Shown here: positions 1-50,429 of the stretch, in pieces
Position numbering within the stretch: position 1 is the stretch's first letter
How the letters are laid out: every line of letters starts with the position of its first letter
NCBI GenBank assembly: GCA_947624865.1
Contig: CANQMH010000004.1
Location: forward strand, 1 to 50,429
Reading direction: 5' to 3'
Length of the DNA stretch: 50,429 bases
Origin: an uncultured Clostridia bacterium
GTDB lineage: Bacteria > Bacillota > Clostridia > Oscillospirales > Acutalibacteraceae
Notes under the pieces: model-generated
What the model saw: only the letters and a program-made list of their open reading frames with translations
Told to the model about the DNA's origin: nothing
Database searches by the model: none
Position numbers and translations under genes: made by a program

Positions 1-378
1 CGGAAAATTATATCCGGCTGGGGCAGGACCTTGAGGAATATAACATTGAAATGAATCCTGATTCTGAAACAAAAAAGCATAGGCTTTGGTACCGAATATC
101 TTGACAATATGTTGTCGCAAGATGAAAATTGGAACAAAGTACAAAAGCAAATTGAAGATACAGAAGCAAAATTACAGAGATACGAGCGTGAGTTAAAACA
201 AGTAAAATCCGCTGAATCGAATGTCACCGGCAAAGATACTGCCGAATATGCTGAAAAGAAGAAAAAATTAGAGGTTTTGTCAGGAAAACTCAACGTTTAT
301 AAGGCAAAACTGAGAGAAACTGAAAACGAAGAAAAATCCAATAAAAAAGAGCTTAAATCTACTGTTAATGTAACGTAA
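1..378 (+). pseudogene. C-terminal fragment of a coiled-coil mobile-element-type protein, apparently frameshifted
   Basis: Frame 3 reads ENYIRLGQDLEEYNIEMNPDSETKKHRLWYRIS* and frame 1 continues as ...IGFGTEYLDNMLSQDENWNKVQKQIEDTEAKLQRYERELK... The two frames join at an A6 run at about 71-76. Truncated by the window edge. Confidence 0.45.
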
Positions 379-714
379 CTCAATCGGGCAATGGAACACT
401 GACAAATGTTTCAACAAGCGGTGCGGATGTTAGATATGCATGCCATATATGGTACGCCTTTTATCTATACCATTTTAGAGACTTTTCTTTTGCAAAAAGA
501 CCAATTGTTGTCGAAACAGACAAAATATATGATGATATTTGTTGCATAATGGAGAAAATTAGTGATACATATTAACAATAATAAAAAACTGTGATAAAAT
601 TTTACAGTATTTCGGTTGGATGAATTTGTGAAATTACAATATATTACGATAAACTATGGAATATGCGTAATGGGACTGTATTTGTTCTACAATATACTAA
701 TTATACAATAGGGA

Positions 715-1458
715 ATGAGATTAATGAATATTGACTTGGCAAGTGCTATAATTTCTGCGATTACTTCTTTTTTAGTGGTTATTATATCGCATGTTTTAAT
801 CAGACAAAATGAAAGAAAGCAAGTATTAGAAAAAGATAGAGATAATTATATAAACCCAATAAGATTTATGTTATCAGAAAATTATTATCGAATGAAAGAA
901 ATTTTAAACCATATAGAAAAAAATGGTAAAGACGAAAGAATTTTATTTATTGATGAAGCTGAAGAGGTTATTGATAAAGATGAAAGTTGGTATGTTGAAT
1001 GTGGGTGTTTTTTAATTTCGTCATGCTATTTTACGGCATGTTTAATGGCATATATTGAAAATCTCCGCAGGGATATACCGTTTTTAAAAATTTCACGGAG
1101 ACAAGATGCTAAATTAATAGGTCTGATAAATAAGATAGTAGTTGATTTTAGTAAAAATTTAAATATATTTTATGTTATTCAAATGAACATAGTAAAGGAT
1201 TGCTATATTGACCAAAATAATAGAATTATAACATATAGAGAATTTTGCAGATTAATACAAAACAAAGAAAATTTTATTTGGTATAAATCATTGATTAATT
1301 ATTATTTAAGAATAGGAAGAGGAGAATGCAATACAGTGCCATATTTAATGGAACATATGAGAGAATTAGCGAAATATCTTGATAATATTGTATCGGGTGG
1401 AGATTCGATTAAACAAAAACTATTAGCAGAGAAGGAAAGTCGCCAAAAGGTTGTATAA
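715..1458 (+). CDS. Hypothetical protein with one N-terminal transmembrane segment and a cytosolic alpha-helical domain
   Basis: ORF of 247 aa. Hydrophobic N-terminus (ASAIISAITSFLVVIISHVLI) followed by charged helical sequence. Start may be 724 (second Met). Confidence 0.7.
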   Translation: MRLMNIDLASAIISAITSFLVVIISHVLIRQNERKQVLEKDRDNYINPIRFMLSENYYRMKEILNHIEKNGKDERILFIDEAEEVIDKDESWYVECGCFLISSCYFTACLMAYIENLRRDIPFLKISRRQDAKLIGLINKIVVDFSKNLNIFYVIQMNIVKDCYIDQNNRIITYREFCRLIQNKENFIWYKSLINYYLRIGRGECNTVPYLMEHMRELAKYLDNIVSGGDSIKQKLLAEKESRQKVV

Positions 1459-1479
1459 TAATTAATTCATCTGATATAT

Positions 1480-1503
1480 GGTAAAATTTATAAAAATTTT
1501 ACC
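1480..1503 (+). terminator. Hairpin after the 715-1458 ORF, possible terminator
   Basis: GGTAAAATTT / AAATTTTACC perfect stem just downstream of the stop codon; no strong T-tract. Confidence 0.35.
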
Positions 1504-1527
1504 TATCATATTTTGATATATGAACTC

Positions 1528-1563
1528 GTACATATCACATACTTTCGAGTATGTGATGTGTAC
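1528..1563. repeat. 16-bp inverted repeat with TTCG loop
   Basis: GTACATATCACATACT-TTCG-AGTATGTGATGTGTAC; complementary apart from one G.T wobble. Confidence 0.6.
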
Positions 1564-1658
1564 CAGAAAACAATAGGGATATTTTATTTTAGTTTTATAC
1601 TTATTAACACATAAATTACACAGTATAGGCCGTTTATGCGATAAAACCTAAATAAATA

Positions 1659-1686
1659 TTGAGTTCGAATCTCGCCGTCTCCGCCA
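1659..1686 (+). other. tRNA 3'-end remnant (T-arm, acceptor, G73 and CCA; tRNA-Ser-like), putative att site
   Basis: GAG-TTCGAAT-CTC T-arm followed by CGTCTCC-G-CCA. The 5' two thirds of a tRNA are absent upstream. G73 fits tRNA-Ser. Confidence 0.7.
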
Positions 1687-1709
1687 AACGCGCTTTGTCC
1701 GCACAAAAT

Positions 1710-1745
1710 AAAATCCGCAAGAAAACTCTTGCGGATTTTATTTTT
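1710..1745 (+). terminator. Rho-independent terminator, probably of the original tRNA
   Basis: AAAATCCGCAAG-AAAACT-CTTGCGGATTTTATTTTT. Confidence 0.8.
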
Positions 1746-1754
1746 AAGGAGGAA

Positions 1755-2273
1755 ATGATGAAAACGAAAATTTATTTGCTGTTTATTGTCATATCTTTGT
1801 TATCCTTTCTTTGTGGATGTTCTCAACAACAAATATATACGATGACTGAGAAAACTGTCGACGAATTTGTTACTGAAAACAGCGTCAAAGATAAGATGAT
1901 CGTTCAATACACTTCAAGATATTCTGATGAGGGTATAGAATTTACACATAGTCAGGCAATAGAATTGTATTCTATTTTAAATATATCTTCATGTAAGGAA
2001 ATAATAATTAATAAAGATTTTGATTATGAGAACTTAAAATGGAATTATTTTAATCTTTGGTTTTATACTGATCAAGCAACCTTTAAAGACACAGTTGGAA
2101 TGTTTGCAATTTATGAAAATGATATAATTTGTTACAGTTTATCCCCATATACTTCATTTACCCAATATGTCAAGTCACCAAACGGAACATATGATGCTAT
2201 TTTAAATAAGGTTAATGATATACAGAGTCAAGCAAGTACAAGTAAGATTAAAATAGTATGTAATAAAGATTAA
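1755..2273 (+). CDS. Putative small lipoprotein of unknown function
   Basis: Start revised from 1659, which lies inside the tRNA remnant. AAGGAGG at 1746-1752 precedes ATG 1755/1758; MKTKIYLLFIVISLLSFLCGC signal peptide with a lipobox-like Cys. Confidence 0.7.
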   Translation: MMKTKIYLLFIVISLLSFLCGCSQQQIYTMTEKTVDEFVTENSVKDKMIVQYTSRYSDEGIEFTHSQAIELYSILNISSCKEIIINKDFDYENLKWNYFNLWFYTDQATFKDTVGMFAIYENDIICYSLSPYTSFTQYVKSPNGTYDAILNKVNDIQSQASTSKIKIVCNKD

Positions 2274-2439
2274 AAAATCATTAATAAATATTTTATTTAA
2301 CAAATTGAATTTTCGTGAATTTTTCTTTATCTGCATTTAATGATTATTGTATATTATTATTCTCAATTACAAATTGTTTCATAATATAAGATTTTTATTT
2401 CACGTTTCCAATTTTCATAGCTTTGTTATCCTTTGCGGG

Positions 2440-2468
2440 TTGACAATAATAGGAAATAAATGTATAAT
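2440..2468 (+). promoter_or_regulatory. Consensus sigma-A promoter
   Basis: TTGACA - 17 nt - TATAAT, both hexamers perfect. Confidence 0.85.
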
Positions 2469-2536
2469 AAATAATTGTAGTAAATGGTCTTATAATGGCT
2501 GTAGCACACAAAAATAATAACGAAAAGAGGCTAATT

Positions 2537-3670
2537 ATGATTCCTTTTAATGTTCCTCCATTTATTGGTTCGGAGTTGGATTACATACGTAAATCCATTC
2601 AAAATCATAAAATTTGCGGCGATGGTGAATATTCAAAAAAATGTCATATATTGCTCGAAGAAAAAACAAATTGCCAAAAAGTTTTACTTACCACATCATG
2701 TACACACGCTTTGGAGCTTGCTGCATTACTTGCGGATATAAAACCCGGCGATGAAGTAATTATGCCCTCATATACATTTGTATCTACTGCTGATGCTTTT
2801 GTGCTAAGAGGTGCAACTATCGTATTTGTTGATATCAGACCGGATACAATGAATATAGATGAAAAATTAATAGAACAGGCTATTACTCCAAAAACAAAAG
2901 CGATTGTTCCTGTGCATTATGCAGGCGTTGCATGTGAAATGGATACTATCTGCGATATAGCCCACAGACATAATCTTGTTGTTGTGGAAGATGCTGCTCA
3001 GGGAGTTATGGCATCATATAAAGGCAGACAGCTTGGTTCTATTGGAGATTATGGCTGCTATTCATTTCATGAAACCAAGAATTACAGTATGGGAGAGGGC
3101 GGCGCAATACTTATTAAATCTCCGCAATCAGCAGATCGTGCTGAAATAATCCGCGAAAAAGGTACAAACAGAAGCCGCTTTTTGAGGGGACAGATAGACA
3201 AATATACATGGGTTGATTTGGGTTCTTCATATTTGCCGAGCGATATGAACGCCGCTTATTTATATGCACAGCTTGAAAAAGCTGATAAAATTAATAACGC
3301 CAGATTAAAAATATGGAATCAATACAATGACGGTCTTTCGGATTTAGCTGAAAAGTCGCTTATTGACTTGCCTTACATTCCTGAGGAATGTACACATAAC
3401 GCGCATATGTATTATATTAAATGCAAAGATATTGATGAACGTACAAAATTGATTTCATTTTTAAAGGAAAAAGATATTCTTACAGTATTCCACTATATTC
3501 CATTACATTCTTCACCTGCCGGAAAGAAATTCGGACGTTTTTCAGGTGAAGACCGTTACACTACAAAAGAAAGCGAACGCTTGCTCAGACTTCCAATGTA
3601 CTATGGCTTAAAGACTGAAGAAGTTGACTATATTATTGAACAAATACATACTTTCTATAAAGACAGATAA
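2537..3670 (+). CDS. wecE: dTDP-4-amino-4,6-dideoxy sugar transaminase (WecE/RffA type)
   Basis: MIPFNVPPFIGSELDYI...LCGDGEYS / VIMPSYTFVSTADAFVLRGATIVFVDIRPDTMNID / CYSFHETKNYSMGEGG closely resembles E. coli WecE as I recall it. Start revised to 2537. Confidence 0.9.
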   Translation: MIPFNVPPFIGSELDYIRKSIQNHKICGDGEYSKKCHILLEEKTNCQKVLLTTSCTHALELAALLADIKPGDEVIMPSYTFVSTADAFVLRGATIVFVDIRPDTMNIDEKLIEQAITPKTKAIVPVHYAGVACEMDTICDIAHRHNLVVVEDAAQGVMASYKGRQLGSIGDYGCYSFHETKNYSMGEGGAILIKSPQSADRAEIIREKGTNRSRFLRGQIDKYTWVDLGSSYLPSDMNAAYLYAQLEKADKINNARLKIWNQYNDGLSDLAEKSLIDLPYIPEECTHNAHMYYIKCKDIDERTKLISFLKEKDILTVFHYIPLHSSPAGKKFGRFSGEDRYTTKESERLLRLPMYYGLKTEEVDYIIEQIHTFYKDR

Positions 3671-3692
3671 GATGAATCAGGAGGTCAGATAT

Positions 3693-4220
3693 ATGAGTGA
3701 TTTTGACGTTTCAATTCGTCCTATCACAGTAGAAGATACCGAAAAAATTGTTTTTTGGAGAAATACTTCGGATGTTCAGAATAATTTTATTTATCGCACG
3801 CCTTTTACAAATGAAGCTCATCTAAATTGGTTCAAGAATCGTGTTCAGACCGGAGAAGTTGCGCAATTTATGATTCATTCCGAAAAACTGGACCGTGATG
3901 TGGGTTCAGTATATTTGAGAGACATTGACTGCAAAAATCAAAAAGCTGAGTTCGGTATTTTTATAGGAGAAGCTGACGCCAGAGGACAGGGAATAGGTTC
4001 TAAGGCAACTCTGCTGACACTTCAGTACGGATTTGAAAAATTAAATCTTAACCGAATATTTTTGAGAGTTTTTGCACGAAATATCGGCGCTGTAAAGGCA
4101 TATAAAAAAGCCGGATTTATTCAGGAGGGTTTATTCCGTGAGGACGTTATTATAGACGGAGTAAAGGAAGATTTGATTTTTATGTCTGTTCTGAAGTCCG
4201 AATATATGGAAAACAAATAA
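3693..4220 (+). CDS. GNAT-family N-acetyltransferase (RimJ/RimL type)
   Basis: SIRPITVEDTEKIVFWRN...GQGIGSKATLLTLQYGFEKLNLNRIFLRVFARNIGAVKAYKKAGFIQEG. SD GGAGG upstream; start revised to 3693. Confidence 0.85.
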   Translation: MSDFDVSIRPITVEDTEKIVFWRNTSDVQNNFIYRTPFTNEAHLNWFKNRVQTGEVAQFMIHSEKLDRDVGSVYLRDIDCKNQKAEFGIFIGEADARGQGIGSKATLLTLQYGFEKLNLNRIFLRVFARNIGAVKAYKKAGFIQEGLFREDVIIDGVKEDLIFMSVLKSEYMENK

Positions 4221-4222
4221 AA

Positions 4223-4248
4223 GAAGAGGAGGAATACCCATCCTCTTC
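4223..4248 (+). terminator. Intergenic hairpin, possible attenuator or processing site
   Basis: GAAGAGGA-GGAATACCCA-TCCTCTTC. Confidence 0.35.
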
Positions 4249-4295
4249 ATATGCTTTTAATTTCTAAAAGTGTATTGTGAGAATGGGGAGTAGAA

Positions 4296-5258
4296 ATGAT
4301 GAAAAAAAAGCTGTCGTTTATTATTCCCTGCTATGGCTCTGAAAAAACTATAGCAAATGTTGTAGATGAAATTAAAACTACCCTTCGCAATGAGGGTGCA
4401 GAATATGACTATGAAATCATTTTAGTAAATGACCATTCTCCCGATAAAGTTTATTCGGTTATATGTAAACTTGCCAAGGAAGATAATAAAATCAAAGGAA
4501 TTGACCTTGCACGTAATTTTGGTCAGCATGCTGCATTAATGGCAGGGTTTAATCACGTAACCGGCGATATAATTATTTGTCTTGACGACGATGGCCAGTC
4601 ACCGGCTAACCAGATGTTCAGGCTTATTAACCGACTTGATGATGACTGTGACGTTGTTTTCGCAAGCTATTCTCATAAAAAGCATTCTTTCTTCAGAAAC
4701 TTAGGCAGCAAGATAAATGATCATATGGCGCGTTCATTGCTTAATAAGCCTAAAAATTTACAAATTATGAGTTTTTTTGCCTGCAAGAGATACATTGCCG
4801 ATGAAGTGATGAGATATGATAAGCCATATCCCTATATGTCCGGCCTTTTGCTGAGATCTACCAAAAATATTGCAAATGTAGAGGTTGATCACCGAGAGAG
4901 AGAATCCGGCTCTTCCGGTTACAACTTTAAAAAGCTTTTTTCTCTTTGGGTTAACGGCTTCACGGCTTTTTCTGTGCGGCCTCTTAGAATAGCAACACTT
5001 TTGGGTGTTTTATGCGCTGGAGTTGGTTTTTTATACGGAATATATATTATAATTAATAAGTTTATTAATCCGCTGGCACCATTAGGTTACAGCTCTATGA
5101 TGGCTGTTTTCCTTTTTGTAGGCGGCATAATTATGCTTATGTTGGGTCTTATCGGAGAATATGTAGGCAGAATTTATATAAGTCTTAACAAAGCTCCTCA
5201 ATATGTTATTCGTCAGTCAGTTAACATAGAAAAAAACTCGGAGGACAGCAATGCTTAA
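4296..5258 (+). CDS. Family 2 glycosyltransferase, undecaprenyl-phosphate sugar transferase type (GtrB/ArnC-like)
   Basis: SFIIPCYGSEKTIANVVDEI...LARNFGQHAALMAGFNHVTGDIIICLDDDGQSP plus two C-terminal TM segments. Confidence 0.85.
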   Translation: MMKKKLSFIIPCYGSEKTIANVVDEIKTTLRNEGAEYDYEIILVNDHSPDKVYSVICKLAKEDNKIKGIDLARNFGQHAALMAGFNHVTGDIIICLDDDGQSPANQMFRLINRLDDDCDVVFASYSHKKHSFFRNLGSKINDHMARSLLNKPKNLQIMSFFACKRYIADEVMRYDKPYPYMSGLLLRSTKNIANVEVDHRERESGSSGYNFKKLFSLWVNGFTAFSVRPLRIATLLGVLCAGVGFLYGIYIIINKFINPLAPLGYSSMMAVFLFVGGIIMLMLGLIGEYVGRIYISLNKAPQYVIRQSVNIEKNSEDSNA

Positions 5259-5610
5259 TTCTTCAAATAAAATTGCAGTAAAAGATATAATATTCCTGCA
5301 TATAATACTGCTTTTATATTCAGGCAGCAGCATTTGTTCAAAGCTTGCTGCTTCTCAGGAATTTTTGTCATTACCGTTCGTATTACTTTACGGATGTGTT
5401 GTTTTATGTCTGATGATTTTTGCAGTTCTCTGGCAGCAAATACTTAAAAAAATGCCGCTTACGGTTGCATATGCAAATAAATCAGTAGTAATTATATGGG
5501 GTATGATTGCAGGTTCTTTGTTTTTTCAGGAAAAAATAACGTGGCCGATTATTTTAGGTTCAGTAATTATAGTTATTGGAGTTTATTTGGTGGTACGAGA
5601 AGATGGATAA
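5251..5610 (+). CDS. Small EamA/SMR-like membrane protein (ArnE/ArnF-like)
   Basis: 119 aa, four hydrophobic segments, VAYANKSVVIIWGMIAGSLFFQEKITWPIILGSVIIVIGVYLV. Confidence 0.7.
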   Translation: MLNSSNKIAVKDIIFLHIILLLYSGSSICSKLAASQEFLSLPFVLLYGCVVLCLMIFAVLWQQILKKMPLTVAYANKSVVIIWGMIAGSLFFQEKITWPIILGSVIIVIGVYLVVREDG

Positions 5611-5965
5611 AAGCGGAATATTTATGATAATTTTTATATGTTCGGTTTTAATATCATCTATTTCTCAGGTTTTATTAAAAAAGAGCGCAAATAAAAGCTA
5701 TTCAAGCGTGCTGAAAGAGTATTTTAATCTGCGTGTTATAATAGCATACGGTATGTTTTTTCTTTCAACGCTGATAACCGTTTTTGCATATAAGAATGTT
5801 TCGCTGTCACTCGGTCCTGTGTTGGAGTCTGCCGGATATATTTTTGTTGCAGTGCTGAGTTATCTGTTCTTAAAGGAAAAACTCAAAAAAAGGCAAATTA
5901 TCGGCATGGGGTTAATATTAATTGGGATTGCAGTCGTTTCAATAGGAGGTGCATATGTTGCTTAG
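5603..5965 (+). CDS. Second small EamA/SMR-like membrane protein
   Basis: Overlaps the previous CDS. LSLGPVLESAGYIFVAVLSYLFLKEKLKKRQIIGMGLILIGIAVVSIGG. Start revised to 5603. Confidence 0.7.
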   Translation: MDKSGIFMIIFICSVLISSISQVLLKKSANKSYSSVLKEYFNLRVIIAYGMFFLSTLITVFAYKNVSLSLGPVLESAGYIFVAVLSYLFLKEKLKKRQIIGMGLILIGIAVVSIGGAYVA

Positions 5966-7385
5966 TAAAGAAGGTTTTTTAAGAAAATATCACTCTTCAA
6001 AAGTTTATCTGTCCGAATGGATACTTGCTGCAATTATTTTCCTTGTTGTTTTATTTTCTTTTGTTTTCGTAGATACAAGAAGTCTTACTATATGGAGCAC
6101 AAATCTTTGGGATGTTATCTGGGAAGGACGTCCGTTCGATTTTTACTTATACACTTCGCAAAATATACACGGCGCACCTCATGAATTAATGGGAAGCGAT
6201 ATAATCAGTATTCTTCCGCTTTCAATATGGAACATTCCCATCTGGATTGCTCAGCGCTTTTTCGGTAAGGAGATTTCAGGAAATTATATACTCCTGAGTT
6301 GGTCAAAGCTCGGTTTAATACTTTGCTTGGCTACAATGTCATATGTTGCCTACAGAATTGCAAAAAAGCTTACTGATAATAAAGATTGCTCAGTATGGAC
6401 AGCTATTCTTACATTTTCAAATGCTTCATGTGTAGCAGGGGTAGGCTTTGCCGGACAGAACGATATATTTTTCGTATTTTTAAGCTTGTTGTCGGTTAAT
6501 GCACTTATTAATAAAAAGACAGCATGGTTTATTATATATGCCGCTCTTTCTATATCAATTAAGCCGTTTTTCCTTTTTGCATATATCCCTCTTGTTCTGT
6601 TTACAGATAAAAATATTTTCAGAATATTTGCAAAAATTGTCGGTGCTGCTTCACTGTATGTTGGAAACAGAATTATTTTTTCTGCAATGCCAATGTATAA
6701 GGAATCCTTGGATAGCGGACCTACAACATCTGTTATCAAACATTTATTTTCACCCGGTATTGATGTTTCAAAGGGTTCGGCATCCTTATATATTATCGGA
6801 TTCTTAATAATATGCTTTATTGCTTATGTAGTAAAGGCTAAAGATGATGAGGAAAGATCAAAATTTCTTATTTATATTCCAACAGCAGTATACTTTATTC
6901 AGTGCTGTTTGTCATATACTGAATATTACCGAAGTCTGGTAATTATGCCTTTTGCGGCAATATTATTTGCAATGAATTTCAAAAAATTCCGCTTAAATCT
7001 CGCCTTGCTTGCAACCTACCAATTTTCTTTCTTGGCAATGCTTACCGTAAACAGTAAATATTTTTTGGCTCCAAGATTTATTAAACACTCCTTGTTTGAA
7101 ACTCTATTCAACGGAGGTGTAAGTCCTGAACTTGCGTATTCTAACTTGCCAAGCTATATGCTTAAATATGAGGATTCAGCTATGACTTATCTGAAACTTG
7201 CATTTGCGGCAGTGTATGTTGTTACGGCAATTCTGATTTTGGTACTCAATTATCCTCGCTTTAATAAGAAAATTGATTTAATTGAAAGCGGAGTATTTGC
7301 AAAATACGACCATGGACTTCTTATTCTGAACATTTTAATAATTGTTCCGTTTATTCTATTGTCTTTTAAATTGTATTTTGCTTAA
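5955..7385 (+). CDS. Polytopic membrane protein, possible GT-C-type glycosyltransferase
   Basis: 477 aa with multiple TM segments; large N-terminal extracytoplasmic loop; AGGAGG at 5944-5949 before ATG 5955; position at the end of the glycan cassette. Confidence 0.55.
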   Translation: MLLSKEGFLRKYHSSKVYLSEWILAAIIFLVVLFSFVFVDTRSLTIWSTNLWDVIWEGRPFDFYLYTSQNIHGAPHELMGSDIISILPLSIWNIPIWIAQRFFGKEISGNYILLSWSKLGLILCLATMSYVAYRIAKKLTDNKDCSVWTAILTFSNASCVAGVGFAGQNDIFFVFLSLLSVNALINKKTAWFIIYAALSISIKPFFLFAYIPLVLFTDKNIFRIFAKIVGAASLYVGNRIIFSAMPMYKESLDSGPTTSVIKHLFSPGIDVSKGSASLYIIGFLIICFIAYVVKAKDDEERSKFLIYIPTAVYFIQCCLSYTEYYRSLVIMPFAAILFAMNFKKFRLNLALLATYQFSFLAMLTVNSKYFLAPRFIKHSLFETLFNGGVSPELAYSNLPSYMLKYEDSAMTYLKLAFAAVYVVTAILILVLNYPRFNKKIDLIESGVFAKYDHGLLILNILIIVPFILLSFKLYFA

Positions 7386-7410
7386 ACTTATTGTTAATTT
7401 AATAAAACAT

Positions 7411-7450
7411 AAACAGCAGTTGAGTGTAATAGCTTCTCAACTGCTGTTTT
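7411..7450. terminator. Bidirectional terminator between convergent genes
   Basis: AAACAGCAGTTGAG ... CTCAACTGCTGTTTT. Confidence 0.85.
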
Positions 7451-8550
7451 TAAATCAGCTCGCTTAATATTGTATTTGAAACAAGAAAACCTTTAGACGT
7501 AAAATGCACGCTTTTATCATCAGCTTCCATATATCCTAATTCACAGTATTTTTTAACTTTATCCAAAAAATACTCAGATATTACTTTTCCAAATCTTTTT
7601 TGATATTCATTAAATATAAGACCTTTTTTCAATCTTAAAGACAGCATAATAAATTCTTCTTCATTTCCTCCTTCACAGTCAAATACCGTTATGTCATTTT
7701 CAAAATCGGTAATACTGTTACTATAGTAAAATCTTTTACCCTTAAAAAATGAATGTGCAGATAGTCCTATTCCTATGTACTCTCCGCAATTCCAATAATT
7801 TATATTGTGCCTGCTCTCAAATCCATCTTTTGCAAAATTCGAGATTTCGTATTGTTTGTAACCAAGACTTTCAAGCAAATTAACCGCATATAAATAAAGT
7901 TCCGCCTGCTGGTCATCATTGGGTAAAGGGAGCTTGTCTTTCAGAGAATAAAATTTAGTGTCTTTTTCTATTTTTAATATATACGATGAAATGTGCGTAA
8001 CTCCACATTCACTGCAAAATTCAATTGATTTTTTAAGACTGTCAATTGTCTGATAGGGAATACCGAGCATTAAATCCAGAGAGATGTTATTAATACCTGA
8101 TTTTTTTGCTCTGTTTACAGTAAGCTTTGCGTCTTCTGCTGAGTGTATTCGTCCCAATGCTTTTAATTCTTTTGTTACGGCACTTTGAATACCCACAGAA
8201 ATTCTGTTAAAGCCTGATTTTTGCATCACTTCAAAATCTATGCTTTTTCCAGTATCGGGATTAATTTCAGCAGTAATTTCAGCATTTTCAGTAATTATAA
8301 ACGAAGATTTTACCGCATTTAGAATACGGCATAATCGTTCTGCTCCTATAATGCTCGGAGTGCCTCCGCCGAAGTATATGCTTGAAACCGGCAAATCGTT
8401 TTTTTTGCCCCAATATTTAATTTTATCTATAAGGATACATGTGTATCTCTCATAATCAATATCACTCTTACATTCGCTGAAAAAGTCGCAATATGGACAC
8501 TTACTTTTACAAAACGGAATATGAATATATAAACCAATTGAGTCAATCAT
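7450..8550 (-). CDS. hemW: HemW-like radical SAM protein (coproporphyrinogen III oxidase family)
   Basis: GLYIHIPFCKSKCPYCDFFS, YFGGGTPS, SVGIQSAVTKELKALGRIHSAEDA, SSYILKIEKDT. Start revised to 8550. Confidence 0.85.
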   Translation of the reverse strand: MIDSIGLYIHIPFCKSKCPYCDFFSECKSDIDYERYTCILIDKIKYWGKKNDLPVSSIYFGGGTPSIIGAERLCRILNAVKSSFIITENAEITAEINPDTGKSIDFEVMQKSGFNRISVGIQSAVTKELKALGRIHSAEDAKLTVNRAKKSGINNISLDLMLGIPYQTIDSLKKSIEFCSECGVTHISSYILKIEKDTKFYSLKDKLPLPNDDQQAELYLYAVNLLESLGYKQYEISNFAKDGFESRHNINYWNCGEYIGIGLSAHSFFKGKRFYYSNSITDFENDITVFDCEGGNEEEFIMLSLRLKKGLIFNEYQKRFGKVISEYFLDKVKKYCELGYMEADDKSVHFTSKGFLVSNTILSELI

Positions 8551-8570
8551 AAAAAAACCTCTTAAATATA

Positions 8571-8602
8571 CTTGAGGCAGAAACATTTGTTTCTGCCTCA
8601 AG
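8571..8602. repeat. Perfect 14-bp inverted repeat in the hemW 5' region
   Basis: CTTGAGGCAGAAAC-ATTT-GTTTCTGCCTCAAG. Confidence 0.7.
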
Positions 8603-8728
8603 TTGGAAGGTATATGAAAAAATAGGAAAAATCTTATTTCTACCTTTTATAAGAATATATTACATTATTTTAATATTTTTGTCAAGCTTTTGTATTAATT
8701 TATTTTAAAATTATTTACGTTTATTTTG

Positions 8729-8758
8729 TTGACATATGCAGGGGAAAAATAGTAAAAT
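8729..8758 (+). promoter_or_regulatory. Sigma-A promoter of prfC
   Basis: TTGACA - 18 nt - TAAAAT. Confidence 0.65.
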
Positions 8759-8803
8759 AATTATTTGTGGATAATTACAAAATTCCGAAAGGATTGTACT
8801 GAT

Positions 8804-10390
8804 ATGAGTTCATTTAAAGAAGAAATCAGCAAACGAAGAACCTTTGCTATAATTTCGCATCCTGATGCAGGTAAAACGACGCTTACAGAGAAACTTCTGC
8901 TTTACGGCGGAGCAATTAACCTTGCAGGTTCTGTCAAAGGCAAGAGAACTGCAAAGCATGCTGTTTCTGACTGGATGGAAATTGAAAAACAGCGCGGAAT
9001 ATCGGTTACTTCGTCTGTACTTCAATTTAAATACAAAGATTATTGCATTAATATTCTTGACACACCCGGACATGAGGACTTCTCTGAAGACACTTATCGT
9101 ACACTTATGGCAGCTGATTCGGCAGTAATGGTAATAGACGGTTCAAAAGGCGTTGAAAAACAGACAATAAAGCTGTTTAAAGTTTGTGTAATGCGTAACA
9201 TTCCGATAATTACATTTATTAATAAAATGGACAGAGATGCAAAAAATCCTTTTGACTTGCTTGAAGATATTGAAAATGTTCTCGGTATTCATACCTGTCC
9301 CATAAACTGGCCTATAGGCTCAGGAAAAGAATTTAAAGGCGTGTTTGACCGAAATTCAAAGAAAATACTTTCTTTTACCGCAAACAACGGTCAGAAAGAA
9401 GTTGAAAAAACTGAGCTTGCGCTTGATGACCCTGCTCTTGAAGATATAATTGGCATATATCATAAGCAGGATTTGTTTGATGATATAGAGCTTTTAGACG
9501 GCGCAGGCGATGATTTTGACCTTGAAGCAGTACGAAACGGTACCTTAACTCCCGTATTCTTCGGTTCCGCTCTCACAAATTTTGGAGTTGAACCGTTCCT
9601 TGAGCAATTTTTAAAGCTAACAACTTCGCCGCTGCCGAGAGAAACAGTAAGTGAAGAGGTTGAACCTATGTCGGATTATTTTTCGGCATTTGTATTCAAG
9701 ATTCAGGCTAATATGAATAAGGCTCACCGCGACCGTGTGGCATTTATGAGAATTTGCAGCGGTAAGTTTGAAAAAAATATGGAAGTATTTCATGTTCAGG
9801 GCAACAAAAAAATGCGTCTGTCACAGCCTCAGCAGATTATGGCACAGGAACGTGAAATTGTAGAAGAAGCATATGCAGGAGATATAATAGGAGTGTTTGA
9901 CCCGGGTATTTTCTCAATCGGCGATACTATCTGTTCACCGGGTCATAAAATACAGTTTAAAGGTATTCCGACTTTTGCGCCCGAGCATTTTGCACTTGTA
10001 CGTCAGAAAGACACAATGAAACGCAAGCAGTTTATCAAGGGAACAAGCCAGATTGCTCAGGAAGGTGCAATTCAGATTTTCCAGGAGCTTGACGCAGGTA
10101 TGGAAGAAGTAATTGTAGGTGTTGTAGGTGTTCTGCAATTTGATGTACTCAAATACCGCCTTGAAAATGAATATAATGTTGATATAATTATGGAGTCCCT
10201 GCCATATGAGTATATACGCTGGATAGTAAACGAAGAAGTTGATCCTAAAACGCTTGACCTTGCGTCAGATACAAAGAGAATCCAGGATCTGCGCGGAAAT
10301 TATCTTTTGCTGTTTACAAGCTACTGGAGCATAAACTGGGCACTTGAACATAATAAAGGTCTTGAACTAAGAGAATTCGGAACAAATTAA
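8804..10390 (+). CDS. prfC: Peptide chain release factor 3
   Basis: RRTFAIISHPDAGKTTLTEKLLLYGGAINLAGSVKGKRTAKHAVSDWMEIEKQRGISVTSSVLQF. Start revised to 8804. Confidence 0.93.
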   Translation: MSSFKEEISKRRTFAIISHPDAGKTTLTEKLLLYGGAINLAGSVKGKRTAKHAVSDWMEIEKQRGISVTSSVLQFKYKDYCINILDTPGHEDFSEDTYRTLMAADSAVMVIDGSKGVEKQTIKLFKVCVMRNIPIITFINKMDRDAKNPFDLLEDIENVLGIHTCPINWPIGSGKEFKGVFDRNSKKILSFTANNGQKEVEKTELALDDPALEDIIGIYHKQDLFDDIELLDGAGDDFDLEAVRNGTLTPVFFGSALTNFGVEPFLEQFLKLTTSPLPRETVSEEVEPMSDYFSAFVFKIQANMNKAHRDRVAFMRICSGKFEKNMEVFHVQGNKKMRLSQPQQIMAQEREIVEEAYAGDIIGVFDPGIFSIGDTICSPGHKIQFKGIPTFAPEHFALVRQKDTMKRKQFIKGTSQIAQEGAIQIFQELDAGMEEVIVGVVGVLQFDVLKYRLENEYNVDIIMESLPYEYIRWIVNEEVDPKTLDLASDTKRIQDLRGNYLLLFTSYWSINWALEHNKGLELREFGTN

Positions 10391-10405
10391 TTTTTAGGAG
10401 GATAT

Positions 10406-11821
10406 ATGCTGTACGATAAGCTAAAAAAATATTCAAATAGCGGCATATATCCTTTTCATATGCCCGGACATAAACGAAAAAATATAGACAGCAGCAATAT
10501 TTTGCCGTATGGTATTGACCTTACAGAAATAAACGGTTTTGATAATCTCCATAACGCAGAAGGATGTATAAAAGAGCTTGAGCAAAAAACAGCAAAAGCA
10601 TATTCTGTCAAAAAAGCGTTTTTGCTTGTAAACGGCGCAACAGGAGGAATATTGGCTTCAATTCGAGCAATGACAAATTACGGTGATACTGTAATTACTG
10701 CCCGCAACTGTCATAAGTCGGTGTATAATGCAATTGAGCTTTGCGGCTTAAATCCTGTGTATGTTCAGCATGAAACCGATGATGAATTTGGAGTGTTTTC
10801 TTCTGTTTCTCCAAGTGAAATAGAATATCTGCTTTTAAAAAATCCAAACGCAAGACTGGTTATACTAACTTCACCTACATACGAGGGTGTAGTGTCAGAT
10901 ATAAAGGCGATTTCAAAAATCTGCAAGAAGTACGGTGTAAAGCTTTTTGTAGATGAAGCTCACGGCGCTCATTTTCCGTTCTGTAAAATTTTCCCCGAAG
11001 AAGCCGTAAAGTGCGGAGCAGACGCCGCAGTTGTAAGTTTGCATAAAACCCTGCCGTCGCTTACTCAGACTGCTCTGCTTTTGACCGATGATGTTGATTT
11101 GTCAAAAAAATTTGAGGATAATCTTTCTGTATTTGAAACCAGCAGTCCGTCTTATGTGCTTATGAGTTCGATTGAAAACTGTATCGAATACATTTGTAAT
11201 AATCCTAAAATTTTTAATACATATTCAGATAATCTCAATAATTTTAATGAGTGTGTTAAAAGACTTAAAAATCTTAAATTACTTTGCTTTGGCAGTGACA
11301 ATATAAAAAATCATTCTTTTTTTGACTTTGATATTGGCAAAATTATAATTTCAACTGCACACATTGATATTAACGGCACAGAACTTGCAAATATCTTCAG
11401 AGAAAAATATAAAATTGAAACAGAAATGGCTTATAATGATTATGTTTTAGCTATGACATCTGTTTGCGATACTAAAGAGGGATTTGACAAACTGTCAAAT
11501 GCCTTGATTTCAATTGATAAAGATTTTATTTCTAATTCAGAAATTATTAAAAATAAATTTAAAACCGAAATCCCGAAGAAACAGTTTAATGCTTCACAAA
11601 GATATAAATATAAATCTGAAACAGTTGCTTTGAGCAGGGCGCAGGGGAGAATCTCGCTTGAATATGTATGGGCTTATCCTCCGGGAATACCTCTGCTTGT
11701 ACCTGGAGAAGTAATAACCGACGCGCTGATAGAGGAAATAGCATTCCTTATAAAAACGAACACAGATATTTTTTCGAGTGAAAAAAATATGCCTGAAAAT
11801 ATTTCTGTAGCAGTAATCTGA
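10406..11821 (+). CDS. Orn/Lys/Arg decarboxylase family PLP enzyme
   Basis: YPFHMPGHKR, LVNGATGGILASIRA, FVDEAHGAHFPF, AAVVSLHKTLPSLTQTA (PLP Lys), WAYPPGIPLLVPGE. Confidence 0.88.
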   Translation: MLYDKLKKYSNSGIYPFHMPGHKRKNIDSSNILPYGIDLTEINGFDNLHNAEGCIKELEQKTAKAYSVKKAFLLVNGATGGILASIRAMTNYGDTVITARNCHKSVYNAIELCGLNPVYVQHETDDEFGVFSSVSPSEIEYLLLKNPNARLVILTSPTYEGVVSDIKAISKICKKYGVKLFVDEAHGAHFPFCKIFPEEAVKCGADAAVVSLHKTLPSLTQTALLLTDDVDLSKKFEDNLSVFETSSPSYVLMSSIENCIEYICNNPKIFNTYSDNLNNFNECVKRLKNLKLLCFGSDNIKNHSFFDFDIGKIIISTAHIDINGTELANIFREKYKIETEMAYNDYVLAMTSVCDTKEGFDKLSNALISIDKDFISNSEIIKNKFKTEIPKKQFNASQRYKYKSETVALSRAQGRISLEYVWAYPPGIPLLVPGEVITDALIEEIAFLIKTNTDIFSSEKNMPENISVAVI

Positions 11822-11850
11822 TTGACAAATCCTGCCGTATGTGGTAAGAT
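11822..11850 (+). promoter_or_regulatory. Sigma-A promoter of scfA
   Basis: TTGACA - 17 nt - TAAGAT. Confidence 0.65.
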
Positions 11851-11885
11851 TTAAAAAAGAAATATTGCAAGGAGTATGATTAAAT

Positions 11886-12038
11886 ATGAAAAGAATTAAA
11901 ACTATTGAAACTCGTGACCTTAATAAGAGCGTAAAAACAGGCGGCTGCGGAGAATGTCAGACATCTTGTCAGTCAGCTTGCAAGACATCATGCGGAGTTG
12001 CCAATCAGCAGTGTGAAAAATGCCTTAACGAGAAATAA
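11886..12038 (+). CDS. scfA: SCIFF family RiPP precursor peptide (50 aa)
   Basis: MKRIKTIETRDLNKSVKTGGCGECQTSCQSACKTSCGVANQQCEKCLNEK. CGECQTSCQSACKTSC core; adjacent radical SAM maturase. Absent from the ORF track because it is below the length cut-off. Confidence 0.93.
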   Translation: MKRIKTIETRDLNKSVKTGGCGECQTSCQSACKTSCGVANQQCEKCLNEK

Positions 12039-12064
12039 TAATTTTATTAAAATTAAGGATTAAC

Positions 12065-12104
12065 AGCCGTTTTACCTTGAGGTTTAACGGCTTTCCTTTT
12101 GTCT
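12065..12104 (+). terminator. Attenuator/terminator-like hairpin between scfA and scfB
   Basis: AGCCGTTTTACCTTGAGGTTTAACGGCT followed by TTCCTTTTGTCTTTT. Confidence 0.6.
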
Positions 12105-12121
12105 TTTACGGAGATAATTAT

Positions 12122-13495
12122 ATGATACATCAATATAAACTTAACGGATATAACATTGTTCTTGACGTATTCAGCGGAAGTGTCCACAGTGTGGACGACC
12201 TTGCTTATGATGTAATAGATATGGTTGAAAACAACAGCAGAGATGAAATTGTTTCTGCAATGCTTAAAAAATATGCTGATGATCCCGAGATTACCGAGCA
12301 TGATATCAACGAATGTATTGACGATGTTGAAGAAATGAGAGCTCAGGGTAAGCTTTTTACACAAGACAAGTATGAAAACCTTGCATTTGATTTTAAAAAC
12401 AGAAACACTGTTATTAAAGCTTTATGTCTGCATATTGCGCATACCTGCAATCTTAACTGCGAATATTGCTTTGCAAGTCAGGGCAAATATCACGGTGACA
12501 GAGCATTAATGAGTTTTGAAACAGGTAAAAGAGCCATTGATTTTCTTGTTGAAAATTCCGGTAGCAGAGTTAATCTTGAGGTCGATTTTTTCGGCGGAGA
12601 ACCATTGATGAACTTTGATGTAGTAAAACAGATAGTTGCATATGCAAGAAGCATTGAAAAGGGAAAAAACAAGAATTTCCGTTTTACTCTTACAACAAAC
12701 GGAGTTCTTGTAGATGACGATGTTATAGAATTTGCAAATAAAGAATGTCATAACGTAGTTCTAAGCCTTGACGGCAGAAAAGAAATTCATGACAGTCTGC
12801 GCAAAACAATAAACGGAAAAGGCAGCTACGACACAATAGTTCCGAAGTTTCAGGAGTTTGTCAAGAGAAGAGGAAACAAGGGTTACTATGTGCGCGGTAC
12901 ATACACTCACAATAACACTGATTTTACGAATGATATTTTTCATATGGCTGATTTGGGATTTACCGAGCTTTCAATGGAGCCTGTAGTATGCGCTCCCGAT
13001 GACCCGTATGCACTTACATATGATGATTTGCCCGTGTTGTATGAACAGTATGAGATACTTGCAAAAGAAATGCTCAAACGTGAAAAAGAGGGAAGACCTA
13101 TTACGTTCTATCATTATATGATTGATTTAACAGGAGGTCCCTGTATTTATAAGCGTATATCAGGCTGCGGCTCGGGTACAGAATATATGGCAGTTACTCC
13201 TTGGGGCGAGCTTTTTCCGTGCCATCAGTTTGTAGGCGACCCTAAATACAGTCTTGGCAACATTTATGACGGAGTTACCAATAAGGAAATTCAGAATGAA
13301 TTTAAACTCTGCAATGCCTATGCACGACCCGACTGCAAAGACTGCTGGGCAAAACTTTATTGCAGCGGAGGCTGTGCGGCAAATGCTTATCACGCAACAG
13401 GCTCTGTAAAAGGTATTTATGATTACGGCTGTGAGCTTTTCAGGAAACGTATGGAATGTGCAATAATGATGAAAGTTGCAGAATCTGAATTATGA
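12122..13495 (+). CDS. scfB: SCIFF radical SAM thioether maturase
   Basis: HIAHTCNLNCEYCFASQGKYHG (CxxxCxxC), DFFGGEPLMNFD, C-terminal SPASM CGSGTEYMAVTPWGELFPCHQF...CKDCWAKLYCSGGCAANAY. Start revised to 12122. Confidence 0.92.
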   Translation: MIHQYKLNGYNIVLDVFSGSVHSVDDLAYDVIDMVENNSRDEIVSAMLKKYADDPEITEHDINECIDDVEEMRAQGKLFTQDKYENLAFDFKNRNTVIKALCLHIAHTCNLNCEYCFASQGKYHGDRALMSFETGKRAIDFLVENSGSRVNLEVDFFGGEPLMNFDVVKQIVAYARSIEKGKNKNFRFTLTTNGVLVDDDVIEFANKECHNVVLSLDGRKEIHDSLRKTINGKGSYDTIVPKFQEFVKRRGNKGYYVRGTYTHNNTDFTNDIFHMADLGFTELSMEPVVCAPDDPYALTYDDLPVLYEQYEILAKEMLKREKEGRPITFYHYMIDLTGGPCIYKRISGCGSGTEYMAVTPWGELFPCHQFVGDPKYSLGNIYDGVTNKEIQNEFKLCNAYARPDCKDCWAKLYCSGGCAANAYHATGSVKGIYDYGCELFRKRMECAIMMKVAESEL

Positions 13496-13496
13496 T

Positions 13497-13523
13497 AAAG
13501 AGGGCATATAAATGCCCTCTTTT
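13497..13523. terminator. Bidirectional terminator between scfB and feoB
   Basis: AAAGAGGGCAT-ATAA-ATGCCCTCTTTT. Confidence 0.85.
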
Positions 13524-15432
13524 AAAATATACGCATAATGTTATCTGTAATAATACACAGAATAATGCCCATTATCGTAGGCAGAGCCATTGAAATTAAA
13601 GTCCATTTCAAACTGCCTGTTTCTTTTTTTATCGTTAAACAAGTTGTTGAGCAGGGAAAATGCATTATACACATAATCATTGTGCAAACGGCAGTTACCG
13701 CAGTCCAGCCGTTTGCAGTAAAAAGCTGTAAAAGCTGTTCATAACTTGTATATTCAACAAGCGTACCGCTTGCCATATACGACATAATTATAATCGGTAT
13801 GACAGTTTCGTTTGCAGGAAATCCGAGTATGAATGCCATTACAATGACGCCGTCAAGTCCGATAAACTGACCAAAAGGATTTAAAAACTCTGTGCAGTAC
13901 GCAAGAATAGAAGTGTTTCCGATATAAATATTTGCCAACAGCCAAATAACCGCTCCCGCAGGCGCAGCTACTATAACAGCTCTTCCCAAAACGAACAGAG
14001 TTCTGTCAAGCAGCGAACGAATTATTGTTTTTATAATCTGCGGCTTTCTGTAGGGAGGCAGTTCAAGTGCAAAACCCGACGCTTCTCCCTTTGCAATTGT
14101 CAGCGACAAAAGCTTTGACACACCTAAAGTCACCAAAACGCAAAGCACAATTATTCCCAGCAGTATTGCGGCAACAGTAAGTGAAGAAAAGATGCCGAAT
14201 GTACTTCCTGCAAAAAACATCATTATTATTGCAATTAAAATAGGAAATCTTCCGTTGCACGGCATAAAATTATTTGTAAGTATTGCAATGAGGCGTTCCT
14301 GCGGAGATTCTATTATTCTGCATCCTGTTACTCCGCAGGCGTTACAGCCTATTCCCATTGCCATAGTAAGGCTTTGTTTACCGTGTGCTCCGCACCCTGA
14401 AAAGAACTTATCAAGATTAAATGCAATTCTCGGCAGATAGCCTGAATCCTCAATAATTGAAAACAACGGGAAGAAAATTGCCATTGGCGGAAGCATTACC
14501 GATACAACCCAAGTCAGAGTCGTATATACTCCGTCAATTAAAAGTCCTGTTATAAAACTCGGTACACTTAGCAGCTCAAATAAATTATATAAATTTGATT
14601 TTATGAAATCAAACAGAATACTCAGCCATTCACTCGGATAATTTGCTCCAACGGATGTAATCCAGAAAAGCATGCCAAACAGCAACAGCATTATCGGAAT
14701 TCCTGTTGTCTTTGATGTAAGTATTTTATCAATTTTCTTGACTCTCTCGTTAAGTGCCATACAGTTATACGTTACGCAATCACTGCATATTTTTCTGCTT
14801 TTATCAGCAAGTGTTTCAATATTTTTTTTATGATGTTCATTGTCCAGAACATCAACGCCTTCAAAATTTCTTGATACTCTAAAACAGTTTTTCTTGCCCG
14901 TACACACATCATATACAACACTCTTTAATTCTTTCAGTCCTTTTCTTTTTGATGCACAGGTGCAGACAACAGGTATTCCGAGATTTAGAGAAAGTTCATC
15001 TTTATCAATGCAAATACCGTTTTTCTCTGCTTCATCGCATAAATTAAGGCACAGTACGGCTTTTTTTTGAATTGACAATACCTGCAAAGCAAATGAGAGA
15101 TTTCTTTCTATGACATTTGAGTCTATTACTATTATTACGCAGTCAGTTTTATTATTTGCAAGAAATCCCTTTGCAACTGTCTCTTCTTTTGAAAACGACA
15201 GCATTGAGTATGTTCCGGGAAGGTCTGTAATCAAAAAACTTTTATCTCTTATTTTAGCTTTGCCCGAAGAACATTCAACAGTTTTTCCCGTCCAGTTTCC
15301 AGTATGCTGTTTTAAGCCTGTCAGGGCGTTGAATATCGTACTTTTTCCAACATTAGGATTACCTGCCAAAGCTATATTAAAATCTGTATCTAAGTTGATT
15401 TTATTACTTGTGACCGAATTTCTTGCAAACAA
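13522..15432 (-). CDS. feoB: Ferrous iron transporter B (TTG start)
   Basis: NIALAGNPNVGKSTIFNALTGLKQHTGNWTGKTV, DLPGTYSMLSFSKEE, SGCGAHGK, GCNACGVTGCRIIES. GGGAGG SD upstream of TTG. Confidence 0.93.
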   Translation of the reverse strand: MFARNSVTSNKINLDTDFNIALAGNPNVGKSTIFNALTGLKQHTGNWTGKTVECSSGKAKIRDKSFLITDLPGTYSMLSFSKEETVAKGFLANNKTDCVIIVIDSNVIERNLSFALQVLSIQKKAVLCLNLCDEAEKNGICIDKDELSLNLGIPVVCTCASKRKGLKELKSVVYDVCTGKKNCFRVSRNFEGVDVLDNEHHKKNIETLADKSRKICSDCVTYNCMALNERVKKIDKILTSKTTGIPIMLLLFGMLFWITSVGANYPSEWLSILFDFIKSNLYNLFELLSVPSFITGLLIDGVYTTLTWVVSVMLPPMAIFFPLFSIIEDSGYLPRIAFNLDKFFSGCGAHGKQSLTMAMGIGCNACGVTGCRIIESPQERLIAILTNNFMPCNGRFPILIAIIMMFFAGSTFGIFSSLTVAAILLGIIVLCVLVTLGVSKLLSLTIAKGEASGFALELPPYRKPQIIKTIIRSLLDRTLFVLGRAVIVAAPAGAVIWLLANIYIGNTSILAYCTEFLNPFGQFIGLDGVIVMAFILGFPANETVIPIIIMSYMASGTLVEYTSYEQLLQLFTANGWTAVTAVCTMIMCIMHFPCSTTCLTIKKETGSLKWTLISMALPTIMGIILCIITDNIMRIF

Positions 15433-15452
15433 TAAAAAAACCTCCCGATTAT

Positions 15453-15707
15453 TTATATAGGAGTAACGGTAATTTTTTGACAGTCCTTATTTCTTAATGC
15501 TACAACTGCATTTTTTATCAGATAGGCGGTAGGATCGCCAAACGGACTTCTGTATATGGGAGTAATTATTGAATCTTTTATAATGCCCAGATCAAAAATC
15601 CTGTTAATTAGATTTTCTTTGCAATCGACCGAATTTACAATTGCGCTTTTGTCAAGAGGTAAATTATTAAGCGTGCATTTTTCTTCCATCATCTTCACCG
15701 ATTTCAA
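15453..15707 (-). CDS. feoA: Ferrous iron transport protein A
   Basis: 84 aa; LINRIFDLGIIKDSIITPIYRSPFGDPTAYLIKNAVVALR; directly upstream of feoB. Confidence 0.85.
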   Translation of the reverse strand: MKSVKMMEEKCTLNNLPLDKSAIVNSVDCKENLINRIFDLGIIKDSIITPIYRSPFGDPTAYLIKNAVVALRNKDCQKITVTPI

Positions 15708-15768
15708 CTTTTTATTAGTATATTATTCATATCAGCAAATTCAGTTACTTAGAAATAGTTATCTTTAC

Positions 15769-15797
15769 TTGACATAAAATGACAAAGATGCTATAAT
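15769..15797 (+). promoter_or_regulatory. Consensus sigma-A promoter of the cobalamin locus
   Basis: TTGACA - 17 nt - TATAAT, both hexamers perfect. Confidence 0.85.
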
Positions 15798-15814
15798 ACA
15801 GAAAATTCAATATA

Positions 15815-16005
15815 CAGAAACTGCGGTTCGAACAGATATTTCTTAGTAGGTAATTGGGAATTCGGTCTGAATCCGAAACAACCGTCATTACTGTGTTTGG
15901 CAAATGCCATAAGTCAGATTACTCCCGCTTTTTCTTGGATTTTGCATTCTTGGACGAAGAAGAAGTGCTGCCGATTATAACTGTTGCTTTGATTTATTTC
16001 ATTGC
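15815..16005 (+). ncRNA. Cobalamin riboswitch-like leader
   Basis: GGGAATTCGGTCTGAATCCGAAACAACCGTCATTACTGT...GGCAAATGCC..AAGTCAGATTAC matches the B12-box order GGGAA-GGT..AA.CC-ACTGT-AGTCAGAT.AC of cobalamin riboswitches. Boundaries approximate. Confidence 0.85.
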
Positions 16006-16019
16006 GGCATTAATCTGCT

Positions 16020-16052
16020 ATGCTTTCCTTTTCGGAAAGCATTTTTTATTTG
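16020..16052 (+). terminator. Rho-independent terminator, riboswitch expression platform
   Basis: ATGCTTTCC-TTTTC-GGAAAGCATTTTTTATTTG. Confidence 0.85.
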
Positions 16053-16082
16053 CTTTCAAAAATTTTATTTACGGAGGTTATT

Positions 16083-17783
16083 ATGAAAAAAACAATTAAA
16101 AAATTTTTGTCAATGACAATTGCCGTTGCAATTGTCATCGGAGTAATGTCAACAGCAACGGTTGCAAGTGCAAGTGAAACGGACAGTGTACGTGTAATAG
16201 TACGCAATGACGTTTACTCTGTTGAGGACGGCGCAGCGTGGGACGGCGTGATAGTTGATGAGTGGGTTGATATTGACGAAAATTCATCTATGATGTCTGC
16301 TGTAGTTGATGCACTTGATAATCACGGCTATACTCAGAAAGGTGCAGAAAACAACTATATTGAAGAGATAAACGGTCTTGCTGCATTTGATTCAAGTTCA
16401 TCCAGCGGTTGGATGGGAACTCTTAACGACTGGTTTACTAATGAAGGATTCGGAGCATTCACTGTTGCCTCCGGCAAGCTTGAAGACGATGATGAAATTT
16501 GCATATTGTACACTGATATGTTCGGAGAAGATATTGGTGGTTCATGGAACAACAATGAAACAACTCTTAAAGATTTAAGTTTCAGCAGTGGTACATTGTC
16601 AGCAGATTTTGAGTCATCAGTCACTGAATACACATTAACACTTGACAGCAATACAACAAGCGTTATGGTAACTCCGACTGCAACAAACAAAAATTATCAA
16701 GTAAGAACATATAAAAATGAATATACTCCCGAAGTTGAGGATACGGAGTATAAAAGAAATGACTCAATTGAAGTTGCCGACGGAGATAAAATCATTATAG
16801 GCGTTGGTGACTCAAATTGGCCATCAATGAATCAAACAGACGGCGGTACGGTTTACACGATCAATATTAAAAAGCAAGATGCTGAGGAAAAAGGTAATAT
16901 ACGTGTAATAGTCCGCAATGACGTTTACTCTGTTGAGGACGGTGCAGCGTGGGACGGCGTGCTTATTGATGAGTGGGTTGATATTGACGAAAATTCATCT
17001 ATGATGTCTGCTGTAGTTGATGCACTTGATAATCACGGTTATACTCAGAGCGGTGCAGAAAACAGCTATATTGAAGAGATAAACGGTCTTGCTTCGTTTG
17101 ATTCAACTCCTTCCAGCGGTTGGACAGGCACTATTAACGACTGGTTTACGAATGAAGCATATAGTGAATTTACTGTTGCATCGGGCAAGCTTGAAGACGG
17201 TGATGAAATTTGTATTATGTACACCAATACGTACGGAGAAGACGTTGGCAGTCTATGGGACAACAATGAAACAACTCTTAAGGATTTAAGCTTCAGCAAT
17301 GGTAAATTATCATCAGATTTTGAGTCATCAGTTACTGAATACACATTAACACTTGACAGCAATACAACAAGCGTTATGGTAACTCCAACTGCAACAAACA
17401 AAAATTATCAGGTAAGAACTTACAAGAATGAATATACTCCTGATGTTGAGAATACGGAGTATAAAAGAAATGACTCAATTGAAGTTGCCGACGGAGATAA
17501 AATCATTATAGGCGTTGGTGACTCAAATTGGCCATCAATGAATCAAACAGACGGCGGTACAGTTTACACAATTAATGTTAAGGTAGAAAGTGAAGCATTG
17601 CTTGGTGATGTTAATTATGACAACTATATTGATGTAAAGGATGCAACATCAATTCAAAAATTCATTGTTGGATTGGAAACATTTACAGATGAGCAAATTT
17701 TGAATGCAGACTATAATAAAGACGGACTTGCATCTGTTTTAGATGCAACTGCAATTCAAAAATATATAGTCGGAATAGAGTGA
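16083..17783 (+). CDS. Secreted protein: (DUF4430 + cadherin-like beta-sandwich) x2 + dockerin
   Basis: Signal peptide MKKTIKKFLSMTIAVAIVIGVMSTATVASAS; SGWMGTLNDWFTNEGFG and SGWTGTINDWFTNEAYS DUF4430 motifs; LKDLSFSSGTLSADFESSVTEYTLTL cadherin-like; GDVNYDNYIDVKDATSIQKFIVG...DYNKDGLASVLDATAIQKYIVGIE dockerin. Start revised to 16083. Confidence 0.85.
   Translation: MKKTIKKFLSMTIAVAIVIGVMSTATVASASETDSVRVIVRNDVYSVEDGAAWDGVIVDEWVDIDENSSMMSAVVDALDNHGYTQKGAENNYIEEINGLAAFDSSSSSGWMGTLNDWFTNEGFGAFTVASGKLEDDDEICILYTDMFGEDIGGSWNNNETTLKDLSFSSGTLSADFESSVTEYTLTLDSNTTSVMVTPTATNKNYQVRTYKNEYTPEVEDTEYKRNDSIEVADGDKIIIGVGDSNWPSMNQTDGGTVYTINIKKQDAEEKGNIRVIVRNDVYSVEDGAAWDGVLIDEWVDIDENSSMMSAVVDALDNHGYTQSGAENSYIEEINGLASFDSTPSSGWTGTINDWFTNEAYSEFTVASGKLEDGDEICIMYTNTYGEDVGSLWDNNETTLKDLSFSNGKLSSDFESSVTEYTLTLDSNTTSVMVTPTATNKNYQVRTYKNEYTPDVENTEYKRNDSIEVADGDKIIIGVGDSNWPSMNQTDGGTVYTINVKVESEALLGDVNYDNYIDVKDATSIQKFIVGLETFTDEQILNADYNKDGLASVLDATAIQKYIVGIE
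16190..17580 (+). repeat. Tandem intragenic duplication, about 680-bp units with 711-bp period
   Basis: CGTGTAATAGT.CGCAATGACGTTTACTCTGTTGAGGACGG at 16191 and 16902; homology extends to GTTTACAC.AT.AAT.TTAA at about 16869 and 17580. Confidence 0.9.
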
Positions 17784-17787
17784 TAAT

Positions 17788-18039
17788 ATGGAAGATGATA
17801 AAATTCTGCTTGCAATAAAATTACTGTCTGATATGGCAGAAAATCTCGGCAGGAATCCTAAGCGAACTGATTTTGACAGTGAAACAGCCTGTTTTATTAA
17901 GCAAAAATTAGGACCTTGGCCGCGTGCACTTGAAAAAGCAGGCTTAAAAAGAACACCTGAAATTTCCGCAAAAGAAAAATCCAAACAAAAAAGGGAAAGA
18001 ATTAGAAAAAAATATAAAAATTTTAATAAAGAGGTATAA
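17788..18039 (+). CDS. Small protein with a homing-endonuclease-associated (HNH_repeat-like) motif
   Basis: LGRNPKRTDFDS...IKQKLGPWPRALEKAGLKRTPE; very basic C-terminus; lies between two dockerin genes with short gaps. Confidence 0.65.
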   Translation: MEDDKILLAIKLLSDMAENLGRNPKRTDFDSETACFIKQKLGPWPRALEKAGLKRTPEISAKEKSKQKRERIRKKYKNFNKEV

Positions 18040-18041
18040 TT

Positions 18042-19217
18042 ATGAGCAAAACAATAAAAAGAATAACCGCGCTTTCATTAATACTGATTATGAGCATATG
18101 CAGTATTATATCAGTTAATGCAGCAACTGATGTTGAGCTGCTTTCAAAGTATGATGAAACAACAAATTACTTATCATCACTTGAAACTCCGTCAGTAAGT
18201 TCAATCGGCGGCGAGTGGATGATTATCGGACTTGCAAGAACCGAAAAAATCAGTAATGATTTTGTAAACGGATACTATCAAAACGTAGTAAACTATGTTA
18301 CTTCAAATGGTTCGGCAAAACTTCACAGAGCAAAATCCACTGAAAATTCAAGAGTAATTATTGCTCTTACGTCAATCGGCAAAGACGTCACAGATGTGGC
18401 AGGATATAATTTGCTTGAACCTCTTGCAGACTTTAATTACTTAGAAAAACAGGGAATAAACGGTTCTATTTGGGCTCTTATTGCTTTTGATTCTCTTAAT
18501 TATGAAATTCCTGTTGACAACAATGCCTCTGTTCAGACAACAAGAGAAGCGCTTATTAAATATATTCTTGACTCGCAGATAGAAAACGGCGGCTGGTCAT
18601 TAACAGGTTTTAATACAGACCCTGACATGACAGGTATGGCTGTTCAGGCACTTGCACCGTACTATGACTCAAACGATGCTGTAAAATCAGCTGTTGATGA
18701 AGCGCTTGCCGCTTTATCTGATATTCAAAATGAAAACGGAGGTTTTGCTTCTTGGGGCAGTGTGAATGCCGAAAGCTGTGCGCAGGTTATAACTGCGCTT
18801 ACAAGTCTTGGCATAAATCCACAGACAGACGAGCGTTTTATTAAAAACGGCAACACATTAATTGACGCTCTTATGTCATTCGGCGTTGAGAACGGCTTCG
18901 CTCATATTGCAAACAGCGACTACAACCAGATGGCGACTGAACAAGCATACTATTCACTTGTTTCATATTACAGACTTGTAGATAATAAAACTTCGCTTTA
19001 TGATATGAGTGATTTACTTAATACTCCAAACGAACCAAAAGACATTAACGGTGACGGCGTTGTAAATATTGTTGACTGTACTTGTATTCAGAATTACCTT
19101 GTTGATTTGGAAGAATTCAGCGACAAGCAGATTACGGATGCAGATTACAACGGTGACGGAATAGTAGACATTATTGACGCTACATCAATTCAGAAATATT
19201 TGGTAGGCATTATTTAA
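18042..19217 (+). CDS. Secreted alpha/alpha-barrel (prenyltransferase/squalene-cyclase-like repeat) protein with dockerin
   Basis: Signal peptide; repeats YILDSQIENGGWSLTGFNTDPDMTGMAVQALAPY and ALSDIQNENGGFASWGSVNAESCAQVITALTSLG; dockerin DINGDGVVNIVDCTCIQNYLVD...DYNGDGIVDIIDATSIQKYLVGII. Confidence 0.85.
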   Translation: MSKTIKRITALSLILIMSICSIISVNAATDVELLSKYDETTNYLSSLETPSVSSIGGEWMIIGLARTEKISNDFVNGYYQNVVNYVTSNGSAKLHRAKSTENSRVIIALTSIGKDVTDVAGYNLLEPLADFNYLEKQGINGSIWALIAFDSLNYEIPVDNNASVQTTREALIKYILDSQIENGGWSLTGFNTDPDMTGMAVQALAPYYDSNDAVKSAVDEALAALSDIQNENGGFASWGSVNAESCAQVITALTSLGINPQTDERFIKNGNTLIDALMSFGVENGFAHIANSDYNQMATEQAYYSLVSYYRLVDNKTSLYDMSDLLNTPNEPKDINGDGVVNIVDCTCIQNYLVDLEEFSDKQITDADYNGDGIVDIIDATSIQKYLVGII

Positions 19218-19221
19218 AATT

Positions 19222-20145
19222 ATGAAAGATTTATTAAAAAAACATAAATTAGTTTTAATCTCCGCTGTTGTTGCTGTTGCTGTTCTTGTTATTGCATTTT
19301 TTGCGGGGGGAACATTATCTGATAATACGAAAACAGTTGTTTCCTCATCAGCTTCAACTTCGGATACAGAAAATTACACTGAGGCCGAAACTGTTTCCGA
19401 AACGGTTGCAGAAACAACTTCTTCTGATAATAAAACTGAGAAAAAAGAACAAAAAAATAAAGATAAAAAAAAGACTGAGTCCAAAACAGATTCTTCTCAG
19501 ACAAAAAATAGCACAAATGAGGTTGTAAAAAAGGAAAAGCAAAGCTCAAATACAATCGTATCAGGCTCTGATAAATCGTCAGCTAAATCCAATAATATTT
19601 CTTCCCGTTTAAATCAATCATCAAGCAGCATGGGAAATAAAGGACAAAAAGATAAGTATCTGACTGACCCGATACCCGAGGGAAAGCCAAAGCCTGTAGA
19701 GCCTCAGGAGCAGGAAACTAAAAACAATATAATCACCTGCACTTTTTCAATTTCGTGCAGTACAATATTAGACAATATTGAGGATCTTGACCCTCCTGAT
19801 AAAATCGAACTTGTACCAGACGACGGATGGATATTAAAACCTACTAAGGTTGAATTTAAAGATGGAGAATCGGTTTTTGACGTTTTGCAGCGTGTATGTA
19901 AAGATAATAACATACATATGGAATTTTCTTTTACACCGATTTATAACTCCGCTTATATTGAAGGAATAAACAATCTTTATGAATTTGACTGCGGAAGTAA
20001 TTCTGGCTGGATGTACAGTGTAAATGATTGGTATCCAAATTACGGTTGTTCCCGTTATGTATTGCAGGACGGGGATGTAGTCGAATGGAAATACACCTGC
20101 GATCTCGGATATGATATTGGCGGTAGCAATGCAATAGGAAATTAA
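19222..20145 (+). CDS. Membrane-anchored DUF4430 (transcobalamin C-terminal-like) protein
   Basis: N-terminal TM anchor, about 120-aa low-complexity Ser/Lys/Thr linker, then NIITCTFSISCSTILDN...IEGINNLYEFDCGSNSGWMYSVNDWYPNYGCSRYVLQDGDVVEWKYTCDLGYDIGGS. Confidence 0.85.
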   Translation: MKDLLKKHKLVLISAVVAVAVLVIAFFAGGTLSDNTKTVVSSSASTSDTENYTEAETVSETVAETTSSDNKTEKKEQKNKDKKKTESKTDSSQTKNSTNEVVKKEKQSSNTIVSGSDKSSAKSNNISSRLNQSSSSMGNKGQKDKYLTDPIPEGKPKPVEPQEQETKNNIITCTFSISCSTILDNIEDLDPPDKIELVPDDGWILKPTKVEFKDGESVFDVLQRVCKDNNIHMEFSFTPIYNSAYIEGINNLYEFDCGSNSGWMYSVNDWYPNYGCSRYVLQDGDVVEWKYTCDLGYDIGGSNAIGN

Positions 20146-20154
20146 GGACTTGTT

Positions 20155-21045
20155 ATGAAAGACACATTTTCACAAATGCACCCAATTGTAAATTTTATAT
20201 ATTTTGTATTTGTAATAGCATTTTCAATGTTTTTGATGAATCCTGTCTGCCTTGCAATTTCTCTTTTATGCGCTCTGATAAATGCGGTATATTTAAACGG
20301 TTATAAAGCAGTAAAGCTGAGTTTAAAATATCTGCTGCCGATGATTATTTTAATTATGATAATTAATCCTGTTTTTAACCACGAAGGAGTAACAATTATT
20401 ACATATTTTTCATGGGGTAATCCGCTTACCCTTGAATCGATTGTATATGGAATTGCAGCAGCAGTATTATTGTCGTCAGTAGTGCTGTGGTTTTCGTGCT
20501 TCAATGCCGTTATAACTTCAGATAAATTTATCTATCTGTTCGGCAGAATTATACCGTCTTTAAGTCTTATATTGTCAATGTCACTACGATTTATCCCAAA
20601 ATTTACAGCTCATTTCAGAGAAGTACGCAATACACAAAGATGTATAGGCAGAGATATTTCTGACGGTTCAATTTTTAAAAGAATTAAAAACGGCGTAAAA
20701 CTGCTGTCAATTATGATTTCATGGGCTATGGAAAATGCAATTGAAACTGCTGATTCTATGAAAAGCAGGGGATACGGATTAAAAGGGAGAACTGCGTTTT
20801 CAATTTACAGATTTGACAAACGTGACGGCATTGTTCTTAGTTTAATACTGGCCGCAGGATCGTTAATCGGATTATCGATTTTTTTTGAGGTGGTAAAATT
20901 CAGATATTTTCCGTCAATTAAAGGCGATTTATTTAATTTTTCAATGGCTTTGGTTTACATTTTATATGCGTTATTAATGCTTATACCGTTTATATTAAAT
21001 ATTAAGGAGGAACTGAAATGGAAGCGTTTAAGGTCATCAATCTGA
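20155..21045 (+). CDS. ecfT: ECF transporter T component
   Basis: Polytopic; SLRFIPKFTAHFREVRNTQRCIGRD...AIETADSMKSRGYGLKGRTAF (EcfT A-R-G-like coupling motifs). Confidence 0.88.
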   Translation: MKDTFSQMHPIVNFIYFVFVIAFSMFLMNPVCLAISLLCALINAVYLNGYKAVKLSLKYLLPMIILIMIINPVFNHEGVTIITYFSWGNPLTLESIVYGIAAAVLLSSVVLWFSCFNAVITSDKFIYLFGRIIPSLSLILSMSLRFIPKFTAHFREVRNTQRCIGRDISDGSIFKRIKNGVKLLSIMISWAMENAIETADSMKSRGYGLKGRTAFSIYRFDKRDGIVLSLILAAGSLIGLSIFFEVVKFRYFPSIKGDLFNFSMALVYILYALLMLIPFILNIKEELKWKRLRSSI

Positions 21046-23693
21046 CTTTCAGATACCCCGAAACGGGAATAGATGTGCTGAAAAACATATCCTTTTCGGT
21101 AAAACGCGGAGAATTTATAACACTCTGCGGACCTTCGGGATGCGGTAAAAGCACTCTTTTACGTCAGCTTAAACCTGTTCTTGCGCCTCACGGCGTAAAG
21201 TCAGGAAAAATTTTGTTTTTAGGTAAAGATATAAACGAACTCTCTTTACGCGAGCAAAGTCAGAAAATCGGATATGTGCTGCAATCTCCCGACAACCAGA
21301 TAGTAACCGATAAGGTCTGGCACGAGCTTGCTTTTGGTCTTGAAAGTCTTGGATATGATAACGAAACAATCCGCAGAAGAGTTGCAGAAACTGCAAGCTT
21401 TTTCGGAATTCACAACTGGTTTGATAAAAGTATCACAGAACTTTCGGGAGGACAAAAGCAAATTCTTAATCTTGCTTCCGTTATGGCTATGCAACCCGAA
21501 GTGCTTATTCTGGATGAACCTACAAGCCAACTTGATCCGATTGCAGCCGCTGATTTTCTCGCCTGCATTTCAAAAATCAATCGTGAACTCGGAACAACAA
21601 TCATAATTACAGAGCATAGACTTGATGAAGTGCTTCCTCAAAGCAGCCGTGTTCTTGTAATTGAAAACGGTGCAATATTGTCATATGATACACCTGTGAA
21701 TACGGGAAAAAATCTTAAACGCTGCGGCAGTAAATCCTTTTTGTCACTTCCTGCACCAATGAGGATTTGGGAATCCGTATGCAGTGATGAAACAAATTGT
21801 CCGATAACTGCCGCTCAGGGCAGAGAATGGCTTGAAAATTATTCTAAAAGCCATAAGCTCTATGAGCTTTATCCCGAAAAGATTCCTGAACACAGTGACA
21901 AAGTTGCTGTACAGCTAAAAAATGTCTGGTTCAGGTATGAAAAAAATTCTCCCGATATCGTTAAGGGACTTTCTCTTACAGCTTATCAAGGAGAATTTGT
22001 TGCAGTTCTCGGCGGAAACGGTACAGGAAAAACTACTATGTTATCACTTATCAGCGGTATTAACAAGCCGTATAGGGGAGTAGTCAAACTTACTGATTAT
22101 TATAACAATGAAAGTGATATAAAAACAGCTGTACTTCCGCAAAATCCTCAAAATTTATTTGTAAAGAAAACTGTTCTTGAGGATTTAAAGGAGGTATTTG
22201 ACGGCAGAAAAATTGATAAAGATGAAAAAAGCAGACGTTTAAATGATGTAGTATCGCTGTGTCGGCTTGAAAAGTTTCTTAACAGCCACCCCTATGATTT
22301 ATCGGGAGGCGAGCAACAGCGCGCCGCACTTGCAAAAGTGTTGCTTTTGCGGCCTGAAATTTTGCTTCTTGATGAGCCTACAAAGGGACTTGACGCAGAA
22401 TTTAAAATTGTATTTGCAGATATAATAAAATCACTCACAGACACAGGCGTAACAGTAATTATGGTTAGTCACGATATAGAATTTTGTGCCCGATTTGCTC
22501 ATCGATGTGTTATGCTGTTTAACGGAGAGATTGTATCTAAGGGTACTCCAAGAGAATTTTTTGCCTCCAACAGCTTTTATGTTACTTCTTCAAACAGAAT
22601 GTCTAAAAATGTTATTGAGAATGCCGTAACTGCGGAAGACGTAATCTATTGCTGTACGGGAAAAACAAGTAATGATGATAGTTCGACCGTTAAAACAAAC
22701 CTTTATGATAACAGGCTGTATGAAGAAAAACAGAATATTATTAAAGACAAAAATAAAGAACTGCCTAAATGGAAAAGAGTTCTCGGTGCATTTTCAGCAT
22801 TGCTTTTGATTTTCAGCATTTTTATAAACCTTGATTATTTAAGTTTTTTAAATTCAAAGACTTTGCCGCTGTGGTGTAATTTTATTTTAGTAGCAATACC
22901 TGTTATTTTGCTGATGATTTCTTTTGGTTCAAAATCCAAGCGTTCAATTGACGAAATAATGATAGATAAATCAAACCGCAAAATACCAAAAAGAACCATT
23001 GCCGCGGCTATAATAATATTATTCACCGTGCCGCTTACGATTTTTGTGGGTGTTACATATCTTCAGGACCAAAAATATCTTTTTATTTCACTTCTTGTAA
23101 TGATTGAGTGTATGCTTCCTTTCTTTATGATTTTTGAGGGCAAAAAACCGCAGGCGAGAGAACTGATAATAATCGCTGTACTCTGTGCAATTGCCGTATC
23201 AAGCAGAGTAATATTTTCTATGCTGCCGCAGTTTAAGCCGGTAATTGCACTTGTTATAATTTCAGGAGTTGCCTTCGGCGGCGAAACAGGTTTTCTTGTT
23301 GGCGCAGTAACAATGCTTGTATCAAATGTTTTATTCAGCCAGGGAATTTGGACTCCTTGGCAGATGTTTGCAGCCGGCATTATAGGATTTATTTCAGGGA
23401 TACTGTTCCAAAAGGGACTTTTAAGCCGCAACAGAGCCGCTCTTTGTACGTTTGGCTTTTTTATTACGATAATAGTATATGGCGGAATTATGAATTTTTC
23501 CTCTGCCGTTATGGCGCACGCAACTATAAATTTTGAAACTTTGCTTACGTTTTATCAGACCGGTTTTCCTATGGATATTGTACACGGTTTGTCAACTTTG
23601 GTATTTCTATACTTTGCCGCTGAACCGATGCTTGAAAAGCTTGACAGAGTTAAAGTAAAATACGGATTAGTTAATGTAAAAGGGACTGCATAA
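21018..23693 (+). CDS. ECF transporter fusion: two ABC ATPase domains plus a C-terminal membrane S component
   Basis: Two Walker A (GPSGCGKST, GGNGTGKTT), two signature (LSGGQK, LSGGEQQR) and two Walker B motifs; C-terminal multi-TM region ELIIIAVLCAIAVSSRVIFSMLPQFKPVIALVIISGVAFGGETGFLVGAVTMLVSN typical of ECF S components. Confidence 0.88.
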   Translation: MEAFKVINLTFRYPETGIDVLKNISFSVKRGEFITLCGPSGCGKSTLLRQLKPVLAPHGVKSGKILFLGKDINELSLREQSQKIGYVLQSPDNQIVTDKVWHELAFGLESLGYDNETIRRRVAETASFFGIHNWFDKSITELSGGQKQILNLASVMAMQPEVLILDEPTSQLDPIAAADFLACISKINRELGTTIIITEHRLDEVLPQSSRVLVIENGAILSYDTPVNTGKNLKRCGSKSFLSLPAPMRIWESVCSDETNCPITAAQGREWLENYSKSHKLYELYPEKIPEHSDKVAVQLKNVWFRYEKNSPDIVKGLSLTAYQGEFVAVLGGNGTGKTTMLSLISGINKPYRGVVKLTDYYNNESDIKTAVLPQNPQNLFVKKTVLEDLKEVFDGRKIDKDEKSRRLNDVVSLCRLEKFLNSHPYDLSGGEQQRAALAKVLLLRPEILLLDEPTKGLDAEFKIVFADIIKSLTDTGVTVIMVSHDIEFCARFAHRCVMLFNGEIVSKGTPREFFASNSFYVTSSNRMSKNVIENAVTAEDVIYCCTGKTSNDDSSTVKTNLYDNRLYEEKQNIIKDKNKELPKWKRVLGAFSALLLIFSIFINLDYLSFLNSKTLPLWCNFILVAIPVILLMISFGSKSKRSIDEIMIDKSNRKIPKRTIAAAIIILFTVPLTIFVGVTYLQDQKYLFISLLVMIECMLPFFMIFEGKKPQARELIIIAVLCAIAVSSRVIFSMLPQFKPVIALVIISGVAFGGETGFLVGAVTMLVSNVLFSQGIWTPWQMFAAGIIGFISGILFQKGLLSRNRAALCTFGFFITIIVYGGIMNFSSAVMAHATINFETLLTFYQTGFPMDIVHGLSTLVFLYFAAEPMLEKLDRVKVKYGLVNVKGTA

Positions 23694-23711
23694 CAGTCCC
23701 TAATTTTTTTG
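23681..23711 (+). terminator. Terminator at the end of the cobalamin locus
   Basis: AGGGACTG-CATAA-CAGTCCCT-AATTTTTTTG. Confidence 0.85.
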
Positions 23712-23790
23712 ATAAAACAAAAGCATAATTATAATTTAATTAATTGATTATAAGTACATAATGATGTATAATTATTGTAATATATTATAT

Positions 23791-23821
23791 TTCACCTCGC
23801 ATATTTTTTCTTAGAGGTGAA
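23791..23821 (+). promoter_or_regulatory. Hairpin pairing the cwlD Shine-Dalgarno with an upstream anti-SD
   Basis: TTCACCTC-15 nt loop-GAGGTGAA, three nt before ATG 23825. Confidence 0.55.
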
Positions 23822-23824
23822 GTT

Positions 23825-24535
23825 ATGAATTGTAAAAAAATTATTTTTTCTTTTGTTTGCGTTGTAATGTTTTTTTCATTCATCATACTAATGGTATCAT
23901 CTGTATCAAATATAAAATTGGCAGTGTCTGCTGATAGTGTAAAAACGTATCCAACGCTTGTAATAGATGCAGGTCACGGCGGTGAAGACGGAGGAGCGGT
24001 AAATGACAGCGGTGTGCTTGAAAAAGACATAAATCTTGTTATTGCAAATGATACTGCATCACTTTTCCGATTTTTAGGGTTTGATGTTGTACAAACCAGA
24101 ATGCAGGATATGGCTCTTTCGACCGACGGTGACACAATACGTTCACGCAAAGTAGCCGATATGAAAAAACGTCTTGAAATATTTAATTCATCCGATGATA
24201 ATGTAATTATAAGTATTCATCAGAATAAATTTCCTGAAAGCAAATATCACGGTACTCAGATTTTTTATTCACCGAACAATCCAAGCAGCAAAGAGCTTGC
24301 TGACAGCATAAAATTTTCTGTAAAAGGATTGCTTCAGCCTGAAAATGAAAGAGAGTGCAAACAGGCTGACAGCGGAATTTATCTGCTGAAAAGCACAGAT
24401 AAACCTGCTGTTATTGTTGAGTGCGGATTTATCTCAAACAGTGATGAATGTAAAAAACTGCTTACAGATGATTATCAAAAACAAATGTCATATTCAATTG
24501 TTGCGGGCTTTTTAAATTATTATAATACAAATTAA
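23825..24535 (+). CDS. cwlD: N-acetylmuramoyl-L-alanine amidase, CwlD-like
   Basis: LVIDAGHGGEDGGAVNDSGVLEKDINLVIA, VIISIHQNKF, PAVIVECGFISN: Amidase_3 motifs; N-terminal TM. Confidence 0.85.
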   Translation: MNCKKIIFSFVCVVMFFSFIILMVSSVSNIKLAVSADSVKTYPTLVIDAGHGGEDGGAVNDSGVLEKDINLVIANDTASLFRFLGFDVVQTRMQDMALSTDGDTIRSRKVADMKKRLEIFNSSDDNVIISIHQNKFPESKYHGTQIFYSPNNPSSKELADSIKFSVKGLLQPENERECKQADSGIYLLKSTDKPAVIVECGFISNSDECKKLLTDDYQKQMSYSIVAGFLNYYNTN

Positions 24536-24556
24536 CAGAAAACAGGATGTGAAGTA

Positions 24557-25921
24557 ATGGCTTCAAAAATTAAAAGTGTGTATATATGTTCAGATTGTGG
24601 ATATGAATCGCCGAAATGGTACGGAAAATGCCCGTCCTGCGGAGAATGGAACACAATGAATGAAGAAGTTAAGGAAACCGCTAAAAATTCATCTGTGGCT
24701 AAATCACGCTCTTTTTCAAGCTATTCAAAACCCGATGCGATAAGGGAAATATCCACAGAAGATGAACACCGTTATGACACGGGAAGCAAGGAACTCAACA
24801 GGGTGCTTGGCGGAGGTATAGTGCGCGGAAGCCTTATTCTGCTTGGCGGCGACCCCGGAATAGGAAAATCTACGGTTCTTATGCAGATATGTCAGTATTT
24901 GGGAGATAATCTCAAGATATTGTACGTATCGGGAGAGGAATCAAAGCGTCAGCTAAAACTAAGAGCAGTCAGACTTGGAGTGGATTCATCGAATCTTTTT
25001 GTAATGACCGAAACCGATGTAGAAATTGTGTGTGAACAAATTAAATCGGAGAAGCCTGATTTAGTAATGATTGACTCAATTCAGACAATGAATTTAACAG
25101 ACTTAAATTCATCACCGGGAAGCGTTACTCAGGTAAGGGAATGTACAAATATGTTGATGAGGACTGCAAAAGGCTGTGACATTCCTATGTTTATTGTAGG
25201 TCATGTAAATAAGGAAGGCTCAATTGCCGGGCCTAAGGTACTTGAACATATTGTGGATACTGTGCTTCATTTTGAAGGCGACAAGCAGATGAGCTGTCGT
25301 ATTCTTCGCGCAGTTAAAAACCGTTACGGCTCTACCAATGAAATCGGTGTATTTGAAATGACTGATAAAGGCTTGCAGGAGGTAGAAAATCCGTCTGTAA
25401 TGCTTCTTTCGGGCAGACCGAAGAATGTTTCGGGAACTTGCGTAACTTGTACGGTTGAGGGTTCAAGACCAATTCTTGCAGAAACTCAGGGACTTGCTAC
25501 ACAAAGCGGATACGGCAATGCACGCAGAATGGCAACAGGGTTTGATTACAACAGACTTTCTATGTTGCTTGCCGTACTTGAAAAAAGGGCAGGATATAAT
25601 TTTTCAAACTGTGATACATATATTAATATCGTAGGCGGTCTCAGAGTTGACGAGCCTGCAATTGATTTGTCAATTGCAATGGCATTAATAAGCAGTCTTA
25701 AAGATACTCCCATAGACGAAAAATCAGTTGTTTTCGGCGAAATCGGACTTGCAGGAGAAATCAGAGCCGTGTCACAGGCTCAAATGCGAATCAATGAAGC
25801 TGTAAGACTTGGATTTGACAAAATAATTTTACCTTATCATAATTTAAAAAGTGTTCATTGCGACGAGGCTCAGCTTATAGGCGTCAAAAATATACGTCAG
25901 GCTTTTGATGCAATAAGCTAA
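24557..25921 (+). CDS. radA: DNA repair protein RadA
   Basis: YICSDCGYESPKWYGKCPSCGEWNT zinc finger; GGDPGIGKST Walker A; KNRYGSTNEIGVFEM. Confidence 0.95.
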   Translation: MASKIKSVYICSDCGYESPKWYGKCPSCGEWNTMNEEVKETAKNSSVAKSRSFSSYSKPDAIREISTEDEHRYDTGSKELNRVLGGGIVRGSLILLGGDPGIGKSTVLMQICQYLGDNLKILYVSGEESKRQLKLRAVRLGVDSSNLFVMTETDVEIVCEQIKSEKPDLVMIDSIQTMNLTDLNSSPGSVTQVRECTNMLMRTAKGCDIPMFIVGHVNKEGSIAGPKVLEHIVDTVLHFEGDKQMSCRILRAVKNRYGSTNEIGVFEMTDKGLQEVENPSVMLLSGRPKNVSGTCVTCTVEGSRPILAETQGLATQSGYGNARRMATGFDYNRLSMLLAVLEKRAGYNFSNCDTYINIVGGLRVDEPAIDLSIAMALISSLKDTPIDEKSVVFGEIGLAGEIRAVSQAQMRINEAVRLGFDKIILPYHNLKSVHCDEAQLIGVKNIRQAFDAIS

Positions 25922-26616
25922 TGAGTGTTTTTGTAATGTCTGACAAATACCCTCAGTTTTGCGCTGAGTTTAAAGAAATTGTCTGTAAAGTTATTGCTTC
26001 CGATACTATCAGCGCTTTTCCTGTCCCTGAACAAAAACATGCTGATATGCAGATTTTGCCTATCAAAAATGATATTTTTTTATTAAAAGAGTGTGTTTCT
26101 CTTAAAAACAAGTTTAATTCAAAAAATTTGATTTTTTGTAAGAACAGGGCAGGGGAGACGTATCCTGAAAATATACTCATGAATTTTTTATTTCTAAATA
26201 ATACCCTATACGGAAAAATGTCTGCTATTGACCCTAACTTACTTAAATACTGCAATTTTCATAATATCAGAACGGTTAATGTAAAACAGGGATATACCCG
26301 ATGTTCTGCATTGGTTATAAATGATAATGCAGTTATTACATCAGATAATTCAATTGAAAATACGTTAAAAGAAAACGGGGCAGACGTACTGAAAATTTCA
26401 TCGGGAAATATCGTGCTTGACGGTTATGACTACGGCTTTATAGGCGGAGCAGGGGGCAGGCTTGATGATAATACTGTGGTATTTTTCGGAAATGCTGAAA
26501 AACATCCTGATTATGACTTAGTTCATAAATTCTGCAATAAACATAATATAGAAATTACAATTTTATGCAAAGAAATGCCGCTCACCGATATAGGCGGAAT
26601 TGTAAAAGTTTTTTGA
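25921..26616 (+). CDS. Hypothetical conserved protein (DUF6873-like), overlaps the radA stop
   Basis: 231 aa; TAATG overlap with radA; GYTRCSALVINDNAVITSDNSI, FIGGAGGRLDDNTVVFFGN. Confidence 0.65.
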   Translation: MSVFVMSDKYPQFCAEFKEIVCKVIASDTISAFPVPEQKHADMQILPIKNDIFLLKECVSLKNKFNSKNLIFCKNRAGETYPENILMNFLFLNNTLYGKMSAIDPNLLKYCNFHNIRTVNVKQGYTRCSALVINDNAVITSDNSIENTLKENGADVLKISSGNIVLDGYDYGFIGGAGGRLDDNTVVFFGNAEKHPDYDLVHKFCNKHNIEITILCKEMPLTDIGGIVKVF

Positions 26617-26624
26617 ACAGTAAA

Positions 26625-26662
26625 AAAGCAAGCAGTTAATAAATAAACTGCTTGCTTTTAAT
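26625..26662. terminator. Bidirectional terminator
   Basis: AAGCAAGCAGTT-AATAAATA-AACTGCTTGCTTTT. Confidence 0.85.
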
Positions 26663-26676
26663 ATTATAAATCATAA

Positions 26677-27672
26677 TTACTGTTTTGTATTAGTAGTGTC
26701 TTTTTTTGTAAAGTTAGAAAGGGGATTTTTGTCAGCAGCGTTTTTCATCTGTTCGGAGCTTAAATGTGTGTAAATCTCCGTTGTGCTTAGATTCTCGTGA
26801 CCGAGAACTTCTTTTAAAACCCGAACATCGACTCCACCGTGCTGATACATAAGTGTTGCAGCAGTATGTCTGAGCTTATGGCATGAATATCCCTGAGCGT
26901 TTAATCCTATTTTTTCAAGATACTTATATACCATAGCCTGAATTGTCTTTACAGACATTCTCTGATGATTTCTGCTAATAAAAAGAGCGTTTTTATCTTT
27001 TACTCCGTCAACAGGGCGAACTTTTTTATAGTCATTTATTGCTGAAATACAGGCAGAATTCAAATATATTACACGCTCTTTGTTGCCTTTACCTACAACT
27101 CGTATGGTGTTATCTGTTCTAATATCACTAAAATTCAATCCTGCCATTTCCGAAACACGCAATCCGCAGTTTAAAAACAGGGTAATGATTGCATAATCAC
27201 GCTCTTTATAAGGACCTTCAATTGCATTTAATAATTCGATACTTTGTTCGAATGTTAGATATTTGGGAAGTGATTTTTTCTTTTTTGGCACTTCAAGCTC
27301 GGCAATCGGATTTTTATCAAGTAAATGTTTTTTAGTAAAGAGGTAGTTAAAATATCCTTTCAGACTTGAGCATTTGCGCGCGCGGGAAGCGCTTTGATTG
27401 TTTCGCTGACGCATAAGATAATCCATATATTCGTAAGCGTCATTAAGCGTAATAGTTTTAATAAGTTCAAGATTAACATCATCAATTTTTATTTTATCAA
27501 ACTCAGTATCAGCAGAAGCTAAACCTCGGTTTAATTTGACATATCTGAAAAATGTGCGCAAATCTATATAATATTCATCTACAGTTTTTTGAGATTTACC
27601 TCTGATAGTCTGTAAGTAATAAAGATATTCTTTTATAATCTGCGGAGCTTCGTCACGAAATGAAACAGCCAT
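26677..27672 (-). CDS. Tyrosine recombinase, XerC/XerD-like
   Basis: SAM-like N-terminal domain; GLRVSEMAGLNFSDI, HKLRHTAATLMYQHGGVDVRVLKEVLGHENLSTTEIYTHLSSEQ (R..H.LRH..H/W..Y). Confidence 0.88.
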   Translation of the reverse strand: MAVSFRDEAPQIIKEYLYYLQTIRGKSQKTVDEYYIDLRTFFRYVKLNRGLASADTEFDKIKIDDVNLELIKTITLNDAYEYMDYLMRQRNNQSASRARKCSSLKGYFNYLFTKKHLLDKNPIAELEVPKKKKSLPKYLTFEQSIELLNAIEGPYKERDYAIITLFLNCGLRVSEMAGLNFSDIRTDNTIRVVGKGNKERVIYLNSACISAINDYKKVRPVDGVKDKNALFISRNHQRMSVKTIQAMVYKYLEKIGLNAQGYSCHKLRHTAATLMYQHGGVDVRVLKEVLGHENLSTTEIYTHLSSEQMKNAADKNPLSNFTKKDTTNTKQ

Positions 27673-27875
27673 AAAATCACCATATAATAAGTATTAATAT
27701 TTAAAAGCATTGATTATTATTTATGAGTAATTATATCATAAATGAGAGGTGATATAATGATAAAGCTTTATTCGGGCAATTATACAAAATAAAAATTTTG
27801 TATAATTGAGGGCAGGGGTAATTAAATAAAATTAGAAACACATTATATTGTCCATATAAGTTACTATACATATTA

Positions 27876-27916
27876 TAAAAAATCCGCCTGAAAAATTCAA
27901 GCGGATTTTTTTATAT
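27876..27916. terminator. Terminator downstream of gdhA
   Basis: AAAAAATCCGCCTGAAAAATTCAAGCGGATTTTTTT. Confidence 0.8.
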
Positions 27917-27932
27917 TTATAATTTTGTTTTA

Positions 27933-29365
<1,433 letters not shown>

Positions 29366-29612
29366 ACTTTATAATAATACTATATTTTTTTCAGTTTTGC
29401 AATATTATTTATAACATTCCTGCATATTTTTTAAATTTTTTGCAAAAAACTAAAGATTAATTGAAAATTCTGCAATTATAAATAATAAAATCGCAATTAT
29501 TTTTGTAATTTAAAATTCACTCAGTTTTATCGTAAGTATTTTTCAACATTGATTTGCCGTTTTGTATAATTAGGCATTATGCTTTTAACAATAATATAAA
29601 CATTGATTTTAG

Positions 29613-29684
29613 TTGCAAATGCACATATTAACATGTTATAATAATGTTAATATACAAATAGTAATATTTTTGAGGTGTTAATAT
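29613..29684 (+). promoter_or_regulatory. Promoter/operator of the XRE gene
   Basis: TTGCAA - 18 nt - TATAAT; perfect 10-bp inverted repeat ATATTAACAT-9 nt-ATGTTAATAT (29625-29653) encloses the -10 box; third half-site TGTTAATAT at 29676-29684. Confidence 0.65.
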
Positions 29685-29892
29685 GGATTACTATAAAAGG
29701 CTTAAAGAATTAAGAATTGAGAACGGCTACACTCAACAGCAAATTGCTTTTATATTACATACGCGCCAGGAACAGTACAGCAAATATGAAAGCGGAAAAC
29801 GCGAGCTTCCCATTAGACATTTAATTACTCTTTGCTGTCTTTATAAGATTTCAAGCGATTACATCCTTGGTATTGAAAAATTTGTAAGATGA
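29683..29892 (+). CDS. XRE-family HTH transcriptional regulator
   Basis: LKELRIENGYTQQQIAFILHTRQEQYSKYESGKRELPIRHLITLCCLYKISSDYILGI. Confidence 0.9.
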   Translation: MDYYKRLKELRIENGYTQQQIAFILHTRQEQYSKYESGKRELPIRHLITLCCLYKISSDYILGIEKFVR

Positions 29893-29954
29893 CCTCTTCC
29901 CTATTTTTTATATTTTAAAAAATAAAAAGCGGAAAGACTCTGCTTGCGGCAACA

Positions 29955-29991
29955 AAAAACGACAAGTCTGTATAACAGCTTGTCGTTTTTA
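29955..29991. terminator. Bidirectional terminator
   Basis: AAAAACGACAAG-TCTGTATAACAG-CTTGTCGTTTTT. Confidence 0.8.
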
Positions 29992-30025
29992 TATTATTAT
30001 TCAATAACTAATTAAGATAAAGCAA

Positions 30026-31324
30026 TTAAATATCGTTTTTTACAATATCCTCGTAGCTTTCACGTTTGATAATTACGCGTGATGTTCCGTTGTTCACCAT
30101 AACCATTGCGGGGCGAGGGATTCTGTTGTAGTTTGACGCCATAGAGTAATTATATGCGCCAGTTGAAAGAACAGCAAGCGTATCCCCTACCTCGACCTCG
30201 GCAACTTTTGTATGTTCTTGAACAAGGTCGCCGCTTTCACAGCATTTGCCTGCTACGGTAATGACTTCATCAGGAGTTTTATCAGCTTTACTTGCATTTA
30301 CTACCGTATAATCAGACTGATAGAGTGCATAGCGAATATTATCGGTCATACCGCCGTCAACAGAAACATAAGTTCTTATATTCGGTATTTCTTTTTTACC
30401 GCCAACGGTATAAAGCGTTATGCCTGCTTCTCCAACAATTGAACGTCCGGGTTCAATATAAATAAACGGAACAGGAATACCATATTCGGCAGATTTCGCC
30501 TTAACGGCAGCAGAAACCTTTTCCATATAGTTTTCATAAGGTACAGGCTCGTCCTTTTCAGTGTACATAATACCAAATCCGCCGCCGAGATTAAGTTCTG
30601 AAATAACAACGCCGAGTTCATTTTTGATTTTGCCCATAAAATCAATCATAATTTCTGCTGCAGTTACAAACGGTTCTATATCAAATATCTGAGAACCGAT
30701 ATGGCAGTGAAGCTCTTTCAGACACACATTCTCAAGCTTTATTGCTTCCTTAACAGCATTAAAAGCTTCGCCTGTTTCAAGTGCAAAACCGAACTTTGAA
30801 TCTATTTGACCTGTTCTGATAAAATTATGCGTATGCGCGTCAACGCCCGGCTTAATTCTGAATGAAATGTCAGCGGTTTCACCCATTTCACCTGCAATGC
30901 TATTAAGCAGTTCAAGCTCGCAAAGATTATCAACAACAAACTTGCCTATTTTTGATTTCAATGCAAATTTTATCTCATCGGCAGTTTTGTTATTGCCGTG
31001 AAAATGAACCTTTTCCATTGGAAATCCTGCCTGCAATGCGGTATAGATTTCACCGCCTGATACAACGTCAAGTCCAATGCTTTCTTCATTGGCAATTCTG
31101 CAAAGCTCCTTGCACGACAATGCCTTGCTTGCGTAAAGCGGCATACCGTTTCCGTCATAGAACTTTTTGAATGAATTAACATATGAACGGCAGGTTTCTC
31201 TTATTACATTTTCGTCAAGAACATAAAGCGGAGTGCCGTATTCTTTTGCAAGCTCTACGGTATCGCATCCTCCTATTGTAAGATGTCCGTCGCTGTTGAC
31301 GTTCAAACAATCATTTACAAACAT
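30026..31324 (-). CDS. lysA: Diaminopimelate decarboxylase
   Basis: YASKALSCKELCRIANEESIGLDVVSGGE, LHCHIGSQIFD, NLGGGFGI, EPGRSIVGEAG, CCESGDL. Confidence 0.93.
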   Translation of the reverse strand: MFVNDCLNVNSDGHLTIGGCDTVELAKEYGTPLYVLDENVIRETCRSYVNSFKKFYDGNGMPLYASKALSCKELCRIANEESIGLDVVSGGEIYTALQAGFPMEKVHFHGNNKTADEIKFALKSKIGKFVVDNLCELELLNSIAGEMGETADISFRIKPGVDAHTHNFIRTGQIDSKFGFALETGEAFNAVKEAIKLENVCLKELHCHIGSQIFDIEPFVTAAEIMIDFMGKIKNELGVVISELNLGGGFGIMYTEKDEPVPYENYMEKVSAAVKAKSAEYGIPVPFIYIEPGRSIVGEAGITLYTVGGKKEIPNIRTYVSVDGGMTDNIRYALYQSDYTVVNASKADKTPDEVITVAGKCCESGDLVQEHTKVAEVEVGDTLAVLSTGAYNYSMASNYNRIPRPAMVMVNNGTSRVIIKRESYEDIVKNDI

Positions 31325-31327
31325 TTC

Positions 31328-31930
31328 TCATACCTCCGTATTTTTCAAATTATTAATAGAGTTTTTAATTAGCTTCCTTATATCTTCATTGCCAAAACCT
31401 GTTTGAGCCGAAAAAGAAATTAGCGGCACATAATCTATAGTTTTGAATATATCCCTGTAGTATTCTATTTGCTTATCAAACTGAGTTTTTTTAAGCTTAT
31501 CACTTTTTGTGAGAACAGCCGCAAAGTTATAACCGCCTCTGTAAAGAAAATCTATCATATGCAAGTCATCATCGGTTGGCGGATGGCGTAAATCCAAAAT
31601 CTGAATGATAAGCGCACAGTTTCTGTCTTGTTCAAAATAGCCTTCAACCAGTTTCGCCCATCTTTCTTTTTCTGCTTTTGAAACTTTTGCATATCCGTAA
31701 CCGGGTAAATCAACCATACGAAATTCTTTAAGCTTGTAAAAGTTAATTGTTGCAGTTTTTCCCGGCTGAGAGCTTACTCTTGCAAGTGCTTTTCTCTGAA
31801 CCAGCTTATTTATGAGTGATGATTTACCGACATTGGAATGACCAGAAAAAACTATTTCAGGCAAATCTGACTTTGGAAGCTGGTCAGGCCTGCCCGCAGC
31901 AAATTCAAAACTTACTTCATTAAAATTCAT
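31328..31930 (-). CDS. engB: Ribosome biogenesis GTP-binding protein EngB/YsxC
   Basis: EIVFSGHSNVGKSSLINKLVQRKALARVSSQPGKTATINFYKL, DLPGYGYAKVSK. Confidence 0.93.
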   Translation of the reverse strand: MNFNEVSFEFAAGRPDQLPKSDLPEIVFSGHSNVGKSSLINKLVQRKALARVSSQPGKTATINFYKLKEFRMVDLPGYGYAKVSKAEKERWAKLVEGYFEQDRNCALIIQILDLRHPPTDDDLHMIDFLYRGGYNFAAVLTKSDKLKKTQFDKQIEYYRDIFKTIDYVPLISFSAQTGFGNEDIRKLIKNSINNLKNTEV

Positions 31931-31940
31931 TTTATCTCTC

Positions 31941-34358
31941 CTATTGTCTTATGGTGGCAACGGGTGATTTAGGCTGTGACGTAAAATTAAGACTGTTCCA
32001 ATCATTTTCTTTTTCTTTGTCTTTATCTTTTGCTGTGTTCAGTATAGAAAGAGATATGACATCTGAAAAATTATCAACAGGTATGAAATTTACTTTTTCC
32101 TTTACAGCTTTATCGACATCCTGTAAATCAGGCTCATTTTCTTTAGGAATGATAACAGTATGTATTCCGTGCTTATATGCCGCCATACTTTTCTCTTTAA
32201 GCCCTCCAATAGGAAGAACTTTGCCTCGCAGGGTTATTTCACCTGTCATTGCAATATCGTGTTTAACTGGGTTTGATGACAAAGCAGAATATATGGCAGT
32301 AGCCATTGTTATTCCTGCCGAAGGTCCGTCCTTCGGCACAGCGCCTTCAGGAGCGTGGATATGTATATCCTTTGTTTTGTAAAAATCTCCGTTAATATTC
32401 AAAGCGTCTGCATGGCTTCTTATGCACGTAATTGCAGTTTTAGCTGATTCCTGCATTACATCACCGAGAGAGCCGGTAAGCTCAATTTTTCCGCTTCCTT
32501 CCATTACGGCGACTTCAATCGGAAGCAGCTCTCCTCCGACGGAAGTCCAGGCAAGTCCGTTTACTACGCCTATTTCATCTTTTTCGGAAAAATTCTCAGA
32601 CAAATATTTTTTATGTCCGAGCAATTCTTCAATTGTCTTTTCATCAATTTTAAAGCAGTTTATTTGATTTTCAAGCTTTTTAACCGCACATTTTCTGAGT
32701 ACAGTTCCGATTAAACGTTCCAGAGTGCGAACACCCGATTCGCGGGTATAATAATCAATCATTGCGTAAACAGACTTTTGAGTAAACTTAACTTCTTTTG
32801 AACTAAAACCGCACATATCAAGCTGTTTTGGAATCAAATGCTTTTTGGCTATGTTGAACTTTTCTTCTCTTGTATAACTGCTTATTTCAATAATTTCCAT
32901 TCTGTCACGCAAAGGTGCAGGAATTGCAGAAATATCATTGGCAGTTGTAATAAACATAACATTTGATAAATCAAAGGGAATATCAATATAATGGTCAACA
33001 AACTTATTATTTTGCTCAATATCAAGAACTTCAAGCAATGCAGAAGTAGGGTCGCCTTTATAATCGCTTGCGAGCTTGTCTATTTCATCAAGAATAATCA
33101 GCGGATTATTCGTGCCTGCATTCTGAATCGCAGATATAATTCTGCCGGGAATTGAACCAATGTAAGTTCTTCTGTGGCCTCTGATTTCAGCCTCGTCCTT
33201 AACTCCGCCAAGAGCGATTCTTTGACTTTTTCTGCCGATTGCTTTAGCTATAGACTGAGCAATTGAGGTCTTTCCTACTCCGGGAGGTCCTACAAAGCAG
33301 ATAATCTGACCCTTTTGCTTTTCGCTCAGTTTTTTTACAGCAAGCTGTTCAATAATTCTGTCTTTGATTTTTTCAAGACCGAAGTGGCTTTTATCAAGTT
33401 CTTTGCGAACCTTATGTATAACAATTTTATCCTTGGTAGAGTTATTCCACGGCAAGTCAATTACAGTATCTAAATATGTTCTGATGACAGAAGCTTCCTG
33501 ACTGCCGTAAGGCATTTTCATCAGCTTGCGACATTCTTTTAAAAGAGTATCCTCAGATTTTTCATCAAGATGTAAAGCTTCAATTTTCTGAGCATAATCG
33601 TCGGCTTCTGCTGATGGATTTTCATCCTCGCCTAACTCTTCTTCTATTATTCTCTTTTGCTCTCTTAAAAAATATTCGCGCTGGCTTTCGTCAATTCTCA
33701 TTTTTGCTTTGCGCGATATTTCGTCTTCTATTCTCAAAACAAAGTTTTCATTAACGAGTACGTCGAGAACCGCTTCAAGCCGTTCTGTTTCAGGTAAAAT
33801 ATCAAGAATTGATTGTTTAATATGATAGTCAAGTATCAGATTTGAAGCTATAAAATCCGCAAGCTCACCCGGATATTTGCATAGTGCGACTTTGAATATA
33901 ATATCAGCAGGCATTTTGGGAGAAACATCAAGATACTTCTCGAATTCTTTTTTTACAGTACGCATAAGAGCCGAATCACGGGCAGTAGTATGGGAACACT
34001 CATCAGCAAATGGTGAAACCTCCGCCATAAGGCATTTTTCATCGAAAACAGGTGCAACTGCATTTGCCCTGCATTGTCCTTCGATTACTATTCGTGTTGT
34101 ATTTTCAGGCTGTTTAAGAACCTGTACAACTTTTGCAATAACTCCCGTTCTGTACAAGTCAATTAGGGCAGGCTCATTTTCCACTGCGTCTTTTTGTGTC
34201 GCAAGAAAAATAAGCTGATTATTTTTCATCGCTTTATTTATTGCAACTATGCTTTTCTTTCTTCCTACATCAAAATGAATAAGAGATTTTGGAAATACAA
34301 CTAAACCTCTTAACGGTAAAACGGGAACAACTATATTATTTTGTGTATCAAAATCCAT
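31941..34358 (-). CDS. lon: Lon protease
   Basis: VPVLPLRGLVVFPKSLIHFDVGR, GPPGVGKTSIAQSIA, GGVKDEAEIRGHRRTYIGSIPGRI, PKDGPSAGITM (catalytic Ser). Start revised to 34358. Confidence 0.95.
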   Translation of the reverse strand: MDFDTQNNIVVPVLPLRGLVVFPKSLIHFDVGRKKSIVAINKAMKNNQLIFLATQKDAVENEPALIDLYRTGVIAKVVQVLKQPENTTRIVIEGQCRANAVAPVFDEKCLMAEVSPFADECSHTTARDSALMRTVKKEFEKYLDVSPKMPADIIFKVALCKYPGELADFIASNLILDYHIKQSILDILPETERLEAVLDVLVNENFVLRIEDEISRKAKMRIDESQREYFLREQKRIIEEELGEDENPSAEADDYAQKIEALHLDEKSEDTLLKECRKLMKMPYGSQEASVIRTYLDTVIDLPWNNSTKDKIVIHKVRKELDKSHFGLEKIKDRIIEQLAVKKLSEKQKGQIICFVGPPGVGKTSIAQSIAKAIGRKSQRIALGGVKDEAEIRGHRRTYIGSIPGRIISAIQNAGTNNPLIILDEIDKLASDYKGDPTSALLEVLDIEQNNKFVDHYIDIPFDLSNVMFITTANDISAIPAPLRDRMEIIEISSYTREEKFNIAKKHLIPKQLDMCGFSSKEVKFTQKSVYAMIDYYTRESGVRTLERLIGTVLRKCAVKKLENQINCFKIDEKTIEELLGHKKYLSENFSEKDEIGVVNGLAWTSVGGELLPIEVAVMEGSGKIELTGSLGDVMQESAKTAITCIRSHADALNINGDFYKTKDIHIHAPEGAVPKDGPSAGITMATAIYSALSSNPVKHDIAMTGEITLRGKVLPIGGLKEKSMAAYKHGIHTVIIPKENEPDLQDVDKAVKEKVNFIPVDNFSDVISLSILNTAKDKDKEKENDWNSLNFTSQPKSPVATIRQ

Positions 34359-34391
34359 TTTAATACCTCTCTGTAAAGTCACATTAAAACA

Positions 34392-34427
34392 TAAAAGCTG
34401 TATTGAAAACGCAATACAGCTTTTTTC
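34392..34427. terminator. Terminator between clpX and lon
   Basis: AAAAGCTGTATTG-AAAAC-GCAATACAGCTTTTTT. Confidence 0.8.
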
Positions 34428-34435
34428 GGCTATTA

Positions 34436-35776
34436 TCAAGACGCTGTGTTACGTTTTGGACGCTTCGTTGCATCTTTTTTAGTTAAATTATTATTAATTG
34501 ATACAGACTGTTTGTCTTTTTTGTGTGAAATCTGAGGTTCTGCATCATCTGTTACTACATCTTTAGTAATGATTATTTTTTCAATTGTATTATCCGATGG
34601 GGTTTCAAACATAAGATCTGTAAGGATTCCCTCCATAATGCCTCTTAAACCTCTGGCACCTGTTCTTTGTTCCTGAGCTTTCTGCGCTATCGCCTGTAAA
34701 GCGTCTTCTTCAAAATAAAGCTCAACGTCATCAAGCTCAAACAGCTTTTTATACTGCTGAACAATTGAATTTTTAGGAACTGTAAGAATTTTTACAAGAG
34801 CCTGAGTATCAAGTCCGCTCAAAGCGGTTATTACGGGAAGTCTGCCTATAAGTTCGGGAATTATACCGTATTTAACAAGGTCATGAGCCGTAACATCTTT
34901 CATCCAGTCTGTTTCATCAAGTTCTTTTTTAGCTTTCACAACCGATTCAAAACCTATTACAGAAGAACCCTTGCGCTTTTCAACAATCTTTTCAAGACCG
35001 TCAAATGCACCTCCGCAGATAAAGAGTATATTTTTAGTGTTGATCTGCAAAAATTCCTGCTGAGGGTGCTTTCTTCCTCCCTGAGGAGGGACATTAGCAA
35101 CCGTTCCCTCAACAATTTTGAGCAATGCCTGCTGAACGCCTTCTCCGCTTACATCCCGCGTAATGGACGGATTCTCGGATTTTCTTGCAATTTTATCAAT
35201 TTCATCAATGTAAATGATGCCGCGTTCCGCTTTTTCTATATCAAAGTCAGCCGCCTGAATAAGCTTTAGCAAAATATTTTCAACATCTTCTCCGACATAT
35301 CCGGCTTCTGTAAGAGTTGTGGCGTCAGCAATGGCAAACGGAACATCAAGCGCTTTGGCAAGAGTTTGAGCAAGCAAAGTTTTTCCGACACCCGTAGGTC
35401 CGAGCAAAAGTACATTACTCTTGGCAAAATCTATGCTTTCATCGTTTGTAAAGGCTCTTTTATAGTGGTTGTAAACCGCTACGCTAAGTGTTATTTTGGC
35501 AGTTTCCTGCCCTATTACATATTCGTCAAGAATAGCTTTAATCTCTTTAGGCTTTAAAAGTTCGTCAATTGAAGGAGTTTTATCAGATGAATTATATTCA
35601 TTGTGATACGAATTTTCACGTTCGATTTCGCCTGACTCTTCAAGGATATTCATACAAAGCTCAACACACTGGTCGCAAATATAAACTCCGTTGCCGGCTA
35701 TTAAACGTCCTACCATATCCTGCGGTTTGCCGCAAAATGAGCAGTAAATATCCTTGTCATTGTTTTTATTAGCCAT
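34436..35776 (-). CDS. clpX: ATP-dependent Clp protease ATP-binding subunit ClpX
   Basis: [26 protein letters not shown] zinc finger; [33 protein letters not shown]. Confidence 0.95.
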
Positions 35777-35791
35777 CAGCTATTCCTCACC

Positions 35792-36373
35792 TTATCTTTT
35801 TTCGATAACCTTATCAATAAGACCATATTCAAGAGCCTGCTGCGCAGTCATAAAATTGTCACGGTTAGTATCCTTAGCAATAACGTCAATAGGCTGTCCT
35901 GTGTTATCTGCAAGAATCTGATTAAGACGCTGTTTCATATCAAGAATATGCCTTGTATGAATTTCCATGTCCGTAGCCTGACCCTGAGCACCGCCGGACG
36001 GCTGATGTATCATAATGTCACTGTTAGGAAGTGCATAGCGCTTTCCCTTTGCTCCTGCTGCAAGCAAAAATGCTCCCATACTTGCAGCCATACCCATACA
36101 AATTGTGGAAACGTCACATTTGATATAATTCATAGTATCAAATATAGCAAATCCGTCAGTTACGCTTCCCCCAGGACTGTTGATGTAAAGACTTATGTCT
36201 TTTGTAGGGTCCTGACTTTCAAGATAAAGTAGCTGTGCAACAACAACGCTTGCGCTTGCATTGTTGACTTCTTCATTTAACATTACTATTCTATCATTTA
36301 AAAGGCGTGAATAAATATCATAAGAACGCTCGCCTCTGTTAGTCTGTTCTACTACATACGGTACCAATGCCAT
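35792..36373 (-). CDS. clpP: ATP-dependent Clp protease proteolytic subunit
   Basis: [48 protein letters not shown]. Confidence 0.95.
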
Positions 36374-36427
36374 TAAATCATAACCTTTCTAAAATAATGA
36401 TTAACAAAAATTATAATTATATTCAAT

Positions 36428-37708
36428 TTATTTGATTACGGCTTTGTCCTTTACGAGTTTAAGTGCTTTTTCAACCTTAATATCCTCAGTAAGGGATTCA
36501 GCGGGAACAGCTGCCTTTACCTTGTCAACTTCCATTTTATAAGCCTCTGCCATTTTAGAATATTCTTCATCAAGGTCAGCCTCTGTTACTTCAATATTCT
36601 CTTTTCTTGCAACTGTTTCAAGCGCGAGTCTGAGCTTTACTCTCTTTTCAGCTTCATCTCTGTACATACTCTTAAGTCCGTTCGCATCTGTACCCATATA
36701 CTGCATATAAGTATTCATATCCATACCCTGTGCACGCAAACGCATCTCAAACTCTCTTACCATTTGATCTGCCTGATTGTCGTACATAGCTTCGGGAATT
36801 TCACCCTCAAGATGCTCCATAAGCTTGTTTGCAATCTGGTCGTCAACATCTTTTTCTGCTTCGTCAACAAGACGCTTTGAAACTGTTTCCTTGAGTTCTT
36901 CTTTGTATTCTTCAAGAGTTTCTTTTTCTGAAACATCTTTTACAAATTCATCATCAACTACAGGCAGCTCGTTAGTTTTAATTTCGTGAAGCTTAATTTT
37001 AAACTCTGCTTCCTTGCCTTTAAGCTCTTCAGCCTGATAATCTTCGGGGAATTTTACATTTATACTGAATTCTTCATCAGTATTATGTCCGATAATCTGC
37101 TCTTCAAATCCGGGAATAAAGTTGCCTGAACCGAGCTTTAAGTTATAGTTCTCAGCCTTGCCGCCTTCAAATGCCTCTCCGTCAACAAAACCTTCAAAAT
37201 CAATTACCGCAACATCTCCGTTTTCTGCTGCTCTGTCTTCAACCGTAACGATTCTTGCATTGCGCTCTCTTACCTTTTCAATTTCTTCGTCAATAAGCTC
37301 GTCTGTAACCTCGGTTGACTTTTTATTAACCTCAATTCCGAGATAATCGTTTATTTCCATTGTAGGTTCAACAATTATAGATGCTTTAAATGTAAAACCA
37401 TCCTTGCTTGCTTCTACAGCTTCAAGAGATTCTACGGAAACTATTTTAACATCTGCTTCTTTTGCAGCTTCATAAAGAGCGTCAGGATAGCAATTCTGCA
37501 TTGCATCTTCATAAAAGACTTCAGAGCCGTACATTTTCTCAATAATCTGACGAGGAGCCTTACCCTTTCTGAAGCCCTGAATATTGATGTTTCTTACCTG
37601 CTTTTTATATACAGCGTTTACAGCTTTATCAAAAGTTTCTCCGTCAACATTTACAACTAATTCATAAGAATTAGCCTGTTCCTTTTTTGTACTTTCCTTT
37701 AATGCCAT
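36428..37708 (-). CDS. tig: Trigger factor
   Basis: NIQGFRKGKAPRQIIEKMYG, GDVAVIDFEGFVDGEAFEGG, FIPGFEEQIIG. Confidence 0.93.
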   Translation of the reverse strand: MALKESTKKEQANSYELVVNVDGETFDKAVNAVYKKQVRNINIQGFRKGKAPRQIIEKMYGSEVFYEDAMQNCYPDALYEAAKEADVKIVSVESLEAVEASKDGFTFKASIIVEPTMEINDYLGIEVNKKSTEVTDELIDEEIEKVRERNARIVTVEDRAAENGDVAVIDFEGFVDGEAFEGGKAENYNLKLGSGNFIPGFEEQIIGHNTDEEFSINVKFPEDYQAEELKGKEAEFKIKLHEIKTNELPVVDDEFVKDVSEKETLEEYKEELKETVSKRLVDEAEKDVDDQIANKLMEHLEGEIPEAMYDNQADQMVREFEMRLRAQGMDMNTYMQYMGTDANGLKSMYRDEAEKRVKLRLALETVARKENIEVTEADLDEEYSKMAEAYKMEVDKVKAAVPAESLTEDIKVEKALKLVKDKAVIK

Positions 37709-37803
37709 TGTAAAATTCCTCCAAAATTATATTTTGTTTTATAATTGAAATATTATCTAATTATACCATAATTGTTTGTATTTGCCAATAGATAAATAAT
37801 AAA

Positions 37804-38493
37804 TTATCTGACTAATACAGGTGTAAATGACAATCTGTCACAGGAAATCAGCTTAAATTCAATACCTCTATAATTTCCTTCAAAAGCATATTTCATATTT
37901 TTATGCCCGTGTATATGTCCGTAATAACATTTTTTAATATTGTATTTTTCAAGAACCTCAACAATTTCTTTGCACTCTGTACCGTTATAAACAGGCGGGT
38001 AGTGAAGAAATACAACAGGTTCCTTGCCGGATTCAACAGCTGACTTAACAGAAACAGACAGTCTGCCTACTTCACGGCTCAATACTTTTATGTCCTCGGG
38101 AGTGTCATTTTCAAGGAACCAGCCTCGCGTGCCGCAAACAGCAAAGTCGCCGCATACATATGAGTTGTTAAACAGGATAGAAATTGAATCAAACCCGTTG
38201 GAGTGCAAAAAATTGTCTGTTTTGCTTTTTGTACCCCACCAATAGTCGTGATTTCCCTTTAAAAAAATCTTTTTGCCGGGTAAATCATTGATAAATTTAA
38301 AATCAACGTATGTTTCTTCCAGCTTCATTGCCCATGATATGTCTCCGGCTATTACTACGGTATCATTATCTGTAACTATACTTTTCCAGTTTTTTTCAAG
38401 CCTTTCTACATAATCATTCCACCCGGCAAAAATATCCATAGGTTTATTTTCGCCGAGTGAAAGATGTAAATCAGCTATAGCAAACAAAGCCAT
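37804..38493 (-). CDS. Metallophosphoesterase
   Basis: FAIADLHLS, VIAGDISWAM, KGNHDYWWG, YGHIHGHKN. Confidence 0.88.
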   Translation of the reverse strand: MALFAIADLHLSLGENKPMDIFAGWNDYVERLEKNWKSIVTDNDTVVIAGDISWAMKLEETYVDFKFINDLPGKKIFLKGNHDYWWGTKSKTDNFLHSNGFDSISILFNNSYVCGDFAVCGTRGWFLENDTPEDIKVLSREVGRLSVSVKSAVESGKEPVVFLHYPPVYNGTECKEIVEVLEKYNIKKCYYGHIHGHKNMKYAFEGNYRGIEFKLISCDRLSFTPVLVR

Positions 38494-40001
38494 TATTCAA
38501 TTTCGAGTGCACCAAGCACATAATTCTTCATATTGTCAACTTCAGTAACTTCAGAAAAGCGAACAGCTTTATTTTTGAGGTCAGAAAGAGGAGCAGGAAC
38601 CTCTTTATCCGTTATCTCATTGAGCATATCAACCATATCAAACTCGGTATCAGGCAGTTTGACGTCAGGTGCTACAGCCTGAAGAACGGATTTTGAGAAT
38701 TTGTAAGGACTTGCTGTTGATGCAATAACAGACGGCGTATCGTCACCTGTTTCCCTTACATACTGTTCATATACATTAACGGCAACTGCTGTGTGTGTAT
38801 CACACAGATAATTATCTTTCTCAAAAAGCTTGTTAATTGTTGCTTTTGTCTGAGTATCGTCGCAATAGCCGCCGTAGAATTTTTCTTTAATTACTGCCTT
38901 AACATCATCGCTTACTTCATATTTGCCTGTCGATTTTAATGAAGTCATCCAGCCTTTTGTTGCAGTATCACTGTTTCCTGACAATTTGTATAAAAGACGT
39001 TCGAGATTACTTGAAACGAGAATATCCATTGACGGAGAAATGGTTGTATAGAACTGTCTGTTCTTGTCATATACTCCAGTTTTTATAAAATCCGTAAGAA
39101 CATTGTTTGAATTCGAAGCGCATATAAACTTATTAATAGGAAGTCCCATAAGGCTTGCATAGTATGATGCCAGAATATTGCCAAAATTACCTGTAGGAAC
39201 AACAACATTAATTTTATCTCCAAGTTTAATTTTGCCCGAATTTACCATATCGCAATATGCTGAGATATAATAAACGATCTGAGGAAGAAGTCTTCCCCAG
39301 TTGATTGAGTTAGCAGAGGAGAAAAGCATATCGTTTTCTGCGAGTTTATTTGAAACATCAGCAGTCGTAAATATTTTCTTAACACCCGTCTGCGCGTCAT
39401 CAAAGTTACCTTTGATTGCACAAACTCTGACATTATTTCCTTCCTGAGTATTCATCTGATGCTTCTGCATAGGACTTACTCCGTCAACGGGATAGAAAAC
39501 AATAATTTTTGTATTATCAACATCTTTGAATCCTTCAAGCGCAGCCTTTCCAGTATCACCCGAAGTAGCAACAAGAATAACGGCAACCTTACCGTCATAT
39601 GTCTTTTTAAGAGATTTTGTAAGCAAATGAGGTAAAATTTGCAGAGCCATATCCTTGAATGCGCACGTGGGACCGTGCCAGAGTTCGAGTATATTCAAGG
39701 TTTTGCCGTCAACATTGCAAAATGCAAGCGGAGCAGGATTTTCACTTCCGAATTTTTCGGAGGTGTATGCCTTTTCAACACAGTCATCAATTTCCTCATT
39801 TGTGAAATCAGTGAGAAAATCCGAGAAAACCTTTTTTGCTCTGCCTTTATAGTCTGATTTTAACAAAGCTTTAAATGTATTTTCATCGTACTTAGGGAAT
39901 TCCTGAGGAACAAACAAGCCTCCGTCTTTTGAAATGCCCTGTGCGATTGCCTGAGCTGAGGACACAACTTCCGCCGCATTCTGAGTGCTGTTGTATAACA
40001 T
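38493..40001 (-). CDS. thrC: Threonine synthase
   Basis: ELWHGPTCAFKDMALQ, VATSGDTGKAALEGF, NSINWGRLLPQIVYY, PTGNFGNILASYYA. Start revised to 40001. Confidence 0.94.
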   Translation of the reverse strand: MLYNSTQNAAEVVSSAQAIAQGISKDGGLFVPQEFPKYDENTFKALLKSDYKGRAKKVFSDFLTDFTNEEIDDCVEKAYTSEKFGSENPAPLAFCNVDGKTLNILELWHGPTCAFKDMALQILPHLLTKSLKKTYDGKVAVILVATSGDTGKAALEGFKDVDNTKIIVFYPVDGVSPMQKHQMNTQEGNNVRVCAIKGNFDDAQTGVKKIFTTADVSNKLAENDMLFSSANSINWGRLLPQIVYYISAYCDMVNSGKIKLGDKINVVVPTGNFGNILASYYASLMGLPINKFICASNSNNVLTDFIKTGVYDKNRQFYTTISPSMDILVSSNLERLLYKLSGNSDTATKGWMTSLKSTGKYEVSDDVKAVIKEKFYGGYCDDTQTKATINKLFEKDNYLCDTHTAVAVNVYEQYVRETGDDTPSVIASTASPYKFSKSVLQAVAPDVKLPDTEFDMVDMLNEITDKEVPAPLSDLKNKAVRFSEVTEVDNMKNYVLGALEIE

Positions 40002-40043
40002 TGAAATCTTCCTTTCAAGTAACATTAAACATCAAATATTTTA

Positions 40044-40985
40044 CTACATAATTCGCTGATTGTCAAAGTTTTCAAAGAATTTAAGAGCATTTTCATAAAA
40101 AATCTTTCTTACTAAGCTTTCTTTATAATTATGTCTTAAAAACATTTCATAAATTTCATTCATTTGTAAACTGCTTACGATGTCAATCGGTAAATCACAG
40201 CCGTCAAAATCGCTGCCGAAACAAACGGTGTTTTCTCCGCCGAGAGCTAAAAAATGCTCGGTATGTCTGAGAATATCATATTTATTTGATTTTTCTGGAT
40301 TATCGGATAAAAACTCCTTATAAAAATTGATTCCTACAATACCGCCGTTTTCAGAAATAATCTGAAACTGCTCGTCAGTAAGATTCCTTCTGTGAGCTGT
40401 AACTTCTCTGGAATTTGAGTGTGAAGCGACAAAAGGTCTGTTCGATATTTCGGCTACATCATAAAATAGTTTATCGCTTGCGTGAGAAACGTCAACAATA
40501 ATATTATATTTCTCCATTTCAGCCACTGCTCGTCTTCCAAACGGTGTTATACCTTCGGGAGATAGAACGTCTGCTCCGTCGCCAATCGGATTTTTCTCAT
40601 TCCAGGTAAGTGTAATCATTTTTACGCCTGCTTCTGAAAATCTCTTTATATTTTCAATTTTCCCGTTTAGCGCTAAACCGTTTTCAACTGTAAAATAAGC
40701 CGAATTTTTATTATTATGAAACACATCTACTATTTTGTCATTTTTGCCTATAAGTGAAATATTGCATCGTCTGCACTCTTCTGCAAGTCTTTTTTCAGCC
40801 TTAAAAAACAATTCTTCTGCTTTATCTCCTGTGAAATAATCGGGAATCCATATTGCATAACATTGAAGCTTATGATAATCATTCTCTGAATTTAGAACTT
40901 TGACATCCATCGAAGCATCATCAAGCGGAAGATTGTTAACCACGGACTTGTAAAGAGTATCACAATGCAAATCAATAAGGCGCAT
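40044..40985 (-). CDS. Membrane dipeptidase (peptidase M19 family)
   Basis: [47 protein letters not shown]. Start revised to 40985. Confidence 0.88.
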   Translation of the reverse strand: MRLIDLHCDTLYKSVVNNLPLDDASMDVKVLNSENDYHKLQCYAIWIPDYFTGDKAEELFFKAEKRLAEECRRCNISLIGKNDKIVDVFHNNKNSAYFTVENGLALNGKIENIKRFSEAGVKMITLTWNEKNPIGDGADVLSPEGITPFGRRAVAEMEKYNIIVDVSHASDKLFYDVAEISNRPFVASHSNSREVTAHRRNLTDEQFQIISENGGIVGINFYKEFLSDNPEKSNKYDILRHTEHFLALGGENTVCFGSDFDGCDLPIDIVSSLQMNEIYEMFLRHNYKESLVRKIFYENALKFFENFDNQRIM

Positions 40986-41364
40986 AGCCGCCCTCCTGTT
41001 CAAAAGCATTCTCAATGTAATTAATGTATTTCAATTTTAAATTATCACTTTTGACATATACCTCGCATACATCAAATCTGCACAGCTTATCAAAATTATT
41101 TTCTGACATAAATACAAACGCTGTTTTTAACAATCGCAATTGCTTGCGCTTGTCAACAGCCGTCGCTGCTGAAACGATAGAATTTTCATGACGGGTTTTT
41201 ACCTCAACAAAAATAATGTATTCCTTATTTTCTGCAATTATATCAATTTCACCGTACTTTTTTCTGTAATTGCGGGCAATGATTTTGTATTTGTGTTTTT
41301 CAAGATACTTAACGGCGTATTCTTCGCCTTTATTCCCTGTTTCTTTAGTAGAAAACTTTGTCAT
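40972..41364 (-). CDS. UPF0102 / YraN family endonuclease-like protein
   Basis: [46 protein letters not shown]. Start revised to 41364. Confidence 0.9.
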
Positions 41365-41960
41365 TTTAAAATCTTTCCGAGAAAACTCATTCTGTGATAC
41401 GGGCACGGTCCGTATTCTTTTAGTGCTTCAATATGTAACTTTGTTCCGTATCCTTTGTGCTTATCAAAATGATATTGCGGATATTCCTCTGCATATTTAT
41501 ATAAAAGCCTGTCCCTTGAAACCTTTGCCAGAATAGAGGCACACGCAATAGACATTGATTTTGCATCGCCTTTTACTATACATTCGCTAGCAATTTCTAA
41601 ATCAGGAAGTCTGTTGCCGTCAATCATTGCATATTCGGCTTTTACATCAAGTCCCTCTACAGCGCGCTTCATTGCAAGCATTGTTGCATTGAGTATATTC
41701 ATATTTTCAATTTCTTCAACGCTTGCATATGCTATACAATATGAGCGAGCGGTTTCTTTTATAACATCAAATAAACTTTCACGCTTTTTCTCAGAAAGCT
41801 TTTTTGAGTCATTAACGCCATCAATTACAATATTAGGGGGTAATATTACAGCCGCGGCACATACAGGTCCTGCCAAAGGTCCTCTGCCTGCTTCGTCAAC
41901 TCCGCATACAGCGGAATATCCTTTTTCAATTGCAATTTGTTCAAATTCAAGCCAATTCAT
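41361..41960 (-). CDS. rnhB: Ribonuclease HII
   Basis: [49 protein letters not shown]. Confidence 0.95.
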
Positions 41961-41973
41961 ACTTCATTCTCCA

Positions 41974-42837
41974 TTAAGGCATTTCCACGGTAATTCTTCC
42001 GAGTTTTGCGCTTCTGAATTCATCAAGAAGCATTATTGCAGCCCTTTCAGTATTTACTTCTCCTCCTGAAATAAGCATTCCTCTCTTTTTTGCGATTATA
42101 TTCAGCAATTCATATGAATCAATATTATCAATATCGGTTTCCTCGAATTTAAAGCGTGCGATAAAATCCTTTGGCTTTAATTCTTTTAAAAAGTCAAGCA
42201 GTCTTACTGCGAGAAGCTCTGTATCAATAATCTGGTCTTTTACTGCACCGGTAAATGCAAGGTGCTCTCCTACAATTTTATCATCAAATTTTGGCCATAA
42301 AACTCCGGGAGTGTCGAGCATTTCAAGATTTTTTGCAATCGTGTACCATTGATTACCTCTTGTAACGCCCGGTCTGTCCTCTACCTTTGCTCTGTTTTGC
42401 TTTGCAATCTTATTAATAAAAGATGATTTTCCGACATTTGGAATACCTACAATCATTATTCTAATCATAGGGTTTATCATTCCTTTTGCTTTCAGGCGGT
42501 TAATTTTTTCACTCATAACTTTATTTACTGACGTAGCAAATTTATTTAACCCCTTGCCACTTTTGCAATCGACCGCAATGGCAGTTATCCCCTCTTTTTC
42601 AAAATAATCAATCCACATTTTTGTGGCTGTTTGATTTGCCATATCACACTTGTTAAGCAAAATTACTCTGGGTTTATTTTGAATAAGCTTAGCGAGGTCG
42701 GGATTTCTGCTGCTTATTGGGATACGTGCGTCAATTATCTCCGCCACAGCGTCAACAAGCTTTAAACTTGACTGGATTTGTCTTTTTGTTTTGGTCATAT
42801 GACCGGGAAACCATTGAATATTCTGCATTTCACTCAT
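41974..42837 (-). CDS. rbgA: Ribosome biogenesis GTPase YlqF/RbgA
   Basis: QWFPGHMTKTKRQIQSSLKLVDAVAEIIDARIPISSRNP, IVGIPNVGKSSFIN, LDTPGVLWPKF. Start at the Met after the SD (42837). Confidence 0.92.
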   Translation of the reverse strand: MSEMQNIQWFPGHMTKTKRQIQSSLKLVDAVAEIIDARIPISSRNPDLAKLIQNKPRVILLNKCDMANQTATKMWIDYFEKEGITAIAVDCKSGKGLNKFATSVNKVMSEKINRLKAKGMINPMIRIMIVGIPNVGKSSFINKIAKQNRAKVEDRPGVTRGNQWYTIAKNLEMLDTPGVLWPKFDDKIVGEHLAFTGAVKDQIIDTELLAVRLLDFLKELKPKDFIARFKFEETDIDNIDSYELLNIIAKKRGMLISGGEVNTERAAIMLLDEFRSAKLGRITVEMP

Positions 42838-42849
42838 ATTTATCATCCT

Positions 42850-43434
42850 TTAATATAAATAAGTAACTCTGTCTAACGGAAAGAATATAAATAGTGCTTT
42901 GCCTATTACTTCATCAACTGAAATAAGACCTAATTTGTCATCTCTGCTGTCTAAAGATACATTTCTGTTATCCCCCATTACAAAAATATATCCCTCAGGA
43001 ATTACATATGGAATAGAAAAATCATTTGTTGGCTTTTTAGTAAAAGAAGAAATATAATTCTCATCAAGAATTATGCCATCTACACAAACTTGTCCTGTTG
43101 AATAATCAATTGTAAGCGTCTGACCAGCTGTGGCTATAACTCTTTTTATTATGCGTTTCTCAGCAAGTTTTTCTGTATTTATTACTACAATATCGCCCGT
43201 CTTTGGTTCATACATAAAATTTGTAAGAATCACCTTATCGTCGTTATGTAAAGTATCTGACATTGAACTGCCTACAACATTCGCGTCCCTTATAACAAAA
43301 GTGAAAAGTATGACGATTATTGCAAAAACAAAAATTATTGTTTTCGTGAAATCATAAATATATTCTATGTATTTTTTATTATTGATAACATAACTAATCT
43401 TTTTATTTTTATCTGTTTTTTCAGGCTCTTGCAT
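42850..43434 (-). CDS. lepB: Signal peptidase I (copy 1)
   Basis: VVGSSMSDTLHNDDKVILTN, KRIIKRVIATAGQTL, GYIFVMGDNRNVSLDSR. Confidence 0.92.
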   Translation of the reverse strand: MQEPEKTDKNKKISYVINNKKYIEYIYDFTKTIIFVFAIIVILFTFVIRDANVVGSSMSDTLHNDDKVILTNFMYEPKTGDIVVINTEKLAEKRIIKRVIATAGQTLTIDYSTGQVCVDGIILDENYISSFTKKPTNDFSIPYVIPEGYIFVMGDNRNVSLDSRDDKLGLISVDEVIGKALFIFFPLDRVTYLY

Positions 43435-43457
43435 AGCATAATCCTCCTGAATAAATA

Positions 43458-43491
43458 AAGCTTATTTCTATTATAAAACAGAAATAAGCTT
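43458..43491. terminator. Hairpin between the two lepB genes
   Basis: AAGCTTATTTC-12 nt-GAAATAAGCTT. Confidence 0.45.
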
Positions 43492-43559
43492 AATACAATA
43501 TAAAAATAATATATAAGATAACTATAATTTAATCTTAATGTTTTAGTATTAGATAATTC

Positions 43560-44243
43560 TTAGTAAAGATACCCGAATTCGCTTAAAGGAAATGCTACAA
43601 ACTGAGCTTTTCCAATAACGTTTTCTACATCTATCAAACCAATTTCAGTGCTTCGGCTGTCCATGGAGACTCTTCGGTTATCACCCATTACAAAAATCTT
43701 ACCTTCAGGAATGACCTCAGGTATCTGATTGTCACCGATGTTTCCTCCAAATGTTGAGCCGTCTATATAGGACTCATCCATTTCAATGCCGTCAACAATC
43801 AATTTATCATTTACATAATCCAATTTTACACTCTGACCCTCTGTAGCTATGACTCTTTTAATAATCGGATTAGCATATTCAGCTCCGTGAGAGATAACTA
43901 TAATGTCTCCGCTTTTTGGTGTGTAAAAAAGATTTGTAACAATAACCTTATCGCTTGAAGCCAAAGTATCGTCCATTGACGAGCCTTCAACGTCAACAAG
44001 TCTGAACACAAAAGTCAGACAGATAACTACAATTGAAATTGCAAACAATATACAGCGAACCCAGTCATAAAATCCCGAAATACCGCCGTCAGCCTTTTGC
44101 GTAACAAATTGTTTATCATTAAATTTATCTTGAGTTTTAAAATAAATATCAGGATTGATTTCCGCAGTTAAATCAATACTTTTATCTTCTGAAATTTCAG
44201 TTATTTTTTCTTCATGCGTATTTTTTTCGCTCAATTTTTTCAC
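43560..44243 (-). CDS. lepB: Signal peptidase I (copy 2)
   Basis: VEGSSMDDTLASSDKVIVTN, PIIKRVIATEGQSV, GKIFVMGDNRRVSMDSR. Confidence 0.92.
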   Translation of the reverse strand: MKKLSEKNTHEEKITEISEDKSIDLTAEINPDIYFKTQDKFNDKQFVTQKADGGISGFYDWVRCILFAISIVVICLTFVFRLVDVEGSSMDDTLASSDKVIVTNLFYTPKSGDIIVISHGAEYANPIIKRVIATEGQSVKLDYVNDKLIVDGIEMDESYIDGSTFGGNIGDNQIPEVIPEGKIFVMGDNRRVSMDSRSTEIGLIDVENVIGKAQFVAFPLSEFGYLY

Positions 44244-44303
44244 CTGCTGAAAAGAGAGTAAAAAAGGGACTATTACAAGTCCCCGTTTAAAAACATTTGA
44301 TAA

Positions 44304-44651
44304 TTACTTGCGAATCTGTTCCTTAACCTTAGCAGCCTTACCTACTCTGTCACGGAGATAATAAAGCTTGCTTCTGCGAACCTTACCGTAACGAACAACC
44401 TGAACGTCTTTTACGTTTGGTGAATGGAGCGGGAACACTCTTTCAACACCAACACCGTAAGCAACGCGTCTTACAGTAAAAGTCTCAGCTACGCCACTGC
44501 CTCTTTTTGCAATAACAGTGCCTTCAAACATCTGAATTCTTTCTCTGTCACCTTCACGAATGTTAACTGATACTCTAACAGTATCACCAATGCTGAATTC
44601 CGGAGTAGTATCTTTTACTGAACCAGCAGCTATTGTTTTTAATGCGTCCAT
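44304..44651 (-). CDS. rplS: 50S ribosomal protein L19
   Basis: [58 protein letters not shown]. Confidence 0.96.
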
Positions 44652-44765
44652 TTTTATCCTCCTAATTTTCCCGATATTCTTACCATAAGGCAGCGGACTA
44701 TCAGCTTCAAAATGACGGCTAAGCCGTTATTTGAACCGCGCCGAGAGTAACGACGGTATCAAATG
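44652..44765 (-). ncRNA. Candidate structured leader of rplS (L19 leader-like)
   Basis: About 110-nt GC-richer leader with hairpin TTCAAATAACGGC-TTA-GCCGTCATTTTGAA (44706-44735) immediately upstream of rplS in an AT-rich background. Confidence 0.4.
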
Positions 44766-44824
44766 CCTATATATAATATCATAAAAGAAATAATAATTCA
44801 AGTATTTTTTTTAAAAAATGTAAA

Positions 44825-45742
44825 TTATTTACTCATATTATGGAGCTTATTTAAAAAGTTAAGAAAATAATCGGGCAATTCAGAACAAAACTCCATATAT
44901 TTTTCTGTCTTAGGATGAATAAATCCTATTTTTCGCGCGTGGAGGCATTGACCCTCAAACGCAACCTTTTCATTTTTTACTCCGTACACCAAATCGCCTG
45001 ATACGGGATGACCAATATAAGCCATATGCACTCGTATTTGATGTGTGCGGCCTGTCTCAAGCCTGCATTTAATGTGCGTGTAACCTTTAAATCTCTCAAT
45101 AACGGAATAATGTGTTACTGCATTTTTACTGTTTTTTGAAATAACACACATTTTTTTGCGGTCGTTGGGGTTTCTTCCTATCGGAGCGTCAACCGTTCCT
45201 TCGTCATTTTTTAAATTTCCGTAAACAACAGCCTCATACTCTCGTGTAAAGGAATGTTCTTTTATCTGCTTTGCAAGCATTGTATGAGAAAAATCATTTT
45301 TAGCTACGATTAAAAGACCGCTTGTGTCTTTATCAATTCTATGGACAATTCCGGGACGCATAACTCCGTTAATGCCTGACAGGCTGCTGCCGCAATGATA
45401 AAGCAAAGCATTAACAAGCGTTCCGCTGTAATTTCCGGCTGCAGGGTGAACAACCATTCCTTTCGGCTTGTTCACCACAAGAAGATACTCATCCTCAAAT
45501 ACTATATCAAGCGGTATATTTTCAGCCTTGGCCTCATACGGAACAGGGTCGGGGATTTGTACAGTTACAGTATCCCCTGCTTTTAGTCTGTATTTTTTAT
45601 TTATTTCTAATCCGTTTACGGTTACTCCGCCGTTTTCAATTAAATTTACTGCGGCTGTTCTTGACAGCGCTATATCAGAGTAAGATATAAATTTATCAAC
45701 TCGAATATCGTTTTCGTTACAAATAATATTATGTTTAGTCAT
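44825..45742 (-). CDS. RluD-family pseudouridine synthase
   Basis: S4 domain; VVNKPKGMVVHPAAGNYSGTLVNALLYH, GIVHRIDKDTSGLLIVAKND, TGRTHQIRVHMAYIGHPVSGD. Confidence 0.93.
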   Translation of the reverse strand: MTKHNIICNENDIRVDKFISYSDIALSRTAAVNLIENGGVTVNGLEINKKYRLKAGDTVTVQIPDPVPYEAKAENIPLDIVFEDEYLLVVNKPKGMVVHPAAGNYSGTLVNALLYHCGSSLSGINGVMRPGIVHRIDKDTSGLLIVAKNDFSHTMLAKQIKEHSFTREYEAVVYGNLKNDEGTVDAPIGRNPNDRKKMCVISKNSKNAVTHYSVIERFKGYTHIKCRLETGRTHQIRVHMAYIGHPVSGDLVYGVKNEKVAFEGQCLHARKIGFIHPKTEKYMEFCSELPDYFLNFLNKLHNMSK

Positions 45743-45745
45743 TGC

Positions 45746-46228
45746 TTAAATCTGCCTTTTTTCAGTATTCAGCATATTTGAGAAAAATAAAACGTAGATT
45801 ATCAGCATAATAGTTCCTGCTGTAATGCAGTAATCGGCTAAGTTGCACACGGGAGGGAAAAATGAAACGCTCAGATAATCAATAACATATCCGTAAAAGA
45901 TTCTGTCAATAAGATTACCTATTCCGCCTCCTATAATAAGGGCGGCGCAAAAATAAAAGAACTTTCCTTTAGGACGTTTTTTAAACATAAAAAATATTAT
46001 TATGCCAATCATAGTCGATGTGAGCGCAACAAAAACCCAGCGCATATCTGAAAACATTCCGAATGCAACGCCTCTGTTTTCTACATAGGTAAGTTTAAAC
46101 AGATTGTCAATTACATCAACAGTTCCCACAGGCTGCAAATATACAGACACGAAATATTTAATAATCTGGTCAATAATAACAAGTACTATTCCAATAAATA
46201 GAGCAACAAAAGGCATAAATCCTCCCAT
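45746..46228 (-). CDS. lspA: Lipoprotein signal peptidase
   Basis: VIIDQIIKYFV, LTYVENRGVAFGMF, IIGGGIGNLIDRIFYGYVIDYLSV, FNLADYCITAG-like motif (VCNLADYCITAG). Confidence 0.94.
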   Translation of the reverse strand: MGGFMPFVALFIGIVLVIIDQIIKYFVSVYLQPVGTVDVIDNLFKLTYVENRGVAFGMFSDMRWVFVALTSTMIGIIIFFMFKKRPKGKFFYFCAALIIGGGIGNLIDRIFYGYVIDYLSVSFFPPVCNLADYCITAGTIMLIIYVLFFSNMLNTEKRQI

Positions 46229-46233
46229 ATATA

Positions 46234-46265
46234 TAAATCGGTGTGTTATTGATCACACCGATTTA
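46234..46265. terminator. Hairpin between ileS and lspA
   Basis: TAAATCGGTGTG-TTATTGAT-CACACCGATTTA. Confidence 0.55.
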
Positions 46266-46273
46266 CAGCTAAA

Positions 46274-49039
46274 CTATTTTAAATTTTCACAGCAGCGCGA
46301 GCAAAGAGTAGGATGTTCTTTGTCAGTGCCTACAGTTCTGCTGATTGACCAACAGCGCTCGCATTTCTCTCCCTCAGCTTTTTCAATGCTGATTTCAAGG
46401 TCAGAATCGTTTTCTAAAATTTCAATTTCAGAAACAATAAATGCCGCGCTTAGTTCTTTTTCAGCCTTTTTAAGAAACTCAAGCTTTGAACCGCTTGCAG
46501 AAAGAATTACTTTAGCCTCAAGTGAGCTTTTGATAGTTTTATCTTTGATATATGTTTCAAGAGCTTTCTTAACATCATCTCTGAGTTCATGAATTTCATC
46601 CCAGAAAGCCATAAAATCATCATCAATTGATATATCAGACTTTTCAGGCATTTCATTAAATATAACGTGTTCAGCATTATCATTCTCAGAATGAGGCATA
46701 TACTTCCAAATTTCATCAGAAGTGTATGCAAGAATAGGAGCGATTATTCTTGTCATTGCGTTGAGAATAATATAAATTGACGTTTGTGCAGCTCTGCGTG
46801 ACTTGCTGTCGGCTTTTTCAGTATAAAGTCTGTCTTTTAATACATCAAGATAGAAGTTTGACATATCAACTACACAGAAATTATGGATTCCGTGATAAAC
46901 AAGGTGAAATTCATACTTGTCGTAAGCATCTTTAACCTTATCAATAAGATTGTTAAGCTTTGCAAGAGCCCATTTATCAATCGGCATAATCTCATCAAGC
47001 GAAACCATATCTTTATCGGGATTAAAATCAGAAAGATTGCCGAGAATATATCTTGCAGTATTTCTGATTTTTCTGTAAGCCTCGGAAAGCTGCTTTAAAA
47101 TATCCTGTGAAATTCGTATATCTGCGTGATAATCGGAAGAAGCAACCCAAAGACGAAGAACATCTGCGCCGTACTGGTCGATTACCTCCTGCGGGTCGAT
47201 TCCGTTGCCGAGAGATTTATGCATTACTCGTCCCTTACCGTCAACAACCCAGCCGTGAGTAAGCACAGCTTTGTACGGAGCTGTTCCCATAGTGGCAACA
47301 GAAGTAAGAAGCGAGGACTGGAACCATCCTCTGTATTGGTCTGCACCCTCAAGATAAAGGTCAGCAGGCCATTTGAGATATGAACGGTTTTTAAGCACAG
47401 CGGCATGAGAAGAACCACTGTCAAACCAAACGTCCATAATGTCTTTTTCTTTCGTAAATGAAGTACATCCGCATTTTTTACATTTAGTACCCTCGGGAAG
47501 AATCTCAGAAGCTGAATGTGTAAACCATGCGTCTGAACCTTCTTTGCCGAATAAATCTGCAACCGCAAGCATAGCTTCCTTTTCAATAAGAGGTTCGCCG
47601 CAATCCTCGCAATAGAAAATAGGAATAGGAACGCCCCATTTTCTTTGACGAGAAATACACCAGTCTTTTCTCTCTCTTACCATTGACGTAATCCTGTCTT
47701 TGCCCCATCCGGGAATCCATTCAACTTCGTCAATGGCCTTTACAGCCGCGTCCTTAAATTCGTCAACAGAGCAGAACCACTGGTCGGTTGCACGGAAAAG
47801 AACAGGATTTTTACATCTCCAGCAGTGCGGATACTGGTGAATAATTTTCTTCAATGCAAACAATGCGCCTGTCTTATCAAGATATTCAGCGATAGGCTTA
47901 TTTGCATCATCAGTTTTCAAGCCCGCAAACATTCCTGCCTCAGAAGTGAGAACGCCGTTTTCATCTACGGGAACAATAATTGGTATTTCAGGATAATTTC
48001 GGCAAACGTCATAGTCTTCTACACCATGACCGGGTGCAGTATGAACACAACCTGTACCGCTTTCAAGAGTAACATGGTCGCCAACAATTACAACCGACTC
48101 TCTGTCCATAAACGGATGAGCAGTTTTAATATATTCGAGTTCTGAGCCTTTTATAGTGCCGACAACTTCATAATCAGTTTTTTCAGCGGCATCCATAGCG
48201 TCTTTATAAAGCTCGTCAGCCATAACATAATATTCGTCGCCGCATTTTATTACGGAATAGTCAAAAGATGGACCCACGCAAATAGCAACATTACCGGGAA
48301 GCGTCCATGTGGTTGTCGTCCAAATAACAAAATAGACTTTTTTCGGGTCAATTCCCATAGCAGAAAATTTTCCCAAGTCGTCAGTTACATTAAACTTTAC
48401 ATAAATTGAATGACACGGATCTTCAGCGTATTCAATTTCGGCTTCTGCAAGTGCCGTTTTACATTCAGGACACCAGTAAACAGGCTTTAAGCCTTTATAA
48501 ATGTATCCTTTACAAGCCATTTCAGCAAATATACGGATTTGTTCGGCTTCAAAATCATGTGTAAGAGTAATATAAGGATTATCCCACTCTCCGATTACAC
48601 CAAGACGTTTAAATTGATTTCTTTGGTCATCAATATAGCCTTCAACAAACTCCTGACACATCTTTCTGAGTTCAAGCTCTGAAATATCGGCAGAGCTGCC
48701 AACGCCGGCTTTTTTTCTTGCTTTAAGTTCTGTGGGCAGTCCGTGAGTATCCCAGCCGGGAACATACGGAGCTTTAAATCCGGACATATTTTTATATCTG
48801 ACAATAAAATCTTTAAGAACTTTATTCAGCGCAGTGCCAAGGTGAATATTTCCGTTTGCATAAGGCGGTCCGTCATGAAGAACAAATAAAGGTTTGCCTT
48901 CATTAACTTTCATAAGGTTTTCATATATTTTTTCATCTTCCCAATTTTTAAGAGTAACAGGCTCGCTTTTAGGAAGTCCTGCACGCATAGGAAAGTCTGT
49001 TTTAGGAAGATTAAGTGTCGAATTGTAATCCTGGGACAT
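46274..49039 (-). CDS. ileS: Isoleucyl-tRNA synthetase
   Basis: HDGPPYANGNIHLGTALNKVLKD (HIGH), MHKSLGNGIDP (KMSKS variant KSLGN), C-terminal zinc CERCWS...CSRC. Start revised to 49039. Confidence 0.95.
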   Translation of the reverse strand: MSQDYNSTLNLPKTDFPMRAGLPKSEPVTLKNWEDEKIYENLMKVNEGKPLFVLHDGPPYANGNIHLGTALNKVLKDFIVRYKNMSGFKAPYVPGWDTHGLPTELKARKKAGVGSSADISELELRKMCQEFVEGYIDDQRNQFKRLGVIGEWDNPYITLTHDFEAEQIRIFAEMACKGYIYKGLKPVYWCPECKTALAEAEIEYAEDPCHSIYVKFNVTDDLGKFSAMGIDPKKVYFVIWTTTTWTLPGNVAICVGPSFDYSVIKCGDEYYVMADELYKDAMDAAEKTDYEVVGTIKGSELEYIKTAHPFMDRESVVIVGDHVTLESGTGCVHTAPGHGVEDYDVCRNYPEIPIIVPVDENGVLTSEAGMFAGLKTDDANKPIAEYLDKTGALFALKKIIHQYPHCWRCKNPVLFRATDQWFCSVDEFKDAAVKAIDEVEWIPGWGKDRITSMVRERKDWCISRQRKWGVPIPIFYCEDCGEPLIEKEAMLAVADLFGKEGSDAWFTHSASEILPEGTKCKKCGCTSFTKEKDIMDVWFDSGSSHAAVLKNRSYLKWPADLYLEGADQYRGWFQSSLLTSVATMGTAPYKAVLTHGWVVDGKGRVMHKSLGNGIDPQEVIDQYGADVLRLWVASSDYHADIRISQDILKQLSEAYRKIRNTARYILGNLSDFNPDKDMVSLDEIMPIDKWALAKLNNLIDKVKDAYDKYEFHLVYHGIHNFCVVDMSNFYLDVLKDRLYTEKADSKSRRAAQTSIYIILNAMTRIIAPILAYTSDEIWKYMPHSENDNAEHVIFNEMPEKSDISIDDDFMAFWDEIHELRDDVKKALETYIKDKTIKSSLEAKVILSASGSKLEFLKKAEKELSAAFIVSEIEILENDSDLEISIEKAEGEKCERCWSISRTVGTDKEHPTLCSRCCENLK

Positions 49040-49077
49040 TTTATTTACTCTCTCCAATTACTAAAAATTTATTGCGG

Positions 49078-49773
49078 TTATTCAGCAGAAACATCATAGT
49101 TATTGCCGAATTTAAGATGAGCAAATTTACTCGGGCGCTTCGAAGCAGCGTTATTTGCTTCTTCAGATATGCTTTCAGGAGCAGATTCTGCCTCGTTGTT
49201 GGCAACAGTATTTTCAGCCTGTTCAGATTCAGTGTATTCTTCCTGACGAGGTTCTGAAATCTCATTAGTAGGATATTTTTCATCAAGCGAATTTCTTGTG
49301 TCTTCAATATCAGCAGATGTAGGAAGGTCATCAATAGCTTTAATATGAGATCTGTAAATTTCAATAAGTTCATTTCTAAGTGCGACTGCATCTGACTGAA
49401 GCTGTAAATAGTTTTCTTTTTCGACAGCAGTCATTTTATTTGCATCAACAAGCAGAGTTTGAGCCTTAGTTTCGGCGTCACGAACGATTTTTGCAGCCTT
49501 TTCCTTAGCTTCTCTTATGCAGGCATCGGAAACCTTTTGTGAAGCAAGAAGGGCGTTTCTTACCGTTTCCTCATCTGACCTGTACTGCTCTACACGAGTT
49601 GCCAATACATCAATTTTATGTACAAGATTGGTTTTTTCTTTTTTTAATTGCTCAAATGAAGCGATTACATCATCGATAAAAGCGTCAACATCTTCCGCTC
49701 TGTATCCTCCGCTTAATGTTGCTTTTCTAAAGCTGATATTTTTGATTTCATCAATTGTAAGCATAGTCTGCAC
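49078..49773 (-). CDS. divIVA: DivIVA domain protein
   Basis: LTIDEIKNISFRKATLSGGYRAEDVDAFIDDVIASFEQLKKEK; coiled coil. Confidence 0.88.
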   Translation of the reverse strand: MQTMLTIDEIKNISFRKATLSGGYRAEDVDAFIDDVIASFEQLKKEKTNLVHKIDVLATRVEQYRSDEETVRNALLASQKVSDACIREAKEKAAKIVRDAETKAQTLLVDANKMTAVEKENYLQLQSDAVALRNELIEIYRSHIKAIDDLPTSADIEDTRNSLDEKYPTNEISEPRQEEYTESEQAENTVANNEAESAPESISEEANNAASKRPSKFAHLKFGNNYDVSAE

Positions 49774-49776
49774 TCC

Positions 49777-50429
49777 TTATCTAAAATGAATTACCGAAAT
49801 TTTTATACGACCTTTTCTGGTTTTACCGGAAACGTCATTAACTTTAAATTTACCTTTTCCTCTGATTGTCAATGTATCATTTGAATTTAATAAGTGACTT
49901 ACATTCTGATTCTGAATAAAATTTAAAGATACATTTCCCGACAATATTAACTGTTTGGTCTTTTCACGCGACAAATTTGTTATTGCCGCAACAACGTTAT
50001 CAAGGCGGAGAGAAGAAACAGTATAGTATATTTCTTCCGTTTCTTTTCCCTGCGGCAATTTATTAATGTCGGCATCAGAAATTTTTACTCCAACATTGCC
50101 CACCTTAAAAATCTGTGCAGCAATATAATCTTTAAGCTCGCTTTTTACAAATACAACACACCTGCCGTCTTCAACAAGAATATCGCCGATAGTTTCACGC
50201 TCAATTCCAAGCGACATCAATGCGCCGAGAAAATCTCTGTGAGTGAGCTTATCACATCTGCGAAATCCAAACTCAATTGCAGAAACGGGAAAACCGCAAA
50301 TCTCATCATAAAATAATCCGAGAACCTTGCGCTCGCTGTTTTCATATCCGCCGAAAAAAGAGTAATTATAAAATCCGATTGAGTCAAGGTGTGTTGGATT
50401 TGTAAAAAGCGAGCTTAAAGATAATATTG
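49777..50429 (-). CDS. ylmH: YlmH-like S4-domain RNA-binding protein (partial, extends past window end)
   Basis: The frame stays open past 50220 to the window end (…FYDEICGFPVSAIEFGFRRCDKLTHRDFLGALMSLGIERETIGDILVEDGRC); S4 motif LRLDNVVAAITNLSREKTKQLI. Confidence 0.85.
   Translation of the reverse strand, partial: ILSLSSLFTNPTHLDSIGFYNYSFFGGYENSERKVLGLFYDEICGFPVSAIEFGFRRCDKLTHRDFLGALMSLGIERETIGDILVEDGRCVVFVKSELKDYIAAQIFKVGNVGVKISDADINKLPQGKETEEIYYTVSSLRLDNVVAAITNLSREKTKQLILSGNVSLNFIQNQNVSHLLNSNDTLTIRGKGKFKVNDVSGKTRKGRIKISVIHFR

Follow-up and report, generated by a model that had tools for sequence, protein, structure and literature searches.

An uncultured member of the Acutalibacteraceae probably (we put it at about 60%) uses dockerins in place of a wall anchor, so that the subunits with which an ECF system captures corrinoid are displayed together on a scaffold of amylosome type. 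Dockerins are usually taken as marks of polysaccharide-degrading complexes; here they terminate two proteins, P1 and P3, of a vitamin importer with a cobalamin-riboswitch-like leader, in the clade of the keystone starch degrader R. bromii. Computation identified the dockerins, cohesins, operon, leader and gene fusions set out below.

Cohesin binding, corrinoid binding and hand-over we infer to run as follows. In this R. bromii-like amylosome maker, P1 and P3 would act as subunits that capture corrinoid outside the cell for an ECF uptake operon under cobalamin-riboswitch control. Their dockerins would fix them to the cell surface, as a sortase-type tail does for the barrel protein of many relatives, and should insert in a calcium-dependent way into the cohesins of a scaffoldin anchored in the wall, for example a Sca5 homologue, bringing the barrel half (P3) and the DUF4430 half (P1) to one place. 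Captured corrinoid would then pass to the membrane-tethered P4 and on to the ECF transporter.

A transporter operon with two dockerin-bearing proteins

The window (the whole 50,429-nucleotide stretch of DNA that was analysed) carries a compact plus-strand operon, running from P1 to a fused EcfA-EcfA'-S protein:

15835–15973, plus strand: cobalamin-riboswitch-like leader (RF01482 AdoCbl, 30.8 bits, E 6e-4, under the gathering score of 50)
16080–17783, plus strand: P1, with a signal peptide-like start, two DUF4430 plus cadherin-like units and a dockerin
17601–17768, plus strand: dockerin of P1 (PF00404, residues 508–563; 32.7 bits by hmmscan, E 8e-8; 36.9 bits in the genome search)
17788–18039, plus strand: small HNH_repeat protein, encoded between P1 and P3 (PF18780, E 7e-10)
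18042–19217, plus strand: P3, with a signal peptide-like start, an alpha/alpha toroid barrel and a dockerin
19038–19202, plus strand: dockerin of P3 (PF00404, residues 333–387; 46.3 bits by hmmscan, E 5e-12; 49.6 bits in the genome search)
19222–20145, plus strand: P4, an N-terminal membrane anchor and DUF4430, without a dockerin (PF14478, E 1e-20)
20155–21045, plus strand: EcfT (PF02361, E 6e-11)
21018–23693, plus strand: EcfA-EcfA' ATPases fused to an S component (PF00005 twice; PF07155, E 5e-9; TIGR04520 over its cut-off)

All the parts of an ECF transporter (EcfT, two EcfA ATPases and an S component) are thus encoded together. The DUF4430–cadherin-like (CAD) unit of P1 is duplicated in tandem and in frame, the copies being 88% identical in amino acids and 91% in nucleotides; this pair (16190–17600) corresponds to one copy in orthologues of the clade. 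Of the DUF4430 proteins in these operons, the membrane-anchored and dockerin-free P4 is conserved best, with a mean column identity of 72% across 34 loci, versus 47% for the P1-type domain. In 20 of the 81 corrinoid-uptake loci a homologue of the HNH_repeat protein (PF18780) is encoded near the barrel, usually immediately upstream of it, and this protein is perhaps a conserved small regulator of such operons. Adjoining the operon on the opposite strand are genes that by sequence are FeoB-like and FeoA-like iron-transport genes (13522–15707).

The earlier note, made from the sequence by itself, had placed two-repeat dockerins at the C termini of both secreted proteins. Since both modules exceed the Pfam Dockerin_1 cut-off (PF00404, 22.9 bits), that observation is confirmed; the strings it quoted occur in the translations, and both proteins have signal-peptide-like starts. 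Each dockerin has the sequence features of type I, with two tandem 12-residue calcium loops of the D-x-N-x-D type and a helix motif after each, and the loops are intact in both repeats of both modules. Dockerin pairs within a locus are more alike than pairs across loci (0.48 versus 0.40), a difference confounded by phylogeny but compatible with a common target.

Cohesins, scaffoldins and dockerin clients of the genome

The genome of the window (1.9 Mb, 99.8% complete) gives 34 dockerin matches in a PF00404 search. Three cohesin matches were found genome-wide with the Pfam model and six with a profile built from the genome's own cohesins, all on other contigs (C45 and C3), which agrees with the earlier note's remark that the window holds no cohesin. 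That note had proposed a genome-wide search for cohesins and scaffoldins and would have dropped its model for a genome lacking any cohesin; about six cohesins, among them those of a Sca5 homologue, were found. Its link from dockerins to amylosomes likewise holds, the host genome being of amylosome type and encoding cohesins that include a two-cohesin scaffoldin.

The Sca5 homologue (1107 aa, contig C45) carries a pair of X25 modules, a pair of cohesins and a sortase-like tail. It matches solved R. bromii domains, namely Sca5 X25-2 (7rpy, E 1.5e-56), Coh5 (7uvg, E 2.5e-26) and 7urp (E 2.9e-21); by position, the part matched by 7urp probably corresponds to the second cohesin of Sca5. Direct hmmscan of the genome's cohesin proteins gave no cohesin match, though the genome search had put two over the cut-off, and for the Sca5 homologue the matches to solved cohesins settle this discrepancy. 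A second scaffoldin-type gene on C45, cut by the contig end, carries at least two more cohesins. Two single-cohesin proteins are called from Pfam scores and from a profile built partly from themselves. The C45 cluster (L053, 1–7938) groups the Sca5 homologue, the cut multi-cohesin gene and a single-cohesin membrane protein.

Dockerin clients of starch type comprise GH13 amylases, pullulanases and CBM26 proteins. Others are papain- and subtilisin-type peptidases, a carbon-nitrogen hydrolase, a D-Ala-D-Ala carboxypeptidase/GH25 protein and LRR proteins, so that on its gene content the genome would encode an amylosome of the R. bromii type, many of whose clients are something other than starch enzymes. 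On contig C43 (L039, 1–12000), two near-identical LRR-dockerin proteins of 921 and 922 aa stand in tandem, diverging towards the C terminus.

The R. bromii amylosome (Sca1-5, Amy4/9/10/12/16, Sas20) shares with this genome type I dockerins, GH13 and CBM26 dockerin enzymes and a Sca5-type scaffoldin that has a pair of cohesins and ends in a sortase-like tail. Its clients are starch enzymes and binders, whereas P1 and P3 are vitamin-uptake proteins of a transporter operon. Published counts put the dockerin proteins of R. bromii at 27, some of which have been assayed (PMC5814915, PMC9112005). If co-display is confirmed, amylosomes would serve generally as platforms for surface display, and existing cohesin-dockerin ELISA tools could be turned to B12 capture in R. 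bromii. A full-text literature search, with Ze et al. 2015 outside its coverage, returned no match for transcobalamin with dockerin; that work reportedly holds R. bromii dockerin binding data.

The predicted ligand and the barrel fold

The barrel was found in 37 of 150 genomes of the family, where the genes commonly run barrel, DUF4430, EcfT, EcfA, S. Of 30 cobalamin riboswitches in the barrel-bearing relatives, 23 precede a barrel gene on its own strand at a distance of no more than 7 kb. The leader in the window does not reach Rfam gathering with RF00174 or RF01482. At the corresponding position in R. bromii YE282, RF00174 scores 36.5 bits, above its gathering score of 31.5, and three other loci fall just below. 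The 14 orthologous leaders align at 67% mean identity and include four pairs changed on both sides, the marks of a conserved, covarying element.

The genome also encodes a MetH-like B12-binding protein, and a genome search found no FecCD/BtuC-type permease. R. bromii reportedly has B12-dependent methionine synthesis and is unable to make B12 (PMC6231298). Given the riboswitch leaders, the MetH-like protein, the missing permease and the B12 need of R. bromii, a corrinoid is well supported as the predicted ligand. The earlier note's assignment of P1 and P3 to vitamin capture gains from the same leaders, from the ECF operon and from a compatible fold.

That fold was examined with a high-confidence AlphaFold2 model of the P3 barrel. 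Foldseek returned alpha/alpha toroids (prenyltransferases, terpene cyclases and transcobalamin) at 10–17% identity, the first two scoring equal to or above transcobalamin; the fused R. bromii chain described below gave a similar list. The modelled barrel thus fits transcobalamin without being specific to it, and neither the barrel nor the DUF4430 profile has a sequence match to transcobalamin structures in the PDB. The link to transcobalamin rests on the Pfam DUF4430 match, read with PMC4350170 and PMC1796856, and on the fold. An isoprenoid enzyme, suggested by matches of the barrel profile to terpene cyclases, was rejected on account of secretion, of the transporter operon and of a D-P-D-M-T motif instead of DxDD. 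An alpha-macroglobulin TED was also rejected, its Foldseek matches lying at an rmsd of ~14–26 Å and its Pfam matches being two weak ones.

Animal transcobalamin, intrinsic factor and haptocorrin also pair an alpha/alpha barrel with a DUF4430-type beta domain, and transcobalamin is one among several toroids that the modelled barrel matches in fold. Transcobalamin and intrinsic factor are one chain, barrel then beta domain, whereas the window has separate chains and R. bromii a fusion in reverse order. Bacterial operons combining toroid and transcobalamin-like SLBB (beta-grasp) proteins with CbiQ-/CbiO-like genes were predicted to scavenge B12 by Burroughs, Balaji, Iyer and Aravind in 2007 (PMC1796856). 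The window holds the same combination of toroid, transcobalamin-type beta domains and CbiQ-/CbiO-like genes and, as in those operons, the toroid and beta-domain proteins are secreted and a second paralogous SLBB protein is present.

Among other importers, ECF-CbrT of Lactobacillus delbrueckii (PMC5997447) is also an ECF-type transporter proposed for cobalamin, a likeness of type; in the window one chain joins the S component to the ATPases, and the operon also encodes extracellular capture proteins. Surface corrinoid capture is known in gut bacteria from the B12-binding lipoproteins (PMC6143338) and DUF4465 proteins (PMC13398666) of Bacteroides. Those are anchored as lipoproteins, whereas the window proteins bear dockerins, and Pfam hmmscan found no DUF4465 match among the proteins scanned.

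Proposed exchangeable anchors, fused and split halves

Many relatives have a barrel protein with an xPxTG/TM wall anchor or a bare TM tail at its C terminus, as classified by a rough pattern. The R. bromii-like clade has a dockerin in that position, as do, apparently independently, L105, L170, L172, L208 and L098; in L104 a dockerin accompanies a partial barrel. In our reading the dockerin is an interchangeable means of surface attachment that would replace the wall anchor on the barrel protein. A 96-row tree supports a single origin of the dockerin clade (SH-aLRT 96), and a tree with a small outgroup does not resolve it. Among relatives there is no clear relation between cohesin presence and a dockerin on the barrel; because many cohesin-bearing genomes keep another anchor there, the swap is not obligatory.

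Several members described in 2007 carry a Gram-positive wall anchor, which is missing from the window proteins, where a dockerin sits at that position. Since not every member originally described had this anchor, the operon remains a member of the toroid/SLBB class. Burroughs et al. proposed surface complexes for these proteins and described the wall anchor motif; the term dockerin is absent from their text (PMC1796856), whereas dockerins end both capture proteins here. B12 scavenging by such systems was therefore already predicted, and we found no report of dockerin display. The portions of the dockerin and cobalamin literature covered do not make the link between dockerin display and B12 capture.

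R. bromii ATCC 27255, 5AMG and YE282, with nine further assemblies (MAGs), encode DUF4430, CAD, barrel and dockerin in one chain with one dockerin. Where both genes are separate, each half has its own dockerin in 14 of 14 loci (the window and 13 others, counting L138, whose first gene is broken into two frames), so the dockerin is kept on both halves. At least three changes between fused and split forms are required on the barrel tree. Such fusions are evidence, of the gene-fusion kind, that the two halves would act together. In the window, L138, L190 and L198 the two halves flank the HNH_repeat gene, which elsewhere stands upstream of barrel genes, a placement hinting that the split order may be older than the fusion in this clade.

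The earlier note had the two halves assembling on a shared cohesin. Their functional linkage is borne out by the single chain of R. bromii, but in known type I pairs a single cohesin takes a single dockerin, so sharing one cohesin is unlikely as worded and both halves would have to meet on a scaffoldin that offers two or more cohesins; such scaffoldins are encoded in this genome. P4 has no place in the earlier note's model. A stricter version, which we regard as unlikely, has P1 and P3 docking side by side on one scaffoldin and closing on a single corrinoid, a transcobalamin-like clamp held by the scaffold with no peptide bond. The natural fusion, the multi-cohesin scaffoldins and, subject to phylogeny, the likeness of dockerins within a locus are in keeping with it. 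Set against these, the fusion order DUF4430-CAD-barrel is the reverse of transcobalamin, the highly conserved P4 could supply a DUF4430 lid at the membrane without any scaffold, and some barrel-dockerin loci lack an adjoining dockerin-bearing DUF4430 gene (L105, and L175, where the barrel-dockerin gene stands alone). Bolder, and a little harder to credit, is a cohesin-dockerin scaffold serving as the hinge of a vitamin receptor, with the halves next to each other on the cohesins of a Sca5-type scaffoldin and closing around one corrinoid, as a calcium-switchable modular transcobalamin in species where covalent fusion is absent. The natural fused and split versions offer a ready test of scaffolding in place of a peptide bond.

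Other readings dispense with surface display or with the corrinoid. The dockerins might be calcium-binding tails that bind no cohesin of their own organism: dockerin-like modules occur outside cellulosomes, and in L144, L146, L147 and L159 the barrel dockerin has a degenerate second calcium loop. The intact loops in the window, the cohesins of the genome and the retention of a dockerin on both halves whenever the genes separate make this improbable. It is still less probable that the dockerins target scaffoldins free of the cell, or complexes bound to starch, and that the proteins capture corrinoid at a distance from the cell. R. bromii has been modelled with both cell-free and cell-bound amylosomes (PMC5814915), but capture far from the importer would not benefit the cell, and relatives anchor the same protein to wall or membrane. 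We give least credence to a non-corrinoid ligand such as another vitamin; the barrel is nearest to terpene cyclases and prenyltransferases in profile and fold, and the S domain matches a broad riboflavin-transporter model, but cobalamin riboswitches lie upstream in relatives and within the clade, and the proteins are secreted, encoded next to an importer and carry D-P-D-M-T in place of DxDD. Co-display on a scaffoldin, the reading we prefer, has counterweights of its own in the sub-gathering score of the window leader, in an anchor swap that is not obligatory, and in the abundant EDTA-released proteins of R. bromii L2-63, none recognisable as the fused capture protein, from cells that were not B12-starved (PMC9112005, Table 1).

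Further fusions occur among the relatives. In genome G008, a chain encoded behind a cobalamin riboswitch (L098, 6241–8937, minus strand) joins DUF4430, barrel, a cohesin-like domain and a dockerin, on weak Pfam matches; from this domain content it could in principle link to itself. L110, L111, L115, L116, L117 and L120 fuse barrel, two TM stretches and DUF4430 in the transcobalamin order. Five of these six lie directly upstream of a complete EcfT-EcfA-S set, and at L115 only EcfT was found.
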